A stretch of DNA of 59,557 nucleotides, taken from IMG/VR virus record IMGVR_UViG_3300043331_000269, positions 1 through 59,557 of that record. The stretch is one strand, 5' to 3'. This DNA is from a virus. The first letter of the stretch is position 1; the number at the start of each line of letters is the position of its first letter. The notes beneath the pieces are model-generated. The model was not told the origin of the DNA and did no database searches. It was given only the letters and a program-made list of their open reading frames with translations. The position numbers and the translations under genes are program-made. Shown here in pieces: positions 1-59,557 of this stretch.

Positions 1-52
1 CCAGGGCCCACGTCAGAGCCGCTCCGATAGCCAGCCTCTTCGCCTTGCTCAT
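1..52 (-). CDS. 5' part of exported protein gene (duplicate of 59551 start)
   Basis: First 17 codons (MSKAKRLAIGAALTWAL) of the gene that appears whole at 59186-59551; cut only by the linear presentation of a circular genome. Its ATG overlaps the TGA of the upstream 65-residue gene. Confidence 0.85.
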   Translation of the reverse strand, partial: MSKAKRLAIGAALTWAL

Positions 53-58
53 AGGTCG
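1..58. repeat. Terminal direct repeat, copy 1 (circular contig end)
   Basis: Bases 1-58 are identical to bases 59500-59557 at the other end. A short exact end overlap usually means the assembler closed a circle, so the molecule is circular or circularly permuted and the two copies are one locus. The repeat carries the start of an exported-protein gene on the minus strand. Confidence 0.93.
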
Positions 59-246
59 GCCCCCTTCAGCGCGCCTTCGTATATCCCTGCGGACTCCTTG
101 ATCATTGCGCGGGACAGTTCCGCGGCGCGCTCCACGGCTGCGTCCGGGTCAGGGACGAAAGCGAGGGCATCGCTGACCTTGTACAGCCATCCCCCAGGGA
201 CTTCCACCCGAGACACGCTGTCGGCGATCCATTCCCACTGCGGCAT
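49..246 (-). CDS. Small protein of reversed cassette, unknown function
   Basis: 65 residues, starting MPQWEWIADS. The start is fixed by an excellent ribosome site (AAGGAGG, 5 bases before ATG). It is the first gene behind the promoter at 266-294 and is coupled (ATGA) to the exported-protein gene across the circular join. No motif is recognised; it is hydrophilic with a mixed alpha/beta look. Being reversed within the tail operon with a private promoter is typical of a moron, meaning a gene the phage can express separately from virion genes (inference). Confidence 0.75.
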   Translation of the reverse strand: MPQWEWIADSVSRVEVPGGWLYKVSDALAFVPDPDAAVERAAELSRAMIKESAGIYEGALKGADL

Positions 247-265
247 ATCCACCTCCTTACGCCGC

Positions 266-294
266 AATGTACGCCACCGCCTGTGCGGAGTCAA
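266..294 (-). promoter_or_regulatory. Sigma70-like promoter for the reversed cassette
   Basis: Minus-strand -35 TTGACT (294-289), 17-base spacer, -10 TACATT (271-266). The same -35 and spacing recur at 14.5, 17.6, 36.9 and 46.7 kb. Here the message has a short leader with a Shine-Dalgarno site, unlike several relatives. Confidence 0.75.
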
Positions 295-311
295 GCCTTA
301 ATGCGTGACCT

Positions 312-1592
312 GTGCCGAATCGCGGCCAGCAGCTAGGACGTCGCCGCCCATTCGTCCGCCGCCCCGGGATCGGGAAGTTCCCGCCCTGGGACGGGATGAA
401 CCGCGAAGGCGACGCCGCCTCCTGTCCTGCGAACGCGTTCCGCATGCTCATCAACACGCGGACGGACGACTCGGAAATCTGGTCGCGTGGAGGGCAGTCT
501 TCGATCAACCCGGACGACGTGTTGGACGGGTGCATCGGCGGAGTGTTCCCGCCAGAGTTTGAGCCTCCAGACCAAGCGTTCACCCGTCTGCTCATCGCAG
601 AGCGTGGGGTGGGGGTTCAGGACACCTACCTCTTCGCGCCAAACGAGGATGACGAGGTTACGTCTCTCTCGAATGGGTTCCTCGGCCAGAACGTCGGCCT
701 GTACTGGTCCGGCCAGCGGTTGCTGGCGCTGCGCTACACGGACAGTGACGGCACCGATGGCTACGTGGAGGAGTACCGCGTAGACGTCTCCAGCGGAACC
801 ACTCAGCTAGCCGAAATGTCGCCTCCGGCCGGGATCGATCTGACGTGGGAAGGGACGGTGGGCGGGGTGGTTCTCGCGGGGAATGAGCACTACCTCTCAC
901 GATACGACAGTACGGCCGATCCGTCAGAGGATATCCGGCTGGAGCGCATAGCGTTCGGGTCGTCTGACTTCGAGTTCGTGGAGGAGGAGACTGCCGCTAG
1001 TTCGGGGGTCTCGGCAGCAGTACCGGCCCTCTTCGTTACTGCCGCGGTGGATGGTCGGGTGATCTGGCTCAGCAAGTCCACGTCGGTGGCGGAGCTGTCG
1101 ATCCGCTCCACGGCAGACGGTACCTATACCACGGTGACGTTCCCTACCGGCTTCGCGCCGATCGATGACAGCATCCACGCCTGGGCCTGGCACGCCGGGA
1201 AGCTCTACATCGGCGGAGTGCTATCGGGGACTATCGCCATCGCAGCTTATGATCCGGTAGCTAACACCATCTCCACCGTGCGGACGATCGCGAGCACAGC
1301 CACGACCCACTGCCCGATGGCGGTACACAAGGGAGTGCTGTACTTCGCCTACGGGCTCGCTGCTGGAGCGGAGAGGGTGGGGATGCTGCGCAAGGGGGTC
1401 TGGACGGACTCCATCGCGGCGTTCTCGGCCCCGGCGGACATCTACGACCTGTGCAGCTTCCAGGATCACCTGTACATGACCAAGGCCGAGTTCCTGCTCC
1501 GGTGCTCTGACCCCTCGTCCGATCCGACCTTCGAGGTGTTCTACACGAGCGAGACCGAGTTCGACCTCGGCGCCATGGTGGCGGTGCCCTGA
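312..1592 (+). CDS. Tail protein, candidate propeller-type tail/stabilisation protein
   Basis: 426 residues from a GTG start. The N-terminal stretch around residues 18-50 (GKFPPWDGMNREGDAAS and following) has the look of a virion anchoring segment; the rest is rich in short beta-strand repeats with Gly/Thr turns, suggesting a beta-propeller or beta-helix. Its stop overlaps the next tail gene (TGATG), so both are made together. No promoter is obvious just upstream, where the divergent minus-strand promoter lies. ATG at codon 29 is an alternative start. Role in the tail is inferred from position between spike and ejection genes. Confidence 0.6.
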   Translation: MPNRGQQLGRRRPFVRRPGIGKFPPWDGMNREGDAASCPANAFRMLINTRTDDSEIWSRGGQSSINPDDVLDGCIGGVFPPEFEPPDQAFTRLLIAERGVGVQDTYLFAPNEDDEVTSLSNGFLGQNVGLYWSGQRLLALRYTDSDGTDGYVEEYRVDVSSGTTQLAEMSPPAGIDLTWEGTVGGVVLAGNEHYLSRYDSTADPSEDIRLERIAFGSSDFEFVEEETAASSGVSAAVPALFVTAAVDGRVIWLSKSTSVAELSIRSTADGTYTTVTFPTGFAPIDDSIHAWAWHAGKLYIGGVLSGTIAIAAYDPVANTISTVRTIASTATTHCPMAVHKGVLYFAYGLAAGAERVGMLRKGVWTDSIAAFSAPADIYDLCSFQDHLYMTKAEFLLRCSDPSSDPTFEVFYTSETEFDLGAMVAVP

Positions 1593-3220
1593 TGGGCCTG
1601 AACGTCGTAGTGGCAAGCGGCTCGACTGGGATTGGGGTGTACGTCAACGTCCCCGGCTCGCCCATCCTGGAGCCGCTGGAGATCCCTGGAGGTGTGGGCC
1701 AGTACCCGCGCTATCCCGACGTGGTGGAGTATCGGCGCGAGCACTTCATCGTCGGCCAACCGACGTCGAACCTGATCCTGCTGGACGACTGGCTGAAGCT
1801 GTACAAGCTTGGAATTGAGGCTCCAGCCACAGCTCCGACCCTGGCGGCTTCGGGTAGCGGGACGGTGGACGGCGAGAATATCGGATACGCGACCTTCCGC
1901 CAGAAGATCGGCGACACGATCATTCACGAGTCCAACGGCTCCGACCCAACAGCCACGATCACGTTCAACGGAACGCAGGACCGGGCCTGGACGGACATCC
2001 CGACCACTTCAGACGAGCGGGTCACTCACGTCGTGCTGTACGTGTCGGTGGACGGGGCTGAGCCGCGCGAGGTGGTGGAGCTGACCATCGGGACGACCAC
2101 TCACACGGAAGAGACGGCCGTGGGCGCTCTCGGTGGAGTGATGCCGACGAACAACGGCGTCCCACCGTACGCGAGATACGCGGAGATTTACCACGATCGC
2201 CTGTGGCTCTCGGCTGGAGACGATCGTGTGTGGTACTCGGAGCTGGAGGACTTCGAGTCCTTCGGCGAGAACTCCTACATCCCCACCCGCGACGGTGAGC
2301 GCATCACAGCGCTGCGAAGGGTCAGAGACCAGCTCGTGGTCGGCTGCCGGAGGGTCTCCTACGACATCCAAGGCTACGACGAGCAGGACTTCAACATGCG
2401 GAAGATCAGCCCATCTATCGGGTTCCTCTCGCACTTCGCGGCCAAGAACATCGATGAGCGGCTGTGGTTCCCGTCCGAGGATGGGATGTACACGTTCGAC
2501 GGCTCGCAGTTCGCGAACCGCATGGACGGAGTCCTTCGTGGGTACTGGCGAGAGGAGTTCGCCGACAACCTGGTGGCGTACCACGCGGCCTCGGCGGGGA
2601 TCGATTCGCGATGGGGCGTGTACCGGATGCTCGTCAAGAAGCCGGCCCCCCTCAAGTCCTTCTCCTGGGTCGGATCTTTCCGTGATCTGGAGAAGGGCCG
2701 TCCCATCCGGTGGTCCATCGATATCCGAGCACGAGAAGACAACTTCTTCGGCCAGTGGGACGACGGGGATGGGGCCTTGAAGACCATCACCACGTCCTGT
2801 GACGGAGTGATCCGAGAAGAGAACGTGGACTCGAACGGCAACGACGACGGGGACGAGTACCAGAAGCAAATGACCGTTCTCACCGGGGCGGACTACGTTG
2901 GTGATGCTGGAGGCGGTCTCGACCACGGGAAGCGGTTCAAGGATCTCGAAGTCTACGTGGAGAACCCAACGACTGCGGTCACGGTGAACACGTACGCGGG
3001 CAATCCCAACTGTGCGGACGGGGAGCCGGCGGAGCCGTTTCTCATCCCGGCTACTGCTGTGACGGGAGCGCTCTCGGAGACACGGAAGAAGTTCGGGCTG
3101 ACACGTACGACCGGCGAGACCATGGCGCTGGAGTTGGTGGCGGTGGCTCCCGTGCAGGTTGTGTACCGCGGGTACGCTGCGACGTGGATGGAGGGCCCGA
3201 GAACGAGGGGCCGGTCCTAG
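1592..3220 (+). CDS. Large tail protein, beta-rich (tail tube/stabilisation type)
   Basis: 542 residues, translationally coupled to the preceding gene. It contains blade-like repeats such as YAEIYHDRLWLS, RVWYSELEDFESFG and GMYTFDGSQF. This pattern is seen in podoviral tubular tail or stabilisation proteins that read as beta-propellers. It probably forms part of the tail tube closing the portal vertex. It is followed by a small gap with an extended -10 promoter, so it ends this two-gene unit. Family assignment is by pattern only. Confidence 0.6.
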   Translation: MGLNVVVASGSTGIGVYVNVPGSPILEPLEIPGGVGQYPRYPDVVEYRREHFIVGQPTSNLILLDDWLKLYKLGIEAPATAPTLAASGSGTVDGENIGYATFRQKIGDTIIHESNGSDPTATITFNGTQDRAWTDIPTTSDERVTHVVLYVSVDGAEPREVVELTIGTTTHTEETAVGALGGVMPTNNGVPPYARYAEIYHDRLWLSAGDDRVWYSELEDFESFGENSYIPTRDGERITALRRVRDQLVVGCRRVSYDIQGYDEQDFNMRKISPSIGFLSHFAAKNIDERLWFPSEDGMYTFDGSQFANRMDGVLRGYWREEFADNLVAYHAASAGIDSRWGVYRMLVKKPAPLKSFSWVGSFRDLEKGRPIRWSIDIRAREDNFFGQWDDGDGALKTITTSCDGVIREENVDSNGNDDGDEYQKQMTVLTGADYVGDAGGGLDHGKRFKDLEVYVENPTTAVTVNTYAGNPNCADGEPAEPFLIPATAVTGALSETRKKFGLTRTTGETMALELVAVAPVQVVYRGYAATWMEGPRTRGRS

Positions 3221-3228
3221 CGCGGAAG

Positions 3229-3237
3229 TGCTAGACT
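3229..3237 (+). promoter_or_regulatory. Extended -10 promoter upstream of ejection-protein genes
   Basis: TGcTAGACT with the -10 hexamer at 3232-3237 and no convincing -35. The next ATG is at 3254, giving a very short leader. The same nonamer recurs at 39237-39245 and nearly so at 46085-46093. Confidence 0.5.
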
Positions 3238-3253
3238 TACGCGAGGTTAACTG

Positions 3254-3955
3254 ATGGCTACGGCAGCGCTGACCTATGGGCCCAAGCTCAAGACGAAACC
3301 GATGGGTCCGTCCATGCCCGGCAATCCCTTCGGCAGTTCGGGTGGGATTCAGACTCTCCCGAGCGGCGCGGGTGGCAATCTACCCTTGCCTCCAGGTGCG
3401 GGCGGTACCGCATCGGGTGGGACCGGTGGCGGATTCGGCGCTCCTCCGTCGTCCTTGCCTCCGCTGAACAACACCGTCACCCCGTCTGCAGACCTGAAGT
3501 GGCTTCAGGACCAGTACAAGCTCCGCCTGGGGGCAGATCCGACCAAGCGAGCGATCGCGGGGGCCACGTCTGGAATCCGCGATGCCACAACGGGGCTCGC
3601 CAAGGAGCTGGGCGGGAACCTGGCGCGTAGAGGGATCTCGCAGTCCGGGATCAGGACAACCGGAGAGCAGGGGCTGGCGCAGAACGCACAGCAGCAGATC
3701 GCCGCCGCCGCCTCTGGCATCACTCAGGGTCGAGAGCGCGACATCGACGCCATGGTCATGGGTGGACTGCCCATCATGGGCTCTCAGGACCAGTTGGGGC
3801 TCCAGAAGCAGGGGCTGGGACTTCAGCAGTGGCAGGCTCAGAATCAAGCGGAGATCGCGCGCCAGCAGCTTGGACTCCAGGCGCAGGCGCAGGCGCAGCA
3901 GGGACAGCAGGCAATGATGTCCCTGTGGGCTCAGTACCTCAACATGTTCAGGTGA
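3254..3955 (+). CDS. Gly/Gln-rich internal virion protein candidate
   Basis: 233 residues. The N-terminal 75 residues are Gly/Pro/Ser-rich and disordered. The C-terminal half is helical and very Gln/Ala-rich (LGLQAQAQAQQGQQAMM), with heptad-like spacing. Small Gln-rich helical proteins between tail and giant ejection proteins are typical of podoviral internal virion proteins that leave the capsid with DNA (inference from position). A GAGG ribosome site precedes the ATG. Confidence 0.5.
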   Translation: MATAALTYGPKLKTKPMGPSMPGNPFGSSGGIQTLPSGAGGNLPLPPGAGGTASGGTGGGFGAPPSSLPPLNNTVTPSADLKWLQDQYKLRLGADPTKRAIAGATSGIRDATTGLAKELGGNLARRGISQSGIRTTGEQGLAQNAQQQIAAAASGITQGRERDIDAMVMGGLPIMGSQDQLGLQKQGLGLQQWQAQNQAEIARQQLGLQAQAQAQQGQQAMMSLWAQYLNMFR

Positions 3956-3959
3956 TCTC

Positions 3960-4526
3960 ATGATCTCTTCCGGCTACACCCCCCAGGGCGGGAACTCACT
4001 CACGACGCAAGGGCTGAGCTTCGCCACTCCTCCCGGCTCTGCCGCAGGGTTGCCCTTCGATCCCACGGCGGCGATCCGGGAGAAGCTCCGTCGTGAGGCG
4101 GAGCAGACGGCGTTCGAGAACAGCCTCCGCGAGCGTCAGATGAGGCTCATGGAGCGGCAGGCGCGTGAGCAGCAGAGGCTGGCTGCGCAGGAACGCGCGC
4201 AATCGATGAATCGCGAGATGCCCCGCCGCGAAGACCCCCTCGCAGCCCTAAAGGCGCAGGACCAGTACGAGGCCACGCTTCGCGGTGCGGCCACTCGGCC
4301 GACCGGACTCGGACCGCAGATGCTCCCCGGGATGGCGGTGGATCCCAACCTGCTACCGTCGCGCCTGAGGCCACAGGGCTCATCGTTCCAGGGCACGGCC
4401 GGACCGTCCATGGCTGGCCTGTCTCCGTCAGCTCCTCCTCCTCCGCCCACGAGTCACCGCGGGTATGACTTCGCCGATCCGTATTCGCAGGCGATGCTCC
4501 AGCGCTCAGCGTTCGGTGGGAGGTAG
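3960..4526 (+). CDS. Helical internal virion protein candidate
   Basis: 188 residues. Residues 35-95 form a charged Arg/Glu/Gln helix (REKLRREAEQTAFENSLRER), followed by a Pro/Gly-rich tail. Four bases after the preceding stop. Composition and position resemble small podoviral ejection proteins. Function unproven. Confidence 0.5.
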   Translation: MISSGYTPQGGNSLTTQGLSFATPPGSAAGLPFDPTAAIREKLRREAEQTAFENSLRERQMRLMERQAREQQRLAAQERAQSMNREMPRREDPLAALKAQDQYEATLRGAATRPTGLGPQMLPGMAVDPNLLPSRLRPQGSSFQGTAGPSMAGLSPSAPPPPPTSHRGYDFADPYSQAMLQRSAFGGR

Positions 4527-4528
4527 CC

Positions 4529-5551
4529 ATGCCGTTTGGGTTCGATGATCCGGCCCTTACTGGACGGCGACGCTACGACGAGTTGGCGAAGCTCCGCCCT
4601 GCGAATCCACCCGAGCTTCAGAGCTTCGACCAGTTCCTGGGTAGCCTGAGTCAGGACACGGGTCGGCTCATGAACCGTGCCGGTGAGTGGTGGGACCAGA
4701 CGGACCCGTACGCTCCGGTCGGTGGACGTCGTGCGGTGGCAGAGCGTCCTCCAGCGCCGTGGGAGTACGGCCCTCCCGTGCCGAACATCCCGCCTCCGGA
4801 GACGTCGGGCTCGTTCTCTCCTGAGCCCATGGAGCAGATGCCGGGGGTACTTTCGGGAGCATCCAGTACGGCCGATCCGATGCCCGGAGTCCTCTCCGGC
4901 GCTTCGAGCACGACGGGGGCGAGCGTTGGTCTGCCTCCTCCTCCCCAGCCGTCCGGGCTTCGGGTGAAGCTGGCCGGCGGAGACTGGCAGGAAGCCGATC
5001 CCGAGGGACGACTGCCCATGCCTCCCACCGAGCGGAGCGGCACGGCATACGACCCCGTCGACCGTCGCGTGGAGGCAGTCTCTGCTCCCAGTGGTGGAGG
5101 TACGTTCTCCATGATGACGGCTCCGGAGAACGCGGACGTTGTGACGCGGGGCTCGCAGCTCGATGACGCCGAGTTCAAGGCCCGGATTCGTGACTTGAAC
5201 GACCCGTATGCGGACGAGCGCGCGGTGGGGAGGATCCGCACGGACGAAGCCATCCGACTGGCCGAGGCTCAGGACCGTATCTCCATGGGCAAGCAAGCCC
5301 GGATGGCGCAGGAGGCGGAGCAGATCCAGCGGGAGTCCGATCAGGACGAGTACGCCCTCGCCCAGAAGTACGGCGTGGACCCTCGGGACACCGAAGGAAC
5401 CACGATCACCGACGAGGGCCGGCGCATGCAGTACCAGCAGGAGCGTGAAGCCCTGAAGCGCCAGATCCAGGCGCGAATGACGGTTCTCCTGTCCCGGTAC
5501 GAGATGGCTCCACGGAGTTCGGCCGGGTTCGAGGCCCTTTCGGGCTTCTAA
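4529..5551 (+). CDS. Internal virion protein candidate, disordered plus helical
   Basis: 340 residues, ATG behind GGGAGG. Pro/Ser/Gly-rich between residues 50 and 200, with an internal repeat (MPGVLSGASSTADP, then MPGVLSGASSTTG near residues 109-135). The C-terminal 130 residues are a charged helix (AQDRISMGKQARMAQEAEQI). It sits in the same run as the two preceding small proteins and the giant protein. Likely virion-internal, by context only. Confidence 0.5.
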   Translation: MPFGFDDPALTGRRRYDELAKLRPANPPELQSFDQFLGSLSQDTGRLMNRAGEWWDQTDPYAPVGGRRAVAERPPAPWEYGPPVPNIPPPETSGSFSPEPMEQMPGVLSGASSTADPMPGVLSGASSTTGASVGLPPPPQPSGLRVKLAGGDWQEADPEGRLPMPPTERSGTAYDPVDRRVEAVSAPSGGGTFSMMTAPENADVVTRGSQLDDAEFKARIRDLNDPYADERAVGRIRTDEAIRLAEAQDRISMGKQARMAQEAEQIQRESDQDEYALAQKYGVDPRDTEGTTITDEGRRMQYQQEREALKRQIQARMTVLLSRYEMAPRSSAGFEALSGF

Positions 5552-5564
5552 GGGAGGGGATTTG

Positions 5565-5984
5565 ATGGCCGCTGAACGAACGTCGGAAGAGCAGTTGCGG
5601 TTTCAGCTTCGGGTCGGTCGGGAATCGGGCGAGCAGGTGGCATATGCTCACGCTGAGAGCTTGGCGAGGTTCCGCGGAAGCTTCGATGTGGCCGACGAGA
5701 TCAGGGCTTACCGACTGCGACTCAAGGGGCAGTCCCCAGACTTCGTAAGCAATCCAGACCTTCTCGGCATAGGCGGGACTCCTCCTCGCGGAGTCGGACG
5801 TTTCCTGCTGAGTCTCGTTCTTGCGCACGGCTCGGACCGTCTGGTCAGGCGGTTGATCTGCACCATTGGCCTAGTAGACTTCAATGCCGGCATCCCATTC
5901 CTGCGGTGGGACTTCTGGAACAGCCAGCACTTGGCCAAGATGCGGGCATGGCGGGAATCGAGGCCATCTGTACAGGGTGGATAG
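5565..5984 (+). CDS. Small protein with DFWNS motif, paralogue of the 44813 gene
   Basis: 139 residues. ATG at 5565 is preferred over an in-frame TTG at 5562 because GGGAGGGG lies at good distance. The last 60 residues align with the product of 44813-45124: both have L-L-x-V-x-x-H-G, a basic helix, a G-I/F-x-D segment, then F-x-R-x-DFWNS and a basic tail. This is the only protein in the ejection block with a partner in the small-gene region. Function unknown. Confidence 0.65.
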   Translation: MAAERTSEEQLRFQLRVGRESGEQVAYAHAESLARFRGSFDVADEIRAYRLRLKGQSPDFVSNPDLLGIGGTPPRGVGRFLLSLVLAHGSDRLVRRLICTIGLVDFNAGIPFLRWDFWNSQHLAKMRAWRESRPSVQGG

Positions 5985-5990
5985 CTTTAA

Positions 5991-8900
5991 TTGAGCATCT
6001 TCGATGAAGTCACGGGGAGATACCGGGCTCCGCGGCTAGACGATCTCCCTCCGCCTCCCGAGCCGTCGTTCTGGCGCTCTGCCCAGAAGGGCTTGTCCGA
6101 CTTCATGGACTCGCCGTGGGGGGCGGCGGTCGAAATCCCCCTGACTGTGGTTACCGCGCCACAGAGGGCTGTTGAGTCGGCTATCGGGGCGTTCCGGGGA
6201 GGGTTTGAACTCTCCGAAGCCGAGCGGGAAGCCTACGGAAAGGAAGCTTACGACCGCGAGTCGGTGGTGCCGAAGTTCGGGGGCGGGGAATCCGTCTTCG
6301 ACACGGCTGCACGACGGCTTCGTGGGAGGGCCTACACGGCTCCGACCGGGGGGCAGATCGCCCGCGAGACGGTCGCTGGGGCTGGAGAGCTTGTCGGAGC
6401 GCCCTCAACGGCTACCGTCATGGGTCTGTCCCGAGATCCTTCGCAGGCGGGCGGATACAGGCCCATCGCGGAGTCGGAACAGCAGCAATTCGAGCGTGAG
6501 AGTCCGGTTTTGTCCCGCGTGGCGGCTCCGTTGCGGGTCGGGACCGAGCTCGCTGGCTCTCTGGCGACCGATCCCACGTCACTGCTCGCGTTCGGTCCGA
6601 AACTTGCCGCGAAGGCTGGCGGGACGATTGCCCGCGAGGCGGCCGAGAATGCCCTCAGAAGCGCTGCGCTGGAGACAGCCAAGGCAGAGCGCCTGGCGTC
6701 TCGTCTGTTCGTCCCTGGGGCGGCCGTAGGAGCCCTGGGAGGCACTCTGGAGGCGGGCCGAGCCATCTCCGAGGAGGGATTGTTCTCCCCGCAGGCCATT
6801 GAGGCCACGTTGGGAGCCGGAGTCGCTACTGGGATGGGCGCTTTGGCGACCAGGAACGCCTTCCGAGGGCTGGATGCGCTTCCGCCGCCTCCGAAGCCGG
6901 AGTTGAGGTGGTACGGCTTTGACGAGCCGGCGCAGAGGGCCACTCCGGGGCCCGCTGCCGACCTTCCTCCTCCCCCGGAACCGATCACCCCGGAGCGGTA
7001 CGCGCGGACGCCTGAGCCGGTGATCGAAGGTCCCGGAGAGGGGCTCCAGCCGACGTTCCTCGAGAACGCCACCGCCGAGGAGCGGGGAGCCTACACGAAC
7101 GAGGTACTGGAGACCGCCCGGAGAGCCTACGGGGATCAAGGCGACGGGCTGGCGACCTACGACCGCCCCGAGGGCGGGTTGGATCTCGTCTACCGCCGAG
7201 GCGGGAAGGTGGTCGCGGCGGCGCGCGTCACTCCCGATGGCGTGGCGTCGGACTTGGCGGGTATCGACCGCGTGGGATCGGGCCACATCGCCCGCGAGCT
7301 TGGCGCACGTCAGGTTCAGTTCCACCCGGACGCCCTCTCCCCAGATAGCGTGAAGCTGCTCCAGAAGCGGAAGGCCACGCCGGAAGTCCGGGCCATCGTG
7401 GCGCAGGCTGACACCGCCGACATCGCGCAGGCGGCGGGCCTCTCCATGGAGCAGGCAGCCAAGGGGGCGGCTGACGTCGCCGCCGACGCGCATTTTGAAT
7501 TTGGCCCTGAAGCGCTCGCGGTCAAGCGAGCCGCTAGGCGTGTAGAAACGGCACCGAGCGCCGAGCCGGCGTTTCCGGAGGAGTCGAAGCCGGTCGATCT
7601 CCGGGCCGATCCGACCGAGCCGTTGCCGGAGGCGACGCCAGCGCCGGAGGCTGTTCCGCCTGCCGATGTCCCCCCCGCGCCCGATGTGCCGCTCAAGCTC
7701 TCCGCAGAGCCTGCGCCACAGCCCTCCGCGCCAGCTGTCAACGTGGACAACATCCGCCGAGCCTTCCCCACCGGCAAGATCACCGAGAACGAGGGCGCAT
7801 GGGACGTCCGCCTCCCAGGGAACCGAAACATCCGCGTCACCCCGACCGGAGACGTGGAGTTCTCGCTTGGCGATCTGACCCGCGGGCATCCGGAGGCGGT
7901 CGAGGGCGGAGCCCTGAAGCCCGGCCAGCGTGTCGTGGGCTCGTGGCAGCGCATCGGCCGCGGCGGGCTGATCTCTCTCGCCAAGGAGGCCGGACAGGGC
8001 ACGCTCGACCACGAGACGTTCCACGCGGCCATGGAGCTGGTGCTCTCCGAGCGCGAGCGCAAGGCCGTAATGAAGCGCTTCGGCACCGAAGAGAAGGCCG
8101 CGGACGCCTATGGAGCCTGGACTCCTGCGGACAAGTCCAACGCGATCTTCGCCAAACTGGCGCAGTTCTTCCAGCGCCTCTATCGGAATCTTTTCCCGAA
8201 CGCGGAGTCGGTCTTCGGGAAGGTCCGGTCGGGCGAAGCCTTTAACCGCGAGGGTACGCCGTATCCGGACGTCCCGCTGCCCGCCCGCGCGCCCGCTGAG
8301 CCAACCCTTCGAGAATCTCGAACAGTTGAGCCCGCCCCGACGAGCTACCGCGAGTTCCTGGACTCCGGCATGGACGAGGTACCGGAGTCCGTGCGTCCGG
8401 ACGCCCCAGTCACCGGCCGTCGTGTCCTCCCCGGCGAAACCCCGCGCGTCGAGCACCGCGTGGACGACATCGCCGCAGCTACCGCCGATGCGGGCATTCC
8501 TGAGACCCCGCTCAAGCGCGACTTCCCGCAGTCATGGGAGAGCCTCGACCCCAAGGTGCAGGAAGTCCTCCGCACCTACGACGACCAGAAGTTCTACGAC
8601 ATCATGTCCCGGCGGAACCTGGACGCGGTGGAGTCGCAGGCTTTCGATGCGGTCATTCGTGGCAAGTCCGAGCGCTTGGAAGTCCTGAAGCGTCAGGAAC
8701 GGACTCCCGAGACGGACGCACAGATTGCCGCGGACACGCTGGACTACATCGCCGCGCAGAGAGCCTACGTGAACGACGGTACGGGGCTCGCCAGAGCCTT
8801 GGCCGCGCGGGCCAGGGTGATGTCCGCCGCTCGTCCGGTGGAGGCGTTCTCGCGGCGCCTGGAGGCTTTCCGGGTCACTCCACAGATGGCCGGGGAAGTC

Positions 8901-11078
8901 CTGCGGGCGATCCGCAAGGACCCGACTCTCCTCGACCTGATCCGCTCCGAGGCGAGAGCGCTGCGCCTGTCGGTCGCGGAGTCTGAAGGCCCAGTCAAGC
9001 TCTCCGCTCAGTCTGTCGCCAAGCTCTCCGACCGCCTCAAGGGACTGGGGCTCTCCGACGAGCAGTCCAACGCCTTCGTCAAGGCGCTCCGTGAGGACTC
9101 TGGGTTCCTGCCGGAGCTGGAGGCGGCGGTCAAGAACGAGAAGGCCGAGCCCACCGACGTCCTGCTCAAGAAGGTGTTCCGAGAGATCAAGGGAGTTTCT
9201 GACGAACAAGCGGCGGAGATCCTCACGGCGTTCAAGGAGAACCCCGACAACCTGGAGCCCCTACTCCGCGCCGCGTTCGGGACGAGCAAGATTCGCAAGG
9301 CCCTGGAGTGGTGGAGGGCCGGATTGCTCTCCTCGTTCTCAACCGACGCCGCGAACGTCTCCGGCAACATCGCAGAGCACCACATCCGATTGGCCGAAAC
9401 GGGCGTGGCCTCGGCCCTCGACTGGATGCTCCAGAAGGTCTACGGCGGAGACAGGGCTAGGTTCGCTGGCGAGGTCGGCGCCGAGATGGCCGGCGCCAAT
9501 CTGGCTTTCGGACCAGCGCTGAAGAACCTCGCCCGAAACCTGAAGGACGTAGCGACGCTGAAGGACAAGCCGCTCGACCTGTCCCGCAAGCTGGAGGGCC
9601 AGTTCGGAGCCATCGGCGGCACCACCGGCAAGATCGTCCGAGCCATCGGCTTTGGCCGCATGGGAGCGGAAGACGTCTTCTTCAAGGAGTGGGGCGGAGG
9701 GGCCGAGGCGATGAAGCTGGCCTACCGCAAGGCCGCCAACTCCCTCCCCGCCGGCACGTCCAAGGCAGAGATCCGCGCGCGGGCCAAGCAGATCATCGAC
9801 GAGATGGCGGACCCTGAGAACACGTCGCACGCTGACATCACGGCCGCCGTCGAAAAAGCCTCGTTGGAGCGCACGTTCCAGGAGCGCCGCGTCGGATCGC
9901 TGACCGACGCGCTCGCGGGAGTGGTCCGAAGAAACCCCGTCCTCGCGTTCGTGGCTCCGTTCGTGAACACCCCCGGCAACATCGCGAACGCCATCATTCG
10001 CCGTTCCCCGCTGGGTGCGAAGCAGGCCATGCGCGCGTTCTCGGAGTTCAAGAAGGCGCAGGCCGATTTCACGGCCGGCAAGATCGACCAAGCCGCGTTC
10101 TCTGCCGCTCGCGGGAAGCTGGCGGACGCCATCACCGGCCCGCTGCTCGGCACCGCCATGCTTGCGGGCTTCACCCTGTACGCTAACGCTGGAGGCATGA
10201 CCGGCTCCGGCCCGACCGACCAGAGAGCCAAGAACGCGCTCAAGGAATCCGGCTGGAGCCCGTACAGCTTCGTCTTCACCGACCCTACGACCGGGAAAAA
10301 GGTCTACATCCCCTTCAACCGCTTCGAGCCCGTCTCCAGCCTTCTGGGCTTCGCCGCGGACATGGCGGAAGCCAAGAACGTCCGCAACCTGTCCTTGTTC
10401 GACAAGGCTCTCGGATCGGTCGTGGAGAACCTGACGTCGAAGTCCTACCTCACCGGCCTGTCCGATGCTGCGAGCCTCATCACGGAGCCGAAGCAGTTCG
10501 CCCCGCAGTACATCAAGGGCTTCGTGGGCTCGTGGGTGCCGAACATCGTCGGCCGCGCCGCCTCTGCGATCGACCCGATCCAGAGGGACACGCGCGCGAG
10601 CAGGAGTGGATTCGCAGGACTCCCGGAGGCCATCCAAAAGAACCTCCAGTCCCGCATCCCCTTCGCGTCCCAGGCGCTTCCAGCGCGGGTGTCCAGCACG
10701 GGAGCCCCCGTGGAGCGGCCCGGCAACGCGCTCACGCGCTTCGCGTCTCCGGTTCAGCCCACGATCGAGAAGCCCGAGCGCTTCCTGGAGGAAGAGTACG
10801 GCCGCCTCGGCTGGGCCCCCACTGCTCCGAGCCGCGGCGTCACGGTCAAGGGCGTCAAGACGAACCTGACCGATGACGAGTTCTTGGTCATGACCAAGGC
10901 CAGCCGGAGAGCCTCCGACGAGGCCCGGACGCTGATCCGCAGCGCCCACTACAAGTCCCTCCCGGACGACCAGCGGGAACTTCTTCTCGACCGGATCTAC
11001 TCGAAGTGGAAGGCCCGTGGACGGCAGAGCATCAGGGCCAAGCTCGAGCGACGGGTGGCGCGAGAGGCTCGGGCGTGA
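5991..11078 (+). CDS. Giant virion ejection protein with HExxH zincin motif
   Basis: 1695 residues, TTG start. Pro-rich linkers occur near residues 15-30, 300-330 and 520-600. The motif HETFH at residues 674-678 matches the HExxH signature of zinc metallopeptidases, with acidic residues (EEKAADAY) about 20 positions on that could give the third ligand. The C-terminal 700 residues are helical, with hydrophobic patches around FVAPFVNTPGNIANAIIRR and TGPLLGTAMLAGFTLYANA that could cross or insert into membrane. Huge multidomain proteins here in podoviruses are packaged and ejected into the host to build the DNA channel (family knowledge). Protease action on a host or virion target is inference. 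The stop overlaps the next gene (GTGA). Confidence 0.7.
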   Translation: MSIFDEVTGRYRAPRLDDLPPPPEPSFWRSAQKGLSDFMDSPWGAAVEIPLTVVTAPQRAVESAIGAFRGGFELSEAEREAYGKEAYDRESVVPKFGGGESVFDTAARRLRGRAYTAPTGGQIARETVAGAGELVGAPSTATVMGLSRDPSQAGGYRPIAESEQQQFERESPVLSRVAAPLRVGTELAGSLATDPTSLLAFGPKLAAKAGGTIAREAAENALRSAALETAKAERLASRLFVPGAAVGALGGTLEAGRAISEEGLFSPQAIEATLGAGVATGMGALATRNAFRGLDALPPPPKPELRWYGFDEPAQRATPGPAADLPPPPEPITPERYARTPEPVIEGPGEGLQPTFLENATAEERGAYTNEVLETARRAYGDQGDGLATYDRPEGGLDLVYRRGGKVVAAARVTPDGVASDLAGIDRVGSGHIARELGARQVQFHPDALSPDSVKLLQKRKATPEVRAIVAQADTADIAQAAGLSMEQAAKGAADVAADAHFEFGPEALAVKRAARRVETAPSAEPAFPEESKPVDLRADPTEPLPEATPAPEAVPPADVPPAPDVPLKLSAEPAPQPSAPAVNVDNIRRAFPTGKITENEGAWDVRLPGNRNIRVTPTGDVEFSLGDLTRGHPEAVEGGALKPGQRVVGSWQRIGRGGLISLAKEAGQGTLDHETFHAAMELVLSERERKAVMKRFGTEEKAADAYGAWTPADKSNAIFAKLAQFFQRLYRNLFPNAESVFGKVRSGEAFNREGTPYPDVPLPARAPAEPTLRESRTVEPAPTSYREFLDSGMDEVPESVRPDAPVTGRRVLPGETPRVEHRVDDIAAATADAGIPETPLKRDFPQSWESLDPKVQEVLRTYDDQKFYDIMSRRNLDAVESQAFDAVIRGKSERLEVLKRQERTPETDAQIAADTLDYIAAQRAYVNDGTGLARALAARARVMSAARPVEAFSRRLEAFRVTPQMAGEVLRAIRKDPTLLDLIRSEARALRLSVAESEGPVKLSAQSVAKLSDRLKGLGLSDEQSNAFVKALREDSGFLPELEAAVKNEKAEPTDVLLKKVFREIKGVSDEQAAEILTAFKENPDNLEPLLRAAFGTSKIRKALEWWRAGLLSSFSTDAANVSGNIAEHHIRLAETGVASALDWMLQKVYGGDRARFAGEVGAEMAGANLAFGPALKNLARNLKDVATLKDKPLDLSRKLEGQFGAIGGTTGKIVRAIGFGRMGAEDVFFKEWGGGAEAMKLAYRKAANSLPAGTSKAEIRARAKQIIDEMADPENTSHADITAAVEKASLERTFQERRVGSLTDALAGVVRRNPVLAFVAPFVNTPGNIANAIIRRSPLGAKQAMRAFSEFKKAQADFTAGKIDQAAFSAARGKLADAITGPLLGTAMLAGFTLYANAGGMTGSGPTDQRAKNALKESGWSPYSFVFTDPTTGKKVYIPFNRFEPVSSLLGFAADMAEAKNVRNLSLFDKALGSVVENLTSKSYLTGLSDAASLITEPKQFAPQYIKGFVGSWVPNIVGRAASAIDPIQRDTRASRSGFAGLPEAIQKNLQSRIPFASQALPARVSSTGAPVERPGNALTRFASPVQPTIEKPERFLEEEYGRLGWAPTAPSRGVTVKGVKTNLTDDEFLVMTKASRRASDEARTLIRSAHYKSLPDDQRELLLDRIYSKWKARGRQSIRAKLERRVAREARA

Positions 11079-11962
11079 CCTTCTTCCGCCGCCTGAAGAT
11101 GCCCCCAGTCCCGCACCTTGCGGGGCGAAAGCCCACCGATGCCGCACGGGACGTCGAGGACTACCTGCGCCGCGTTCGGGACGCGCTGTCCGCCTACGAC
11201 CCCGACATCTCCCCCGTTGTGGTAGGCGGCACGTCAGACGGAGCCCTGACCCTCGGAGACACAGACACGATCGGTGTCAGCCAGACCGAGACAGGAGTCA
11301 CGCTTGAGGTCGTAGACGGTTCGATCACGAACGCGAAGCTTGCATCGGTCGCCGCGAACACGGTCAAGGGCAACCCGACCGCATCCACGGCTCAGCCCAC
11401 CGACATCAGCGTCGGCACGAACACGGTGCTCGGACGAGTCGCCGGGAACATCGTCGCCGCGCAGCTTGCGACGGGTCAGGTTGCCGACGACGCGATCACC
11501 TACGCCAAGCTCCAGAACATCAGCGCGGCGTCCAGAGTGCTCCTGAGGGGCTCTGCGGCCGGCGCCGGTGACGTCCAGGAAGGCACGGTAGCCTCCGGGC
11601 TCAGCATCTCCGGTACGGTGCTCACGCCGGTTCCGGTAGTCCTGAGGCCAGCTCAGATCACGGCCGACCAGGACGACTACAGCCCCGGAACCCTTGGGCC
11701 GGACCACACGACCATCTTCGCCAGTACCGACGCCTCGCGGAACATCACCGGCATACTTGCGACGGGCATAGCAGACGGAGTGACGCTGCGGTTCATCAAC
11801 GACGGAGCGCAGATCATCGTGCTCCAGCACGAGAACGTCGGCAGCGCCACGGACAATCAGTTCCTCTGCCCGCTTGGCTTGGACTTGGCGGTTACGGCCG
11901 GGACGTGGGCGGAGATCGTCAGGGACGGTACGGCTGCGCGGTGGAGGGTTCGAGCGCTGTAG
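11075..11962 (+). CDS. Tail fibre-type protein
   Basis: 295 residues from a GTG overlapping the previous stop. After a helical N-terminus (DAARDVEDYLRRVRDALSAY), repeats typical of phage fibres appear: SITNAKLASVAANTVKGN and DDAITYAKLQNISAASRVLL. The C-terminus is a compact beta domain (residues 210-295) that could bind receptor. It ends 4 bases from the convergent minus-strand gene, with no clear terminator between them. The N-terminal helix may attach to the virion (inference). Confidence 0.75.
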   Translation: MTFFRRLKMPPVPHLAGRKPTDAARDVEDYLRRVRDALSAYDPDISPVVVGGTSDGALTLGDTDTIGVSQTETGVTLEVVDGSITNAKLASVAANTVKGNPTASTAQPTDISVGTNTVLGRVAGNIVAAQLATGQVADDAITYAKLQNISAASRVLLRGSAAGAGDVQEGTVASGLSISGTVLTPVPVVLRPAQITADQDDYSPGTLGPDHTTIFASTDASRNITGILATGIADGVTLRFINDGAQIIVLQHENVGSATDNQFLCPLGLDLAVTAGTWAEIVRDGTAARWRVRAL

Positions 11963-11965
11963 GTG

Positions 11966-12316
11966 TCACTTGCCATCCTCGTGAGGCACACACCCACTCC
12001 CGAACCGCCTACGCGAGCAGGACGTGTGGTCAGACGGTGCCGGCCAGTGAGGCGCTCGGCAGCCCTCTTCGATGCAGTCGTGGGCCACCATGAACGTCTG
12101 TCCAGAGCCTCCGTAGATGCGCGTCTGCGTGGCGCCGGGCGGCGGAAGCGGAACGCCCGCGAACCTGACGCCTCGGTTCAGACCAGCGGAGGCTTGCTGC
12201 TCGGCTTTGGCGCTAGCGGACGCCTCCTCCGCTGCGCACCAGCGCCATAGACACGTCGCGTAGCCGAAGATGAGCCCGCACAGGAACGCGAGGCCGAGCG
12301 GTAGAAGATCGCTCAT
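11966..12316 (-). CDS. Membrane-anchored small protein
   Basis: 116 residues. One N-terminal transmembrane segment (LLPLGLAFLCGLIFGYATC, residues 4-22) is followed by a soluble part with Cys and His at the end (ECGC-like CIEEGC, CSRRRFGSGC). ATG overlaps the previous stop (ATGA). Last gene of the minus-strand late operon, converging on the fibre gene. Unknown function. Confidence 0.65.
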   Translation of the reverse strand: MSDLLPLGLAFLCGLIFGYATCLWRWCAAEEASASAKAEQQASAGLNRGVRFAGVPLPPPGATQTRIYGGSGQTFMVAHDCIEEGCRAPHWPAPSDHTSCSRRRFGSGCVPHEDGK

Positions 12317-12708
12317 CTGGACGCCTTCAGGGCATGCAGAGCGCCGAGGCAGATAGCGAGCGGGGCCGTCTCGGCTTGGAGAATCGGTCGCTCGCTGTGG
12401 TCTTGCAGGACCCATACGGTACCCGCTCCGAGCGCCGCTGCTTCGTACAGCACCCAGCGTTGCAGGACGCCGCTCTCGGCGACGACTTCCCACGCTGCGG
12501 CGATGTCGGTCGAGTACGGTTTCAGGCGGTTCTCATCTGGCCTGTTGTGGCGCCCGATACATCGGCACCAGAACGTGACCCCACTGTCGGAGTCGCTGTC
12601 TCCGCCGGTCCTCTTCCATGACCATTCCTGACGGACAACAGCATTGCAGCCCATCACTTTCTCGGCGATGAGAGCGTCCAGGTCGGGGCCGGGGGCCATC
12701 TCGCTCAT
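12313..12708 (-). CDS. Phage ABA-sandwich domain protein
   Basis: 131 residues. The order DLDALIAEKVMG, Cys-rich loop, PYSTDIAAAWEV and APLAICLGALHAL matches the small phage ABA-sandwich domain family (BC1872-like), of unknown role. A second copy of the family lies at 25942-26373. ATG sits behind GGAGGAAGG and overlaps the upstream gene. Assignment rests on recalled family pattern. Confidence 0.7.
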   Translation of the reverse strand: MSEMAPGPDLDALIAEKVMGCNAVVRQEWSWKRTGGDSDSDSGVTFWCRCIGRHNRPDENRLKPYSTDIAAAWEVVAESGVLQRWVLYEAAALGAGTVWVLQDHSERPILQAETAPLAICLGALHALKASR

Positions 12709-12941
12709 GCCTTCCTCCACCTCGCCGCCGCCGCTTGCGTGGCCTGCCGCTTCTTGATCGCCTGGGCCTGCTTCTTCGGTATCGTCACCCCGAACGCCTT
12801 CAGGGCCAGATACACCCGAGCTTTCGTGAGCCCCAAGGACGCAGCCGCTTCAGGGACACACCAGCAGTGCTCCCGCATCAGAGCGCGGATGTTGGCTGCC
12901 GAAGAGAGACGGGGGTGCGGCTGGAATCCGCGCTTACCCAT
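12705..12941 (-). CDS. Small HTH protein (Fis-like helices)
   Basis: 78 residues. CVPEAAASLGLTKARVYLAL forms a helix-turn-helix, followed by a Lys/Arg/Gln-rich C-terminal helix. A DNA-binding regulator or a homing-endonuclease-like DNA reader is likely. ATG overlaps the upstream stop by a few bases. Confidence 0.6.
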   Translation of the reverse strand: MGKRGFQPHPRLSSAANIRALMREHCWCVPEAAASLGLTKARVYLALKAFGVTIPKKQAQAIKKRQATQAAAARWRKA

Positions 12942-13209
12942 GCTTCGCCTTGTGGACCATCGCGGCAGGGAGGCATCGGATGAAGATGTCCAAGTGTCCG
13001 GCCAGCCACTCACCACAGACCGCGCCGCGCTTCTCTAGCCTCAGAACCTCTTTGGCGACGGCTTCGGCGATTGCCTTCGGGGCCGGGCGCCACTCCTCTA
13101 GCGCCTCGATCACTCCCCGCGCGTCGTCGGTGTCCCACCGGTCATTGCCCATACCGGCCCCGATCAACTCGTCGTAGTAGAACGTCTTGGCGTCCCGGTC
13201 GTCCGACAT
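12934..13209 (-). CDS. Hypothetical protein
   Basis: 91 residues, MSDDRDAKTFYYDELI start, coupled to the upstream gene by TGATG. Acidic N-terminus and helical C-terminus (KAIAEAVAKEVLRLEKRG). No family recognised. Confidence 0.65.
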   Translation of the reverse strand: MSDDRDAKTFYYDELIGAGMGNDRWDTDDARGVIEALEEWRPAPKAIAEAVAKEVLRLEKRGAVCGEWLAGHLDIFIRCLPAAMVHKAKHG

Positions 13210-13523
13210 CAGTTCCCCTTCGCCTTCGGATCGGCCGCAGCCACGTCCGCCCATGCCCTCAGTGCGTCCATCGCCTCCCTCCCCAACTTCCGGTCTGGAG
13301 CCAGTGCCAAGATCCGACGCCGCACGTAGCGGTTCGATAGCAGCCGCTGCGTGATCATCGCCAGCCCTCGCGGGTTGTACTGGTCGAGATCGTCATGGAT
13401 GCGGCCTAGCTCGATGGCGTTCGCGAAGACGCGGCGGCGGAGAAGAACCTCGTTGACGCGGGGCATCTCGATCCACGTACGGAGCTGGGCCACGAGTGGG
13501 GCGGTGTCGGCACGGCCGGTCAC
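13209..13523 (-). CDS. Hypothetical helical protein
   Basis: 104 residues from a GTG overlapping the HNH stop. Entirely helical and basic (RRRVFANAIELGRIHDDLD and RYVRRRILALAPDRK). It could bind nucleic acid; no family recognised. Confidence 0.65.
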   Translation of the reverse strand: MTGRADTAPLVAQLRTWIEMPRVNEVLLRRRVFANAIELGRIHDDLDQYNPRGLAMITQRLLSNRYVRRRILALAPDRKLGREAMDALRAWADVAAADPKAKGN

Positions 13524-14032
13524 TTGGGCCACTCGGTAGGCTTCAACGGAAGCGGCAGGCCGAGCCTGACCGCCCGGTAATACTTCAACCATGCCGCCGC
13601 ACAGATTCGACAGCGACGGTACCTCTTCTTTAGGTCGGCCCTTCGGAGATTGTCTCCCTCCAGAGGGTGCCCGCGCACGCAGTGAGTCTTCCTGGCGTGG
13701 TTGCTAGGGGGCCCGAACCCGCGCAGTTTGTTTGTGCGAGGTGTCACCGGCTCGAGATGGCTCGGTCGAACGCACGCTGGATTGCGGCAGAGGTGGTCCA
13801 ACTCTAAACCTTCCGGAATCGGCCCGTTGGCTATCTCCCAGCAGATACGATGGTGGCCATACTCTTTGCCGCGGAAGATGATCGTCCGGTAGCCCAGGCG
13901 ACACTTTGGAGCCTTAAGAGACTCCCAGCATCCAGGACCGCCGATAGGGACGTCCCTGAGCGCAGCCTCTACGAGACTCTTCGCCCGAGGGCGCGCCTTC
14001 AGGCTACGCGAAGTGCCCACGGCACTACTCAA
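13520..14032 (-). CDS. HNH homing endonuclease
   Basis: 170 residues; TTG start overlapping the GroES stop. GCWESLKAP is followed by the HNH core: HHRICWEIANGPIP, DHLCRNPACVRPSHLEPVT with metal-binding His and Asn. A C-terminal zinc ribbon follows (THCVRGHPLEGDN, CRICAAA). Such free-standing enzymes cut DNA and spread by repair; they can also aid terminase in some phages (family knowledge). One of five relatives in this genome sharing the ribbon. Confidence 0.85.
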   Translation of the reverse strand: MSSAVGTSRSLKARPRAKSLVEAALRDVPIGGPGCWESLKAPKCRLGYRTIIFRGKEYGHHRICWEIANGPIPEGLELDHLCRNPACVRPSHLEPVTPRTNKLRGFGPPSNHARKTHCVRGHPLEGDNLRRADLKKRYRRCRICAAAWLKYYRAVRLGLPLPLKPTEWPK

Positions 14033-14321
14033 TTTTGCTCAAGACCTCATCTTCCCGGATGAGCGCGTGGTCCTTCAGGAGACGCCAGCTCAGATCCTCG
14101 CCGCTGTACCGACCGAAGAGTACCCAGTCGCCCACCTTGACCGACAGAGGGCGGATGGTGCCGTCCGGGAGGATGCGGCCTTCTCCGGCTGCGACCACTA
14201 CGCCTGTGACCGGCTCCTCCTTCGCGCTGTCCGGCTGGATCACGTCGCTCTCGACCGCATCGGGATCCACGTACTCCTTCTTGTGAACCAGCACGCGATC
14301 GAACATCGGGATCAGATTCAT
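14025..14321 (-). CDS. groES: GroES-like co-chaperonin
   Basis: 98 residues, full GroES length. MNLIPMFDRVLVHKKE matches the GroES N-terminus, then a mobile-loop region (residues 17-34), then GVVVAAGEGRILPDGTIRPL and VKVGDWVLFG, and the ending ALIREDEVLSKIE. It should cap the host GroEL to fold phage proteins, probably the major capsid protein, as T4 gp31 does (family knowledge; substrate inferred). It is the first protein gene after the tRNA-like RNA, under promoter 14490-14518, with GGAGAG close to ATG. Confidence 0.93.
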   Translation of the reverse strand: MNLIPMFDRVLVHKKEYVDPDAVESDVIQPDSAKEEPVTGVVVAAGEGRILPDGTIRPLSVKVGDWVLFGRYSGEDLSWRLLKDHALIREDEVLSKIE

Positions 14322-14331
14322 TCACTCTCCT

Positions 14332-14481
14332 TGGTCTCGGGGGGAGGACTCTCACCTCCACGGTGCGCCTAATCGCTAGCAGAACCCTGGCGCTGGACGC
14401 GCCCAGCCCATTTCTCTGCGTCGCTTCGGCACCCACCCCTGGCCTCAACGGCCAGTGCGTCTGATATTCCGCCACCCCGAG
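14332..14481 (-). tRNA. tRNA-Leu-like RNA with giant variable arm and altered loops
   Basis: Read 14481 to 14332. Acceptor CTCGGGG pairs perfectly with CCCCGAG, followed by A and encoded CCA. The D stem is GCG/CGC, the anticodon stem CTGGC/GCCAG and the T stem GGAGG/CCTCC, all perfect. Sequence around the D arm (TGGCGGAA, AGACGC) and T stem follows bacterial tRNA-Leu. The D loop lacks the GG pair, the T loop is TGAGAGT instead of TTC-type, and the anticodon loop CGTTGAG lacks U33. The variable region is about 79 bases, against the usual 10-24, and folds into a long rod. It may not work in translation; see findings. Confidence 0.7.
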
Positions 14482-14489
14482 TCAGTAAC

Positions 14490-14518
14490 AATCTACTCCG
14501 CATAGCCTGCGGGGTCAA
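14490..14518 (-). promoter_or_regulatory. Promoter for tRNA-like RNA and GroES
   Basis: -35 TTGACC (518-513), 17-base spacer containing the palindrome CCGCA-GGCTA-TGCGG, -10 TAGATT (495-490). The first base of the tRNA-like acceptor stem is 9 bases after the -10, so transcription should begin at or within two bases of it. Confidence 0.8.
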
Positions 14519-14525
14519 GCCTAAT

Positions 14526-16127
14526 CTACCGTCCACCACGATTCAGGTATCCCCACTTGCTCCCTCCTGACGGCTCTGGGTTGTGGAGTGACTTCAGGTA
14601 AGCCTGAAGCTCTCGCTGGCGCTGCTCTAGGAGCGTGCCTTGGGGCTTGTCGGGCTCGGCCGGCTTGATCTTCAGGCCGATCGTGTACGCTTTCAGGAGA
14701 GCCCCTGCCGCTGCCGCGACGTAGTCGTCATGCCCGTTCTTGGGATGGTCAATGATGTCGCCGCCACGGGACGGCTTGCGGTCCAGGCTAAGTAACTGGA
14801 CCTTTAGGCGCTTGTCGTCGGGGAGGTCTACGGCCTTCTCCATGAGCGCCGGCAGCCAGTTACGGTAGATTTCAGAGGTAGTTAACTCTGAAGGCTGGTA
14901 GCCGACTCCGTGTGCCCGGAAGCGGTCCGATGGCCAGTCGCCCGCGTACCGATCGCCCTCCACGAAGCGGAGCCCGTAGCGCTGGAGGTGGCCCACGAAC
15001 GAAGCGACCACTACTCCCGGCTCGAAAGGCGGCTCTACGCCCACCAGCAGGTCCAGGACGACCTTCCGCCGCACGTAGTCCGCATGCGCGATAGCGAGCG
15101 TCATGGAGTCCGCACCGGAGCCTCCAGCGGGGTCGCTGAACGCGAAGTAGTGCTGGTCCTTGTCCGGAGCCAGCCAGCCACGAGGCGTCATCGCAGCCGC
15201 TACGATGTCCTCCGTGACGAACGCCATGACATCCTTGCGGAACTCGGCGCCGTATTCGGTCGCTGCCGCGATCGGATCTGTTCGATACGCCTCCTCGACC
15301 TCCTCCGTGAGCTTCGGGACACCCGGGGACATGTACAGGGAATCGGCCTTCCAGAATAGAACCCCCGTGTCCCTCCCGTAGTTTTCCTGAAAGCGCTCGT
15401 AGAGGATTCCGCGGGGAGCGTAGGGGCTTGAGAATCCGCCGATGAACGAGCCCGGCACTCGAGACATGCCGGCTTTCACGCCCCGCACGATTTCCTTGTC
15501 GGGGTTGGCGCCGTCGTCGTCAGCGAAAAACGCAACTTCGTCCAGCAGCCCCACGACCGTGGACGTAGAACGGCCCGCCCGGATGTTGCACGCCACGATT
15601 TCGATGTCCACGCCGCAGGTGAGCGGGATGGACTGTTCGGGCGGGTCCTCCGTCTCCAGGAAGCATCGGAGGTTGGACGTCTTCAGGATGGAGAGGGCGT
15701 ACGAGCGGATCTGCTTGGCCTCCTTCTTGGTCGCGGCGATTATGGGCACCTTCCCGCGCTCGCCGGGAGCAAGAATGCCAGTCTTCGCGGAGTAGTCGTA
15801 GAAGATCGCGCGCCAGACAGCGATCAGAGCAGCTACGGCCGATTTCCTCGCTCTGCGCCCAGCCGCAACCCATACCTCTTTCGCCAGCTCCGTGGGCGGC
15901 GTCCTGCGGCCCGTGCAGTGCCGGTAAATCTCCAGCTCCTGCGGTGTCATCGGAAGCCCGTACAAGGCGCACAGGAAGGCGCGCCAGGGCGTCCAGTCCC
16001 CGCCTGTCTTGAACCAGGGCAGCGTGTCCATCAAGTCCACGATCGTGAACTCGCCCCGCGCTACGGCTTCAATGGTGGCTTCGTGGACCGCCCGGTAGTT
16101 TTCCGGGGAGAGGGGGATGTCAGGCAC
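14526..16127 (-). CDS. terL: Terminase large subunit
   Basis: 533 residues from GTG at 16127. ATPase: Walker-A variant AAGRRARKS (residues 88-96) and Walker B VVGLLDE (191-197), with a C-motif-like GGFSSP near 230. Nuclease: FSDPAGG (D332), EGDRY (D392) and HDDYV (D467/468) supply the acidic triad. It is the motor that pumps DNA into the capsid through the portal and cuts it. It lies beside an HNH gene and 1.5 kb from the small subunit, but on the opposite strand and 24 kb from portal, which is unusual. The start is uncertain because no strong ribosome site precedes it. Confidence 0.93.
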   Translation of the reverse strand: MPDIPLSPENYRAVHEATIEAVARGEFTIVDLMDTLPWFKTGGDWTPWRAFLCALYGLPMTPQELEIYRHCTGRRTPPTELAKEVWVAAGRRARKSAVAALIAVWRAIFYDYSAKTGILAPGERGKVPIIAATKKEAKQIRSYALSILKTSNLRCFLETEDPPEQSIPLTCGVDIEIVACNIRAGRSTSTVVGLLDEVAFFADDDGANPDKEIVRGVKAGMSRVPGSFIGGFSSPYAPRGILYERFQENYGRDTGVLFWKADSLYMSPGVPKLTEEVEEAYRTDPIAAATEYGAEFRKDVMAFVTEDIVAAAMTPRGWLAPDKDQHYFAFSDPAGGSGADSMTLAIAHADYVRRKVVLDLLVGVEPPFEPGVVVASFVGHLQRYGLRFVEGDRYAGDWPSDRFRAHGVGYQPSELTTSEIYRNWLPALMEKAVDLPDDKRLKVQLLSLDRKPSRGGDIIDHPKNGHDDYVAAAAGALLKAYTIGLKIKPAEPDKPQGTLLEQRQRELQAYLKSLHNPEPSGGSKWGYLNRGGR

Positions 16128-16581
16128 GTTGACGGGTTCGCTCCGCTTGCAGCGCGGCTCGCTTCGCCTTCGTTCTGCGGTCGTGAATCCTGGTACAGAG
16201 AAGGCACCTCTTCCCACCCAATGGACTCCCCGCCCGCGGGCGACCGTTCACGTCCAATGGATGTCCTCGCTTGCAGTGGGTTCGATGAGCGACAGCCCAC
16301 GCTTTGGCTCGGCGCACGTTCTCGGCATGCGTGACCGCTTCAAGATGGGAGGGCCGAAGGCAGGCACGGTTCCGGCAGAGATGGTCAACTTCCATCTCGC
16401 GCGGCAGCCATCCGTACAGGGACATGTAGAGCAGTCTATGCGCGTTGATGTTCCTGCCCTGAAAGCCTACCACTCCGTAACCGTTAGTCCTGGAGCCTTC
16501 CCACTCCCAGCAGCCATCTCCACCGATTTGGACACGGGAAAGAGCCGCCTCTAAGGCAGACTTCCACCTCACCCTCATCAT
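16120..16581 (-). CDS. HNH endonuclease next to terminase
   Basis: 153 residues. GDGCWEWEGSRTNGYGVVGF, AHRLLYMSLYGWLP, then VDHLCRNRACLRPSHLEAVT is the HNH core, and THCKRGHPLDVNG with CLLCTRI is the C-terminal zinc ribbon. ATG overlaps the upstream stop (ATGA) and its end overlaps the terminase start. HNH proteins next to terminase can stimulate DNA cutting for packaging in HK97-type phages, but the four similar genes elsewhere favour a homing endonuclease. Confidence 0.87.
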   Translation of the reverse strand: MMRVRWKSALEAALSRVQIGGDGCWEWEGSRTNGYGVVGFQGRNINAHRLLYMSLYGWLPREMEVDHLCRNRACLRPSHLEAVTHAENVRRAKAWAVAHRTHCKRGHPLDVNGRPRAGSPLGGKRCLLCTRIHDRRTKAKRAALQAERTRQRA

Positions 16582-16799
16582 GACCGTTTCGCCGTGGCCC
16601 TTTCCGCCTGCCTCAAATAAACCAAGAGCATTGCGGATGCGTCTTTTCGCCTCGCGCTGATCTTCAGCGGGCGCTTGTTCGGAGCGCTCACGGCCCATTC
16701 TCCGTGACGCCGAAGCGCTCGGACGGTCAACCCTAGGTCGCGCGCCATCGCAAGCGCGTCGGCCAGCTTCGGTACTCCGCCGTTCAGGGGACGGCTCAT
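16578..16799 (-). CDS. Small basic protein of terminase operon
   Basis: 73 residues, MSRPLNGGVPKL start, coupled by ATGA on both sides. KLADALAMARDLGLTVRALR followed by a short beta strand and ARRKDASAMLLVYLRQ suggests an alpha/beta DNA-binding fold. No family recognised. Confidence 0.65.
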   Translation of the reverse strand: MSRPLNGGVPKLADALAMARDLGLTVRALRRHGEWAVSAPNKRPLKISARRKDASAMLLVYLRQAERATAKRS

Positions 16800-17302
16800 G
16801 TCCCGTAGTGGCCGTAGCCAGCCCGGTAGGCCATCCCCGGCCGTCTCTGGTTGCCAAAGTCCACGAGCACGCGGCATGCCTTCCGAAGATCGAACGTCAG
16901 GCTCTGCTCCCAGCGTTCAGAGGCCCTCTCCAGTGCCGGATAAGAACGCCCCTGGTAGGGTACAGCCTCGTTGTAGTTGTAGACCGGCTCACCGAGAGAA
17001 GAGATGTCGTAGCAGGTCCGCTCTTCGCCGCCCCAGCGGATGCCGAAGCGCTCCGGATCGGCCGGATGCCGGAACGCCACCCAGCCCTCGAAGCCTTCGG
17101 GGTAGGGATCGCCGCTCCGGAGAAGGTCAATCCTCCCGTGCTCCTTCCAATCCGAAGTGGCCGGAACCAGAGTGAAGCAGAAGGCATCGTAGGGGTACGC
17201 GCCGGACTGCATCAGCGGCAGCGCGGCATCTTCCCCACGAACGGCCCTCCCCACCAGCGGAGCCGCCAGCAGAGACGCGATGAACCCTCTTCTATCGACC
17301 AT
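16796..17302 (-). CDS. Exported protein with Tat-type signal peptide
   Basis: 168 residues, ATG behind GGAG. The first 26 residues read MVDRRGFIASLLAAPLVG and end near an Ala-rich site: twin Arg, then a moderately hydrophobic stretch, as in Tat signals (S/T-RR-x-F). The mature part has about 140 residues with conserved-looking W, Y and two Cys and no known domain. Tat export implies folding before transport to the cell surface or periplasm. Placement inside the terminase operon is odd. A Sec signal is the alternative reading. Confidence 0.6.
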   Translation of the reverse strand: MVDRRGFIASLLAAPLVGRAVRGEDAALPLMQSGAYPYDAFCFTLVPATSDWKEHGRIDLLRSGDPYPEGFEGWVAFRHPADPERFGIRWGGEERTCYDISSLGEPVYNYNEAVPYQGRSYPALERASERWEQSLTFDLRKACRVLVDFGNQRRPGMAYRAGYGHYGT

Positions 17303-17477
17303 GGCTAGGCTCCAAGTAGCGATCCAGTCGCCAGCATGCGAACACGATGCCGCACAGGAAGTAGTAGGCCCTCTCCACAATCTCATCCGCGGCGACTCCG
17401 AGCATGATTCCGCCGAGAACGAGGCCGATAGTGCCGTACAGGGCAGGAGACCACATGGCCCTGAGGTACCTCTTCAA
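17292..17477 (-). CDS. Small membrane protein
   Basis: 61 residues from TTG at 17477, which overlaps the upstream stop as TTGA with GGGAGAG just before; ATG at 17492 would add five residues. The segment ALYGTIGLVLGGIMLGVAAD is a clear transmembrane helix and YYFLCGIVFACW may be a second. It lies downstream of the leaderless gene at 17474-17626. It could join lysis or exclusion functions; unknown. Confidence 0.6.
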   Translation of the reverse strand: MKRYLRAMWSPALYGTIGLVLGGIMLGVAADEIVERAYYFLCGIVFACWRLDRYLEPSHGR

Positions 17478-17626
17478 TGCCCTCTCCCCCATTCCACGTA
17501 CTCATCCGCCAGGATCATGGCGTCTTCGTGCTCAGAGCCGTAGTCGTTACGTTCGATGCTCCAGTAGACCCGATGCCCGCGTAGGTAGCCTATCTCCGCC
17601 AGGAGTGGGTAGGGGTCTAGGTCCAT
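17474..17626 (-). CDS. Small acidic protein, apparently leaderless message
   Basis: 50 residues, MDLDPYPLLAEIGYLRGHRV start, ending EYVEWGRGH. The ATG lies only 6 bases after the -10 TAGATT of promoter 17633-17661, so no room exists for a ribosome site and the message should start at the AUG. Too short for most gene finders. Acidic and soluble; function unknown. Confidence 0.65.
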   Translation of the reverse strand: MDLDPYPLLAEIGYLRGHRVYWSIERNDYGSEHEDAMILADEYVEWGRGH

Positions 17627-17632
17627 AGAGAG

Positions 17633-17661
17633 AATCTACTCCGCCGGGGCTGCGGAGTCAA
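17633..17661 (-). promoter_or_regulatory. Promoter with palindromic spacer
   Basis: -35 TTGACT (661-656), 17-base spacer, -10 TAGATT (638-633). The inverted repeat ACTCCGC-7-GCGGAGT fills the spacer exactly and touches both hexamers, an ideal repressor site. Confidence 0.8.
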
Positions 17662-17670
17662 GGCTTACCG

Positions 17671-18261
17671 CTAGGTCTGCTCTTGGGAGAGGAACTTCTT
17701 GATCAGGTCGATGCGTGGCCCGGTCGGCAGGTTGTTGATCACGGCGATATTGACGGTAGCCCTCTCGCCATCTCCGGTGCGGTTGTAGTGGCCCAGCAGT
17801 GCGTTCGCGGCGGCTTGGCTATCGGCCAACTCTATCTCCGCCGTCGTCTCCACGATGGGCCCGTCTTCGCCGCCGTACTTCTGCGTTCGGGAGCGGTACT
17901 TCTTGATCGCCCCGCCCTTGGCCTTGCGGACGCTCTCCACGTCTACGGACCCGTCCTCGCGGATGAAGCGGCCGATCTTCCCTCGCATCGTGGCTGTATG
18001 GTAGGCCAAGACCTCCGCGAGGTTGGCGATCTCTCCTCGCTCCTTGCGTAGCGACTTCACGGCCGCGGACGTAAGCTTCTGGTAGTACGCCTGGACCTTC
18101 GGCAAGCGTGCTGTTCTGGACGCCCACACCGCAGCTCCCGCAGGAGGGACGCCCGCTTCTATGGCGAGCTTGTACTCGTGCTCTCCTGGTCTTGTGGCGA
18201 GAAGGGTGGCGAACGCCCGCTGGCGGTCGGTGAGCCCGTTCTCGTCCTTACGGTAGGCCAT
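17671..18261 (-). CDS. terS: Terminase small subunit
   Basis: 196 residues. LTDRQRAFATLLATRPGEHEYKLAIEAGVPPAGAA is the N-terminal helix-turn-helix seen in small terminases, followed by PKVQAYYQKL and a central helical oligomerisation region. It should recognise phage DNA for packaging as a ring with the large subunit (family knowledge). Follows the holin gene closely; a separate promoter lies just after it for the next block. The call rests on HTH pattern, length and nearness to the large subunit. Confidence 0.8.
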   Translation of the reverse strand: MAYRKDENGLTDRQRAFATLLATRPGEHEYKLAIEAGVPPAGAAVWASRTARLPKVQAYYQKLTSAAVKSLRKERGEIANLAEVLAYHTATMRGKIGRFIREDGSVDVESVRKAKGGAIKKYRSRTQKYGGEDGPIVETTAEIELADSQAAANALLGHYNRTGDGERATVNIAVINNLPTGPRIDLIKKFLSQEQT

Positions 18262-18265
18262 GGAC

Positions 18266-18577
18266 CTACGACTTGATGGTCGGGTTGGCCCCCGCGCCCG
18301 GCGGGGGGCTCTTGGTTGCCGTCAGCGCATCGGCGCCGCTCCTCGTGAACCCGAACACGCCGGCCGCCGACGTGGCGACTGCTACCCATCCGCCGAAGTA
18401 AGCGAAGAGTTGGTTGCGCTCGAAGTCGCCCACGCTGAAGCCCCACAGAATCACGCCGAAGAGCGCGAACACTAGCACCGCGATCGGGCCTCGATTGTCC
18501 TTGAGCCCGGCCCACTTCGCTATCTGGGTGAGGGCCACCACCGCCGCCGAAACCGTCAGGATTGCCTGGCCGTCCAT
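18266..18577 (-). CDS. Holin candidate, three transmembrane segments
   Basis: 103 residues, ATG with GGAGG at 4-base spacing. Hydrophobic segments at about residues 3-22 (GQAILTVSAAVVALTQIAK), 32-51 (GPIAVLVFALFGVILWGFS) and 61-82 (LFAYFGGWVAVATSAAGVF), with a short polar C-terminus. Length and topology fit a class I holin that opens the membrane for the endolysin made from the same operon. Other small membrane proteins nearby make the choice inferential. Confidence 0.65.
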   Translation of the reverse strand: MDGQAILTVSAAVVALTQIAKWAGLKDNRGPIAVLVFALFGVILWGFSVGDFERNQLFAYFGGWVAVATSAAGVFGFTRSGADALTATKSPPPGAGANPTIKS

Positions 18578-18595
18578 CAAGCCTCCTACGTGGCT

Positions 18596-18754
18596 CTAGT
18601 CTAGCAGCCGCTGAAGCTTGCGCAGCAGATCACCTTGGCCGCCGCGCTCCTCTTGGTACTTCATGATGACCGACTCGCACTCTTCTAGCAGGCCAAGGGC
18701 ACGCTCCAATCGCTCTTCTACGGACGGAGTAGTAGAGGATTCGTCTTCGGTCAA
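18596..18754 (-). CDS. Short coiled-coil protein
   Basis: 52 residues from TTG at 18754 behind GGAGGG; longer in-frame GTG starts up to 18799 lack such a site. An acidic N-terminus, then a coiled coil (VEERLERALGLLEECESVI) to the end. Unknown. Confidence 0.55.
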   Translation of the reverse strand: MTEDESSTTPSVEERLERALGLLEECESVIMKYQEERGGQGDLLRKLQRLLD

Positions 18755-18785
18755 ACTGCCCTCCGGGGCTAGCACGCCAGAACAG

Positions 18786-18995
18786 TCACCAGCCACCACT
18801 CGCCCCGCCGCCGCCCGAAGAGCCTCCGCCCCCCTCGAACTCGCCGAAGCCCTGCTGCTCCTCCTCGGCTGGCACGTAGCCGTCGCACCACGTCTGACGG
18901 TCGTGGAGAACGTGCGGAGACGGGATCGCGTGGTCGCAGGCGGGACGGCCGCACCCGGAACGCTGGCACGGGCCCAAGGTCTCGCAGTAGGTCAT
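18786..18995 (-). CDS. Cys/His small protein with Gly-rich tail
   Basis: 69 residues. CQRSGCGRPACDHAIPSPH plus a later WC suggest a zinc site. The tail is Gly/Ser low-complexity (FEGGGGSSGGGGASGGW). ATG behind GGGGAG. Unknown. Confidence 0.6.
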   Translation of the reverse strand: MTYCETLGPCQRSGCGRPACDHAIPSPHVLHDRQTWCDGYVPAEEEQQGFGEFEGGGGSSGGGGASGGW

Positions 18996-18998
18996 GGG

Positions 18999-19427
18999 CT
19001 ATCTCCCCTTCTGTGTGAGCCTGAAGTTCAGGCGGTCGAACTCACGTCTCATCTCTGCTCTGAACTCCGCGTCCGCTTGGGCTCGGCGATAAAGCTCGTC
19101 GGTGTTCTGCGCCGTCTTGCTCTCCACCTTCCCGAGACGCTCAGCTTGCTCAGCGAGCGTCTGTTGCCAGGAGTCTCGCGCGTTCCGTTCGATGCGGGAC
19201 AGTGAGTCGATGACCACCATGCCGGCCATGGTGGCAGAGGCCGAGCCGAACGCCGTAGAGGCCGCGATGACCAGCAGCAGAAACCACTTCGGCGCCGACT
19301 TCAGTAGATCGAACACTTCAGCCCTCTTGATCCTCTCACGGAATGAGAGTAGCGAGCGATACGCCGCAGTTGCGCGTGTCTCGGAATGCGTCGTGCCTCT
19401 CTGGAGTTGATGTGTCCATACGATCAT
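18999..19427 (-). CDS. Membrane protein with C-terminal coiled coil
   Basis: 142 residues. A transmembrane segment (KWFLLLVIAASTAFGSASAT, about residues 47-66) is followed by a long charged coiled coil (SLSRIERNARDSWQQTLAEQ onward). Membrane anchor plus periplasmic coiled coil suits an inner-membrane spanin, but an N-terminal anchor would be more usual. Coupled by ATGA to the upstream membrane gene. Confidence 0.6.
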   Translation of the reverse strand: MIVWTHQLQRGTTHSETRATAAYRSLLSFRERIKRAEVFDLLKSAPKWFLLLVIAASTAFGSASATMAGMVVIDSLSRIERNARDSWQQTLAEQAERLGKVESKTAQNTDELYRRAQADAEFRAEMRREFDRLNFRLTQKGR

Positions 19428-19792
19428 TCGTCCTCGTCAGCCTCTTCGCGCAGCAGCTCGGCGACCCTCTCGCCCTTCCCGTGTTCGATGAGGTGTGCAT
19501 ACGCCAGCAGGTTCGCGCGCTTGTTTCTCTGCTTGTGCTGAATCCTGAGGTCTACCCAGTCTCTCCAGTTGCGGGGTAGGTCGATGCCCTGACGTTCGAT
19601 CAGCGCGATGTTCTTGGCGATCTCGTCTGCGGGGTCGGGCTTCTCGTGGCCGTTCCGCTTCTTCACGATGAGCGCGCGCAACGTAGCAGCCAGAGCGATC
19701 ACCAGCAGCACCGTCACCAGCCCGAGCACAGCCGTAGGGGGAGCCGCTAGGACAGACTCGACCGGGACGGACTGCGCGAAGTGGAGCAGCAT
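19424..19792 (-). CDS. Single-span membrane protein
   Basis: 122 residues. One N-terminal transmembrane helix (AVLGLVTVLLVIALAATLRA, about residues 21-40), then a charged helical body. The ATG reading is preferred to the overlapping GTG frame (19437-19799), whose product is Arg/Gly-rich nonsense. Candidate lysis or exclusion protein; unknown. Confidence 0.6.
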   Translation of the reverse strand: MLLHFAQSVPVESVLAAPPTAVLGLVTVLLVIALAATLRALIVKKRNGHEKPDPADEIAKNIALIERQGIDLPRNWRDWVDLRIQHKQRNKRANLLAYAHLIEHGKGERVAELLREEADEDE

Positions 19793-19795
19793 CGG

Positions 19796-19951
19796 TCACT
19801 CGGCCTCGGCCTCCGCAAGCTCCGCCAGCAGCGCGTCGCGTTGGGACTCCAGGCTACGGCGACCGAGCGCGTCCCCTTCCGGCAGGGTGTCCAGCAGCCG
19901 CTGCGCCTCGCCCGCCAGCGCGCGCGTGTACTCCTGCGCCTCGCGCGTCAC
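19796..19951 (-). CDS. Short helical protein
   Basis: 51 residues from GTG preceded by TGGAGG. Fully helical and acidic (ALAGEAQRLLDTLPEGDALG). Chained by GTGA to a nine-codon reading frame upstream. Confidence 0.55.
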   Translation of the reverse strand: MTREAQEYTRALAGEAQRLLDTLPEGDALGRRSLESQRDALLAELAEAEAE

Positions 19952-19977
19952 TCCGCCTCCAGAGCCGCGAGCGTCAC
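19948..19977 (-). CDS. Possible nine-residue coupling frame
   Basis: GTG-initiated MTLAALEAE, overlapping the upstream stop and the downstream GTG (GTGA on both sides). It contains the downstream gene's ribosome site. It may only pass ribosomes along rather than make a useful peptide. Confidence 0.3.
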   Translation of the reverse strand: MTLAALEAE

Positions 19978-20159
19978 CTCTCACCCAGGACCGCGCGCAG
20001 CACGTTCGCGTCCAGTACCGACTGCTCCACGCCCTGATGCTGCGGCGCGCTGTACGGGCCTCCGCAGACGTCGCAGCGATTCGTCCAGCCGGGTAGCCTC
20101 TCCGGGCCGGGCGTGGCGTAAAAGCCGTGACGGTGCAGATCGTCAACGTCTGGCTTCAT
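19974..20159 (-). CDS. Small CxxC protein
   Basis: 61 residues. NRCDVCGGPYSAPQHQG carries a CxxC and a His. Coupled by ATGA to its neighbour. Unknown. Confidence 0.6.
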   Translation of the reverse strand: MKPDVDDLHRHGFYATPGPERLPGWTNRCDVCGGPYSAPQHQGVEQSVLDANVLRAVLGER

Positions 20160-20401
20160 TCGTTCTCCAGAGCCGCGAGCACCTGAGCCGCGGCCTCCCC
20201 GCGCAAGCCGATCTCGCCCGCTACAGATGCCGGAGACTCTCCCGATAGGTGCGCGTACATCCGCACCCGATGCGCGAAGCTCTTGACCTGCTCGTCACCT
20301 AGGCGGCAGGCGCAGCCGTTGCCGGTCGCTCGCTGAATGCTGCGGCGCAAGCTGATCTCGCGGTCCGTCTCGTTCGCTCGTAGGCGGCTGGGGTGGGTCA
20401 T
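20156..20401 (-). CDS. Hypothetical helical protein
   Basis: 81 residues, [18 protein letters not shown] start, TGATG coupling to the lipoprotein gene. Basic N-terminal helix with a CACR motif, then a second helical part. Unknown. Confidence 0.6.
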   Translation of the reverse strand: MTHPSRLRANETDREISLRRSIQRATGNGCACRLGDEQVKSFAHRVRMYAHLSGESPASVAGEIGLRGEAAAQVLAALENE

Positions 20402-21645
20402 CACCGGCAGGGCACCTCGCGTGGCCCAGCCTTCTGGATGTCCATGCACTTCGGGGTGCAGCGGCCGTCCGTCCACGGCGCATGGAAGGGGCAGTGCAGG
20501 AACTCCGTGACGCCCGTCTCAGCCGCCTTTGGCTTGTGCTGGTGGTTCCACGGATTGTCCGAGCGTTCGTCCGCGAGGTCGTGCGAGAAGTGGCCCGGGA
20601 GGGACAGGTACACCGTCGAGCCTCGCGGGTCCTGGCACGTCTTCGGCGTCTCGCAGCGGTTGCGGGCCGGGTCGCACGAGCATCCGGGTGTTCCGTTCTG
20701 GCACAGCTCCGTGGACGTGACGTTGACCACGTACCCGAGGTAGCCCTGATCGACGCACTTCTTCCCGCAGTCGCGGGCCGTCAGGAACGAGCCGCCCACC
20801 TGAGACACGACCGGGCAGCCACTGGGGGGCGGGGTAGGCGTCGGTCCGGGCGAGGGCGTGGGGCTCGGCGACGGGCAGGGCGTCACCACCGTACGCTTCT
20901 CCATGTAGGGCGGGTCGATCGCTACTCCCGTGACGTTGCCGTTGCGGGGGTCCACCTTGGCGCAGTCGCTCTTGCGGATCAGGCCAACGAGAACCTGCTG
21001 CGCGTCGCTGTTCTTCCAGTGGCCCGGGTAGCCGCCTACGTCGCCGTCCTCCGCCGGATCTCCCGCGGTGAAGTACCCATTGCGCACCATGTAGCCCGTC
21101 CAGCTCTCGCACGTCCAGCAGGCGTCAGGGGTGTAGGGGAACGTCGAGCCGTCCACCTTCACGCAGACGCGCTGCACGGTCGAGCCGGGCACGCACGGGG
21201 TAGGCGTCGGGACGGGAGTCGGGACCGGCGTAGGTGTGGCCGTGGGCGCAGGAGTCGGAGTCGCGGTCGGCGCTGGAGTTGGAACAGGAGTCGGCGTAGG
21301 CGATGGGATCGGGAAGCAGGCGAAGCAGTCGTGCCCTCCGCACCGGCCTTCGCGCAGGCACTGCTCACCGCTGTTGCAGGGAGGATCGCAGGCGTAGCCG
21401 TACGGCGGGGACGGGAGGACGCAGTTGCCCTGCGGAGACATCACCTTCGGAGGCGTGCAAGCTGGCGGAGGAGTTGGCTCGGGACGGACGCAAGTCCAGC
21501 CGCCGGCTCCGTGCGCACAGAAACCGGGCGCCTCGCAGCGAGCCACGCACTGAGCGAAGCCTACCGGGTCCGGGATCGGAGGCGTACCGCCGCAGGACAC
21601 GAGCAGCGTGGACCAGAGGAACGCCGCCGCGAGCCGCGCTCTCAC
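20401..21645 (-). CDS. Large Cys-rich lipoprotein with Pro/Thr linkers
   Basis: 414 residues from GTG behind GGAGG. Signal peptide [17 protein letters not shown] with lipobox LVSC. About 30 cysteines follow in small modules ([27 protein letters not shown]). Two linkers, near residues 115-155 and 265-290, are built of PTPxPTP units. The middle has [15 protein letters not shown]. Cys modules and PT linkers are familiar from surface lipoproteins of Myxococcota and related bacteria. It is probably displayed on the infected cell, perhaps blocking superinfection (inference). Rare in phages. Confidence 0.7.
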
Positions 21646-21809
21646 TTGGCCTCCGGCAGGCACGTCCACTTGTCCCCTTCGGGTGCGCACACACGGCTAG
21701 GACAGGCGTCCATGCAGGCCGTGTATCCGGGATCGATCGGCACCTTGGGGGAGCCCTTCCATCCGCACCCGGTCATGACCACGAGCAGCGCCAGCGCCAA
21801 CGCCCTCAC
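21642..21809 (-). CDS. Small lipoprotein
   Basis: 55 residues from GTG at 21809. Signal RALALALLVVMTGC with lipobox-like MTGC, then a short mature part with four Cys (YTACMDACPSRVC, WTC). The Cys spacing echoes the N-terminal module of the next lipoprotein ([14 protein letters not shown]). GTGA couplings on both sides. Size and lipobox also suit an outer-membrane spanin (Rz1-like). Confidence 0.65.
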   Translation of the reverse strand: MRALALALLVVMTGCGWKGSPKVPIDPGYTACMDACPSRVCAPEGDKWTCLPEAK

Positions 21810-22048
21810 AGCCACACCCCGCCGCCGATCCAGTCTCCCGCGCTGGAGGTGATGGAGTACGGAGCACTGTTCGGTCCCCATGTGATGGTGTACGGCGGCC
21901 ACGTCGGATAGGTCGGATACACCGGATACACCGGGTAGTAGGGCACGAAGCGGAAGGGCTCGTTGCTACGCCCGCAGTGCTTGCAATACCCGCAGTTGGG
22001 GCACGCTTCCCGCTTCTCGATGGGCGCAAACTCCAAGTCGCCGCTCAT
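21806..22048 (-). CDS. Small protein with Cys cluster and Tyr/Pro repeats
   Basis: 80 residues. CPNCGYCKHCGR is a zinc-type cluster; next comes the repeat YYPVYPVYPTYPTWPPY. Tyr/Pro stretches of this sort can be adhesive or disordered. Part of the lysis/lipoprotein chain. Confidence 0.6.
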   Translation of the reverse strand: MSGDLEFAPIEKREACPNCGYCKHCGRSNEPFRFVPYYPVYPVYPTYPTWPPYTITWGPNSAPYSITSSAGDWIGGGVWL

Positions 22049-22095
22049 CCCTTCTGGATCTCGATGACGTCACGAACTTCGGCGATGCCATGCAT
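22045..22095 (-). CDS. 16-residue micro-protein
   Basis: MHGIAEVRDVIEIQKG, with a strong site of its own (GGAGG, five bases, ATG) and ATGA coupling to the next gene. The independent ribosome site makes it a more credible gene than other coupled micro-frames here. Confidence 0.5.
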   Translation of the reverse strand: MHGIAEVRDVIEIQKG

Positions 22096-22104
22096 GTCAG
22101 CCTC

Positions 22105-22344
22105 CTACCTCGACCACACGAGAGCCGCCTCGGCCTGGAGCGCCTTGCCGTAGGGCTTCTCGAGTACCCCCATGAACGAAAACCCCGCGCCGATACGAGC
22201 GAACGCCGCGAGCTTGGCGCCCTCCGTGTTGGCGTAGGCCACCACCGCCACGTTGTCGCCGGGAGGGATCGTCGCTAACGCCTTGTCGATCGACGCGCGC
22301 AAGTCCGAGATGGGGAAGGCCCGGATCAGATCACCGTCAGGCAT
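22105..22344 (-). CDS. Hypothetical protein after endolysin
   Basis: 79 residues, MPDGDLIRAFPISDLRAS start, ATG behind GGAGG overlapping the endolysin end. Alternating helices and strands (DNVAVVAYANTEGAKLA) give a compact alpha/beta fold. Unknown. Confidence 0.65.
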   Translation of the reverse strand: MPDGDLIRAFPISDLRASIDKALATIPPGDNVAVVAYANTEGAKLAAFARIGAGFSFMGVLEKPYGKALQAEAALVWSR

Positions 22345-22789
22345 GCAGCCTCCGGAAGCCGAGCACGTCCGCCGCGGAGAAGCCCGCGATGGTCACGCTG
22401 TCGCTCTGATTGCCGCCCAGCACGCGCACGCGGCCACCGTCCCAGCCTGCGAACAGTCCTACATGCCCCGGAGCCTTGATTACCTCGGGGCCGGGCTGGT
22501 TGCCGCCGCCACGCTTCAGAATCACGATGTCGCCCACAGCCACTTCGTTTGGCTTGACAGGGACTCCGATCGCCAGCCATGACCGCGCCGCCGCCGACTT
22601 CGACCGGGGCAGGCGCAGCATCCAGGCCATGCGGTTGACGAAGCTGGAGCACCACGGGGTCTCGTCCGGCTGGTCAGGGCCGAGGCCGCAGCACTCGTGG
22701 CACCACTGGATGAACGGGGAATGCTTCGCGCCGGGAAGCTCGGCGACCTCGCCGACGAATCGCTGGGCCAGATCAAAGAGTGCGCTCAC
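22337..22789 (-). CDS. Endolysin, CHAP/NlpC-type amidohydrolase
   Basis: 150 residues from GTG behind GAGGAG. ETPWCSSFVNRMAWML supplies the nucleophilic Cys (residue 46 region), AARSWLAIGVPV and VGDIVILKRGG follow, APGHVGLFAG gives the catalytic His and VRVLGGNQSDSV the polar partner. This is the TIGR02594 pattern of phage cell-wall peptidases (recalled family). It should cut peptidoglycan cross-bridges at lysis. No export signal, so it needs the holin. Confidence 0.85.
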   Translation of the reverse strand: MSALFDLAQRFVGEVAELPGAKHSPFIQWCHECCGLGPDQPDETPWCSSFVNRMAWMLRLPRSKSAAARSWLAIGVPVKPNEVAVGDIVILKRGGGNQPGPEVIKAPGHVGLFAGWDGGRVRVLGGNQSDSVTIAGFSAADVLGFRRLHA

Positions 22790-22802
22790 TCGTGCTCCTC
22801 GT

Positions 22803-23006
22803 TCACCGCAGAACCACCGGTAGCGCACGGTTCAGGGTGGCCTGAAGCGCCGCGCGATCGCCTCGGAGTTGGGATTCCAACTCTTGCAGCCGGCAGCACA
22901 CGAGGTAGAGTGCCGACCGAAGATCCTCGACCGTCTCCGCGCTGTTGATGGCGGCCCACATGGGCGCGCTGTAGTCCCCCTCGAAGATCCGAGACGGCGC
23001 GGTCAC
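22803..23006 (-). CDS. Hypothetical helical protein
   Basis: 67 residues from GTG preceded by GGAGG at 7 bases. Helical with a CC pair (YLVCCRLQELESQLRG). Upstream of the endolysin in the same operon. Unknown. Confidence 0.6.
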   Translation of the reverse strand: MTAPSRIFEGDYSAPMWAAINSAETVEDLRSALYLVCCRLQELESQLRGDRAALQATLNRALPVVLR

Positions 23007-23047
23007 TCGTGCTCCTCCAGTTGGGAGAGCAGGGCGGGGAGGTTCAA
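23003..23047 (-). CDS. Possible 14-residue coupling frame
   Basis: TTG-initiated MNLPALLSQLEEHE, TTGA overlap upstream and GTGA downstream. Its end, GAGGAGCACGAGTGA, is the same 15-base initiation unit found just before the endolysin. Probably a translation relay. Confidence 0.3.
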   Translation of the reverse strand: MNLPALLSQLEEHE

Positions 23048-23307
23048 TCCCGGAACTCCGCGAGGCTGTCCGCTAGCCGCAGCGTCCACGCCTCAAGATC
23101 GTCCGGCTTGCGGTTGGCCGCGAAGACGGCGTTAGAGCGGGCGATGTACTCGGGCGAGCGGACCAGAGGCGTACCCGACTCAAGCGCCAGATGCAGCGCG
23201 TCCCATGCGGGGAGCGACGGCTCCAAGCTGGCAGCCGTCGCCCTGACGCCGGGAGTAGCGTCGGAGGTCGTATCGGAGGATGCTTGGGTGGACGCCGCGT
23301 CGGCCAA
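23044..23307 (-). CDS. First gene of lysis operon, unknown
   Basis: 87 residues from TTG with GGAGGG at 4-base spacing. Acidic/Ser-Thr-rich N-terminus, then helices (DALHLALESGTPLVRS). First gene downstream of the promoter at 23377-23405. Unknown. Confidence 0.6.
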   Translation of the reverse strand: MADAASTQASSDTTSDATPGVRATAASLEPSLPAWDALHLALESGTPLVRSPEYIARSNAVFAANRKPDDLEAWTLRLADSLAEFRD

Positions 23308-23376
23308 TCAGCCCTCCATCGGGGTCAGTGGCCGGCGTGCCCATAAGGGGCGTAGGGCCGGCGTTTGCTGGTGCGC

Positions 23377-23405
23377 ATTATACAGCCGGTAGTGGTCGCC
23401 AGCAA
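23377..23405 (-). promoter_or_regulatory. Strong promoter of lysis/packaging operon
   Basis: -35 TTGCTG (405-400), 17-base spacer, -10 TATAAT (382-377), a perfect -10. Transcript has a leader of about 60 bases to the TTG at 23307. It separates the early block above 23.4 kb from the lysis block. Confidence 0.8.
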
Positions 23406-23413
23406 GGGGAATC

Positions 23414-23707
23414 TTACCGCAGGGCGACGCGGGCAGAAGCTGCCAGCGTCTTCGGACAATCTGGCGCATGCAGCAGGGGACGTGAAGGCACCGGGGAGTA
23501 ATTGACCCACTTTGTACTACGCACCGACTCGAAGCACATCGGGCAACTGAAGTCGCCAGGGCCGTTGGGATCGTCCTCGAACGGGAAGTCCGGGGTTCCC
23601 TCCACAGCTTCAACCAGCCTCAGCAGCGCCTCCTCCAACCGCTGGACCCGCGCGCGTAGGCTGCCATTCTCCCGCCGCAGCGAATCGATCAGCCCTCTTG
23701 CGTTCAT
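23414..23707 (-). CDS. Coiled coil plus CxxC protein
   Basis: 97 residues. N-terminal coiled coil (IDSLRRENGSLRARVQRLEE), then FSCPMCFESV and a second CP pair near the end, a likely zinc knuckle. Coupled by ATGA. Last gene of the early block. Confidence 0.65.
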   Translation of the reverse strand: MNARGLIDSLRRENGSLRARVQRLEEALLRLVEAVEGTPDFPFEDDPNGPGDFSCPMCFESVRSTKWVNYSPVPSRPLLHAPDCPKTLAASARVALR

Positions 23708-24054
23708 CTGTCCTCCAGCTTCGATGCCTCGGCGCGGAGGTAGATGGCCGACGCCTTGTGTGTCATCGCCTCCAGTGCCTGCGCGTTCGGGTTGGATGCG
23801 ATGCTGTCGTGCCAGGTAGCCGCCCTCTCTAGCCCCTCACGGATTCCGCGGGAGTGAGAGTCGTCCGGCGGTACCCGATCGTCGAAGTCGGGATCGCTCT
23901 TGCGCCGCTGCGGCCCTTCGCCCGGAGGCATGCATCCGTAGCAGACCGGGAAGGCCCACTTCCGACGGGTGTACTCGACCTCGGCCTTCTCGCACACGCC
24001 GCACACGGTCCGCCCGCCCACTGTCTTGTCGCCCGGCTTGGTGTTGTCGGTCAT
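23704..24054 (-). CDS. CxxC protein
   Basis: 116 residues. TVCGVCEKAEV and VCYGCMPPGEG make a four-Cys zinc ribbon in the first 60 residues; the rest is helical. TGATG coupling with the upstream gene. Confidence 0.65.
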   Translation of the reverse strand: MTDNTKPGDKTVGGRTVCGVCEKAEVEYTRRKWAFPVCYGCMPPGEGPQRRKSDPDFDDRVPPDDSHSRGIREGLERAATWHDSIASNPNAQALEAMTHKASAIYLRAEASKLEDR

Positions 24055-24368
24055 CAGTCCCAACTTGGCATCAAGCGCTCGTCGCAACGCCGACGCCCGC
24101 CGTTGTTATCGCAGTTATGGAGGCCGCAGTAGCTGCAAAGCCACCTCCCGTAAGCGTCCAGGAATCCACCGAAGTCTTCCTTTCCACCTTGCGTGCAGTC
24201 GCACCAGATATGAACGAGGACCGCGTTGGGAGGATCGGGCACTAGGCCGTTGAAGGCCTCCGTGCGCGGCATGTTCGACATCTTCCGTTTGCAGGCAGGA
24301 CAGAAGACGTGAATCCGACCAGGACGCAGCTTCGCGAATCCGGCGTAGGGGAGGGCCTTGCCTCTCAT
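24054..24368 (-). CDS. CxxC protein with two Cys pairs
   Basis: 104 residues. FCPACKRKM, IWCDC and LCSYCGLHNC suggest two zinc sites. Next to an HNH gene but lacking nuclease motifs. Unknown. Confidence 0.65.
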   Translation of the reverse strand: MRGKALPYAGFAKLRPGRIHVFCPACKRKMSNMPRTEAFNGLVPDPPNAVLVHIWCDCTQGGKEDFGGFLDAYGRWLCSYCGLHNCDNNGGRRRCDERLMPSWD

Positions 24369-24811
24369 CTCTCGACCCCCTTTCGGCTCCGAAGTCGGAG
24401 CTTCACGTCAGCCCGACCGCAAGCCCGGCACTGACGCCTGTAGGTGCCTAGCCGGAGATACCGATACGTGTTTTCCGGTGTGAATTCATGGCCACGAGCG
24501 CAGTGCGTCTTTGCAGCGGCCACTGCCGAAGGCCCTGTGCCTCGCAGGACGTTGACGCGGTTCGTGACGGCTTCTAAGTGATCCGGGTTAACGCAGGACG
24601 GCACACGGCACTTGTGATCGATCTGGAGGCCCGCCGGGATTGCCCCTACGTGCATCTCGTACGAAACACGATGCACCCTGTGCTGACGCCCCGCTAGGTA
24701 AAAGTACCCATAGCCTTTGGGGCTGAGGCACCCCATCCAGTACCAGCACTCCGAGAAAGGAATGCGCTCAATGTAACCTTGGAATCGCTCGGCGATCGGC
24801 ACTACCTTCAT
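24365..24811 (-). CDS. HNH homing endonuclease
   Basis: 148 residues. CWYWMGCLSPKGYGYFYLAG, VHRVSYEMHVGAIPAG, IDHKCRVPSCVNPDHLEAVT, then the zinc ribbon THCARGHEFTPENT with CRACGRA. All HNH residues are present. ATGA couplings on both sides show neat insertion into the operon. Confidence 0.87.
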   Translation of the reverse strand: MKVVPIAERFQGYIERIPFSECWYWMGCLSPKGYGYFYLAGRQHRVHRVSYEMHVGAIPAGLQIDHKCRVPSCVNPDHLEAVTNRVNVLRGTGPSAVAAAKTHCARGHEFTPENTYRYLRLGTYRRQCRACGRADVKLRLRSRKGVER

Positions 24812-25383
24812 TTGGGGGCCGCCTCGGCGAGGGCGCGGAGCTCACGCCCGTAGAACTCGCTCGCCGTCACCTTGCGGCTCTCCATGAACTTCGCCGCCTC
24901 CTCAAACGCCTCTCTGCGGGCCTGCTGGCGGGCGGAGTCCACGATGTCGGCGTGCCACGCGCAGATGTCGCCCTTGCGGTCGTAGTTGCAGGAGCACTTG
25001 AGCTGGTCGTGCATGGCCGCGATGTGGTCGGCGTGCGACTGGCAGTCGAGCGCGCCCAGCTCCTCGCCTCGCTTCTGCGCCTCCTCCATCTCTGCCTCCA
25101 CCGCCTGGAGACGCTCCCGCAGGCGTGCGATTTCAGCGCGATCGAACTCACGCGCCGTGTCGCCGTCCGTCTTGATCTTGCGCAGGATGCAGTTGTCCTG
25201 AGATGCCTTTTGGAGACGCTCCTGGAGGGCAACGGCCAGATCCATGCGGCGACGCTCCAAGCACGGGAACTGCGTGCCACACGTCCAGCACTCGCCTTCG
25301 TAATCGCAGGTGTGCTTGGGCTCCTCATCGCGAATCCGCCGGAGCTCCACCACCACCTGCTCGTCAGTCAGTCTCTCGCTCAT
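24808..25383 (-). CDS. Long coiled-coil protein with Cys clusters
   Basis: 191 residues. N-terminal CDYEGECWTCGTQFPC cluster, then a coiled coil of about 60 residues (FDRAEIARLRERLQAVEAEM), and a second CSCNYDRKGDICAWH cluster. Start MSERLTDEQ overlaps the upstream stop (ATGA). Unknown. Confidence 0.65.
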   Translation of the reverse strand: MSERLTDEQVVVELRRIRDEEPKHTCDYEGECWTCGTQFPCLERRRMDLAVALQERLQKASQDNCILRKIKTDGDTAREFDRAEIARLRERLQAVEAEMEEAQKRGEELGALDCQSHADHIAAMHDQLKCSCNYDRKGDICAWHADIVDSARQQARREAFEEAAKFMESRKVTASEFYGRELRALAEAAPK

Positions 25384-25685
25384 CGGTAATCGCTCCACCC
25401 TGAAGCCCAGTCCGGTACTTCTACTCCGAGCGCTCGCGCTGCACGTCGAGCACGCTTCTGCGCCTCGCCCGTTATCACCTCAGGACACATCAGCGCTGCC
25501 TCTCTCTGACGTGTACGTGTGTTCCGGTAGTACCTGCGCCGTACTGCGTTGTCCTCGTGCGAATACTTCCGGCACATGCGGCGGAACTGACGCTGCTCCT
25601 CGCTGCCCTCTACGAAGCCATCGGGATCGCGCCCGTTGACTCGTAGCGGTTGAGTGTCTGGTTGGACCGTGGGCTGGGTGCTCAT
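25380..25685 (-). CDS. Basic hypothetical protein
   Basis: 101 residues, very Arg-rich (RQFRRMCRKYSHEDNAVRRR and following), ending with a helix of RARRAARALG type. Could bind nucleic acid. Coupled by ATGA. Confidence 0.6.
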   Translation of the reverse strand: MSTQPTVQPDTQPLRVNGRDPDGFVEGSEEQRQFRRMCRKYSHEDNAVRRRYYRNTRTRQREAALMCPEVITGEAQKRARRAARALGVEVPDWASGWSDYR

Positions 25686-25945
25686 GCGAAGTCGCCGTCC
25701 GTGGCGCCCAGCGCGTTGAGCCGATCTACGGCGACGCGGGCCTCGGCGAACACGCGCCGCGTCTCGGCCTCCGATGTCCCGCCCTTGATCCGGCGTATGA
25801 CCTTGGAGCGCTTGACGCCCTCGCCGCCGGCCTTGGGCACCCACTGGAAGATCCCGACGCTGAAGCTCTCTCGGCCCGACCACTCAGCGCCCGGCGCGCA
25901 TGCCCCGTCAAAGTCCCACTCGTACGGCTTAGGATCAGCCTTCAA
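25682..25945 (-). CDS. Hypothetical protein
   Basis: 87 residues from TTG with GGGAGG at 6 bases, overlapping the upstream stop as TTGA; a good example of TTG starts here. Beta-rich start (SFSVGIFQWVPKA), then a basic segment (KRSKVIRRIKGG) and a helix. Unknown. Confidence 0.6.
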   Translation of the reverse strand: MKADPKPYEWDFDGACAPGAEWSGRESFSVGIFQWVPKAGGEGVKRSKVIRRIKGGTSEAETRRVFAEARVAVDRLNALGATDGDFA

Positions 25946-26373
25946 GCCCTGCCTCCCTTCATGGACTCTACCGGCTCCGCGGATAGCGCAGCCACAAGCG
26001 CAAGCGTCAGTGCGTGCGCTCTAGGGTCCGCTGAGTCAGGATCTCCCTGTACTGCATCGCTCCAGACCATCGTTCGTCCGTTCAGCCGGCCCGTGCTGGC
26101 GCTCGACGTCTCGAACTGGTGGATGTCCCAGGCGTCGATCCTCCCCGCCTTCCGGAGCTCCTCCGCTGCGGAGATGGCGGCCGCGACGTCGGTGGAGTAC
26201 GGCTTCGGACCCGCTCGTCGCACGTCCAGTGCGGTGACGGATCCGTCCGAGTAGAACGGGTTCGGGTCGTAGATGCGCACCCGCTCTGTGCTCCCGGACA
26301 GCCTCACGTTTCGGCCGAGACCCATCAGCTCCGCGAGCTTCGCGTCCAGCTCCGGTCCTGCCTTCTCACTCAT
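25942..26373 (-). CDS. Phage ABA-sandwich domain protein, second copy
   Basis: 143 residues. ELDAKLAELMGLG, PYSTDVAAAISAAEEL and DPRAHALTLALVAALSA follow the same order as the 12313-12708 product. Family of unknown function. Coupled to the helicase-loader gene by ATGA. Confidence 0.7.
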   Translation of the reverse strand: MSEKAGPELDAKLAELMGLGRNVRLSGSTERVRIYDPNPFYSDGSVTALDVRRAGPKPYSTDVAAAISAAEELRKAGRIDAWDIHQFETSSASTGRLNGRTMVWSDAVQGDPDSADPRAHALTLALVAALSAEPVESMKGGRA

Positions 26374-26744
26374 CGCAGATCCTCCACCGGCTCCGGAGCG
26401 TCGGCAGGGATCAGCCCGCGCTCCACTAGGGCCGCCTTAAGCTGGCCCATCTGCTGCTTGTGGTTCTCCCGCCTCGTCTCCAGCTCGGCCGGGCTGACCG
26501 CCGGCAGGGCCTTGACCGGCGGGGCGTACTCGTCCGCGTAGGAGATCAGCGAGGCCGGCGTCGGAAACCACTTCTCGTACCGCAGCGCCTCGTCCACCGC
26601 GTAGGCGAACTCTGCGTCAGACATGTAGTCCAAGATCCGCCGGTACACCTGGGACCGGGCGCCCTTGACCGCCGGCTCCTCGTCCGCGTTCGGGAACGTC
26701 ACCGCCAGTTGCGCCATGCCCGCCTTGAATGCCGCGTCGGTCAT
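26370..26744 (-). CDS. Helicase loader candidate (G39P/P-like)
   Basis: 124 residues. LAVTFPNADEEPAVKGARSQ, YMSDAEFAYAVDEALRYEKW and FPTPASLISYAD match the helical pattern of small phage helicase loaders (SPP1 G39P type). The C-terminus is charged and flexible. It should bring the host replicative helicase to the origin (family knowledge). It overlaps the initiator-like gene by ATGA, the usual initiator-loader pairing. Confidence 0.6.
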   Translation of the reverse strand: MTDAAFKAGMAQLAVTFPNADEEPAVKGARSQVYRRILDYMSDAEFAYAVDEALRYEKWFPTPASLISYADEYAPPVKALPAVSPAELETRRENHKQQMGQLKAALVERGLIPADAPEPVEDLR

Positions 26745-27478
26745 ACGGTCCCGTCTCCCTTCAGCCCGCCCTCAACCAGCGCCCTCATGCCGTCCGTCCG
26801 CTGCCTCGCTCGAGCGCTGGCGGGTGCCGCTCGTGGCTGCGCCCCGAAGTTGGCGACCTTGGACGACAAGCACTTCGCCACGTTCAGGAACTCGATCGGG
26901 GTCTCTTCCATGTAGGCCCGGAGGGCGGGCCTGGTCCGTGCCCATCCGTACTGCTTCGCTACCGGCTTGACCTGCGCGAAGAACTGCTGCGGGGGGTTCG
27001 CCCCGTACACCGCCTTGAAGTCGTCCGCCGCTTCCCGGTTCCAGTCGGTGGCCGTGACGACCGGGACGAGAGCGAGGGCCGGCGGCGAAGCCGGCGGGAT
27101 CTGTCTCTCCTCTCCCTCTGTCTCTCCCTCTGTCTCTGGGGTAGCAACATGCACGCAAGGCGCTAGCGTGGCGCTAGCAACATCGAGAGACCCTGACAGG
27201 AACTTGTTTTGGATCAGCGCGTTCACCGCTGATACCGCCTCCGCCTCGGAGCAACGGAGGCGGAACGCGAGATCGGCCGGGTCATCTGGTAGGGATCCGT
27301 CTTCGGTCTCGGAGGCGATCAGCCACAGGCGGGGGGCCAGCGCCTGGGCGGAGAGGGGGAGGGACAGGAACGCGCGGTCCTCAAGGAGCCCGCGGTGCAA
27401 CTTGATCCACGGCGGACGCCGCGCTTTGTAGTGCTGGAACTTGTCCCAGTTCCGAACCGACAAACTCACGAATGGCAC
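26741..27478 (-). CDS. Replication initiator candidate (lambda O / DnaD-type)
   Basis: 245 residues. N-terminal winged-helix-type region (NWDKFQHYKARRPPWIKLHR; FRLRCSEAEAVSAVNALIQN), a Pro/Glu linker, then a C-terminal domain with WARTRPALRAYMEETP. This is the layout of phage replisome organisers, which bind the origin and recruit a helicase loader. The GTG at 27478 lacks a good ribosome site. With no phage polymerase or helicase, host replisome use is inferred. The origin may lie within this gene, as in lambda. Confidence 0.6.
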   Translation of the reverse strand: MPFVSLSVRNWDKFQHYKARRPPWIKLHRGLLEDRAFLSLPLSAQALAPRLWLIASETEDGSLPDDPADLAFRLRCSEAEAVSAVNALIQNKFLSGSLDVASATLAPCVHVATPETEGETEGEERQIPPASPPALALVPVVTATDWNREAADDFKAVYGANPPQQFFAQVKPVAKQYGWARTRPALRAYMEETPIEFLNVAKCLSSKVANFGAQPRAAPASARARQRTDGMRALVEGGLKGDGTV

Positions 27479-27515
27479 CGTGCGTGCATTCGTGGTCCTG
27501 TGAGACGGGGCGACG

Positions 27516-27524
27516 TGGTAGAAT
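27516..27524 (+). promoter_or_regulatory. Extended -10 promoter for small RNA
   Basis: TGgTAGAAT, with the hexamer at 27519-27524 in a palindrome GTAGA-A-TCTAC. No clear -35. Its transcript would be about 70 bases and end at the terminator 27570-27598. Confidence 0.5.
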
Positions 27525-27529
27525 CTACG

Positions 27530-27598
27530 TCGATCAAGGACTCTCCTCCTTGGTCCTCCCGCCTCAAAGGCGCCCCCTAGCCGGGGCGCTTTTCTTTT
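27530..27598 (+). ncRNA. Candidate small RNA with anti-Shine-Dalgarno sequence
   Basis: About 69 bases from the extended -10 promoter to the U tract. A hairpin CAAGGA-6-TCCTTG exposes or sequesters CTCCTCCTT, which contains CCTCCTT, the 3' end of bacterial 16S rRNA. A terminator stem follows. It lies antisense to the leader upstream of the replication genes. Existence is inferred from promoter and terminator. Confidence 0.45.
27570..27598 (+). terminator. Rho-independent terminator (strong on +, weak on -)
   Basis: Stem GCGCCCC/GGGGCGC with loop CTAGCC, then TTTTCTTTT. On the minus strand the same stem is followed only by TTTG, so it would be leaky there, acting as an attenuator before the replication genes. 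Confidence 0.8.
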
Positions 27599-27622
27599 CA
27601 GCGGGCTACGCGAACAGGGTCC

Positions 27623-27650
27623 ATTCTACACCATGGGAGGGACGAGTCTA
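27623..27650 (-). promoter_or_regulatory. Possible promoter of replication operon
   Basis: -35-like TAGACT (650-645), 16-base spacer, -10 TAGAAT (628-623) on the minus strand. The transcript would meet the terminator hairpin about 20 bases after its start. Confidence 0.4.
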
Positions 27651-27654
27651 CGAT

Positions 27655-27867
27655 TTACTTGATCGGCCTGAACTCACCACACCAGTCCTCTAGATCCACG
27701 GCCGGGCGCTCCGTGGTCGTCTCCCTCTCGGTGTAGCCGTCACGCTCGTAGTGGCGAACGTAGGCGACGGGCGGGAAGCGCCGGCACACGAGGCCCCCGT
27801 ACATGACCACTGCGTGAAAAACGCACGTGGCGCAACTGTCGGCGGTGCTACTATCCTGCTCAGCCAT
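27655..27867 (-). CDS. CxxC protein, DUF-type phage zinc protein
   Basis: 70 residues, ATG behind GGGGGG. CATCVFHAV, CRRFPPVAYV and a final DWCGEFRP reproduce a layout common in small phage proteins of unknown role; four Cys likely bind zinc. Confidence 0.65.
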   Translation of the reverse strand: MAEQDSSTADSCATCVFHAVVMYGGLVCRRFPPVAYVRHYERDGYTERETTTERPAVDLEDWCGEFRPIK

Positions 27868-27956
27868 GGTGCTGACCCCCCTTAGTGCTGTGGTGAGGAA
27901 CTGGGTCGGAGCCCATCCGATCCGGTTCCGCTAGTATCCCCGTAGGCTGTGCCGCA

Positions 27957-28118
27957 TCAGGACCGCGCACGAAGCCTCCGCTCGTGGATCTCACGGTGGC
28001 GGACCCACGCTGACTTCTGTCGCTGGTACATGCCGGTCCTGCCCCAGCCGCAACTGCAAAAGCCCCAGGCCACGCCTTCGCGGTCGATCGCTTCCGGCAT
28101 CCACTGGTGCTCAGCCAC
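27957..28118 (-). CDS. Small CxC protein (too short for usual calling)
   Basis: 53 residues from GTG: MAEHQWMPEAIDREG onward, with AWGFCSCGWGRTGMY and a C-terminal HREIHERR, a likely zinc site. Overlaps the upstream stop. Chosen over the low-complexity frame 27860-28123 because of composition and Cys/His layout. The 89 bases after it hold no gene. Confidence 0.55.
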   Translation of the reverse strand: MAEHQWMPEAIDREGVAWGFCSCGWGRTGMYQRQKSAWVRHREIHERRLRARS

Positions 28119-28281
28119 GGCACTTCACCAGCGGCGGGTCAGCCTCTACGAACTCCTCGCACGGGCAGTCCTCTTCATCGCACCACTGGTCAAAGCTGCC
28201 GTGTCGGCTCTTGGCGTGATCGCACCAGTCGCAGAAGGTGTCAGTCACGGGCGTCTCGTTCTTCGAACAAGCCTCACGCAT
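28111..28281 (-). CDS. Small Cys-rich protein
   Basis: 56 residues, MREACSKNETPVTDT start, with CDWCDHAKSRHG and CDEEDCPCEEF. Acidic zinc-type protein. It overlaps the HNH gene end by eight bases; GTG at 28248 is an alternative start. Confidence 0.55.
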   Translation of the reverse strand: MREACSKNETPVTDTFCDWCDHAKSRHGSFDQWCDEEDCPCEEFVEADPPLVKCRG

Positions 28282-29140
28282 TTCGTGCCGCCCTTCTCTT
28301 CGCCCTGGTCCTGGCGTCTGCCGCCCTGTGGCATCCACGGCAGACACGCCAGCCGGAGGGATAGACCATCAGGTTCCCTGCCGCCAATTCGTGCCCGTTG
28401 CGGCAATGGGTTCTTGTCGGGTCAACGGTTCGCTTGGTCGGTCCGGCGATGAAGGCGTGGTCGTTGGAGGCGTGGGCTTGCGCGAAAACGCGACAGATTC
28501 CACAGCGGCGACGGTCACGCTTCCGGGTCTTTCCCCACGCGCTGCGGCAGAGACGGCAGTCCCGTCGCCCAGAGGACCGTACGGGAGCGTCAGCTAGGGC
28601 GTGGCCCTTGGCGCACACGCTCCGTGGAGTACGTAGTTCGCGGTGCATCGCGGCGTGATCCTCCGGCCGGAGCGCCTGGAGATGCGCCGGATTGACGCAG
28701 GAGGGCACACCGCAGCGGTGATGAACCTCAGTCCCGGGCCCGACAGAGACCCCATTCGCGATGGAATACGCGAACCGATGCGCGTACATCTGGGCTCCGT
28801 CCACGCTGAATTTGCCGTACCCGAGCGGCACACTGGCTCCGGACCAGAGCCAACACCCGGGGGCGTCGGGCAGCTTCTCAACGCGGGACCAGAAGCGAGC
28901 GAGCACCCGCGCTCGCTCGTAGGACGGAGAGCCCTTATAGTATGGCCCCCGGCGGCGTGGCCTCTTCGGGTTCGCGCAGTCCTTGGATGCGTACTTTCTC
29001 TGCCGGCCGGACAGCAGGCGTCCGCAGCCGCACGCACACGCGGGCATGGCAGCCATCAGGATGGCTATGGCAACGTCTGCGGCGGTCGCAGGCGAGCCGT
29101 TCGCGTCCCATCCAGGGTCACCCTGCAGAAGCGTGCTCAC
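28274..29140 (-). CDS. HNH endonuclease with two C-terminal zinc ribbons
   Basis: 288 residues from GTG overlapping the upstream stop. Residues 33-50 contain a Cys cluster (CACGCGRLLSG), then FWSRVEKLPDAPGCWLWSG, HRFAYSIANGV, EVHHRCGVPSCVNPAHLQAL (HNH). Then come two ribbons, CAKGHALADAP..CRLCRSA and THCRNGHELAAGN..CRGCHRA. The first 31 residues differ from the relatives and may be a captured gene start or a non-native start; MAAMPACACG is an alternative start. About twice the size of its relatives. Confidence 0.82.
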   Translation of the reverse strand: MSTLLQGDPGWDANGSPATAADVAIAILMAAMPACACGCGRLLSGRQRKYASKDCANPKRPRRRGPYYKGSPSYERARVLARFWSRVEKLPDAPGCWLWSGASVPLGYGKFSVDGAQMYAHRFAYSIANGVSVGPGTEVHHRCGVPSCVNPAHLQALRPEDHAAMHRELRTPRSVCAKGHALADAPVRSSGRRDCRLCRSAWGKTRKRDRRRCGICRVFAQAHASNDHAFIAGPTKRTVDPTRTHCRNGHELAAGNLMVYPSGWRVCRGCHRAADARTRAKRRAARNA

Positions 29141-29391
29141 GCTGCGCTCCCGGCCTTGCCGGCCTTCCGCTGGCGGCGCAGCAACTGCTCGTTCTTGGCG
29201 ACCTTGGACAGCACGCCGCGCGCACCGTAGGCGACCCACGAGCAGTTAGTTTGGCGGAGCGTTCCCAGGCGATGGATGACCGCCTCCAGTTCGCGGTCGG
29301 TACAGCCGGCGATGACGTCCATCATCGCCCGGCAGGCGAGGTACACCTTCCGGCGCCCAGCGTTCCACGGCAGCGGCGATGGCTTCCTCAT
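29137..29391 (-). CDS. Hypothetical helical protein
   Basis: 84 residues, strongly basic at both ends (MRKPSPLPWNAGRRK; LLRRQRKAGKAG), ATGA coupling to the NinG-like gene. Possibly a recombination accessory by position. Confidence 0.6.
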   Translation of the reverse strand: MRKPSPLPWNAGRRKVYLACRAMMDVIAGCTDRELEAVIHRLGTLRQTNCSWVAYGARGVLSKVAKNEQLLRRQRKAGKAGSAA

Positions 29392-30395
29392 TCGATCCCT
29401 CTCGCGGCGGCCGGCGCCGCCAGTCCGTGCTTCTCCATGTACAGCGCCTCGTACTCCGCCCCGGAGGGATCGCGGTTCAGCGCTGCGATCAGCTCCCGGA
29501 CTTCATGGGTGCGCCATTGCTTGTCCCGGGACGTCCGGGCGACGGCCGCTTGGAACTGCTCGATGCCGAACCGCTCCACGTATCGGCGGACGAACTCGGG
29601 CGTGTTCCCGCAGAGCCCCTTGTTGCAGTGGGCATCTTGAACGAAAACCACGAGCGGGTCGAAGAGGAGCGCGCCCGTCCTGCCCGGGAACATGTGGCCG
29701 GCTTGGCGCTTCCCGGCTCGGATGTCCTCGTCCGTCAGGACCCGATCGCAGGTGAAGCAGACGTTCCCGTCTCGGCGGTAGATGTAGGCCCTAAACTTGG
29801 CCCACAGCGTCCGCTTCGCCTTGCCCAAGTCCGACTCCCGCATCCCGATGGGCTTCTTATCGGAGCGGGTCTTTCGCTTGGGCTCGTAGCCGGGGCAGGA
29901 CGCGCAGCGTGAGCAGGCCGGATCGGGCTGCGCTCCCGGGCCGGTGGCATGACGGCTGTACGGGTGCGCGCAGTGACGACACTTGGGCATCAGCTTGCGC
30001 TTCGTCCTCGCGGGGGCAGACTTGCGGGCGACGGCCGGCGGCGGGCTCTGCCGCGAGAACAGGTCGCACGTGCAGCGCTTGACCCCACACGGGCCGGAGT
30101 CCTTCGGGAAGTTGATGTGCTTGTCGATGCCGTGCTTGCAGATGCACTTCGCGAACGTCACGCGGATCTGCGGCGCCTTCTTCTGCGGAACGATCGCGCG
30201 GACTACGGAGCGGAGGGGACGATAGACGAAGCACCGGGCCGGACCGCACTTCAGGCAGTCCTGCCGGCCGATGATGCCCATGACCTTGGAGAGACGGTGG
30301 CCGCCGATCTTGCAGCCGCACTCGCACTTCGGGCTCCGTTCTATCCTCCGCTTCGGTGCCGGCTCGGGGCGGACGGGCTTCGGCAGGGTGGGCAC
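29388..30395 (-). CDS. NinG/Rap-like recombination nuclease with zinc-rich N-terminus
   Basis: 335 residues from GTG behind GGAG. Residues 20-175 carry four Cys clusters (CECGCKIGGH, CICKHGIDKH, CRHCAHPYSRH, CSRCASCPGY). The C-terminal part KFRAYIYRRDGNVCFTCDRV, RQAGHMFPGRTGALLFDPL, DAHCNKGLCGN and FVRRYVERFG follows the NinG pattern of a zinc-bound HNH-like fold. Lambda NinG aids resolution of recombination joints (family knowledge). The long Cys-rich extension is unusual. It is in the same transcript as ERF and the NinB-like gene. Confidence 0.72.
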   Translation of the reverse strand: MPTLPKPVRPEPAPKRRIERSPKCECGCKIGGHRLSKVMGIIGRQDCLKCGPARCFVYRPLRSVVRAIVPQKKAPQIRVTFAKCICKHGIDKHINFPKDSGPCGVKRCTCDLFSRQSPPPAVARKSAPARTKRKLMPKCRHCAHPYSRHATGPGAQPDPACSRCASCPGYEPKRKTRSDKKPIGMRESDLGKAKRTLWAKFRAYIYRRDGNVCFTCDRVLTDEDIRAGKRQAGHMFPGRTGALLFDPLVVFVQDAHCNKGLCGNTPEFVRRYVERFGIEQFQAAVARTSRDKQWRTHEVRELIAALNRDPSGAEYEALYMEKHGLAAPAAARGIE

Positions 30396-30698
30396 CTAGG
30401 CTCCGGCCCGCATCCCGTTGCGCTTCATGTGCCGCTTCAGCAGGACGACCATGTCCTGCATGAGCGCCACGGCCGCCTTCTTCGTGGGCATGCAGTTCAG
30501 GAATGCAAGCCCCGTCCTCGGGTCGGTCACGCTCCAGCCGTTCGCGTTGATCGAGCGGTGAAGGAAGAGAGGCGCGATGCGGTCCGGGTCCGAATCGGGC
30601 TCGCCCAGGACCTTCCATCCGGACACCCGCTTGCGCTCGACGGAGCCGCCCGACCACCTTGAGTTGTCGATCTCCACGACCGCCTTGACCAGCCTCAT
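30396..30698 (-). CDS. Hypothetical alpha/beta protein
   Basis: 100 residues from ATG overlapping the upstream TGA. Alternating strands (AVVEIDNSRWSGGSVERKR; SINANGWSVTD) then a helix (KKAAVALMQDMVVLLKR). Unknown. Confidence 0.6.
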   Translation of the reverse strand: MRLVKAVVEIDNSRWSGGSVERKRVSGWKVLGEPDSDPDRIAPLFLHRSINANGWSVTDPRTGLAFLNCMPTKKAAVALMQDMVVLLKRHMKRNGMRAGA

Positions 30699-30916
30699 CA
30701 ACCCTCCCTGCGCCCGTCTCCGCGCTCCCTGCGGAACGGCGCGTTAGTTACGGCTGCGGCCACACGGCGCGCCATCCAGGGCCGAAGCCCCCGGCGCCAG
30801 TTCCGGCGACCGCAGTTGACAGCACCCGGCTCCGCTCCGAGCCAAAGCGGACCCGTGAGGGAGCGAAGGGTCAGGACCCCCACGCGGGCTTGCAGGGTGC
30901 TGTCAGCTACGGTCAC
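30698..30916 (-). CDS. Hypothetical basic protein
   Basis: 72 residues from GTG coupled upstream (GTGA). Arg-rich C-terminus (RRNWRRGLRPWMARRVAAAV). Codon positions fit; no motif. Confidence 0.5.
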   Translation of the reverse strand: MTVADSTLQARVGVLTLRSLTGPLWLGAEPGAVNCGRRNWRRGLRPWMARRVAAAVTNAPFRRERGDGRREG

Positions 30917-31092
30917 GATGCGGCTCTCGCAATCAGCCACGCGAGGCACCGCGAGCACGTCACGTTGGGATCAAACTCGGTAGTCTCGGCCGACCGCGGC
31001 GCGCCGCAGACGGCCCGGCCGTAGTAGTAGTCGAACATCCCGTCTTTGGCCGGCCAGCGCACGGGGCCAAAGTGAACTCGCGGCTCTCTCAT
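30913..31092 (-). CDS. Small CxxC protein
   Basis: 59 residues, MREPRVHFGPVRWPAKDG start, with CGAPRSAETTEF and CSRCLAWL, four spaced Cys-type ligands common in phage zinc proteins. ATGA coupling to the NinB-like gene. Confidence 0.6.
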   Translation of the reverse strand: MREPRVHFGPVRWPAKDGMFDYYYGRAVCGAPRSAETTEFDPNVTCSRCLAWLIARAAS

Positions 31093-31484
31093 CGTGGCTC
31101 TCGAATCGTCCAGCCGTTGCCGGCTGCGTAGCGCAGGATCTTGTCCAGGTACTCCGACATCTCCGCGATCGAGACGTCGGCCAAACTGGGCGTGTACGAA
31201 ATCACCTCACCAGTGACGTGGCTCGCGTGCGAGTGCTTCGCCAGGAACGCGTCCTTGAGATCGATGTGCAGCCGGCGCATGTCGTCCTCGCCGCACGCCT
31301 CGCCGAAGTCCGGCAGCACGACGGAGTAGTAGAACCCTAACTGGTCGAGCGTCTTCGGCGTCTTGCGCTTCTCGACCGTCAACGTCACTTCCTTCCCGGC
31401 CATCGACCGCCCGTAGGCGTCCCACTGCTCGCGGTTGCGCAGCCGGAGCCTGCCGAGCTGGTCGAAGTGGCCGGGGAAGTTCAT
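31089..31484 (-). CDS. NinB/Orf-like recombination mediator candidate
   Basis: 131 residues. A short strand region (QLGRLRLRNREQWDAYGRSM; EVTLTVEKRKTPKTLDQLG) then FYYSVVLPDFGEACGEDDMR and helical C-terminus. Matches the NinB layout (basic -K-T-x-x-Q-x-x-x-Y-x-x-V-, then helices), which helps load recombinase on single-stranded DNA. Starts at the ERF stop (TAATG), as expected for a shared pathway. Family call is moderate. Confidence 0.6.
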   Translation of the reverse strand: MNFPGHFDQLGRLRLRNREQWDAYGRSMAGKEVTLTVEKRKTPKTLDQLGFYYSVVLPDFGEACGEDDMRRLHIDLKDAFLAKHSHASHVTGEVISYTPSLADVSIAEMSEYLDKILRYAAGNGWTIREPR

Positions 31485-32188
31485 TACGTGAACAGCTCCG
31501 CAGCTTCGGCGGCGCCCGCTTCCTCGGGCATCGGCAGCTTGGCCGAGAGCTTCGAGTGAACGCCCTTCAGCCACTTCTCCGACAGGCTCGGGATGTACGG
31601 GTCGCTGAAGCTCTTGGTCTTGCCGTCGCTCGTCTGGAAGGACGAGGCATCGCGGACGATCTCCTGCCAGAGCCCGCCGGACTCCTCGGCGAGCCGCTCG
31701 GCCATCAACTGGATGGCGGCCCGCGTCTGGTAGTGCGGCATGCTCGGGTCGGGCTGGTTGCTCTTCTCCTTCCGGTCCGCCGCCGCTTGCTTCGCCAGGC
31801 CGCCGTCGTCGTCCTCTTCGGCCGCGATGTCCAGGAGCGCGCAGGACTGGTAGCGCTCCAGGTACGTGAGCCATGAGCCCAGGACCTGCGGGTCATCGCA
31901 GTGCGGGATCGGCATGCTGGACGTGATCTCTCCGCCGCCCTTGTGGACGAGGCGGGAGAACAGGATGGTGTGCATCCCTTCGCCGAGGATGACCGAGTGG
32001 ACCAGGGCCAAGCCGTTGTCGGCCAGCGCCTTCTGGTAGGACTCGATGACGTCCGCGCGGTCTGCGTAGTTGTAGCTGTACTTCCCGGCGTTGGCGGTCC
32101 GGCCCTTCTTCGGGGCGGTGATGGACTTCTTGGCCGCAGCCAGAGCCTCCACCAGCGCGCCCTGCGTGTTCGTCTCCGTCTCGCTCAC
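31484..32188 (-). CDS. erf: ERF-family single-strand annealing protein
   Basis: 234 residues from GTG with GGAGG at 5 bases (an upstream in-frame ATG is disfavoured). The ERF core is clear: LVEALAAAKKSITAPKKG, YSYNYADRADVIESYQKALA, GLALVHSVI, SMPIPHCDDPQVLGSWLTYL, RYQSCALLDIAAEEDDDGG. The C-terminal half is helical and may bind partners. It anneals single strands to circularise or recombine phage genomes (P22 Erf; family knowledge). Confidence 0.87.
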   Translation of the reverse strand: MSETETNTQGALVEALAAAKKSITAPKKGRTANAGKYSYNYADRADVIESYQKALADNGLALVHSVILGEGMHTILFSRLVHKGGGEITSSMPIPHCDDPQVLGSWLTYLERYQSCALLDIAAEEDDDGGLAKQAAADRKEKSNQPDPSMPHYQTRAAIQLMAERLAEESGGLWQEIVRDASSFQTSDGKTKSFSDPYIPSLSEKWLKGVHSKLSAKLPMPEEAGAAEAAELFT

Positions 32189-32364
32189 TTGGCCTCCACT
32201 TGGGGGATCTCGTCCGTGTCCATGCACTCGACGCACAGCCGCTTCCACATGCGATCCGTGGAGAGCTCGCAGGAGCAGCGCTCGCAGAGCATCCGGTCCG
32301 GCTCGTTCGCGTTCACGCAGTCGGCTGCGCAGGAGCGGATGTGGTCCAGCAGCTCGTCGGTCAC
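32185..32364 (-). CDS. Small Cys-rich protein
   Basis: 59 residues from GTG; CAADC, MLCERCSCEL and LCVECMDTDE give about eight Cys, enough for two zinc sites. Directly upstream of ERF and coupled to it (GTGA). Confidence 0.62.
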   Translation of the reverse strand: MTDELLDHIRSCAADCVNANEPDRMLCERCSCELSTDRMWKRLCVECMDTDEIPQVEAK

Positions 32365-32591
32365 TTGAGATCCCACGAGCCGTCGAAGTCTCCGCTCCGG
32401 TCCGTCTTGGCGGCGATGGCAGCGACCTCCGGAGCCTGCTCGCTCAGGGGCCGCGCGAAGCACGCGGCGCACTGGTGGCGTCCGTTCCCGAGCGCGAACA
32501 TCTCCTCCCGGTAGTTCGGCTTGGTCGAGAAGCCCGGGCCCGCGTACGTGTGGCCGCATGCGTCGCACTTGATGTACTGGACGAGAGTCAC
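32361..32591 (-). CDS. Zinc-ribbon protein
   Basis: 76 residues from GTG. KCDACGHTYAGPG and HQCAACFARPL form a four-Cys ribbon. Coupled on both sides (GTGA). Confidence 0.63.
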   Translation of the reverse strand: MTLVQYIKCDACGHTYAGPGFSTKPNYREEMFALGNGRHQCAACFARPLSEQAPEVAAIAAKTDRSGDFDGSWDLK

Positions 32592-32761
32592 GGCTCGGCC
32601 CTCCCAACCTCGGCACGATCGCAGGAGGCGCAAGGGCAGCGCATCTGCCACATGCGCTCCGCCTCCGTGGCGAGCCGGATGATGTCGTCACCCTCGCCGT
32701 CCATACGATTCTCAACGTAGGCTCGCGTCCACGTCTCGCGCGTCCAAGGATCTACGCTCAT
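32588..32761 (-). CDS. Small protein with CPCASC end
   Basis: 57 residues, MSVDPWTRETWTRAY start; ends near RCPCASCDRA. ATGA coupling. Unknown. Confidence 0.58.
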   Translation of the reverse strand: MSVDPWTRETWTRAYVENRMDGEGDDIIRLATEAERMWQMRCPCASCDRAEVGRAEP

Positions 32762-32901
32762 TCTTCCCACCCCGCCTCACATGCGCAGCCGTCCTGATCG
32801 CAGGAGCCCCAGCTGTGCTCCTCCGGCTCGTGGTCGCAGGTACAGGGGCCGATGAACGCCACCTGCTCCTCAGGGAGGATCTCTTCCTCTTCGTCGCTCA
32901 T
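32758..32901 (-). CDS. Small acidic Cys protein
   Basis: 47 residues, MSDEEEEILPEEQVAF start, with PCTCDHEPEEHSWGSCDQDG and CAC. Overlaps the zinc-ribbon gene by ATGA. A longer upstream reading in the same frame is rejected because the real gene there is in another frame. Confidence 0.55.
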   Translation of the reverse strand: MSDEEEEILPEEQVAFIGPCTCDHEPEEHSWGSCDQDGCACEAGWEE

Positions 32902-33062
32902 CGGTCCACCTTCTTTGCCGTAGGCTTGGTACGCCAGCTCTTGGACTTGCACCGCGCGCAGGATCTCGGGAGCAGGTACGCTCTCCACGAATGCCCGCAA
33001 CGCTGGCACCGACATGCGTACAGGGCGGCGGTGTCCGGGAGCGGCCGCTTGGTGTAGCTCAC
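32898..33062 (-). CDS. Zinc-ribbon protein on apparently leaderless message
   Basis: 54 residues from GTG at 33062. CRCQRCGHSWRAYLLPRSC then CKSKSWRTK is a classic small phage zinc ribbon. GTG is 7 bases after the -10 TAGATT of promoter 33070-33098, leaving no ribosome site. Missed by length filters; the overlapping frame 32758-33015 is a shadow in this part. Confidence 0.68.
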   Translation of the reverse strand: MSYTKRPLPDTAALYACRCQRCGHSWRAYLLPRSCARCKSKSWRTKPTAKKVDR

Positions 33063-33069
33063 TGCGGAG

Positions 33070-33098
33070 AATCTACGCTACTCGGTAGCGTTGCGCAA
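33070..33098 (-). promoter_or_regulatory. Promoter with palindromic spacer, leaderless start
   Basis: -35 TTGCGC (98-93), 17-base spacer, -10 TAGATT (75-70). The spacer holds CGCTAC-CGA-GTAGCG next to the -10. It divides the first early cluster from the recombination cluster. Confidence 0.72.
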
Positions 33099-33107
33099 GC
33101 CATTTCT

Positions 33108-33419
33108 TCACCCGCGGTCCACCTTCGCGAGCGCAGCCCACGCCTTCCGCACGGTGCCGAGGCTGATGGATACCGGCTGCTCGTCGTCCAGGTCTGACGT
33201 GCCGGGGTCGTTCGGGTAGGCGGAGCCGATGATCCGGGCCAGGGCCAGCAGATCCTTGGATGCAAGGATCAGCCGGGAATTGGCGTCGCGCTGCTTCTTG
33301 GACGTGTGCGGCGTCGTCTCGCAGTACGCTACGAGCGCGCCGTCTCGGCCGTAGATGCCGACCTCCGACACGTAGCGCTGGATCTTCCACGGTCCCGGCG
33401 TCGTCAGTTCTTCGGCCAC
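33108..33419 (-). CDS. TPGPW-family phage protein
   Basis: 103 residues from GTG at 33419 (GAGGAGG at 7 bases; GTG at 33425 is too close). TTPGPWKI at the start and DANSRLILASKDLLAL later are the two hallmarks of a widespread phage family of unknown function. Relative of 36098-36478. Confidence 0.68.
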   Translation of the reverse strand: MAEELTTPGPWKIQRYVSEVGIYGRDGALVAYCETTPHTSKKQRDANSRLILASKDLLALARIIGSAYPNDPGTSDLDDEQPVSISLGTVRKAWAALAKVDRG

Positions 33420-33625
33420 GGGCACCCCTCCTCATGCGGCCGGAACTGAACCGGCCCGGCCTCGATAGACACGACGTACCCAGCGGAGACGATCTCATCC
33501 CTGCCGCGCTTGTCGCCCTGCCCTACCTCTACGGCCGAGCGAGCGATGCGGCAGCGTGGGCATCGCCCGACATGCCAGCGACGCTCGCCGTCAAGGCTCA
33601 CGGCCGGCTCCGCGCGCCGCTTCAT
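33404..33625 (-). CDS. CxxC protein
   Basis: 73 residues from ATG. GRCPRCRIARS plus a late EGCPW. Basic and small. Overlaps the upstream 21-residue frame (ATGA). Confidence 0.6.
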   Translation of the reverse strand: MKRRAEPAVSLDGERRWHVGRCPRCRIARSAVEVGQGDKRGRDEIVSAGYVVSIEAGPVQFRPHEEGCPWPKN

Positions 33626-33687
33626 GCGGCCCTACGATCGCAGCGTGAGCAGCCAGCCAGAAGCGGAGCCTGATAGGTGGCGCTCAT
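33622..33687 (-). CDS. 21-residue micro-protein with CxxC
   Basis: MSATYQAPLLAGCSRCDRRA(A). ATGA overlaps on both sides. The CSRC pair resembles its neighbours, so it may be a remnant ribbon or a coupling frame. Confidence 0.4.
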   Translation of the reverse strand: MSATYQAPLLAGCSRCDRRAA

Positions 33688-34031
33688 CGTGCTTCCTCGG
33701 CCGGCTTCGGCGCGTCAGGCGCGGTCTTGTTCGCGAGCCACCACGCATGTACCGCCTGGCGGTTCGCGGGGCTGGCGATGTCGTATCCGCCGCCGAAACT
33801 CAGGCCCAGCCATCCGGCCGAGAAACGCTGGCCCGTCTCGGACCAGCACCGACGCCAGAATGGGGCCTGCTCCGCGAACAGGCACGAGGGCGGCAATTCA
33901 ACGCGCGCGTCGTGTTCGTAGTGATAGAGCCGATACGGGGCGCCGCAGGTGACGCACTGCGCCACGCCGTGCGTGTCGGTCCATGCCCATCTGTACGCCT
34001 GGTCGCAGACGGCGCAGATAGTCTCGCTCAT
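33684..34031 (-). CDS. Zinc-ribbon protein
   Basis: 115 residues. CAVCDQAYRWAWTDTHGVAQ and CVTCGAPYRLYHY form an N-terminal ribbon, followed by an aromatic C-terminal region (WLGLSFGGGYDIAS). ATGA coupling. Confidence 0.65.
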   Translation of the reverse strand: MSETICAVCDQAYRWAWTDTHGVAQCVTCGAPYRLYHYEHDARVELPPSCLFAEQAPFWRRCWSETGQRFSAGWLGLSFGGGYDIASPANRQAVHAWWLANKTAPDAPKPAEEAR

Positions 34032-34273
34032 CCGATCTTCTCCTCTTCCTCGCCGTGCTCCGGCGGATCGACCACGGGCTCCGGGTACGGCATGGGCCAG
34101 AACTGGTGCTCCTCCAGCCCGTACCGCGATCGCTCGGTATCGAGCACGTGCCGCAGCTTGCCCTCAGCCCACTCCTGCTCCGGTGCGCGGCAGTAGGCGT
34201 CTGCGATAGCTCTCAGGTACGCCACCGCCTCCGGGGCCACGACGCCGAAGCGTCCGCGGACTTCGTCGGTCAT
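34028..34273 (-). CDS. Hypothetical helical protein
   Basis: 81 residues, MTDEVRGRFGVVAPEAVAYL start, acidic C-terminus ending EEEEKIG. The next-but-one gene ends with a similar HEEEKIG, hinting at a shared 3' end sequence. Unknown. Confidence 0.6.
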   Translation of the reverse strand: MTDEVRGRFGVVAPEAVAYLRAIADAYCRAPEQEWAEGKLRHVLDTERSRYGLEEHQFWPMPYPEPVVDPPEHGEEEEKIG

Positions 34274-34458
34274 CGGCAGGACGCCGCGTGGCCCTCGGCG
34301 GCGGCGACCACCTCCGGGTACTCGTTCGCGTAGAACGTCCAGTCGCACTCGCGGCATTCGGCGCCGAACATGTGGTGCGCCTTGGGCCCTTGGCCGCACG
34401 ACTTGCAGGACTTCTCGTGCTTGCAACCGTTGAACATCAGATCCTTGCTCAAGCTCAT
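34270..34458 (-). CDS. Zinc-ribbon protein
   Basis: 62 residues. CKHEKSCKSCGQGPKAH and CRECDWTFYANEYP give Cys/His zinc ligands. Coupled by ATGA. Confidence 0.62.
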   Translation of the reverse strand: MSLSKDLMFNGCKHEKSCKSCGQGPKAHHMFGAECRECDWTFYANEYPEVVAAAEGHAASCR

Positions 34459-34688
34459 CCGATCTTCTCCTCTTCATGTCTCTGCCACTGAGCCGGGACG
34501 AGCACGCCCTTGGGCAGCTTGGACCGGACCGCCTTCGCGCGGACCTTGCGGAACAGCCGGCGGCGCAGACGCTCGTACTTCTGGCGTCTGCGCTCCGCCT
34601 CGGACGCGGCCTTGCCGAAGACGTAGGGGTCGCGCAGGTAGCTAGGCTCCTCGGAGGGGGAGAAGAGACGCTCGAACCAGTCGCGCAT
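34455..34688 (-). CDS. Basic helical protein
   Basis: 77 residues, MRDWFERLFSPSEEPSYL start; SEAERRRQKYERLRRRLFRK is strongly basic. Ends HEEEKIG like the product of 34028-34273. TGATG coupling upstream. Confidence 0.58.
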   Translation of the reverse strand: MRDWFERLFSPSEEPSYLRDPYVFGKAASEAERRRQKYERLRRRLFRKVRAKAVRSKLPKGVLVPAQWQRHEEEKIG

Positions 34689-34954
34689 CAGCGGCCCTCG
34701 GCCTTGGCGATGGCGGCGCACACGGCGTCGAGCGCCCGCTCACGCTCCATGCCCATCGGGAGCAGCGCGTTCAAGTACGGATGGTCGCTAACGATCCGGG
34801 TGAGGGCGACGTTCGCCCGGATCGCGGCCTCCAGCAGATCCCACGCTCCCACCGCTTCCAGGACGGCCTCGGCCACCTCAAGCCGGAACCGCTCCGGACC
34901 GATGTGCTGCGTGATCGCGTCCGCCGCCCGGCCGATGAACTCTTCCCGTGTCAC
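34688..34954 (-). CDS. Hypothetical helical protein
   Basis: 88 residues from GTG: MTREEFIGRAADAITQHIG onward, all helical, one possible helix bundle. GTGA coupling upstream. Unknown. Confidence 0.6.
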   Translation of the reverse strand: MTREEFIGRAADAITQHIGPERFRLEVAEAVLEAVGAWDLLEAAIRANVALTRIVSDHPYLNALLPMGMERERALDAVCAAIAKAEGR

Positions 34955-35199
34955 AGATCGCTCTCCCCGCAGCACGCGCAGCCGCGAACCCTGAGTCCTG
35001 GGATGTGAAGGCAGACTCCGGCCGCGAACAGCAGGCCCTCGTGAGCCGTGTCCTCGATGGTCCTGCCGTTGCTGATCGCCAGCCTCTTGGCCGCACGCCG
35101 CATCTGGAGAGCAGCGTAGGTGCCGACCAACGACAGCCAGCAGCTTGCGAGCAGGGATACGGAGGCGATGATGAGGATAAGCCAGTCTCGGGAGGTCAT
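34951..35199 (-). CDS. Small membrane protein with Cys-rich end
   Basis: 82 residues. MTSRDWLILIIASVSLLASC is an N-terminal membrane segment continuing to LSLVG; the C-terminus has CACCGE. Candidate inner-membrane early protein, for example exclusion (inference). Confidence 0.6.
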   Translation of the reverse strand: MTSRDWLILIIASVSLLASCWLSLVGTYAALQMRRAAKRLAISNGRTIEDTAHEGLLFAAGVCLHIPGLRVRGCACCGESDL

Positions 35200-35399
35200 C
35201 GCTCGTGCTCCGAACGGGGCCGGCCGCACCAAGCCTTGGGGTCGTCCTCCCAGCAGGCCACGATGTGATGGCAACCTTCCGGATTGCCTGGACCGCAGTG
35301 GTTCTCACGGCAGTGCGAGACATCCAGGGCAGGGCGAAAGGCGTGCGCTGTGATCTTCTTGGCCGCGGCCAAATCCGTGCCCGCGTCGTCCTCCGTCAT
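35196..35399 (-). CDS. Cys/His small protein
   Basis: 67 residues. HCRENHCGPGNPEGCHHIVA and CGRPRSEH suggest a zinc site. ATGA couplings. Confidence 0.6.
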   Translation of the reverse strand: MTEDDAGTDLAAAKKITAHAFRPALDVSHCRENHCGPGNPEGCHHIVACWEDDPKAWCGRPRSEHER

Positions 35400-35731
35400 C
35401 GGAGCACTCCGGGCTTGCTGTTCAGGTATTCGATGGCGAACACGTACCCTCCTTCGGGGTTGTGCCACATCTCTCTGCAGTGATCCACCGCCGCTTCCGT
35501 AACGAAGTCATGCGGCCCGAACACCACGCCTTCCGGTCCTGTCACCGTCACCCGGTACCGGGGACGGGGTACGTGAGCCTTGACCGGCACGGCCTTGTAG
35601 TTCAGGCAGGGGGAGCACATGCCATCTCCTTCCAGCGGCCTGATCTGGCCGCAGGCGACGCAGCGCTTCGATCCATAGGCGATCGGGGCGGCTGCCTCTT
35701 CGCGGTCGTAGGCGTCTGCGGTGGCGCTCAT
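35396..35731 (-). CDS. Zinc-ribbon plus beta domain protein
   Basis: 111 residues. KRCVACGQIRPLEGDGMCSP forms the ribbon with CLNY; the C-terminal half is beta-rich (RYRVTVTGPEGVVFGPHDFV). Start MSATADAYDREE overlaps upstream TGA. Confidence 0.62.
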   Translation of the reverse strand: MSATADAYDREEAAAPIAYGSKRCVACGQIRPLEGDGMCSPCLNYKAVPVKAHVPRPRYRVTVTGPEGVVFGPHDFVTEAAVDHCREMWHNPEGGYVFAIEYLNSKPGVLR

Positions 35732-35886
35732 CGGGCCTCCCGGGCGATGCCGATGGCGCAGAGGTTCGCGCCGAGAGCCAGAAGTAGGGCCGCTCCGCAG
35801 CATTGGTACGGCGGGACGTCGGGCACCAGCAGCCTGAGCCCGTAGTAGATCGCCAGCGCACCAAGCCCGCCGAAGAGCGCGCTCAC
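35728..35886 (-). CDS. Small membrane protein
   Basis: 52 residues from GTG. Two hydrophobic segments: ALFGGLGALAIYYGLRLLV and CCGAALLLALGANLCAIGIA. GTGA coupling. Could act on the host membrane; unknown. Confidence 0.55.
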   Translation of the reverse strand: MSALFGGLGALAIYYGLRLLVPDVPPYQCCGAALLLALGANLCAIGIAREAR

Positions 35887-36101
35887 GAGCGGAACTCCAC
35901 GCCCTGCCGGCCCGCGTGACGTGCGTGGCTGGCGAAGGCAAGCTGAGGCTGCGAGTACCAGCACCCGCGGAACTGGCCGCAGGAGCAGCCGACACGGAAC
36001 AGCCGCACCGGCCCGAACTCGCTGGACTTGATCTCCAGCGTCCCCTGGACGTGCTCGACCTTGGCCGGGAAGCGGCCCGCTTCGACCGTGGAGGGGATCA
36101 T
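35883..36101 (-). CDS. Small Cys protein
   Basis: 72 residues, MIPSTVEAGRFPAKVEHVQG start. SSEFGPVRLFRVGCSCGQF and GCW suggest a beta protein with Cys ligands. ATGA coupling. Confidence 0.58.
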   Translation of the reverse strand: MIPSTVEAGRFPAKVEHVQGTLEIKSSEFGPVRLFRVGCSCGQFRGCWYSQPQLAFASHARHAGRQGVEFRS

Positions 36102-36478
36102 CGGCCGGTCGCCTTGGAGATGGCGGCGGCGCGCGAGCCCACATACCAGCGCTCGTAAGCCTCGGCCCACTGGAGCCTCTCGTCAGCGTTGGCGTGCCGC
36201 GACAACGGCTTCGGCGCGCCACGCAGAGCGAGACTCTGATCCGGCGCCGCTGCGATCAGGCGGGCGTCAGCCCGCTGGCGGGCCTCGTCGGCGGTGCGAA
36301 AGCGGATCTCAGCGATCCACTCAGCGCTCCCGTCTCGCTTCGTCTCGCCGTTGACGGAGAGCCACAGCTCGCCCTCCGCGTGGTGATGCTGGATCACTTG
36401 CCACGGCCCCGGCGTGTGTGCCCCGACCGTGCCTTCCGAGCCCCGGGCGGAATCAGCTTCCTTCTCCGTCTCGCTCAT
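36098..36478 (-). CDS. HTPGPW-family phage protein
   Basis: 126 residues. HTPGPWQVIQHHHAEGEL and ADARLIAAAPDQSLAL are the two signatures of a common phage family of unknown function; relative of the 33108 product. Confidence 0.7.
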   Translation of the reverse strand: MSETEKEADSARGSEGTVGAHTPGPWQVIQHHHAEGELWLSVNGETKRDGSAEWIAEIRFRTADEARQRADARLIAAAPDQSLALRGAPKPLSRHANADERLQWAEAYERWYVGSRAAAISKATGR

Positions 36479-36693
36479 GACTTCTCCTCAGTAGAGGGAA
36501 CAGGATTCGGCTGTGCCCCGATTGTGCCCGGAGGCGTGATGCGCTTCGCGTACTCGGCCGCCTCCGTCAGATACTTGACCGCGAGTTCTGTCGCCGGGTT
36601 CTTGTAAATTCGGTAGGCTCCAGCGCGCCACAGCAGATGGCCGACCACCGCATCGCGGCCCAATTCCCACGCCTGCTCGGCAGTCAGGCTCAT
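36475..36693 (-). CDS. Hypothetical small protein
   Basis: 72 residues, MSLTAEQAWELGRDAVVGHL start; helical, Pro-rich end. ATGA on both sides. Unknown. Confidence 0.6.
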   Translation of the reverse strand: MSLTAEQAWELGRDAVVGHLLWRAGAYRIYKNPATELAVKYLTEAAEYAKRITPPGTIGAQPNPVPSTEEKS

Positions 36694-36854
36694 CGCGCCT
36701 TCCGCTTGCCGTTCGTGCCGGCGCTCTCAGCGCGGAGCCTGTCGCCCGCCTCACGGAGGCGCGCTCCGATGGCGTACTCCGCCTGAATCGCTTGGATGCG
36801 GAGCAGCGCCATCTCACTCGGCTTCTCCGGCGCCCGACGGCTCATCGCGCTCAT
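36690..36854 (-). CDS. Hypothetical small basic protein
   Basis: 54 residues, MSAMSRRAPEKPSEMALLRI start, ATG behind GAGGGG and overlapping the upstream 11-codon frame. Helical with a basic end (NGKRKAR). Too short for most callers. Confidence 0.55.
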   Translation of the reverse strand: MSAMSRRAPEKPSEMALLRIQAIQAEYAIGARLREAGDRLRAESAGTNGKRKAR

Positions 36855-36886
36855 CGTCCCCTCTTCTTGCTGCCGTTCGTCTGCAT
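36851..36886 (-). CDS. Leaderless 11-residue leader peptide
   Basis: MQTNGSKKRGR, ATG 6 bases after the -10 of promoter 36893-36921, ending in ATGA overlap with the next gene. It carries the next gene's ribosome site, so translation of this leader could tune entry into the whole early operon. Confidence 0.45.
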   Translation of the reverse strand: MQTNGSKKRGR

Positions 36887-36892
36887 AGCGTA

Positions 36893-36921
36893 ACGTTACG
36901 CCCCCAGCCGGCCGGAGTCAA
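36893..36921 (-). promoter_or_regulatory. Early leftward promoter
   Basis: -35 TTGACT (921-916), 17-base spacer, -10 TAACGT (898-893). The -10 sits inside the perfect palindrome GCGTAACGTTACGC (888-901), a probable operator. Drives the 36.9 to 33.1 kb cluster. Confidence 0.72.
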
Positions 36922-36975
36922 GGGTTATTTGGCAACATGGCTAGAATCTTCCCGTGTGGCGCGGCAAGAAAGCCC

Positions 36976-37004
36976 TTGCGCTGCCGGCATCGGTGGCACA
37001 TAAT
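36976..37004 (+). promoter_or_regulatory. Early rightward promoter
   Basis: -35 TTGCGC (976-981), 17-base spacer, -10 CATAAT (999-37004). The ATG of the HTH gene is 9 bases after the -10. Divergent from the 36893-36921 promoter; a weaker -10 TAGAAT at 36942-36947 lies between them. Confidence 0.7.
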
Positions 37005-37013
37005 ATGGGGGAC

Positions 37014-37220
37014 ATGGCTCGAATGCACGGATCGTCTCCGCCCGCACATATCCAGGGAGGCCGCGCCACCGCTCGATGGTGGGCTGAGCAGAAGGCCGCC
37101 CAGAGAGAGCGCATCGACCGCCTCCGCTCTGCCGGGCTATCCTTCCAGGAGATCGGCAAGGTCATGGGCATCTCTCGTCAGAGGGCACGACTCATCTTTA
37201 ACCGGAAGCCGGTCGAGTGA
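37014..37220 (+). CDS. HTH regulator candidate at divergent promoters
   Basis: 68 residues, MARMHGSSPPAHIQGG start. RIDRLRSAGLSFQEIGKVMG then ISRQRARLIF is a helix-turn-helix like sigma region 4 or resolvase tails. Position between divergent early promoters is where lambdoid phages keep Cro/CI, so it may bind the palindromic operators (inference). Longer starts at 36954 (GTG) and 37005 are possible; 37014 is chosen for its promoter spacing. Confidence 0.6.
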   Translation: MARMHGSSPPAHIQGGRATARWWAEQKAAQRERIDRLRSAGLSFQEIGKVMGISRQRARLIFNRKPVE

Positions 37221-37237
37221 GGAGGGGTGGTCCTCGG

Positions 37238-37786
37238 ATGAGAGCCCGCAACGCCCGACTGCTGCGGGCCGTTCTCGCTCAAGCCCATTTGCCCCCTAGC
37301 GGGCGCAAGAGCTTGAAGGTTATCGCCAAGCGGTACGGAATAACTGGGCATCAGGCCAGCAATATCGTTATCGAGGAGCTTGCCCGCGCTGGGCGCTACG
37401 TCACGCTTCGCGATCTGCAGGCCAGGGCCACCAAGCCGGGCCGCCCGCCCCGGCCGTCGCCGGAGGAGCTGTTCTGGCAGAAGGTAGACCGTAGGGGGCC
37501 GGAAGATTGCTGGCCATGGTCCGGCGGGAGGATGCCTACCGGCTACGGGTCTTTCCGCCCCGCAGTCCGTGGCCAGAGGTGGGGTTACGCGCATCGGGCC
37601 GCATGGGCCATCACGCACGGGCCCATCCCGTACGGCCTGTGCGTCTGCCACCACTGCGACAACCCGCCGTGCGTTAATCCGGCGCACCTGTTCCTCGGCA
37701 CTCATCAGGACAACATGGCCGATCGGGACCGGAAGGGCCGGACGCGCGGTGGCCCGCACGCTCCCGGCCGAGGGCTCCGCGTATGA
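37238..37786 (+). CDS. HNH endonuclease with N-terminal HTH
   Basis: 182 residues from ATG (GTG at 37217, overlapping the stop upstream, would add seven). SLKVIAKRYGITGHQASNIV is a DNA-reading HTH; DCWPWSGGRMPTGYGSF, AHRAAWAITHGPIPYGL and CHHCDNPPCVNPAHLFLGTH form the HNH domain. No C-terminal zinc ribbon, unlike the four minus-strand relatives. Confidence 0.85.
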   Translation: MRARNARLLRAVLAQAHLPPSGRKSLKVIAKRYGITGHQASNIVIEELARAGRYVTLRDLQARATKPGRPPRPSPEELFWQKVDRRGPEDCWPWSGGRMPTGYGSFRPAVRGQRWGYAHRAAWAITHGPIPYGLCVCHHCDNPPCVNPAHLFLGTHQDNMADRDRKGRTRGGPHAPGRGLRV

Positions 37787-38070
37787 CCGGCCAGGTCTGC
37801 GAGGTCCACGTATCCGCGCAGCACTGGGCGGAGGGGTGTGACGGCAGTCTTGGGGCGGTAGGCGTCTCCAGCGCGTGCCCGGTCTATCGGGCCATGTGCG
37901 AGGCGGGACTGCCGGTGTCTTCGGTGGGGCGCTACGGCTGGAGCGCTGGCGTTGAGTGGCGACGTTTCTACAGTAAGGCGGTCGAGCAGGCGATCCGCGC
38001 CTTCGACCGTAGCCTCGATGGCTTCGGGGCGCTGCCTGAGCCCATCACCTTCTACGTGGAGCTGCCCTGA
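37783..38070 (+). CDS. Hypothetical protein
   Basis: 95 residues, MTGQVCEVHVSAQHWAEGCD start; three to four Cys and aromatic-rich centre (GRYGWSAGVEWRRFYSKAVE). ATGA coupling to the HNH gene. Unknown. Confidence 0.6.
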   Translation: MTGQVCEVHVSAQHWAEGCDGSLGAVGVSSACPVYRAMCEAGLPVSSVGRYGWSAGVEWRRFYSKAVEQAIRAFDRSLDGFGALPEPITFYVELP

Positions 38071-38457
38071 ATGAGCGACAAGGTGGAAACGCTGGAATGG
38101 ATCAAGCCACGCAGCGGGGATGACTGCTCCGTCTACGGCTGTGAGACGTCTGCCTACTGCCGCCTTCGAGTTGGCGGAGGCCAGTCCGCCATGGACATCC
38201 ACACGTCCTCGATGGATTTCTGCTGGGAGCATTTCAAAGCTCTCCGCTCAAGGGCCGATCGTTTACGCGGCTACGGTATCCCGATGACCGGCAAAGCCCT
38301 ACGCGCACTCCGTAAGAGCCTGGGCATGTCCACAGCCGCCGCTGCTGACCTCGTCCACGTCTCCCGTAGGACGTGGGTAGCGTGGGAGGCTAGAGCGCGC
38401 GTGCCCGAGACGGGGGCGGAGTTGTTCCGGCTCAAGGTGGGGAGGGAAAAGGCATGA
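38071..38457 (+). CDS. HTH protein (XRE-like C-terminus)
   Basis: 128 residues. N-terminal Cys pair region (CSVYGCETSAYCRL) then GKALRALRKSLGMSTAAAAD and LVHVSRRTWVAWE, an XRE-type helix-turn-helix. Likely a regulator with a zinc-linked sensor half. ATG directly follows the previous stop. Confidence 0.65.
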   Translation: MSDKVETLEWIKPRSGDDCSVYGCETSAYCRLRVGGGQSAMDIHTSSMDFCWEHFKALRSRADRLRGYGIPMTGKALRALRKSLGMSTAAAADLVHVSRRTWVAWEARARVPETGAELFRLKVGREKA

Positions 38458-38864
38458 GCTTGGATGTGACGTTGCGCGCGGTTCGCCCAACCGAAGTCTT
38501 CGACGCGAACATCACGCACAACTTGAACAAGATGGCTGCCGAGGCCGGCATCTATGAGGCGCTGTGGCGGCCGGCCGAACTCGACCCCGAGCGGGCTGCG
38601 CGCATCCGGGCCGCTCAGGACCGCAAGGACTACCACGGCCCGGAGGGCGCCTACGCGATCGAGAGCGAGGCGACGATCCACGCGCGCGACTTGATCCAGC
38701 CGCTCCGCGCCGGCCTCGCGCTGCTGAAGGCTGAGCCCGACCGCTTCAAGGCTTTCAACCCGGAGAACGGCTGGGGCTCCTATGACGACTTCGTGCCGTG
38801 GGTCGAACGGTACCTGACGGCCTGCGAAGAGTACCCGGACGCCGAAGTAAGCGTGTCCCGATGA
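38454..38864 (+). CDS. Conserved phage protein of unknown function
   Basis: 136 residues. MSLDVTLRAVRPTEVFDANI, THNLNKMAAEAGIYEALWRP, IQPLRAGLALLKAEPDRF and NPENGWGSYDDFVPWVERYL form a pattern often met in phage and prophage genes without known role. ATGA coupling. Confidence 0.7.
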   Translation: MSLDVTLRAVRPTEVFDANITHNLNKMAAEAGIYEALWRPAELDPERAARIRAAQDRKDYHGPEGAYAIESEATIHARDLIQPLRAGLALLKAEPDRFKAFNPENGWGSYDDFVPWVERYLTACEEYPDAEVSVSR

Positions 38865-38917
38865 TGCTCATTCGCAAGGAATCTCGGGCACGACGGCTCA
38901 CGAAGGAGGCGAAGTGA
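38861..38917 (+). CDS. 18-residue basic micro-protein
   Basis: MMLIRKESRARRLTKEAK, ATGA overlap upstream and GTGA downstream; contains the next gene's ribosome site (GAAGGAGG). Probably a coupling frame. Confidence 0.35.
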   Translation: MMLIRKESRARRLTKEAK

Positions 38918-39210
38918 AGCTGCATGGGTTCGAGATTGGCCGCCGCGAGGGCGACGGGCCGATCCTCTGCCGCCGCTGCGACGAGCCCCTTGACGCGCAC
39001 ATCCCCGAGGCGGCCCGCACGCCACGTCCCGTCTCCGATCCCTCCGAGACGCTGGCGCTCATATCAGAGCACCGGCTGACGGTGAGGCCACGCGGGCCAC
39101 GCGAGCAGGGATGGCTGGCGGACGAGACCTACGGCGCGAACAACGCGGTCGGCTCCACCATCGGCGAAGCCGTTAGAGCGTGCGTGGAGAGAATCCGCAA
39201 CGGTCAGTAA
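38914..39210 (+). CDS. CxxC protein
   Basis: 98 residues from GTG behind GAAGGAGG. LCRRCDEPLDAHI at residues 19-31, then a soluble alpha/beta region. Last gene before the promoter at 39237. Confidence 0.62.
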   Translation: MKLHGFEIGRREGDGPILCRRCDEPLDAHIPEAARTPRPVSDPSETLALISEHRLTVRPRGPREQGWLADETYGANNAVGSTIGEAVRACVERIRNGQ

Positions 39211-39236
39211 AAGCGGTCCTGCCGTGTAGCCTCCCG

Positions 39237-39245
39237 TGCTAGACT
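39237..39245 (+). promoter_or_regulatory. Extended -10 promoter of portal operon
   Basis: TGcTAGACT (hexamer 39240-39245), the same nonamer as at 3229. Short leader to ATG 39266. Confidence 0.5.
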
Positions 39246-39265
39246 GCGGCGGGAGGTAGCCTTCC

Positions 39266-39529
39266 ATGGCGCCCAAGTCCAAGCCGGCCGCGCGCAAGGT
39301 CCCGAAGCCGCCCAAGCCTGATCTAGTGACGGGCGATCTCGGGCCGGTCGCGAAGCCGGGCGCTGCGAAGCCCAAGCCAGCGCCGGTAGTGGTTTCCGAA
39401 CCTGCGCCGAGCGTCCCTACCACGAGAGCGTTCGGGGACCCCGCTCCTCCGGCCCCTGAGCCGGTGGTGGTCTCTTCTCCTGACGGTCCTGTGCATCGCG
39501 CTCCGTGCGATCCTCCGAGCCGGACGTAA
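39266..39529 (+). CDS. Pro/Lys-rich disordered protein
   Basis: 87 residues, MAPKSKPAARKVPKPPKPDL start, almost wholly Pro/Ala/Lys/Val. GGGAGG precedes the ATG. Histone-tail-like charge at the N-terminus could bind DNA. Unknown. Confidence 0.5.
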   Translation: MAPKSKPAARKVPKPPKPDLVTGDLGPVAKPGAAKPKPAPVVVSEPAPSVPTTRAFGDPAPPAPEPVVVSSPDGPVHRAPCDPPSRT

Positions 39530-39531
39530 TA

Positions 39532-39798
39532 GTGGACAGCGCGACCAAGCGACGGGATAGGCTGGCGAGAGGTCTAGGTCTTCAGGCCGGGCGCAATCGC
39601 CTACTTCGTCCAGTCCCTGGGCGCCGACCAGAGGGCAAACTGGCCGACGAGGACGTGCGTGAGATTCGACGAAGGTACATCGAGATGGGCGAGGCGCAGG
39701 CCAACCTTGCGCGGGCCTACGGCATAAACCAGAGCCGGGTGAGTCGCATTGTTACCGGCCTAGACTGGACGCATGTGCCATACGAGCGTGTTCAGTGA
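39532..39798 (+). CDS. HTH protein
   Basis: 88 residues from GTG. ADEDVREIRRRYIEMGEAQA and NLARAYGINQSRVSRIVTGL give a helix-turn-helix of the kind used to read phage DNA. Regulator or homing-type DNA-binding remnant. Confidence 0.6.
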   Translation: MDSATKRRDRLARGLGLQAGRNRLLRPVPGRRPEGKLADEDVREIRRRYIEMGEAQANLARAYGINQSRVSRIVTGLDWTHVPYERVQ

Positions 39799-39947
39799 CC
39801 GACCTCGCCACCCTCAAAGCCAATCCCCCCAAGCGCATGGGACGCAAGACAGCGAACGGCTGGTCGGGCGAGTCGGAAGCTTCGTTCAAGGCTCGCGAGG
39901 CGGCTTGGCGCGCGGCGGTCGAGCGAGCGAAAGAGGCGAAGGCTTGA
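39795..39947 (+). CDS. Small basic helical protein
   Basis: 50 residues from GTG, MTDLATLKANPPKRMGRKTA start, C-terminal Ala/Arg/Lys helix. GTGA coupling. Unknown. Confidence 0.5.
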   Translation: MTDLATLKANPPKRMGRKTANGWSGESEASFKAREAAWRAAVERAKEAKA

Positions 39948-40135
39948 CGACGCGACCCGTCCACGATACGAACCACTATCAGGGCGTGTCGGAGCGTTGC
40001 GAAGACTGCGAGTACGAACGCAAGCGGGCCATGGCGACCGCCCTTGGCGGCGCGATCCGCGCCTCGGCCATAATGGGCAACGACGAACACCTGATCGAAG
40101 CCGTTGACACCATTTTGGATGAGTGGCCCCGATGA
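39944..40135 (+). CDS. Small CxxC protein
   Basis: 63 residues from TTG overlapping the upstream stop (TTGA), with GAGGCGA before it. RCEDCEYERKR is the Cys pair; helical C-terminus. Confidence 0.52.
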   Translation: MTTRPVHDTNHYQGVSERCEDCEYERKRAMATALGGAIRASAIMGNDEHLIEAVDTILDEWPR

Positions 40136-40455
40136 TCTGGCTCATCCTTTACGCTCTGATCCTGGCCGGCTTCGGCGTAGCCTGCCTCCTCTCCGTACGC
40201 TCCGCCTGCATCACCGCCTTGACCATGCTCCGTGAGTTCCTCGCCTCCGACCTACGCGGGGAGATTGCTCACCTGCGATCCCAAGTAGCGGCGAAGGATG
40301 AGCAGCTCCTAGCGGTCTCCCATCCCACCACTCAGGCCGTGATGGCTGCGCAGAAGGCCCCCCAGAGGGCCTACGAGCCCGGCTGGGAGGCTGCGGCGGC
40401 TCGGCCGAGGAATCCTACCCAGTTCGTCGTGACGCGGCCCGGAGACGACAGCTAG
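40132..40455 (+). CDS. Small membrane protein with coiled coil
   Basis: 107 residues, ATG overlapping upstream stop. N-terminal membrane helix (WLILYALILAGFGVACLLSV), then a short coiled coil (LRGEIAHLRSQVAAKDEQLL). Just ahead of the portal gene. Unknown. Confidence 0.6.
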   Translation: MIWLILYALILAGFGVACLLSVRSACITALTMLREFLASDLRGEIAHLRSQVAAKDEQLLAVSHPTTQAVMAAQKAPQRAYEPGWEAAAARPRNPTQFVVTRPGDDS

Positions 40456-40474
40456 CTAGTTCGGAGGAGCCATC

Positions 40475-43123
40475 TTGAGCGTCTCGAATCTAAGCAACCC
40501 TGGCAATCTGGTCTTCCCTCCGAAGGGCGCCGACGCTGTCCGGCTCCGTCAGTACGTCGATGCGGTCTGCGACCAGCGGTCCTCGTACCGAGCTGACCTC
40601 TACCGAGAGTGGGGGCTCTCCAAGAACTTCTTCGAGTCCAACCAGTGGGTTCGGCTGGACGCAAGACGCGATCCGCGCTCCTCGTTCCGCTGGACCAGCC
40701 AGGACCCCGCCGACGACATCCCGAAGCCGGTTCACAACAAAGTCCTGGAGCTGGTGGACAACGAAGTCGGGAAGACTTCCCGACGCCAGTCCAGGCCGTA
40801 CGTCCGTCCCCGCACGGGAGGCTCTGAGGCCAAGCGTGGAGGTACGAGGGTAGGGAACGAAGTCCTCAACTGGCACCTGGAGAAGATTCACTGGGGCCGG
40901 ATTCGCCATGAGGGCATCTGGAAGAACACCGTCTATGGCGTCGGGATCTGGCTTTCGTACTGGGATCTCGACTGGCGGAAGACGGTACGGCTGGGACTCC
41001 CCGGAGCCGTGAAGTGTGCCAACCCCTCGTGCGACTTCATCCTCGCCGATCCGAAGCTCCCACCGGAGGCTCTGAAGGGACTCCCCCCTGAGCACCGCTC
41101 CCGTGTTCAGCTTTCCGCCTCGATGGAGGCTGGCGAGCAGAAGATCGAAGGGACCGCCCGGGCTTGCCTCCAGTGCCAGGAGCCGCAAGGGCTCGTCCCG
41201 GCGAAGCTCCTCCCCAACGAGATCGACCGAAGGGACTCCTACGGGCGGGAGTTGGCCCGGGACGTTCCGATGGGCGACGCGAACATCGAGGTCATCAGCC
41301 CGGAATACTTCTTCCCCGAGAACGAAGGAATCGGCATCGACCCGCGGTCCATGGGCTCGTTCGTCATCAACAAGCCGGAGAGCTTGGACTACATCGCAGC
41401 CCACTACGACGTCACCGTAGACGCGGACGGGAAGGTCTGGAAGGGGACGGAGGAGATCAAGGCCGAAGATCCGGCAACTATTGCCGAATACCTGATGACC
41501 CTAGGGGACACGAATTTCTACTCCTCTGGGATCAAGGAGGCGCTCTCGGCCCGGAACGTCTACCGTCGTCACGTCCGTCTCCGTCAGGCGTACCAGCAGC
41601 CCACGAGGCAGTATCCCCTCGGGCGCATGGTTCACATCGCCAACAACGTCGTGCTGATCGATGACGACCTGATGGCGAAGTGCAAGCACAAGAAGGGCGA
41701 GTTCTACCCGCGGGTCAAGGTCGGGGTGGCGAGGTTCTGGCCGCGGGACGGGGAGTTCTTCTCCCAGGGCATGATCGTCCCGCTGGTGAGTCCGCAAAAC
41801 CGCCTGAACATGGCGTTCTCGCAGATCACGGACAACCGGGAGCGGAACGGTACCGATGGCCTGATCATCACGAAGGGCATGCGACTCCTGTCCCCGAACT
41901 GGCTGAAGAACTTCCCCGGCCGAGTGGCCGTCTGGGACATGGACCCGGAGGCCCCGAGCGCGGAACCGAAGCCGCTTCCCTCGCGCATGATCGACTCCCG
42001 CATCTACGAGGAGACGGACCGCATCGAGACGCACATGCGCTCCCTCACGGGGCAGCAGGACGTGGACGTCGGCAAGGCTGCGCCGGGGATCAAGGCGGCG
42101 CGAGCGATCCAGCTTCTGCAGGAGAAGTCCTCCGAGCGCAGGGACCAGCGGAACCAAGAGTATGACGAGTGCTTCCAGGAGCTGTTCTCGCACCAGCTCG
42201 TACTTCTCTCCGAGAAGGTCTTGGAGCCGCGCAGCTACGAGACTCAGGGGCCTGGAAAGTCATGGGAGATCAAGGAATTCACCGGGCTTGATCTCGCCGG
42301 GCTCACGGATGTGCGCGTAGAGGTAGAGGCTAGCTACAGCGACCAGCTATACGAGGCGCAGCAGGTCGAGGACAATCTCGATAGGGGATTGATCCCGATC
42401 GATACGCCCGTTGCTAAGCGCGAGGTGGCGAAAATCCTACGCATTCCTCAAGTCCTCATGGACGAGTCGAACGTGCAGATCGATGACGCGGAGCGGAAGT
42501 GGTTCGCCTTCCGACAGGAGGAGAAGGTCCCGAACCTGGACGAGAGCTTGGACAACCACGGGATCTTCTGGCAGGTCTACGGAAAGGCCCTGAAGGGCGA
42601 GGACGGCCGGGAGTGCGTCGAGAGATCGGGATGGGAGAACTTCCTCCCCGCATTGTCTGGATGGGAAGAGAAGCTCGCGATGGCTGAGCAGGCCGACGCG
42701 ATGGCCCGAGCCCTCCCGGCCATGATGCAGCAGGCCGAGCAGATGGGCCAGCCAGCCCCGATGCAGATTCCCCCCGAGCAGCTCGAGCAGATGCTCCTCC
42801 CCGCGGACCTTCCGTCCAGAATCTTGATCGTGTGGCTGAAGGCTCTAGCAGCGAAGGGAATCAAGGTCGAGGAGTCCGACCCCGTCGAGCCCGGAATGGA
42901 GCCACAGGAAGGCGTACAGGAGCCCACACGGCCATCCTACACGCTGACCTTCATGCGCTTCCGGGCCGTCTGTGAGGCTCACCGGCTGTATTCTCAGGGT
43001 AGGCAGCCTGGAGGCCCTCCGATGCCTACGGCTCCCATGGCGCCGGCTCCTGGGACTCCTCCGCCGCCGCCGATGCTGCCGCCTACCGGGCCTGTGGCTC
43101 CCGAGCCGCAGCTACCCATGTAA
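40475..43123 (+). CDS. Portal protein (P22-type, podoviral)
   Basis: 882 residues from TTG with CGGAGGAG at 5 bases. N-terminal region WGLSKNFFESNQWVRLDARR and IPKPVHNKVLELVDNEVGKT, central SQGMIVPLVSPQNRLNMAFS, and LTGQQDVDVGKAAPGIKAAR before a long helix are typical portal signatures. Residues 180-245 hold two Cys pairs (CANPSCDF, CLQCQEP), a zinc insertion that is unusual. The C-terminal 150 residues are Pro/Met-rich. It forms the dodecameric DNA gate at the capsid vertex. Confidence 0.87.
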   Translation: MSVSNLSNPGNLVFPPKGADAVRLRQYVDAVCDQRSSYRADLYREWGLSKNFFESNQWVRLDARRDPRSSFRWTSQDPADDIPKPVHNKVLELVDNEVGKTSRRQSRPYVRPRTGGSEAKRGGTRVGNEVLNWHLEKIHWGRIRHEGIWKNTVYGVGIWLSYWDLDWRKTVRLGLPGAVKCANPSCDFILADPKLPPEALKGLPPEHRSRVQLSASMEAGEQKIEGTARACLQCQEPQGLVPAKLLPNEIDRRDSYGRELARDVPMGDANIEVISPEYFFPENEGIGIDPRSMGSFVINKPESLDYIAAHYDVTVDADGKVWKGTEEIKAEDPATIAEYLMTLGDTNFYSSGIKEALSARNVYRRHVRLRQAYQQPTRQYPLGRMVHIANNVVLIDDDLMAKCKHKKGEFYPRVKVGVARFWPRDGEFFSQGMIVPLVSPQNRLNMAFSQITDNRERNGTDGLIITKGMRLLSPNWLKNFPGRVAVWDMDPEAPSAEPKPLPSRMIDSRIYEETDRIETHMRSLTGQQDVDVGKAAPGIKAARAIQLLQEKSSERRDQRNQEYDECFQELFSHQLVLLSEKVLEPRSYETQGPGKSWEIKEFTGLDLAGLTDVRVEVEASYSDQLYEAQQVEDNLDRGLIPIDTPVAKREVAKILRIPQVLMDESNVQIDDAERKWFAFRQEEKVPNLDESLDNHGIFWQVYGKALKGEDGRECVERSGWENFLPALSGWEEKLAMAEQADAMARALPAMMQQAEQMGQPAPMQIPPEQLEQMLLPADLPSRILIVWLKALAAKGIKVEESDPVEPGMEPQEGVQEPTRPSYTLTFMRFRAVCEAHRLYSQGRQPGGPPMPTAPMAPAPGTPPPPPMLPPTGPVAPEPQLPM

Positions 43124-43141
43124 CCAGGAGAAACGAACAGA

Positions 43142-43327
43142 ATGAGCGTCAAGGTACATTTCGTGACTGGAGAAGCGCAGTTCTACCCCACTGGGCGGAA
43201 GTTCAGCGCGTCCCCGGAGGACCCGACCACGAGCTACGACGTCACGGACAAGGACGGCAAGCTGCTGGCCGTCATCCCGCGCGGGAACGTGCTCCGCGCC
43301 GACTTCCTGCCGGACGACGAGGACTGA
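43142..43327 (+). CDS. Small beta-rich protein
   Basis: 61 residues, MSVKVHFVTGEAQFYPTGRK start, ATG behind AGGAGA. All-beta look. Follows the portal; could be a head accessory. Unknown. Confidence 0.6.
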   Translation: MSVKVHFVTGEAQFYPTGRKFSASPEDPTTSYDVTDKDGKLLAVIPRGNVLRADFLPDDED

Positions 43328-43336
43328 GGAGAGGCG

Positions 43337-43588
43337 ATGCCGACTGATACCTTTCGTACCGAGTACGGAACCATCGGCCAGCGTGAGGTCAAGAGCGACT
43401 CTGACATCGCGGCAGCTCAAGACAAAGCGCGGCTGTCCTCGACCGCGGGTTCAGGGCTCGGGTCCAAGGGGAAGAGCCTGACTGGAGCGCCCAAGCAGGA
43501 GCCAAACGAAGATCCAGCAGTTTTCGGGGCTCGGCTCCGGAAGTGGCGAGAGGCCGAGATGCAGAAGCGGGCTTTCGGCGGCAAGTGA
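43337..43588 (+). CDS. Small hydrophilic protein
   Basis: 83 residues, MPTDTFRTEYGTIGQREV start; charged, Gly/Ser/Lys-rich. GGAGAGG before ATG. Unknown. Confidence 0.58.
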   Translation: MPTDTFRTEYGTIGQREVKSDSDIAAAQDKARLSSTAGSGLGSKGKSLTGAPKQEPNEDPAVFGARLRKWREAEMQKRAFGGK

Positions 43589-43827
43589 TGGAATACCGGA
43601 TTGCCGTGAGGTGCTCCATGCCGCAGAACATCGGCCGGGTGGGCGAAGATCCGGAGCCGCCTCCGCCTCCCCCGACTCCGGAGGGTGTGATTCTGACAGG
43701 CCATGACGCCATGTACGAGACCGGCAAGAGGGAGCCGGTGGTCATGATCGGGAAGGCGTTCTTTTCCCGTCAGGATCTCCTCGAGATTTTGACCCGCATG
43801 GACGAGATGGAAGCGGTCGGCAAGTGA
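43588..43827 (+). CDS. Hypothetical protein with Pro stretch
   Basis: 79 residues, ATG within TGATG. EPPPPPPTPEG linker, then VVMIGKAFFSRQDLLEILTR. Unknown. Confidence 0.58.
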   Translation: MEYRIAVRCSMPQNIGRVGEDPEPPPPPPTPEGVILTGHDAMYETGKREPVVMIGKAFFSRQDLLEILTRMDEMEAVGK

Positions 43828-44069
43828 AAGCCTGCGACTGGCTCCCGTCCGAGGCCCTGTACGCCTTCGCGGGCTGGCTGGCGTCTCGTCCGAAGCGCAT
43901 CACTCTCAGCGACAAGGACAGCTCCGCGCCAATCGGGGATCTCGTAGCTGAGTTCTGTAAGCAGTACGGGCTCCGGGAGCCTCGTAACATCGCCTGGAAC
44001 CGCCCGGAAGAGTGGGAACGGGCTAGCGCGGCACTCCATGCCTACGTCGGCCCATACGAGAGGATGTAG
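43824..44069 (+). CDS. Hypothetical helical protein
   Basis: 81 residues from GTG, MKACDWLPSEALYAFAGWLA start, aromatic-rich and helical. GTGA coupling. Unknown. Confidence 0.6.
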   Translation: MKACDWLPSEALYAFAGWLASRPKRITLSDKDSSAPIGDLVAEFCKQYGLREPRNIAWNRPEEWERASAALHAYVGPYERM

Positions 44070-44070
44070 C

Positions 44071-44354
44071 GTGAGCGAGAGCGCCCCTCACGTCCGCCTG
44101 TTCGTCTCGGTAGACGGTGAGTGCCGCAAGAGGTCAAGCAGCCGGCGGCCGATGGTACATGGGTGGAGCGCTCAGGGGATCTAGTCTCACAGGACAGGTG
44201 GTTAGAGGGCAGGGTCTACGTGAACCGTCCATCCGAATGCCAGATGGTCGCGTGGCCTGTCCCGAGGACGCAGGCGATCCGCGACCAGGAGAACCGCATC
44301 CGAGTAGCCATCGATGATCTCGTGGAGTTCCTGAACGTCATGGGGGCGGACTAG
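44071..44354 (+). CDS. Hypothetical protein, possible frameshifted gene
   Basis: GTG at 44071 gives a 37-residue frame (MSESAPHVRLFVSVDGE then Arg/Ser-rich). A second frame from GTG 44121 gives 77 residues (MPQEVKQPAADGTWVERSGD to the TAG at 44354). They overlap by 64 bases. The first frame looks natural up to about 44117 and the second afterwards, so one ancestral gene joined by a frameshift is plausible; alternatively only 44121-44354 is real. Confidence 0.45.
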
Positions 44355-44588
44355 ATGAGCGATGCGTTCCGAGCAATACGTGTTGTCCTACGCCGGCTCT
44401 GGTGCGCATCCGGGCGGCACCCATACGAGAATCAGGTGTGCCTCGACAGGCGTGCTGTCCGAAGAGTCTGCTGGCGATGTGGCATCGAGACGCCATGGTT
44501 TGAGGCATCCCTTACCAATAGGAATGGGTATCTCCCCGGCCCAAGGCCGATCATGTCTCAATCGCGGCCCCTTACTGGAGCGGACTGA
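44355..44588 (+). CDS. Small Cys/Trp protein
   Basis: 77 residues. RLWCASGRHPYENQVC and CWRCGIETPW form four zinc-type Cys. ATG directly after the previous stop. Confidence 0.6.
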   Translation: MSDAFRAIRVVLRRLWCASGRHPYENQVCLDRRAVRRVCWRCGIETPWFEASLTNRNGYLPGPRPIMSQSRPLTGAD

Positions 44589-44802
44589 ATGGCGATCGTC
44601 CCCTCCGACCTACCCTCCGCAGGCGGAGGACAGGCTCAAGCGCCTCAAGTTCAACCGTATACGCATGGTTGAGTACCTGAAGCTCAAGATGGAGGAGGAA
44701 GATTGGCACGGTGTCCAGGACGCCGGCTCTGACCTCCGCGACATCGAGTCCGAGATCAAGGGCATCGAGTTCATGCGCGGCCTGCGGAACGTGCCGGACT
44801 AA
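44589..44802 (+). CDS. Coiled-coil protein, possible frameshifted gene
   Basis: ATG at 44589 gives a 27-residue frame (MAIVPSDLPSAGGGQAQAPQ onward). The shifted frame reads EDRLKRLKFNRIRMVEYLKL and a clear coiled coil to the stop at 44802, but has only a late ATG (44665) for itself. A shift near 44625 would join them into about 70 residues. Second such case within 700 bases. Confidence 0.42.
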
Positions 44803-44812
44803 GGGGGGAGAG

Positions 44813-45124
44813 ATGAAGTGGATCTGCTTCAAGGACCACTACATGCCGAATGCGTGGGGCTTCAGCTTGACCCCGCAGCCTCGGGAGTGCGGCACGTTCA
44901 GAGAATGGCTGCTCTGTCAGGTGATGTGGCACGGCCCTGAAGTGCTGAAGCGCAAACTCGCGGAGATCGGCTTCATAGACGCGGAGAACGAGGGCGGAAT
45001 CGCTTTCTGGCGCCTCGACTTCTGGAACTCCAAGATGCGCGCCCAGTTCATCGCCCACGAGCGCCGAGAGTGGGAACGGAAGCGGGCCGAGGCCATCGCA
45101 CGGTGGGGCGAAGGTGCCGGCTAG
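44813..45124 (+). CDS. DFWNS-motif protein, paralogue of the 5565 gene
   Basis: 103 residues, ATG behind GGGGGGAG. LLCQVMWHGPEVLKRKLAEI, then GGIAFWRLDFWNSKMRAQF, matches the C-terminal part of the 5565-5984 product. The N-terminus (MKWICFKDHYMPNAWGFSL) differs. Unknown. Confidence 0.65.
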   Translation: MKWICFKDHYMPNAWGFSLTPQPRECGTFREWLLCQVMWHGPEVLKRKLAEIGFIDAENEGGIAFWRLDFWNSKMRAQFIAHERREWERKRAEAIARWGEGAG

Positions 45125-45224
45125 CCCCTTCGACCCTCCCGAGCTAGTCCTCTGCGCGTTCTGTAGCGGAGGCTGTGAGGACTGCGACGGGACCGGAACC
45201 ATACCGTACCCGCCGGAAGAGTAG
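45114..45224 (+). CDS. Very small DnaJ-like zinc protein
   Basis: 36 residues from GTG, MPASPFDPPELVLCAFCSGG then CEDCDGTGTIPYPPEE. The CxxCxGG/CxxCxGxG pattern is a half DnaJ zinc repeat. Overlaps the previous gene end. A -10-like TAGAAT (45222-45227) follows at its stop. Confidence 0.5.
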   Translation: MPASPFDPPELVLCAFCSGGCEDCDGTGTIPYPPEE

Positions 45225-45279
45225 AATACGGACGTCCCTCGCGCGGGAACGGTAATAGCGCGCGTACAAGGAGAAACGC

Positions 45280-45744
45280 ATGGGACCGATTGACGAGGAC
45301 AACGATCCGATCCGAATTGTAGGGAACGGCTCAGGTTGCGGCGGCGTTGTGGTGACGAGTCAGCAGTCTCTCGGCGCGAAGCTCGGCCCCGGGATGCCCA
45401 GCATCCCGAGTAACCCGCAGTACGAGAACCGCCCCGCGTTCTTGACGGGAATGTCGGCGGGCTTGGCCCCAGAGCCAGAGCGCGACCCGCGCGACTGCAC
45501 CCCTCCGATGCGCGCTCAGTGGGGTCCGCAGGGTATCGAATTCGCCCGCTTCCATCTTGCAGGCGACCTTGACGTGCGCGTGCTCCACCCGCCTGCCGGG
45601 CTCAAGAACGTTCAGGTCGAGATCCTGACGGGAGCCTACTGGGGAGACGGGCAGGACACCCGGAAGAGCACCGTGCTCCACCTGTCGAAGTCCAGGGCTC
45701 GGGCTCTCGCATCCGCCATCATGGGCGCAGCGGCGGAACTGTGA
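45280..45744 (+). CDS. Hypothetical protein
   Basis: 154 residues, ATG behind AGGAGA. Disordered N-terminus; from residue 80 an alpha/beta unit (GIEFARFHLAGDLDVRVLHP; STVLHLSKSRARALASAIMG). Unknown. Confidence 0.62.
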   Translation: MGPIDEDNDPIRIVGNGSGCGGVVVTSQQSLGAKLGPGMPSIPSNPQYENRPAFLTGMSAGLAPEPERDPRDCTPPMRAQWGPQGIEFARFHLAGDLDVRVLHPPAGLKNVQVEILTGAYWGDGQDTRKSTVLHLSKSRARALASAIMGAAAEL

Positions 45745-45911
45745 GCGACCACGAGAAGGCGGAGCTGGTCGCCTCCAACATCCGTAGCCTCGCCTACATG
45801 TTCGGCCACGCCGGGATTTGCGACTTGGACACGGACGCGGCGAAGCGAGTCTCTGAGTTCTTGGCCGGCTTGGCTGATTCGATAGTAAGGTCGTATCCAC
45901 ATCCAGCGTGA
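45741..45911 (+). CDS. Small helical protein
   Basis: 56 residues from GTG: MSDHEKAELVASNIRSLAYM start; wholly helical. GTGA coupling. Last gene before the long gene-free stretch. Confidence 0.58.
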   Translation: MSDHEKAELVASNIRSLAYMFGHAGICDLDTDAAKRVSEFLAGLADSIVRSYPHPA

Positions 45912-46084
45912 CCAGGCCAGAGATCCGCAGTCGGCGGGGTAAACGCTTCCGTGGAGACCAAGCGCCCACCGTTTGCAGGCCGTGTAGGGCCGAGCGGCGC
46001 GGATTCGGCCCGTCCAAAAGTTAGCGCTCAGGCTTCGCGCGTCCAGGCCGCCGCGGAATTATCTCTAAGGCGCCGTAGTAGACG
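45912..46084 (+). other. Gene-free, structured upstream part of RNA region
   Basis: No credible frame. Stem CGCTT/AAGCG (about 45941-45961 region) and a strong 7-pair hairpin GGGCCGA (45987-45993) with TCGGCCC (46005-46011), lacking a U tract. It may be the 3' end or processing site of the preceding message, or the first domain of the RNA that follows. Confidence 0.4.
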
Positions 46085-46093
46085 TGCTAGAAT
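46085..46093 (+). promoter_or_regulatory. Extended -10 promoter of the large RNA
   Basis: TGcTAGAAT (hexamer 46088-46093); start of transcription expected near 46100, immediately before the first long-range helix. Confidence 0.5.
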
Positions 46094-46099
46094 CCAGTC

Positions 46100-46675
46100 C
46101 AGACGCAATCGGTGCTCGCCTAGAAAGACCGATGGCCCCCGTGAACTGGGAGCCATCGCGTTGAGGCGGGCGCCACCGAAGGTCTTAGGCGACGGTGACG
46201 AGCGGAATCATAGCAGACAACCCGCTACTACGTACAGCCCTCCGCCCAAGGAGAGGCTCGAAGATTAAGCCGCGTCGGCTGCGAGGCGCCCTGCGTTCAC
46301 GGGCAGTCCCCCGACAGCGCACAACCCGGGGAAAGCTTGAGGATTCCCCCGTACCCGGGACGGTGACGGCGACAGAGCGTGTCTCTTCGCTACGCCCGCG
46401 TCTAGTACGTAGACGTTAAGAAGGCGCGGGCCCTTTCTCTTCGGACTCGACTCCCTGTCCGGGCTGGACAAGGGAATAGGGCTCGGGGCAGGACTGGATC
46501 AACGGGTTGGGATAGCCACTGGCGAGCACACGCTCAGAGCCGGAGCCGTCCGGGGGAATCCGTGTAGGTGGTTGGCGCTGTTTGTGATAGCCAAGACGTA
46601 GCGACCAGAGCCCGGAAGACAGCCAGCCGGAACAGTAGATAGGGCCGACTCGCTAAGCGAGCATCCAGAAGCGAG
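46100..46675 (+). ncRNA. Candidate large structured non-coding RNA
   Basis: About 575 bases without a plausible gene on either strand. Helices: 46116-46122 with 46186-46192 plus 46126-46130 with 46181-46185 enclosing hairpin GATGGC/GCCATC (46131-46157); 46327-46333 with 46344-46351; CGTCTA/TAGACG (46399-46415); a nine-pair hairpin with one bulge (46452-46475); TTGGC/GCCAA (46572-46594); CTCGC-taa-GCGAG (46649-46661). Size, location in a phage and dense stems recall GOLLD and ROOL RNAs, but no family match is claimed. Ends are approximate. Confidence 0.55.
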
Positions 46676-46685
46676 CAGGAAAGGC

Positions 46686-46714
46686 TTGACTCGGCAGGCT
46701 ACGGAGAGTAGATT
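46686..46714 (+). promoter_or_regulatory. Promoter with leaderless start downstream
   Basis: -35 TTGACT (686-691), 17-base spacer, -10 TAGATT (709-714). Its spacer shares GCAGGCTA with the promoter of the tRNA-like RNA. ATG is 7 bases after the -10. Confidence 0.8.
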
Positions 46715-46721
46715 GGAGGGC

Positions 46722-46964
46722 ATGCACTACGACGGCGACGGCTGTAAGGAAGTGGACATGCAGAGCGAGCACGCCATCGATCTGGCGCCCAGCAAGGCCA
46801 GCCGGAGGCTGATCGCAGCGGAAAAGTTGGCGATCGCACTGGAGGCGGTCACCGAAGACAGGCGATATCAGAAGCTCTACGGCGCCCCGCACTTCACCAG
46901 CGCCCGGAAGGCTTGGAGGCTCGCGGCGGACGCCCTCTCCGCCTGGAAGGACGCCAACAAGTGA
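46722..46964 (+). CDS. Hypothetical helical protein, leaderless message
   Basis: 80 residues, MHYDGDGCKEVDMQSEH start. ATG is at the expected first transcribed base. An internal ATG at 46758 with AAGGAAG may be a second start. Helical body (KASRRLIAAEKLAIALEAVT; TSARKAWRLAADALSAWK). Unknown. Confidence 0.65.
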   Translation: MHYDGDGCKEVDMQSEHAIDLAPSKASRRLIAAEKLAIALEAVTEDRRYQKLYGAPHFTSARKAWRLAADALSAWKDANK

Positions 46965-47131
46965 GCCGTCCGACCTTCGCTCCGCGCGTCTCTTACCCAC
47001 ACTTCGGCTTCTTCGGAACAGGCCAGACGTACGGCTACGGCACGATCTGGCAGGCTGGCATCTTCCACGCTTCACGGCCTCTGGCGGTCAACCTTCTGCG
47101 GCCGATCTGGCCACGGGAGGCCAACAAATGA
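46961..47131 (+). CDS. Small aromatic-rich protein
   Basis: 56 residues from GTG, MSRPTFAPRVSYPHFGFFGT start; Gly/aromatic-rich. GTGA and ATGA couplings. Unknown. Confidence 0.52.
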   Translation: MSRPTFAPRVSYPHFGFFGTGQTYGYGTIWQAGIFHASRPLAVNLLRPIWPREANK

Positions 47132-47439
47132 ACGAGGCAACGAAGAGACATCCGCGGTATGTCGTGGGTGTTCTAGCCGCACTGCTCTTGGTGATGGTGG
47201 CCAAGAGTGCGCACGACCAGTTGCTCTTGGCGCGCGCCCATCGTAGTCGGCAGGAGCTTCTGGATGCCCTCGCTAGCACGACCGAGCGCCTTGCGCGGAA
47301 CACGGAACTGCTTCGTGAGGCCCAGTTGCGTCTGTACGGAACAGGAGTGACGGACGTTCGCGAGTCGGGCGGAGTCCGGACTCTCTACTTCCATGGCGCT
47401 ACCCCGGAAGACCTTGAGGTGATGAAGGGGGCCAAGTGA
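47128..47439 (+). CDS. Single-span membrane protein with coiled coil
   Basis: 103 residues. YVVGVLAALLLVMVAKSAHD is a membrane helix, followed by a coiled coil (SRQELLDALASTTERLARNT) and a small beta end (VRTLYFHGATPED). Unknown, possibly spanin-like. Confidence 0.6.
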   Translation: MNEATKRHPRYVVGVLAALLLVMVAKSAHDQLLLARAHRSRQELLDALASTTERLARNTELLREAQLRLYGTGVTDVRESGGVRTLYFHGATPEDLEVMKGAK

Positions 47440-47699
47440 CGGAGACCTGCGTCCACTGCCGGCATCGGAAGGACTCAGGGCCCGGCTGCGGGCTGTTGTT
47501 CCTTGCTGTTTTGGCGTATCTCTTTCTGTTCCTGCCATTCCTGAAGTTCATGGTGATTGCGAGAGATCATGCCGACGAGCGGATGGCGCGCCTGGAGCGC
47601 GCCGCTGGACTGCCGCCGCTTTCGAGTCCGGCCCCGCCCTCGTTCGTGCCGTGGAAGTTCCCCAAGAGGGGCCTGCTGGACTCGGAGGAGCAGAAGTGA
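47436..47699 (+). CDS. Membrane protein with CxxC
   Basis: 87 residues from GTG. CVHCRHRKDSGPGCG zinc-type N-terminus, then LLFLAVLAYLFLFLPFLKFM membrane helix and a Pro-rich end. GTGA coupling. Confidence 0.58.
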   Translation: MTETCVHCRHRKDSGPGCGLLFLAVLAYLFLFLPFLKFMVIARDHADERMARLERAAGLPPLSSPAPPSFVPWKFPKRGLLDSEEQK

Positions 47700-47923
47700 C
47701 CACAAGCTACGGACCGAAGGTCAGCTACAAGTGCTTCAACGATTGCGTTCAGACCGGCTGCCCTGGCCATACCCTCCGCGTGAAGTACCACAACACGAGC
47801 GACGTCATGTTCTTCGAGGACGAGCGCGGCGGTACAGAGGCGGAAGATCCGAGCGCCTGGCGTGCGAAGGTGTGGGCGTGGCAGCGGTGGCACAACGGCG
47901 AGCAGTCCGACGAGGCCGACTGA
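47696..47923 (+). CDS. Small Cys/His protein
   Basis: 75 residues from GTG. KCFNDCVQTGCPGHTLRV gives a CxxxC..C..H site. GTGA coupling. Unknown. Confidence 0.58.
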   Translation: MTTSYGPKVSYKCFNDCVQTGCPGHTLRVKYHNTSDVMFFEDERGGTEAEDPSAWRAKVWAWQRWHNGEQSDEAD

Positions 47924-47932
47924 GGAGCAGAA

Positions 47933-48040
47933 GTGAAGGACAGTCAGGCGCTTACCTGTACCGGCTGCTCCCGTCCAGTCAGCAAGCGTCGCCTCTCGAA
48001 CCGCAGCGTAAGCCCCTACTGCAAGCGTACGGTGCGGTGA
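47933..48040 (+). CDS. Very small zinc-type protein
   Basis: 35 residues from GTG behind GAGGAG: MKDSQALTCTGCSRPVSK onward, ending YCKRTVR. The CTGC..YC pattern resembles a half ribbon. GTGA coupling to the next gene. Confidence 0.5.
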   Translation: MKDSQALTCTGCSRPVSKRRLSNRSVSPYCKRTVR

Positions 48041-48378
48041 CGAGCCATCCGCTCGAAGCATTGTGGGAGGAGCCTGGATTCGTACTGGTCATGGGTATCT
48101 ACCACTGCTTCCGTTGCGGCGGTCGTCTCTTGAGTTACATGACAGAGATCGCAGTACGGAACGGAACGCGCCCGCCACGGGCTTGGGATTTCGCGAGCCA
48201 GCACGTACCCGAGTGCCGTCCTGTGGCTCGTGAAGATGTTGAGGCCATTAGAGATAGGATCAGGCGTAAGCTGGCAGAGCGCAGGGAGGAACGCGCCAAG
48301 CCACAAGGTCAACCGCCTCGCTATGATGAAGTGTACTTCGAGGGCATGCGCTGGCTGGATGAGCTGGCCCGGAGATAG
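48037..48378 (+). CDS. CxxC protein
   Basis: 113 residues from GTG (ATG at 48091 would give a 95-residue form). YHCFRCGGRLLSYM, a later HVPEC, then a charged helix (AIRDRIRRKLAERREERAK). Last gene before the capsid promoter. Confidence 0.58.
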   Translation: MTSHPLEALWEEPGFVLVMGIYHCFRCGGRLLSYMTEIAVRNGTRPPRAWDFASQHVPECRPVAREDVEAIRDRIRRKLAERREERAKPQGQPPRYDEVYFEGMRWLDELARR

Positions 48379-48479
48379 CGGAAGCCAGCCTAACCAATCC
48401 AGCGACCATCACTAAGCCGGCCTAAACTATCGTCCGGAGGTCATCGGTAAGAATTTCCGCTACCGTTCGTATCGGTCTG

Positions 48480-48488
48480 TGGTATAAG
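48480..48488 (+). promoter_or_regulatory. Extended -10 promoter of capsid operon
   Basis: TGgTATAAG (hexamer 48483-48488) with no good -35. A short hairpin GCGGTTC/GAGCCGC (48498-48513) lies between it and the scaffold ATG, perhaps a mRNA-stabilising 5' stem. Confidence 0.5.
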
Positions 48489-48524
48489 AGACTCACTGCG
48501 GTTCTAGAGCCGCGATGAGGTCCG

Positions 48525-49625
48525 ATGGCCACAAACCCGCCGAGCCTGGACGCCCTGATCGACAACGCCGCTGACGCGATGGAGGTCGAGCTATCCAACG
48601 CGCCTGACACTCCAACAGAGGCACCCCCGGCACCCGTCGCACCTCCCACTCCTACGGCAGCACCCGAGCCCCCGGAGACTCCGGTCCAGGCTCAGACGCC
48701 CCCGACTCCTACGGTGGCACAGGCCGAACAGGCCACTCCAGCAGCGCCGCAGACTCCGAGCGAGATCGAGGCTCTCAAGGCCGAGATCGCCTCGCTGAAG
48801 GCGACGCTTCAGGCTCCCCCGACGACTCCTGCCGTACCGGAGAAGCCGGTCGAGCCTCCGCCGACTCCGCGCGAGTTGGCTGAGCTGGATGAAACCATCA
48901 ACGGCTACTCTCAGTCGTACTGGAAAGCCGACAACGAGATCAAGCTTGCTGACGCCAACCGGGCTCAGTGGGCGAACCAGCTCCGCGCTCTGAACAAGGC
49001 GCTGGTGCGGTCGTTCAACGATCCAGCCGTGGACACGGCGAAGCTCGTGAACGACATCTCGGCAGCCGAAGAGGCTGTGGCCCAGTACGATCGTTTCCTG
49101 GAGAGCAAGGCGCAGGAGCGCTCGAGCTATCTCAGGGACTACCGGACCCATACGGTCCTGAGGGAGAACACGGAGCGTCTCCTCAGGCTGAGCGAGTCCT
49201 ACGAGAGAGCCACCCAGGCAGAGAACGAACGCCAGATGTCGTCTGAGGCTTCCAACTGGAGAACGTCAAAGTGGGAGCCGGCCAAGAAGGCCGCAGCGGC
49301 GAAGATCCCCGAGGGTCTCCGCGGGCGGTTCGATGCGTACGTCGAGCGGTTGGGAAAGGCCCACGTCCACTCTCGTGGGGAGGATGGCAGGTTCACCAAC
49401 TCCATCTCCGACCCTACCGCCTTCGTGAATGGACTCGTGGAGGACTTCCTCGCTGTCGCACGTGAGGGAGCGCAGTCCTACACCGTCCAGAAGGTCGCCG
49501 AGATCCCGGCCAGCCCAGTCAACGGTAAGGCTGCCGCTCCGGCTCTCCCGACCAACAAGGCACCTCAGACCCAGGCCGAGTTCGATGCCCTCATGGATCA
49601 ACAGTGGGACTCTGTCTCGCTGTAG
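48525..49625 (+). CDS. Scaffolding protein candidate
   Basis: 366 residues. The first 125 residues are Pro/Thr/Ala-rich and disordered with one coiled-coil element (EIEALKAEIASLKATLQ); then a long helical region (YWKADNEIKLADANRAQWAN to RATQAENERQ); Lys-rich segment KWEPAKKAAAAK near 245. Position directly before the major capsid gene, acidic/helical nature and lack of a fold fit a scaffold that shapes the procapsid and leaves. Confidence 0.7.
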   Translation: MATNPPSLDALIDNAADAMEVELSNAPDTPTEAPPAPVAPPTPTAAPEPPETPVQAQTPPTPTVAQAEQATPAAPQTPSEIEALKAEIASLKATLQAPPTTPAVPEKPVEPPPTPRELAELDETINGYSQSYWKADNEIKLADANRAQWANQLRALNKALVRSFNDPAVDTAKLVNDISAAEEAVAQYDRFLESKAQERSSYLRDYRTHTVLRENTERLLRLSESYERATQAENERQMSSEASNWRTSKWEPAKKAAAAKIPEGLRGRFDAYVERLGKAHVHSRGEDGRFTNSISDPTAFVNGLVEDFLAVAREGAQSYTVQKVAEIPASPVNGKAAAPALPTNKAPQTQAEFDALMDQQWDSVSL

Positions 49626-49637
49626 GAGTCTAGACCA

Positions 49638-50951
49638 ATGGCCGCATCCACGCTCGCGAACCTGGAGACATCCCTCAGGCGGATGTACTCCGACGAGACG
49701 TTCGAAGTCGCACTGAACATCGCCTGCCCCTACTGGCAGTCCCTGCAGGAGTACAAGGGCGAGAACCTCGAAGGTGAGGGCTACTACTGGCCCTTCTACC
49801 TTGCATCCCCGCAGAACATCGGCACGCCCGGTGAGAATGCGAACCTGCCGACGATCAGCCAGCGCCTGGAAGTTCAGGGTCGCATGCGTCCCGCGCAGTT
49901 CATCGCCACCTTCGAGCTGAGCTTCATCCTGGAGGCCATGGGTTCCGCAAGGGGCTCGTGGAACAAGGGCGAGGTCAGGCGCCACATGAAGGAGGCGATC
50001 GAAGACCTGTCCAAGCACTGCAACCGCATGTACGCGGGCACGCACGGCACGGGTCGTATCGCCCAGGTGCAGGACAACTCCTCGGGCGCCACGTTCATCG
50101 GCGCCATCGGAGCCGCAGGTACGGCGGAGCCGCACGGCGTCCAGCTCCTGCGACCGAACATGAAGATCACCCCCTACGCGGACGACACGGGCTCCGGTAC
50201 GGCGCGTGAGGCGGCGATCATCACCAAGATCGTGCAGAGCACCCGCGTCGTCACCACGGACACCACGCTGACCACCACCGTCGCCGGCGACGGCGTCTAC
50301 ATCACGGGCTCGTACGGTCAGACCACCGTCCCCAACGGCCTCATGGGCATCGTTGACGACGGTACGCTCCTGACCACGATCCACAACCAGAGCCGATCCA
50401 CGTACGAGGATCTGAAGGCCACCGTCCTGACGGGAGGCGGGTCGCTGTCTCCGCTGACCGAGGCGGATCTGCTGAACGGCGCGTTCACCGTGAAGCACCT
50501 CACCGGCCAGAAGATCACGGACATCCTGATGAACGTCGGCATGCTGGACGCCTACTTGGCGTTCGTGCGTCCCGACCGTCGCTACCCGGTGGCTCCTGGC
50601 CAGTCCGTCCCCGACTACAAGACGGGATACAACGAGGACAAGCTGGAGTTCCTGTGGGGCGGCGGCAAGGCCGTCATCACCTGTATCGACGACCTGGCAC
50701 CGCGCACGGTCATCGGCCTGACGAAGGACAAGCTCCGCCGGTTCAACCTGCGCAAGATGACGTGGGACCAGTCCTCGGGTGGGATCTTCAAGCAGGGCGT
50801 CAACTCGACCGGCTACAAGACCACGCAGCAGGCGACGCTCGTCCACCTCGAGAACTTGGGGAGCTTCCAGCCGAACAGCGCGTTCCGCATCGGCGACAAG
50901 CTCGACCGCATCCTGTGCGGCGCCGCCAAGGGCGGCACCGATTCGTTCTGA
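49638..50951 (+). CDS. Major capsid protein
   Basis: 437 residues, ATG behind AGGAG. LANLETSLRRMYSDETFEVA at the start and MNVGMLDAYLAFVRPDRRYP plus KAVITCIDDLAPRTVIGLTK toward the end are typical of HK97-fold podoviral capsid proteins. No protease gene is nearby, so cleavage is unlikely. It may need GroEL with the phage GroES for folding (inference). Followed by a terminator hairpin. Confidence 0.82.
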   Translation: MAASTLANLETSLRRMYSDETFEVALNIACPYWQSLQEYKGENLEGEGYYWPFYLASPQNIGTPGENANLPTISQRLEVQGRMRPAQFIATFELSFILEAMGSARGSWNKGEVRRHMKEAIEDLSKHCNRMYAGTHGTGRIAQVQDNSSGATFIGAIGAAGTAEPHGVQLLRPNMKITPYADDTGSGTAREAAIITKIVQSTRVVTTDTTLTTTVAGDGVYITGSYGQTTVPNGLMGIVDDGTLLTTIHNQSRSTYEDLKATVLTGGGSLSPLTEADLLNGAFTVKHLTGQKITDILMNVGMLDAYLAFVRPDRRYPVAPGQSVPDYKTGYNEDKLEFLWGGGKAVITCIDDLAPRTVIGLTKDKLRRFNLRKMTWDQSSGGIFKQGVNSTGYKTTQQATLVHLENLGSFQPNSAFRIGDKLDRILCGAAKGGTDSF

Positions 50952-50959
50952 TGCCCATG

Positions 50960-50990
50960 GGCCAGCCCTCGAAGTGTGGGGGCTGGCCTC
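50960..50990 (+). terminator. Hairpin terminator after major capsid gene
   Basis: Perfect 9-pair stem GGCCAGCCC (50960-50968) / GGGCTGGCC (50980-50988), then TCTTGACGTT. The U tract is short, so partial termination is likely, boosting capsid message over downstream genes. Confidence 0.65.
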
Positions 50991-51083
50991 TTGACGTTCA
51001 CGCCGTACGCTGCGGGTGATCTTCTGGCGATCCTGCCAGTCACCGTCCTCTAGCTGAGTACGGACCCGCAAAGGAGCAGTCAC

Positions 51084-51917
51084 ATGGGTATCCGTAGGAC
51101 GAACGTCGAGCCGAACCAGATCGACCCGTCGCGTCAGGCCCCGTCCGTGCGTCGTCAGCGCTTCTGCCATGAAGAATTCATGGAGGAGCCGCACGTCTAC
51201 ACCGCGACCGACGACAACGGCGCGCCGACCGGCACCACCGGGAACGTCAACATCTGCGACACGGGCCGTTACCGCTTCGAGTACGTGATCCTCGGCGCGG
51301 GTCAGACCATCGTGCGTCCTGTCCTGGCGACTGATGGCGGGTACGACTGGGGCATGGACCAGACAGCGACGGAGGGTGTGGAGATCAACTTCGCCTCTCT
51401 GAAGCAGGGCCATCCCCGGATGTTCAAGGTGGGCACGGACAAGTCGTTCTACGCCCGCCTGCGCTTCACGATGGAGGATGCCTCCGGGTTCGACCTGTCG
51501 TTCGGGTTCCGCAAGAACGGGGCGTACCAGACGGCGGTGGAGACGTACACCGACTTTGCCATGATCCGTGTGCTGGGCGATTCGTCGTCTGCTGCGGCGG
51601 CCGTGACCACCATCACGAACCTCAACGATGCGACCGACTCCACCGTGACCACCACGTCCTCGACGGTTGCGGACGGGGCGGATACGGAGCTGGAGGTCCG
51701 GGTCATCGGACGCCGTGCGGCGTTCTTCTTCAACGGTGCCGGCATCGGCCAGGTCGGGTTCGACTTCGACCTGACGGACTGGCTGATCCCGGATGCGTTC
51801 CTGCTGCACACCACGGACGTCGGTGGGCAGTTCAAGACGCTGGGCTTCGAGTGCGGGCTGCTCGATGACCGGCCGATCCCGAACCCGGGCGCTTCGGGTC
51901 TGCTCTCCGCGGCGTGA
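51084..51917 (+). CDS. Head decoration-type beta protein
   Basis: 277 residues, ATG behind AAAGGAG. After a basic N-terminus, residues 40-277 are beta-strand-rich with a lectin-like jelly-roll rhythm (SFYARLRFTMEDASGFDLSF; DTELEVRVIGRRAAFFFNGA). Position right after the capsid gene suggests a decoration protein on the head or a head fibre binding sugars (inference). Confidence 0.6.
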   Translation: MGIRRTNVEPNQIDPSRQAPSVRRQRFCHEEFMEEPHVYTATDDNGAPTGTTGNVNICDTGRYRFEYVILGAGQTIVRPVLATDGGYDWGMDQTATEGVEINFASLKQGHPRMFKVGTDKSFYARLRFTMEDASGFDLSFGFRKNGAYQTAVETYTDFAMIRVLGDSSSAAAAVTTITNLNDATDSTVTTTSSTVADGADTELEVRVIGRRAAFFFNGAGIGQVGFDFDLTDWLIPDAFLLHTTDVGGQFKTLGFECGLLDDRPIPNPGASGLLSAA

Positions 51918-52687
51918 GGGTAGAGGGGCGGTGGAAGGACGTACCCTACAGGGACCAGTCACACAAACACCCTGTAGACCGGACGCCGCCCCGCATTTGG
52001 GAGAACGTCTGTGTCGAGTTCGGCATCCACTGGGACAAGAGCAAGACACGGCCGAACATCCCTGCCCTGCCGGGGAAGAGCATCGCGGATCTCAAGGGGC
52101 GCCATTCAGGCCCGGTGGCGCTCCTCTTCAACGGTGAGTCACTGGCGGACTACGACCTGTACGCGATCAAGGCTCCGATGATCGGGATGAACCGGACGCA
52201 TCGAGGGTACGAAACGTACCATGGCCCGGAGCCGGACTACCTGTGCATCGTGGACACGTCGTGGCTCAACCGTCCTGCAGTTCGGGAGTTCCCTCGGCTC
52301 ATCAACGCGACGACGGATCCGCGGCCGATCGGGTACCGGGTGCCGGCGTCGTACCGTGTGGCCCGAGCCGGCTCTCCGTGCGCTCGTGGGCTGTCTCGAA
52401 AGGGGCTGCCGTTCTCGTTCGACCTGGAGCGCGACGGGGTGATTCCGACGACGACGGGGTGGCTGGCGCTTCAGTTTGCGGTCTACGCGGGGTTTACGGA
52501 CCTGTACTGCCTAGGGCTGGATCTCGGAGGCAAGCACTACGACGGCACGCCTTCTGGAATGAACATGGGCACACAGGAGAAGATGTCGCGGAAGGTTCTG
52601 CCGGCGCTTCGTAGACGCGGCGTCCGAGTGTGGTCCCTCGGCAAGTCGGACGTCTTCCCTCGCGGGGACTTCAAGGGGGTGTGCTGA
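51914..52687 (+). CDS. DUF115/sialyltransferase-like glycosyltransferase candidate
   Basis: 257 residues from GTG overlapping the previous stop. VALLFNGESLADYDLYAIKA resembles the nucleotide-sugar loop (GNGPSL type); MIGMNRTHRG, PDYLCIVDTSWLN, VIPTTTGWLALQFAVYAGFT and DLYCLGLDLGGKHYDGTPSG follow the order in MAF/DUF115 enzymes (G-x-N, D-Y..D, T-x-x-x-A-L-x-x-A, G-x-D). It might add sugar to a virion protein or a host glycan. Its place in the capsid operon is unusual. Confidence 0.6.
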   Translation: MRVEGRWKDVPYRDQSHKHPVDRTPPRIWENVCVEFGIHWDKSKTRPNIPALPGKSIADLKGRHSGPVALLFNGESLADYDLYAIKAPMIGMNRTHRGYETYHGPEPDYLCIVDTSWLNRPAVREFPRLINATTDPRPIGYRVPASYRVARAGSPCARGLSRKGLPFSFDLERDGVIPTTTGWLALQFAVYAGFTDLYCLGLDLGGKHYDGTPSGMNMGTQEKMSRKVLPALRRRGVRVWSLGKSDVFPRGDFKGVC

Positions 52688-52965
52688 TGGGAGTGACGCA
52701 GAGGACCGCCATGGACGTCAGAACGAAGCATGTCGGGGAGATCGGCGTCATGGAGGCGGCCAATGCGCTCCACAAGGAGACCGGACGCCACGCGGTCACT
52801 GTGGCCGTGCCTCCGGGATTCGGCTACGAAGTCCCTTGCGTGGTCTCCTCTCCGATGGGGTCATTTCGCGTCTACGTGGATAGCTCTCTTGAGCCCGGCG
52901 TGTGCCGCGCAGAGACCAAGAGCGTTCCGTACGTCCTGTCGGCTCAGCGCGTGGAGTCCATCTAG
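52687..52965 (+). CDS. Small alpha/beta protein
   Basis: 92 residues, ATG in TGATG. MDVRTKHVGEIGVMEAANAL then beta strands (HAVTVAVPPGFGYEVPCVVS). Could be a small head-completion factor; unknown. Confidence 0.58.
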   Translation: MGVTQRTAMDVRTKHVGEIGVMEAANALHKETGRHAVTVAVPPGFGYEVPCVVSSPMGSFRVYVDSSLEPGVCRAETKSVPYVLSAQRVESI

Positions 52966-53628
52966 GTGTACTCCATCTCCCACGAGAAGGTCGTAGAGCA
53001 CTCCGGCGTCCCGATTGAGTTCCACAAGAACTCCGACACCATGCAGGAGAAGCACTACGTCTACCTGCTCTCGGACGACGTGACGTATCCGTGGGACCCG
53101 GCCATCGTGAAGGCCATCCACTCGTTCGACCCGGACGCCATCCCGGCCACGGTGAAGCGTACGTACAAGCTCCCCACGGGAGGGACGGCGGTGTTCCGGT
53201 ACTACGCGCTCCTGCGCCGTACGACCACGCCGCACTCTCGTCATGCCCCGTTCCGCACGCACATCGGACACATGGGCGGGATCGCCCCGAACATCGAAGA
53301 CCTGATCTTCGAGGACGCGAAGCCTCCGGGAACTCCTGACGGCTGGCCGGGAGCGTTCATGCCGATGACGTGGGACCTGTACTACCGAGCCAAGCGTGCG
53401 TACTACCTCGGGCAGAGGTCGGCTAAGAAGATCGCGGAGGACATCCGGGAGGCTCGCCAGAGAGCGCAGGAGCTTCAGTGGAAGGCCCTGCACGACGAGC
53501 TGGACTACCGCTGGGACCACGACGAACCGTACTTCACGCGGCTGGCGCAGCAGATCGCGAGCCCGGAGCTGGCCCAGATCGGGCACCGCGTCAGAGAGAA
53601 GAAGCCCATCGTATTCCTGGGCCGATAG
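52966..53628 (+). CDS. Virion-operon protein of unknown function
   Basis: 220 residues from GTG directly after the stop upstream. N-terminal part alpha/beta with Tyr/His (KHYVYLLSDDVTYPWDPAIV), C-terminal half a charged coiled coil (KKIAEDIREARQRAQELQWK). Probably structural by location. Confidence 0.55.
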   Translation: MYSISHEKVVEHSGVPIEFHKNSDTMQEKHYVYLLSDDVTYPWDPAIVKAIHSFDPDAIPATVKRTYKLPTGGTAVFRYYALLRRTTTPHSRHAPFRTHIGHMGGIAPNIEDLIFEDAKPPGTPDGWPGAFMPMTWDLYYRAKRAYYLGQRSAKKIAEDIREARQRAQELQWKALHDELDYRWDHDEPYFTRLAQQIASPELAQIGHRVREKKPIVFLGR

Positions 53629-53635
53629 GAGAGAC

Positions 53636-54391
53636 ATGGCGACACAGCTCGTTGACCTTACCGAACTGGCCCGCCCCACTCGTGGGCAGGCGTACTACAA
53701 CCCGCGCGGGAAGGCCATCACGCTGGAGTACGGCGGGTGTCCGTACACCTTCCAGCCCGGGTTCGGGGAGCTGGTCATCCGCTTCTCGACCCAGAACGCC
53801 CCGGTGTACCGGAGCACGGGCGAGGCGCATACGCACGCGAACGTGTACAAGCACTTCTTCGGGGACGACGGGCGTACCGGAAGGGCTGGGGAGTGCGGGA
53901 TTCGCCCCATCCTCGGAGACTCCCGGGACGCGCTGATCGTGGAGGAGGCGGAGGCGGCGTTCCTCGACGCGCAGTACGCGGCGGACATGCGGATCAAGAT
54001 GGCGCACATGGCCCGCGTAGCGAACGAGCGTCAGGCCGGAAGCCCCGTGACCGCTCCCGGACCTGACGTGCAGGCTGCGATGGCTCGCATTGCCGAGCGT
54101 GACGCCAAGAACGGCTGGTCCTCGGCGTTCGCGTGCCAGTTCTGCGCTGCACCGAACAAGAACGCTGCCGAGCGCGACGCGCACGTTGCTCAGATCCACC
54201 CGGAGATGGCGGACGCGAAGTTCACCCCGCAGGTTCCGAGCAAGACGTCTGACCTGGAGGCGATGATTGCGGCACAGGCGAAGCTTCTCCAGGATCAGGC
54301 CGCTGCTCTGGCCGCGCTTCAGGCGGGCATGGCGGAGGTCGCGGCGCGGAAGAAGCCCGGCCCGAAGCCGAAGGTGAAGGAGGCCGAGTGA
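53636..54391 (+). CDS. Virion-operon protein with C2H2 finger and coiled coil
   Basis: 251 residues, ATG behind AGGAGA. Beta-rich first 80 residues (GKAITLEYGGCPYTFQPGFG), helical middle, then ACQFCAAPNKNAAERDAHVA with a second His five residues on: a C2H2 zinc finger near residues 163-184. A coiled coil and a Lys-rich end (KKPGPKPKVKEAE) follow. Zinc fingers in virion operons are rare; could bind DNA or a partner protein. Confidence 0.58.
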   Translation: MATQLVDLTELARPTRGQAYYNPRGKAITLEYGGCPYTFQPGFGELVIRFSTQNAPVYRSTGEAHTHANVYKHFFGDDGRTGRAGECGIRPILGDSRDALIVEEAEAAFLDAQYAADMRIKMAHMARVANERQAGSPVTAPGPDVQAAMARIAERDAKNGWSSAFACQFCAAPNKNAAERDAHVAQIHPEMADAKFTPQVPSKTSDLEAMIAAQAKLLQDQAAALAALQAGMAEVAARKKPGPKPKVKEAE

Positions 54392-55059
54392 GCGACGCGC
54401 TGGACAGTGCGACTGTGACACAAGACCCCAACACGGGGGTGCTCGCCTTGGAGGCGGCACCCAACGAGAGCGTCTTGATCGAAGCGGCACTTCGGGTGAA
54501 GCGTCGGACCGGCAGCGCTCCGCAAGCTTTCATCATGGGGAGTGCTTGGAGGGCGTTTTTCGACCGGCTGGACGTTCCGCGGTGGGCGCGCGAAAAGCCG
54601 GTATTCCTCACAGGAGAGTCCGGCGGCGTCCCGATGGTGTTCGATGACACGCTAGGCGCGCAGAGGGTCGTGGCTCTGCCGCAGAGATTCGGGAGGGAGC
54701 CGGCATTGACGAAGGCTGAGCCTACGGTGGTTCCGCCGCGAAAGGGAGCGCTTGAGGGGCTCATCGAACAGGCCGCCGATGGATTGGAGAATGTCTGCCA
54801 CGAACTGTCGGGCGGCGTTCCGGCCGAGGAGGCTACTTGGCCCCCTACGGCGGTAAACGGGTCTGGGCGTGTGACGGTAGGGGCCAACACTCTGGGGATG
54901 GCTGTCAATCTGTCGGTGATGCAGCAGGACCACGGCACGGGACGATCCTTTGCTACGAAGCCGGTGACGCAGACGGCCGGATTTGACCCGAAGGTGGCTA
55001 GGTCCATCGCAGCGCAGTTGGTGGCGGCTGCGGAGTGGGTCGAGGCGAAGCAGCAGTGA
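54388..55059 (+). CDS. Virion-operon protein of unknown function
   Basis: 223 residues from GTG (GTGA). First half alpha/beta (ESVLIEAALRVKRRTGSAPQ; KPVFLTGESGGVPMVFDDTL), second half looser and Val/Thr-rich. Unknown. Confidence 0.52.
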   Translation: MSDALDSATVTQDPNTGVLALEAAPNESVLIEAALRVKRRTGSAPQAFIMGSAWRAFFDRLDVPRWAREKPVFLTGESGGVPMVFDDTLGAQRVVALPQRFGREPALTKAEPTVVPPRKGALEGLIEQAADGLENVCHELSGGVPAEEATWPPTAVNGSGRVTVGANTLGMAVNLSVMQQDHGTGRSFATKPVTQTAGFDPKVARSIAAQLVAAAEWVEAKQQ

Positions 55060-55331
55060 GCGCGCCATTCAAGGCGGACCCGTACGGGCTGATCGGCGCC
55101 CTGATCTTCCTGGCAAGGGGCGGTGACGGCGAGAGCCTGCGCACCAATGAAGTGCTGGTACGTACTGCGAAAGCTTGCGTGGAAGGTACTTCTGCGCTGG
55201 CTGGGGCAATCGACACCCTGCGAGAGATCGCCGCACTGCCCGAAGTCCTGCCTAGCATGGACTGTAAGGTTCCGACGTATCCGATCCGGGAGCGAGCGGC
55301 GCAGGCCCTCGCCCAGCTGCTGGCTTCGTAG
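55056..55331 (+). CDS. Small helical protein
   Basis: 91 residues from GTG (GTGA coupling): MSAPFKADPYGLIGALIFLA start; helical repeats (AIDTLREIAALPEVLPSM). Could be a head-tail factor. Unknown. Confidence 0.55.
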   Translation: MSAPFKADPYGLIGALIFLARGGDGESLRTNEVLVRTAKACVEGTSALAGAIDTLREIAALPEVLPSMDCKVPTYPIRERAAQALAQLLAS

Positions 55332-55349
55332 CGTTGGAGCGCATCTGAC

Positions 55350-56360
55350 ATGAACCTGCCGGCGGCGATAGACGCGATTCTGGAGCACACGCTAGAGGTC
55401 GATCCACGCGACTTCAACGCTATCCGTCTGCGCCGCCGAGTCTGGCTCCGTGCCATCGAGTACCTGCAGGAAATCTGGGACTCCTGGGACTGGGAGTTCC
55501 GGTACAAGGTGGACGAGCCGCTCGTCCTGCCCAGCGGAGACAACGAAGTCACCGCTCCGGCGGACTTCCACTCCATCGCCTACGAAGGGGCGATGTGGAT
55601 TCCGGCTCAGAGGACTCCGGTGCTCGAGCGGCCCGCCAACTGGCTCATGGAGTATCGACGTCGCAATCCGACCGTCTCGGGCTTCCCGGAATACTTCGCC
55701 GCGTTCGGCGCCGACTCAGACGGGCTAGCTGTGCTTCGCTTCGACAAGCTGGCGGGCGGCGACGTCACGCTCCAGATGGACTACGAGCGCCGCCCTCCGA
55801 TCCTGACCGACCGCCCGGACGACCTGACGGCCGTAGTGAACACGGGCGGAGTGTCCACGTTCACCGCTGGCGTGTACCAGTGGGAGCTGGTCTACGAGAG
55901 CGCAGAGGGTGAATCCATGCCCTCCGATCCAGTCTCGACCACGATCACGAACGCTCTCACGGACACCATCACGTTGACCATCCCCAAGGCTCCTACGTGG
56001 GCCAGGATCGTCTCGAAGAACCTGTACGGTACTGAGGTGGACGGATCAACCTTCCGCCTGCACACCGACGATATCGACCCTGACGAGGAGACGCTCACCC
56101 TGACCGCTCCGGTGTCAGGGGCGGCGGCGGAGATCGGGACTACATCCTCCGGCCTGGAACGTCTCCCGGAGGGCCTCTTCGGCGTGCTCCTGGAGGGCCT
56201 CAAGGTCGCCATGGCGTACGACGAGGGCGACTCTCGGTCCGGCGGAGAAGCTGAGGGCAGGTTCCGCAAGCGTCTGGGACGGTTCAAGCGGGAGTCTCCA
56301 GCGTACGAGCGAAAGGCACGTATCGGGGACCTCGGGATTCCTTCGTATCGAATGCACTAG
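55350..56360 (+). CDS. Head-tail adaptor candidate with inserted Ig-like domain
   Basis: 336 residues, ATG behind GGAG. N-terminal helices (FNAIRLRRRVWLRAIEYLQE, IWDSWDWEF), then LPSGDNEVTAPADFHSIAYE and RPANWLMEYRRRNPTVSGFP as in podoviral adaptor/connector proteins. An FnIII or Ig-like insert (QWELVYESAEGESMPSDPVS to about residue 255) comes before C-terminal helices (LLEGLKVAMAYDEGDSRSGG). It likely docks to the portal. Confidence 0.62.
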   Translation: MNLPAAIDAILEHTLEVDPRDFNAIRLRRRVWLRAIEYLQEIWDSWDWEFRYKVDEPLVLPSGDNEVTAPADFHSIAYEGAMWIPAQRTPVLERPANWLMEYRRRNPTVSGFPEYFAAFGADSDGLAVLRFDKLAGGDVTLQMDYERRPPILTDRPDDLTAVVNTGGVSTFTAGVYQWELVYESAEGESMPSDPVSTTITNALTDTITLTIPKAPTWARIVSKNLYGTEVDGSTFRLHTDDIDPDEETLTLTAPVSGAAAEIGTTSSGLERLPEGLFGVLLEGLKVAMAYDEGDSRSGGEAEGRFRKRLGRFKRESPAYERKARIGDLGIPSYRMH

Positions 56361-56368
56361 GAGAGACC

Positions 56369-57058
56369 ATGCTTCGCCGATTCCTGTTCCTCGTCCTGCT
56401 GGCTCTCCCTGCTGCCGTCCAGGCCCAGGTCAGCCAGTACATCTCGGTCCTGAGATACGACCTCGCCTCCACGTCGGTCATCTACTGCTCTGGCGGCCAG
56501 GGGTGGGTGCAGGGGACGTCTACCGTGTCCACGTCCGGCTCGTCTACGACCCTGACGGCAGCCTCTGACGGCGCGTTCGACGGCCTGGCTGCGGGGGACT
56601 CCATCTTCGTAGCGGGAGTGTTCCGACGCATCGATGCAGTGGGCTCTGGGACGTCCCTGACGCTCTCCAGCGCTATCGACACAACGGCTACGGGGTGGAG
56701 GTACATCCACTACGTCTGTGGGTCCGGGGCGGACGCTGGAGCGTTCACGATCGCCAACGGCACGATCTCCACGCTGGTCGCTGAGATCGTGACCATGACG
56801 GCTACGAGCATCGACGTCCGCTACGAGTGCCGTACGAACACGCCTGACGCTGGCTGGGTGGTGGTCTATCCCTCGGCCGGGAACAACGAGTGCGGAGCTG
56901 GCACGGAGGCGTCGGGCTACTGCCAGTTCACCGCTGCGGCATCTCTCGCGCTCGTTGTGGACGAGGTATGGAACCAGTGCCGCATCGGACTGAAGATCAA
57001 CACGGACACCGCCGGAGCGGAGTCGATCAACCTCTACGCCATGACGAGGACGAAGTGA
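56369..57058 (+). CDS. Beta-rich virion protein with Sec signal peptide
   Basis: 229 residues, ATG behind AGGAGA. Signal peptide MLRRFLFLVLLALPAAVQA with an AxA cleavage site before QVSQY. The rest is a beta-strand-rich Ser/Thr/Gly protein with six to eight Cys, suggesting disulphides. Export of a protein in the spike operon is unexpected; it could be a cell-surface protein rather than a virion part. Confidence 0.65.
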   Translation: MLRRFLFLVLLALPAAVQAQVSQYISVLRYDLASTSVIYCSGGQGWVQGTSTVSTSGSSTTLTAASDGAFDGLAAGDSIFVAGVFRRIDAVGSGTSLTLSSAIDTTATGWRYIHYVCGSGADAGAFTIANGTISTLVAEIVTMTATSIDVRYECRTNTPDAGWVVVYPSAGNNECGAGTEASGYCQFTAAASLALVVDEVWNQCRIGLKINTDTAGAESINLYAMTRTK

Positions 57059-58122
57059 TGCGGAAGCCTACGAAGGCGCTGGTTGCGGTCCTGCTCTGCG
57101 CGGCCGTGTCGGTCGATGCGGACGTGGTGCGGACGAGAGGTGGTGGGTCGGCCACGGCCGCAGCCGTCACGCCCGGAACTACGACCGTCACCGGTTGCCA
57201 GAACCGCGTGATCTACGGGGACAACTCGCAGGTGCTGAACTGCGAGGCGGCGCTGGGGTACACGGCGAGCACGGACACTCTGACCGCCGGTACCTACGTA
57301 GCCGGGATCGGCGCGCTCGCGACGCCCAGTTATGCCTTCGCGGGCTTTCTAGGGACCGGCTTTTCCACACCGGCCGGCGAGCTGGACATGTCGATCGTGG
57401 GCACTCACCGTGCCCGTTTGAACAGCAACGGCTTCGTAACAACAGGCCGGTATGGATTCGGAGCTACCCCGGCGACCGGCGACACGTTCATGCTCCGGGA
57501 GGGCGTAGGCATTGTTGAGCATGGCGTGGATGCGAATGCCGCTCCTACCCCACAGACGATCAAGGCGCACGACGGCATAGTGGGCACCGACGTTGCCGGT
57601 GCGAACCTAACGTTGGCTGGAGGCCGTGGAACTGGAGCTGGAACCGCCAGCGATCTCCTGCTTCAAACCGGCACCGCGCTCGGCACCGGAACGACGGCAC
57701 AGGCGCTCGTCACGCGCAACCACATTGAGGGGGGCTTCCGCGCTCTGGTGGACGCCACCGCGACCACTGTCTTTACTGTCACCACCGGAAATGACGTTGC
57801 GTGCTCAGGCACGGCCGAGGTGACGGTCGAGGCGCAGGATGGCACGGACGTCCAGGCCACGCGCGCGGTGATCTCGTGGGCCGCCGTGGACACTACAGCT
57901 GGTGCGGGCGGTGAGGCGTGCGCGTCAGGACTCATCGGCACCAACGTTTCCGCGGCATCCTCGGGCACCCTGACGGTTACCACCGACGCGACCACCGGCA
58001 CGGACCTCTGCAATGTCCGAGTCACCGCCACCGGCAGCCTGACAGAGACGGTCGGGCCGCGGGCCCGGTATCAGGTGCGCATGGACCCGGGTTCCTCCAC
58101 TTGCGCGATCAACCCGCAGTGA
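57058..58122 (+). CDS. Fibre-like protein with Sec signal peptide
   Basis: 354 residues, ATG in TGATG. Signal RKPTKALVAVLLCAAVSVDA, then a fibre-type body: GCQNRVIYGDNSQVLNCEAA, repeats of Thr/Gly/Ala strands and GANLTLAGGRGTGAGTASDL, which is common in phage fibres. The C-terminal domain (about 240-354) has four Cys. Second of three exported products in a row. Confidence 0.67.
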   Translation: MRKPTKALVAVLLCAAVSVDADVVRTRGGGSATAAAVTPGTTTVTGCQNRVIYGDNSQVLNCEAALGYTASTDTLTAGTYVAGIGALATPSYAFAGFLGTGFSTPAGELDMSIVGTHRARLNSNGFVTTGRYGFGATPATGDTFMLREGVGIVEHGVDANAAPTPQTIKAHDGIVGTDVAGANLTLAGGRGTGAGTASDLLLQTGTALGTGTTAQALVTRNHIEGGFRALVDATATTVFTVTTGNDVACSGTAEVTVEAQDGTDVQATRAVISWAAVDTTAGAGGEACASGLIGTNVSAASSGTLTVTTDATTGTDLCNVRVTATGSLTETVGPRARYQVRMDPGSSTCAINPQ

Positions 58123-59171
58123 AGTGGCTCATCCTCGCCGTCTTGGCCCTTATCGGGCCAGCCGTCGCCCAAGCAGCCGGGACTCTCGGCTACGCGAATG
58201 TTCGTGACTACGGTGCCGTAGGGAACGGATTGACCGACGACTGGGCAGCCATCCAGAACGTCATCGATAACGTAGTGGCTGACCGTGGCACCGTCTACTT
58301 CCCCGCTGGCGACTACGTGATCTCGCAGACGATCAACTGCGGCACGCGCGCCTTCAACTTCCGCGGCGACGGCCGCGGGATGCCCTACAACACGTACACG
58401 GGTGGCACCTTCATCCGCGGGAACTTCTCCGGCCCGCTGATCCAGAGCTTCTACCCGGCCGGGATGCTATCGATTCAGGACATGGCCTTTGCCAACTGGA
58501 GCGGGACCGGTCGCGGGTTGCTGCTCTCTGGCTCGAACGTGGCGCTCCTGCGCGTCTCCGTCAACGCCTACAAGGCGATCGAGATGGCGCCGAGCGCCTT
58601 CACGGCGTCGATGCAGCAGATCGTCGTCCGCTGGGCCGGCAACTCCGTGGGATCGGTGGGCATCGCCATCCGAGGGCACGCCCTCTTGCACGGCGCCGAC
58701 ATCGTGGGGTTCGACGTCGGGCTCCGAGCCTGCGGGATCGGCAACGACATCCGCTCGCTGCGCGTCGAGGTCAACCGGACGGGGATCGAGCTTGGCGTCA
58801 ACCCGGACGGCACGAACAACACCTTTCTGGCGAGCACGCTGGAGAGCGTGAGCATGGAAGCGAACGACTACGGCATCGTGGTCCGCGTAGGCACGTCCTC
58901 GGCCATCCGAAACGTGCTGATCCAAGGTACCGTCAACAGCCCATCGGCAGGCTCCAAGGCGGGGCTCGTGGTCGGCCATTCCCAGTGGGTCCACTACGAA
59001 CAGATCATCACGAGCAACACCTTCAGCGAAGGCGCCATCCGCATCCTGCCCTCAGTCCCGACTACGACGCCCGTCCGCTTCACGCTCTGCGTGGCCGGCA
59101 ACCAGCACGCGACGGCCCCGAAGTGGGACTATGCGCCCTGGCCGCTGCTCGTCCTGGAGCAGTGCTCTTGA
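58119..59171 (+). CDS. Pectate-lyase-fold spike-like protein with Sec signal peptide
   Basis: 350 residues from GTG (GTGA coupling). Signal KWLILAVLALIGPAVAQA, then GYANVRDYGAVGNGLTDDWA and AIQNVIDN, the start of the pectate-lyase superfamily beta-helix used by tailspikes, RGTVYFPAGDYVISQTINCG next. The helix runs to about residue 300. It should bind or cut surface polysaccharide. A tailspike with a signal peptide is unusual; it may be released to strip host glycans. Confidence 0.78.
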   Translation: MKWLILAVLALIGPAVAQAAGTLGYANVRDYGAVGNGLTDDWAAIQNVIDNVVADRGTVYFPAGDYVISQTINCGTRAFNFRGDGRGMPYNTYTGGTFIRGNFSGPLIQSFYPAGMLSIQDMAFANWSGTGRGLLLSGSNVALLRVSVNAYKAIEMAPSAFTASMQQIVVRWAGNSVGSVGIAIRGHALLHGADIVGFDVGLRACGIGNDIRSLRVEVNRTGIELGVNPDGTNNTFLASTLESVSMEANDYGIVVRVGTSSAIRNVLIQGTVNSPSAGSKAGLVVGHSQWVHYEQIITSNTFSEGAIRILPSVPTTTPVRFTLCVAGNQHATAPKWDYAPWPLLVLEQCS

Positions 59172-59185
59172 GGCAGCTTCTCCGC

Positions 59186-59551
59186 CTAGCGGCCCGCTAC
59201 GCGCAGGTTGTTCTGGACCGCGTACGCCATCAGTCCGCCAGCCAGGATGCGGAACACCCACCGGCCCTTGCGGTGCTTTCGGAGTCGGTGGTCGACTTCC
59301 GCAGCTACCGCGCACGTACCGACTCCCCAAGCGGCACGTCCGGCCGTGGTCTGCATCCCGGGCAGGCGGTTGGTCTCGTAGGCGACGGGGTTCTTGGCAA
59401 AGGCGAGTTCGGTGCTCGCAAGGTCTGCTGCCTTCAGCCCGCAGTGGAACGAGTACGCTTTCGTGCGGTCCCCAGCCTCCGCCGGAGTGGCGACGGACGC
59501 CAGGGCCCACGTCAGAGCCGCTCCGATAGCCAGCCTCTTCGCCTTGCTCAT
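59186..59551 (-). CDS. Exported protein of reversed cassette
   Basis: 121 residues. Signal peptide KRLAIGAALTWALASVATPAEA, cleaved before GDRTK. The mature part has FHCGLKAADLASTELAFAKN, one more Cys, and a C-terminal hydrophobic helix (FRILAGGLMAYAVQNNLRVA). Expressed from promoter 266-294 through the circular join. Converges on the spike gene. A surface or periplasmic effector, such as superinfection exclusion, is a reasonable inference. Confidence 0.7.
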   Translation of the reverse strand: MSKAKRLAIGAALTWALASVATPAEAGDRTKAYSFHCGLKAADLASTELAFAKNPVAYETNRLPGMQTTAGRAAWGVGTCAVAAEVDHRLRKHRKGRWVFRILAGGLMAYAVQNNLRVAGR

Positions 59552-59557
59552 AGGTCG
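59500..59557. repeat. Terminal direct repeat, copy 2
   Basis: Exact copy of bases 1-58. Joining the ends restores the minus-strand gene order across the junction: the gene ending at 49 overlaps, by ATGA, the ATG of the gene running to 59186. This supports true circularity. Confidence 0.93.

Follow-up and report, generated by a model that had tools for sequence, protein, structure and literature searches.

The largest gene-free stretch in the genome of an uncultured phage, 810 bases between its portal and capsid genes, probably contains a functional structured RNA. The explanation that we tentatively put first, at a little below an even chance, is an orphan phage noncoding RNA of ~500 nt, occupying ~46100-46600 on the plus strand and made as a separate, trans-acting product.

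The window, that is, the whole stretch of DNA analysed (59,557 nucleotides), is a complete genome of 59.6 kb with a GC content of 65%, circularly closed or terminally redundant because a 58-base repeat is present at both ends. Judged by its sequence, the phage is podovirus-like, uncultured and without close relatives, and ~90% of the genome is coding according to our own gene calls. The following genes define the setting:

14526-16217, minus strand: terminase of the ordinary large type
40475-43123: P22-type portal
49638-50951: major head protein
55350-56360: SU10-type adaptor

Large internal virion proteins and an Erf recombinase are also encoded. A tRNA search of the genome found none, hence there is no tRNA cluster or island. 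Three HNH_3 (homing-type) endonucleases are dispersed over the genome at 16120-16857 (minus), 28274-29239 (minus) and 37238-37786 (plus), one of them immediately upstream of the terminase gene, with which it overlaps by ~100 bases.

The gap (45912-46721) is located in a structural block on the plus strand in which all genes run in one direction. Its limits are exact, from the stop codon of one small gene to the ATG of the next, so the 810-base gene-free stretch described in an earlier sequence-only reading was confirmed. The same reading had called it the sole gap longer than 300 bases, a claim that is not secure since six other gaps of 310-469 bases remained in our calls, which come from a crude gene caller, so that some of the six may contain missed small genes. 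The gap begins with a stretch devoid of signal:

45741-45911, plus strand: upstream gene, 56 aa, function unassigned, coding score +0.13 per codon
45912-46080: non-coding stretch with neither excess structure (z −0.15 for 45912-46095) nor coding signal (negative coding score)
46722-46964, plus strand: downstream gene, 80 aa, function unassigned, coding score +0.31 per codon

Folding in excess of shuffled sequences was found in two parts of the gap, the hairpin-containing segment 46101-46180 (z −4.5) and the longer segment 46312-46586 (z −4.64, 500 shuffles), both on the plus strand. No excess was detected in the first 184 bases, 45912-46095, or in 46565-46700 (z +0.63), and the 810 bases taken as a whole departed only moderately from 20 shuffles (z −2.1). 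Thus, the large structured RNA proposed from the sequence alone retains its support over ~46100-46600 and loses it over the rest of the 810 bases. Its predicted architecture is as follows:

46101-46275, plus strand: domain I, an 11-bp helix (46111-46121/46164-46174) that encloses an inner hairpin (46127-46160), together with small hairpins
46312-46586, plus strand: domain II, a long arm of stacked helices followed by a junction
46313-46326/46570-46582, 46341-46350/46552-46561 and 46358-46364/46545-46551, plus strand: outer helices of domain II
46367-46370/46539-46542, 46375-46382/46528-46535 and 46386-46392/46520-46526, plus strand: inner helices of domain II
46394-46431 and 46432-46497, plus strand: terminal junction hairpins of domain II

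Pair probabilities in domain II are mostly 0.87-1.00, and its ladder of helices is interrupted by small internal loops, including a 2x2 GA/GA loop at 46365-46366/46543-46544 seen by inspection. The local helices named in the sequence-only reading do exist, although the hairpin at 46649-46661 is weak (−4.9 kcal/mol) and falls outside the structured part. In domain I, the helix named earlier (46116-46130/46181-46192) cannot coexist with the 11-bp helix present in the minimum-energy fold; it is a 12-bp, all-Watson-Crick helix (46116-46122,46126-46130/46181-46192) with a 3-nt bulge, and the fold containing it reaches −65.4 kcal/mol compared to −70.9 kcal/mol, a cost of 5.5 kcal/mol. These two modelled conformations may constitute a switch or be merely an alternative. 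Perfect 9-bp long-range pairings, such as 46092-46100/46491-46499, were set aside because roughly one is to be expected at random in 800 nt, and the example given also runs into the −10 site.

That site marks the 5' edge of the candidate RNA:

46081-46094, plus strand: extended −10 promoter-like site GACGTGCTAGAATC, predicted transcription start ~46100

The extended −10 element previously noticed at 46085-46093 is indeed there, with the sequence TGCTAGAAT. The string GACGTGNTAGAATC occurs twice in the genome, and the 14-mer GACGTGCTAGAATC, a motif picked post hoc after being seen, recurs once, at 27512-27525, with one variable base and again in an intergenic position. This second copy stands directly 5' of two hairpins, the second of which is followed by the T-run TTTTCTTTT, and its recurrence before hairpins and a terminator makes GACGTGCTAGAATC more credible as a promoter. 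Neither a −35 hexamer (by promoter scan and inspection) nor an intrinsic terminator on the plus strand within the gap was found for the candidate RNA. Transcription would be expected to start at 46085-46093, and the strong hairpin of domain I would lie no more than ~10 nt from the predicted 5' terminus and shield it. The 275-nt stacked arm and branched junction of domain II would give a compact, stable RNA, which might act in trans in infected cells through binding to the ribosome or to a protein of the phage or its host.

The second copy of the motif belongs to an element of its own. The segment 27512-27605 (plus), on the strand opposite to the adjoining genes, comprises the extended −10 site, then a 9-bp hairpin whose loop is CUCUCC, a GC-rich hairpin and finally TTTTCTTTT (z −5.3). 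It is likely a small RNA, whose CUCUCC loop could pair with Shine-Dalgarno sequences.

The 3' end of the gap carries a promoter of a different type:

46683-46714, plus strand: sigma70-like promoter TTGACT-17-TAGATT, a copy of a family, with the predicted start at the ATG of 46722 (leaderless)

TTGACT-17-TAGATT (46686-46714) was the sole sigma70-type site in a scan across 44000-48500. The 32-base motif recurs with at most three differences at 14490-14521 (minus) and 17633-17664 (minus), when none is expected in shuffles, and a weaker copy is present at 266-294 (minus); the family sequence is GGCTTGACTCCGCAGGC...GCGGAGTAGATT. In three copies the predicted start falls at the start codon or no more than ~10 bases from it, as established partly by inspection. 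On this sequence evidence, the last 40 bases of the gap are assigned as the putative promoter of the next gene and lie outside the RNA, so that this gene does not require the structured RNA as a leader. Two copies also contain an inverted repeat in the spacer, for example ACTCCGC-N7-GCGGAGT, which could be an operator.

As the downstream genes would have their own promoter, the most likely role of the RNA is that of a separate trans product, not of a leader. A cis-acting role is nevertheless the strongest competitor, if an unlikely one: the structure would be a long leader or intercistronic element in the late plus-strand transcript, through which the capsid operon is controlled at the level of read-through, processing or stability in the manner of an attenuator or antiterminator. 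The position between co-directional portal and capsid genes fits such a role, and the two competing conformations of domain I could be a switch, but the promoter sits behind the structure, ~500 nt is long for an element of this kind, and there is no terminator-like site on the plus strand of the gap. The separate RNA is favoured by the hairpin directly behind the −10-like site and by a gap kept despite a ~90% coding genome. It is opposed by the lack of a homologue, of a −35 hexamer and of a terminator, by the moderate z of the whole gap, by minus-strand folding and by distant relatives without a gap.

The strength of the fold was assessed by a scan of the whole genome in 240-nt windows (step 120 nt, both strands, dinucleotide shuffles). 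Among the 990 windows, 46321-46560 (plus) ranked first (z −5.7, 25 shuffles), and the 784 coding windows had a mean z of −0.12 (s.d. 1.11) and a minimum of −4.0. Sixty coding windows equal in length to 46312-46586 had a mean z of −0.29 and reached no lower than −2.49, compared to −4.64. Both 46312-46586 and 46321-46560 therefore have folding energies below those of shuffles and of the genome's own coding windows, a general mark of a structured noncoding RNA. It is also unlikely, slightly more so than a cis-acting element, that the gap holds no functional RNA and consists of promoters and non-coding filler or spacer, with the fold a chance extreme. One genome was screened with 990 windows, a different one of which, only half of it non-coding, reached z −5.4, and no conservation was found in any collection searched. 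However, the value of −4.6 over 500 shuffles is lower than anything in the 784 coding windows, two separate domains are both strong, and the remaining top-scoring windows coincide in part with real structures, namely hairpins and terminators between genes.

The minus strand of domain II also folds beyond shuffles (z −3.9). Excess folding on both strands of a large non-coding stretch could reflect an element that works as DNA, for example an origin of replication, a site for packaging or a dyad-rich region to which proteins bind. However, 15 of the 96 pairs in the domain II arm are of the G-U type, and such pairs do not form dyads in DNA; tandem repeats and iterons are also absent from the gap. 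The G-U pairs favour a plus-strand RNA although the complement folds too, and a DNA element is regarded as improbable.

Frames of 105 and 74 codons on the plus strand and of 68 and 74 codons on the minus strand are open in the gap. When scored with a codon model derived from this phage, they gave −0.07 to −0.21 log-odds per codon vs. +0.13 to +0.31 in the flanking genes; three-base periodicity was at the level of shuffles (0.81 vs. 0.74 ± 0.45), and Pfam and PHROG searches of the frames gave no meaningful match (best PHROG E = 0.089), in agreement with the earlier view that neither strand has a plausible frame. Gene remnants are frequent in phage genomes and the 105- and 74-codon plus-strand frames are open, but with clearly negative codon scores, no periodicity, no family match above noise and no tblastn match for the 105-codon frame against phages, gene decay, or small genes that escaped detection, is the least probable explanation of all.

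No family could be recognised for the candidate RNA. A search with Rfam 15 returned nothing at gathering scores, and at E ≤ 10 only the chance-level matches SNORD23 and Ms_AS-5. The covariance models of GOLLD, ROOL, OLE and HEARO were accordingly unmatched at both thresholds, and neither group I nor group II introns gave a match to their conserved catalytic core, even at E ≤ 10; both neighbours of the gap read as complete small frames, themselves lacking relatives for a split-exon comparison. The phi29-type packaging RNA (pRNA) is a shorter structured phage RNA of protein-primed phi29-like phages, and it was ruled out by the ordinary large terminase of this phage, in addition to giving no Rfam match.

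Relatives were also sought by sequence. The gap had no blastn match in phage and plasmid collections, and the best portal and capsid matches among 50,697 phage records were at 22-26% identity. Single-protein scans of IMG/VR with the capsid, portal and terminase recovered only terminases (40-46%); the records of the 35 loci from the terminase alignment contained no related capsid and no relative of the gap, with blastn matches to the gap of 11-27 nt at E of at least 0.013. Capsid alignments yielded three contigs at 22-26%. The portal-capsid interval of the distant relatives examined (MW202554, L007 and L044; 22-27% identity) had no comparable gap, and an apparent 883-bp gap in L044 proved by eye (alignment A2) to be the N-terminal part of the portal missed by the gene caller. 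Two scans of IMG/VR with exact RNA segments found no copy, and scans of GTDB with terminase and capsid found nothing. As the IMG/VR and GTDB scans depend on short, exact matches of peptide or DNA, and the collections may omit very near relatives, these absences are weak evidence of rarity.

Large structured RNAs known from phages are few, and what they do is still open. GOLLD, a large structured RNA with many members above 800 nt, and the large, ornate ROOL both come from phages and prophages, have no known function and build RNA-only cages (PMC12286853). GOLLD is often found near phage tRNA genes, whereas this genome has no tRNA; the candidate resembles ROOL in scale and phage origin but differs in having no Rfam match and no tRNA island. 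In the cluster A mycobacteriophages L5, D29 and StarStuff, a frame-free RNA of ~500 nt at the right genome end is highly transcribed in infection (PMC5712189). The candidate is similar in scale, but it lies within the structural block and not, as the mycobacteriophage RNA does, at the end of the genome under control of the early Pleft promoter, and it has no sequence match in the phage collection. By any feature tested, it belongs to none of GOLLD, ROOL and the cluster A RNA.

The candidate would be a new instance among large phage RNAs, an already known sort, represented by one unproven sequence. That it founds a new class, a large trans-acting phage RNA in the head-gene block with a promoter motif shared with a small RNA and a switchable domain I, is speculative and rather unlikely. 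If true, a further independent class among head genes would help to show what such RNAs do.

Two other intergenic elements are structured. A 214-base gap at 30699-30912 (either strand) has an 11-bp outer helix, CTGACAGCACCC/GGGTGCTGTC, around a branched structure, with z −3.7 (minus) and −4.4 (plus) for 30815-30910; it matched nothing in phages or in Rfam. Directly 3' of the capsid gene, at 50950-51000 (plus), a strong hairpin, GGGCCAGCCCTCG/TGGGGGCTGGCC, is probably either a terminator or a 3' hairpin with a stabilising role.
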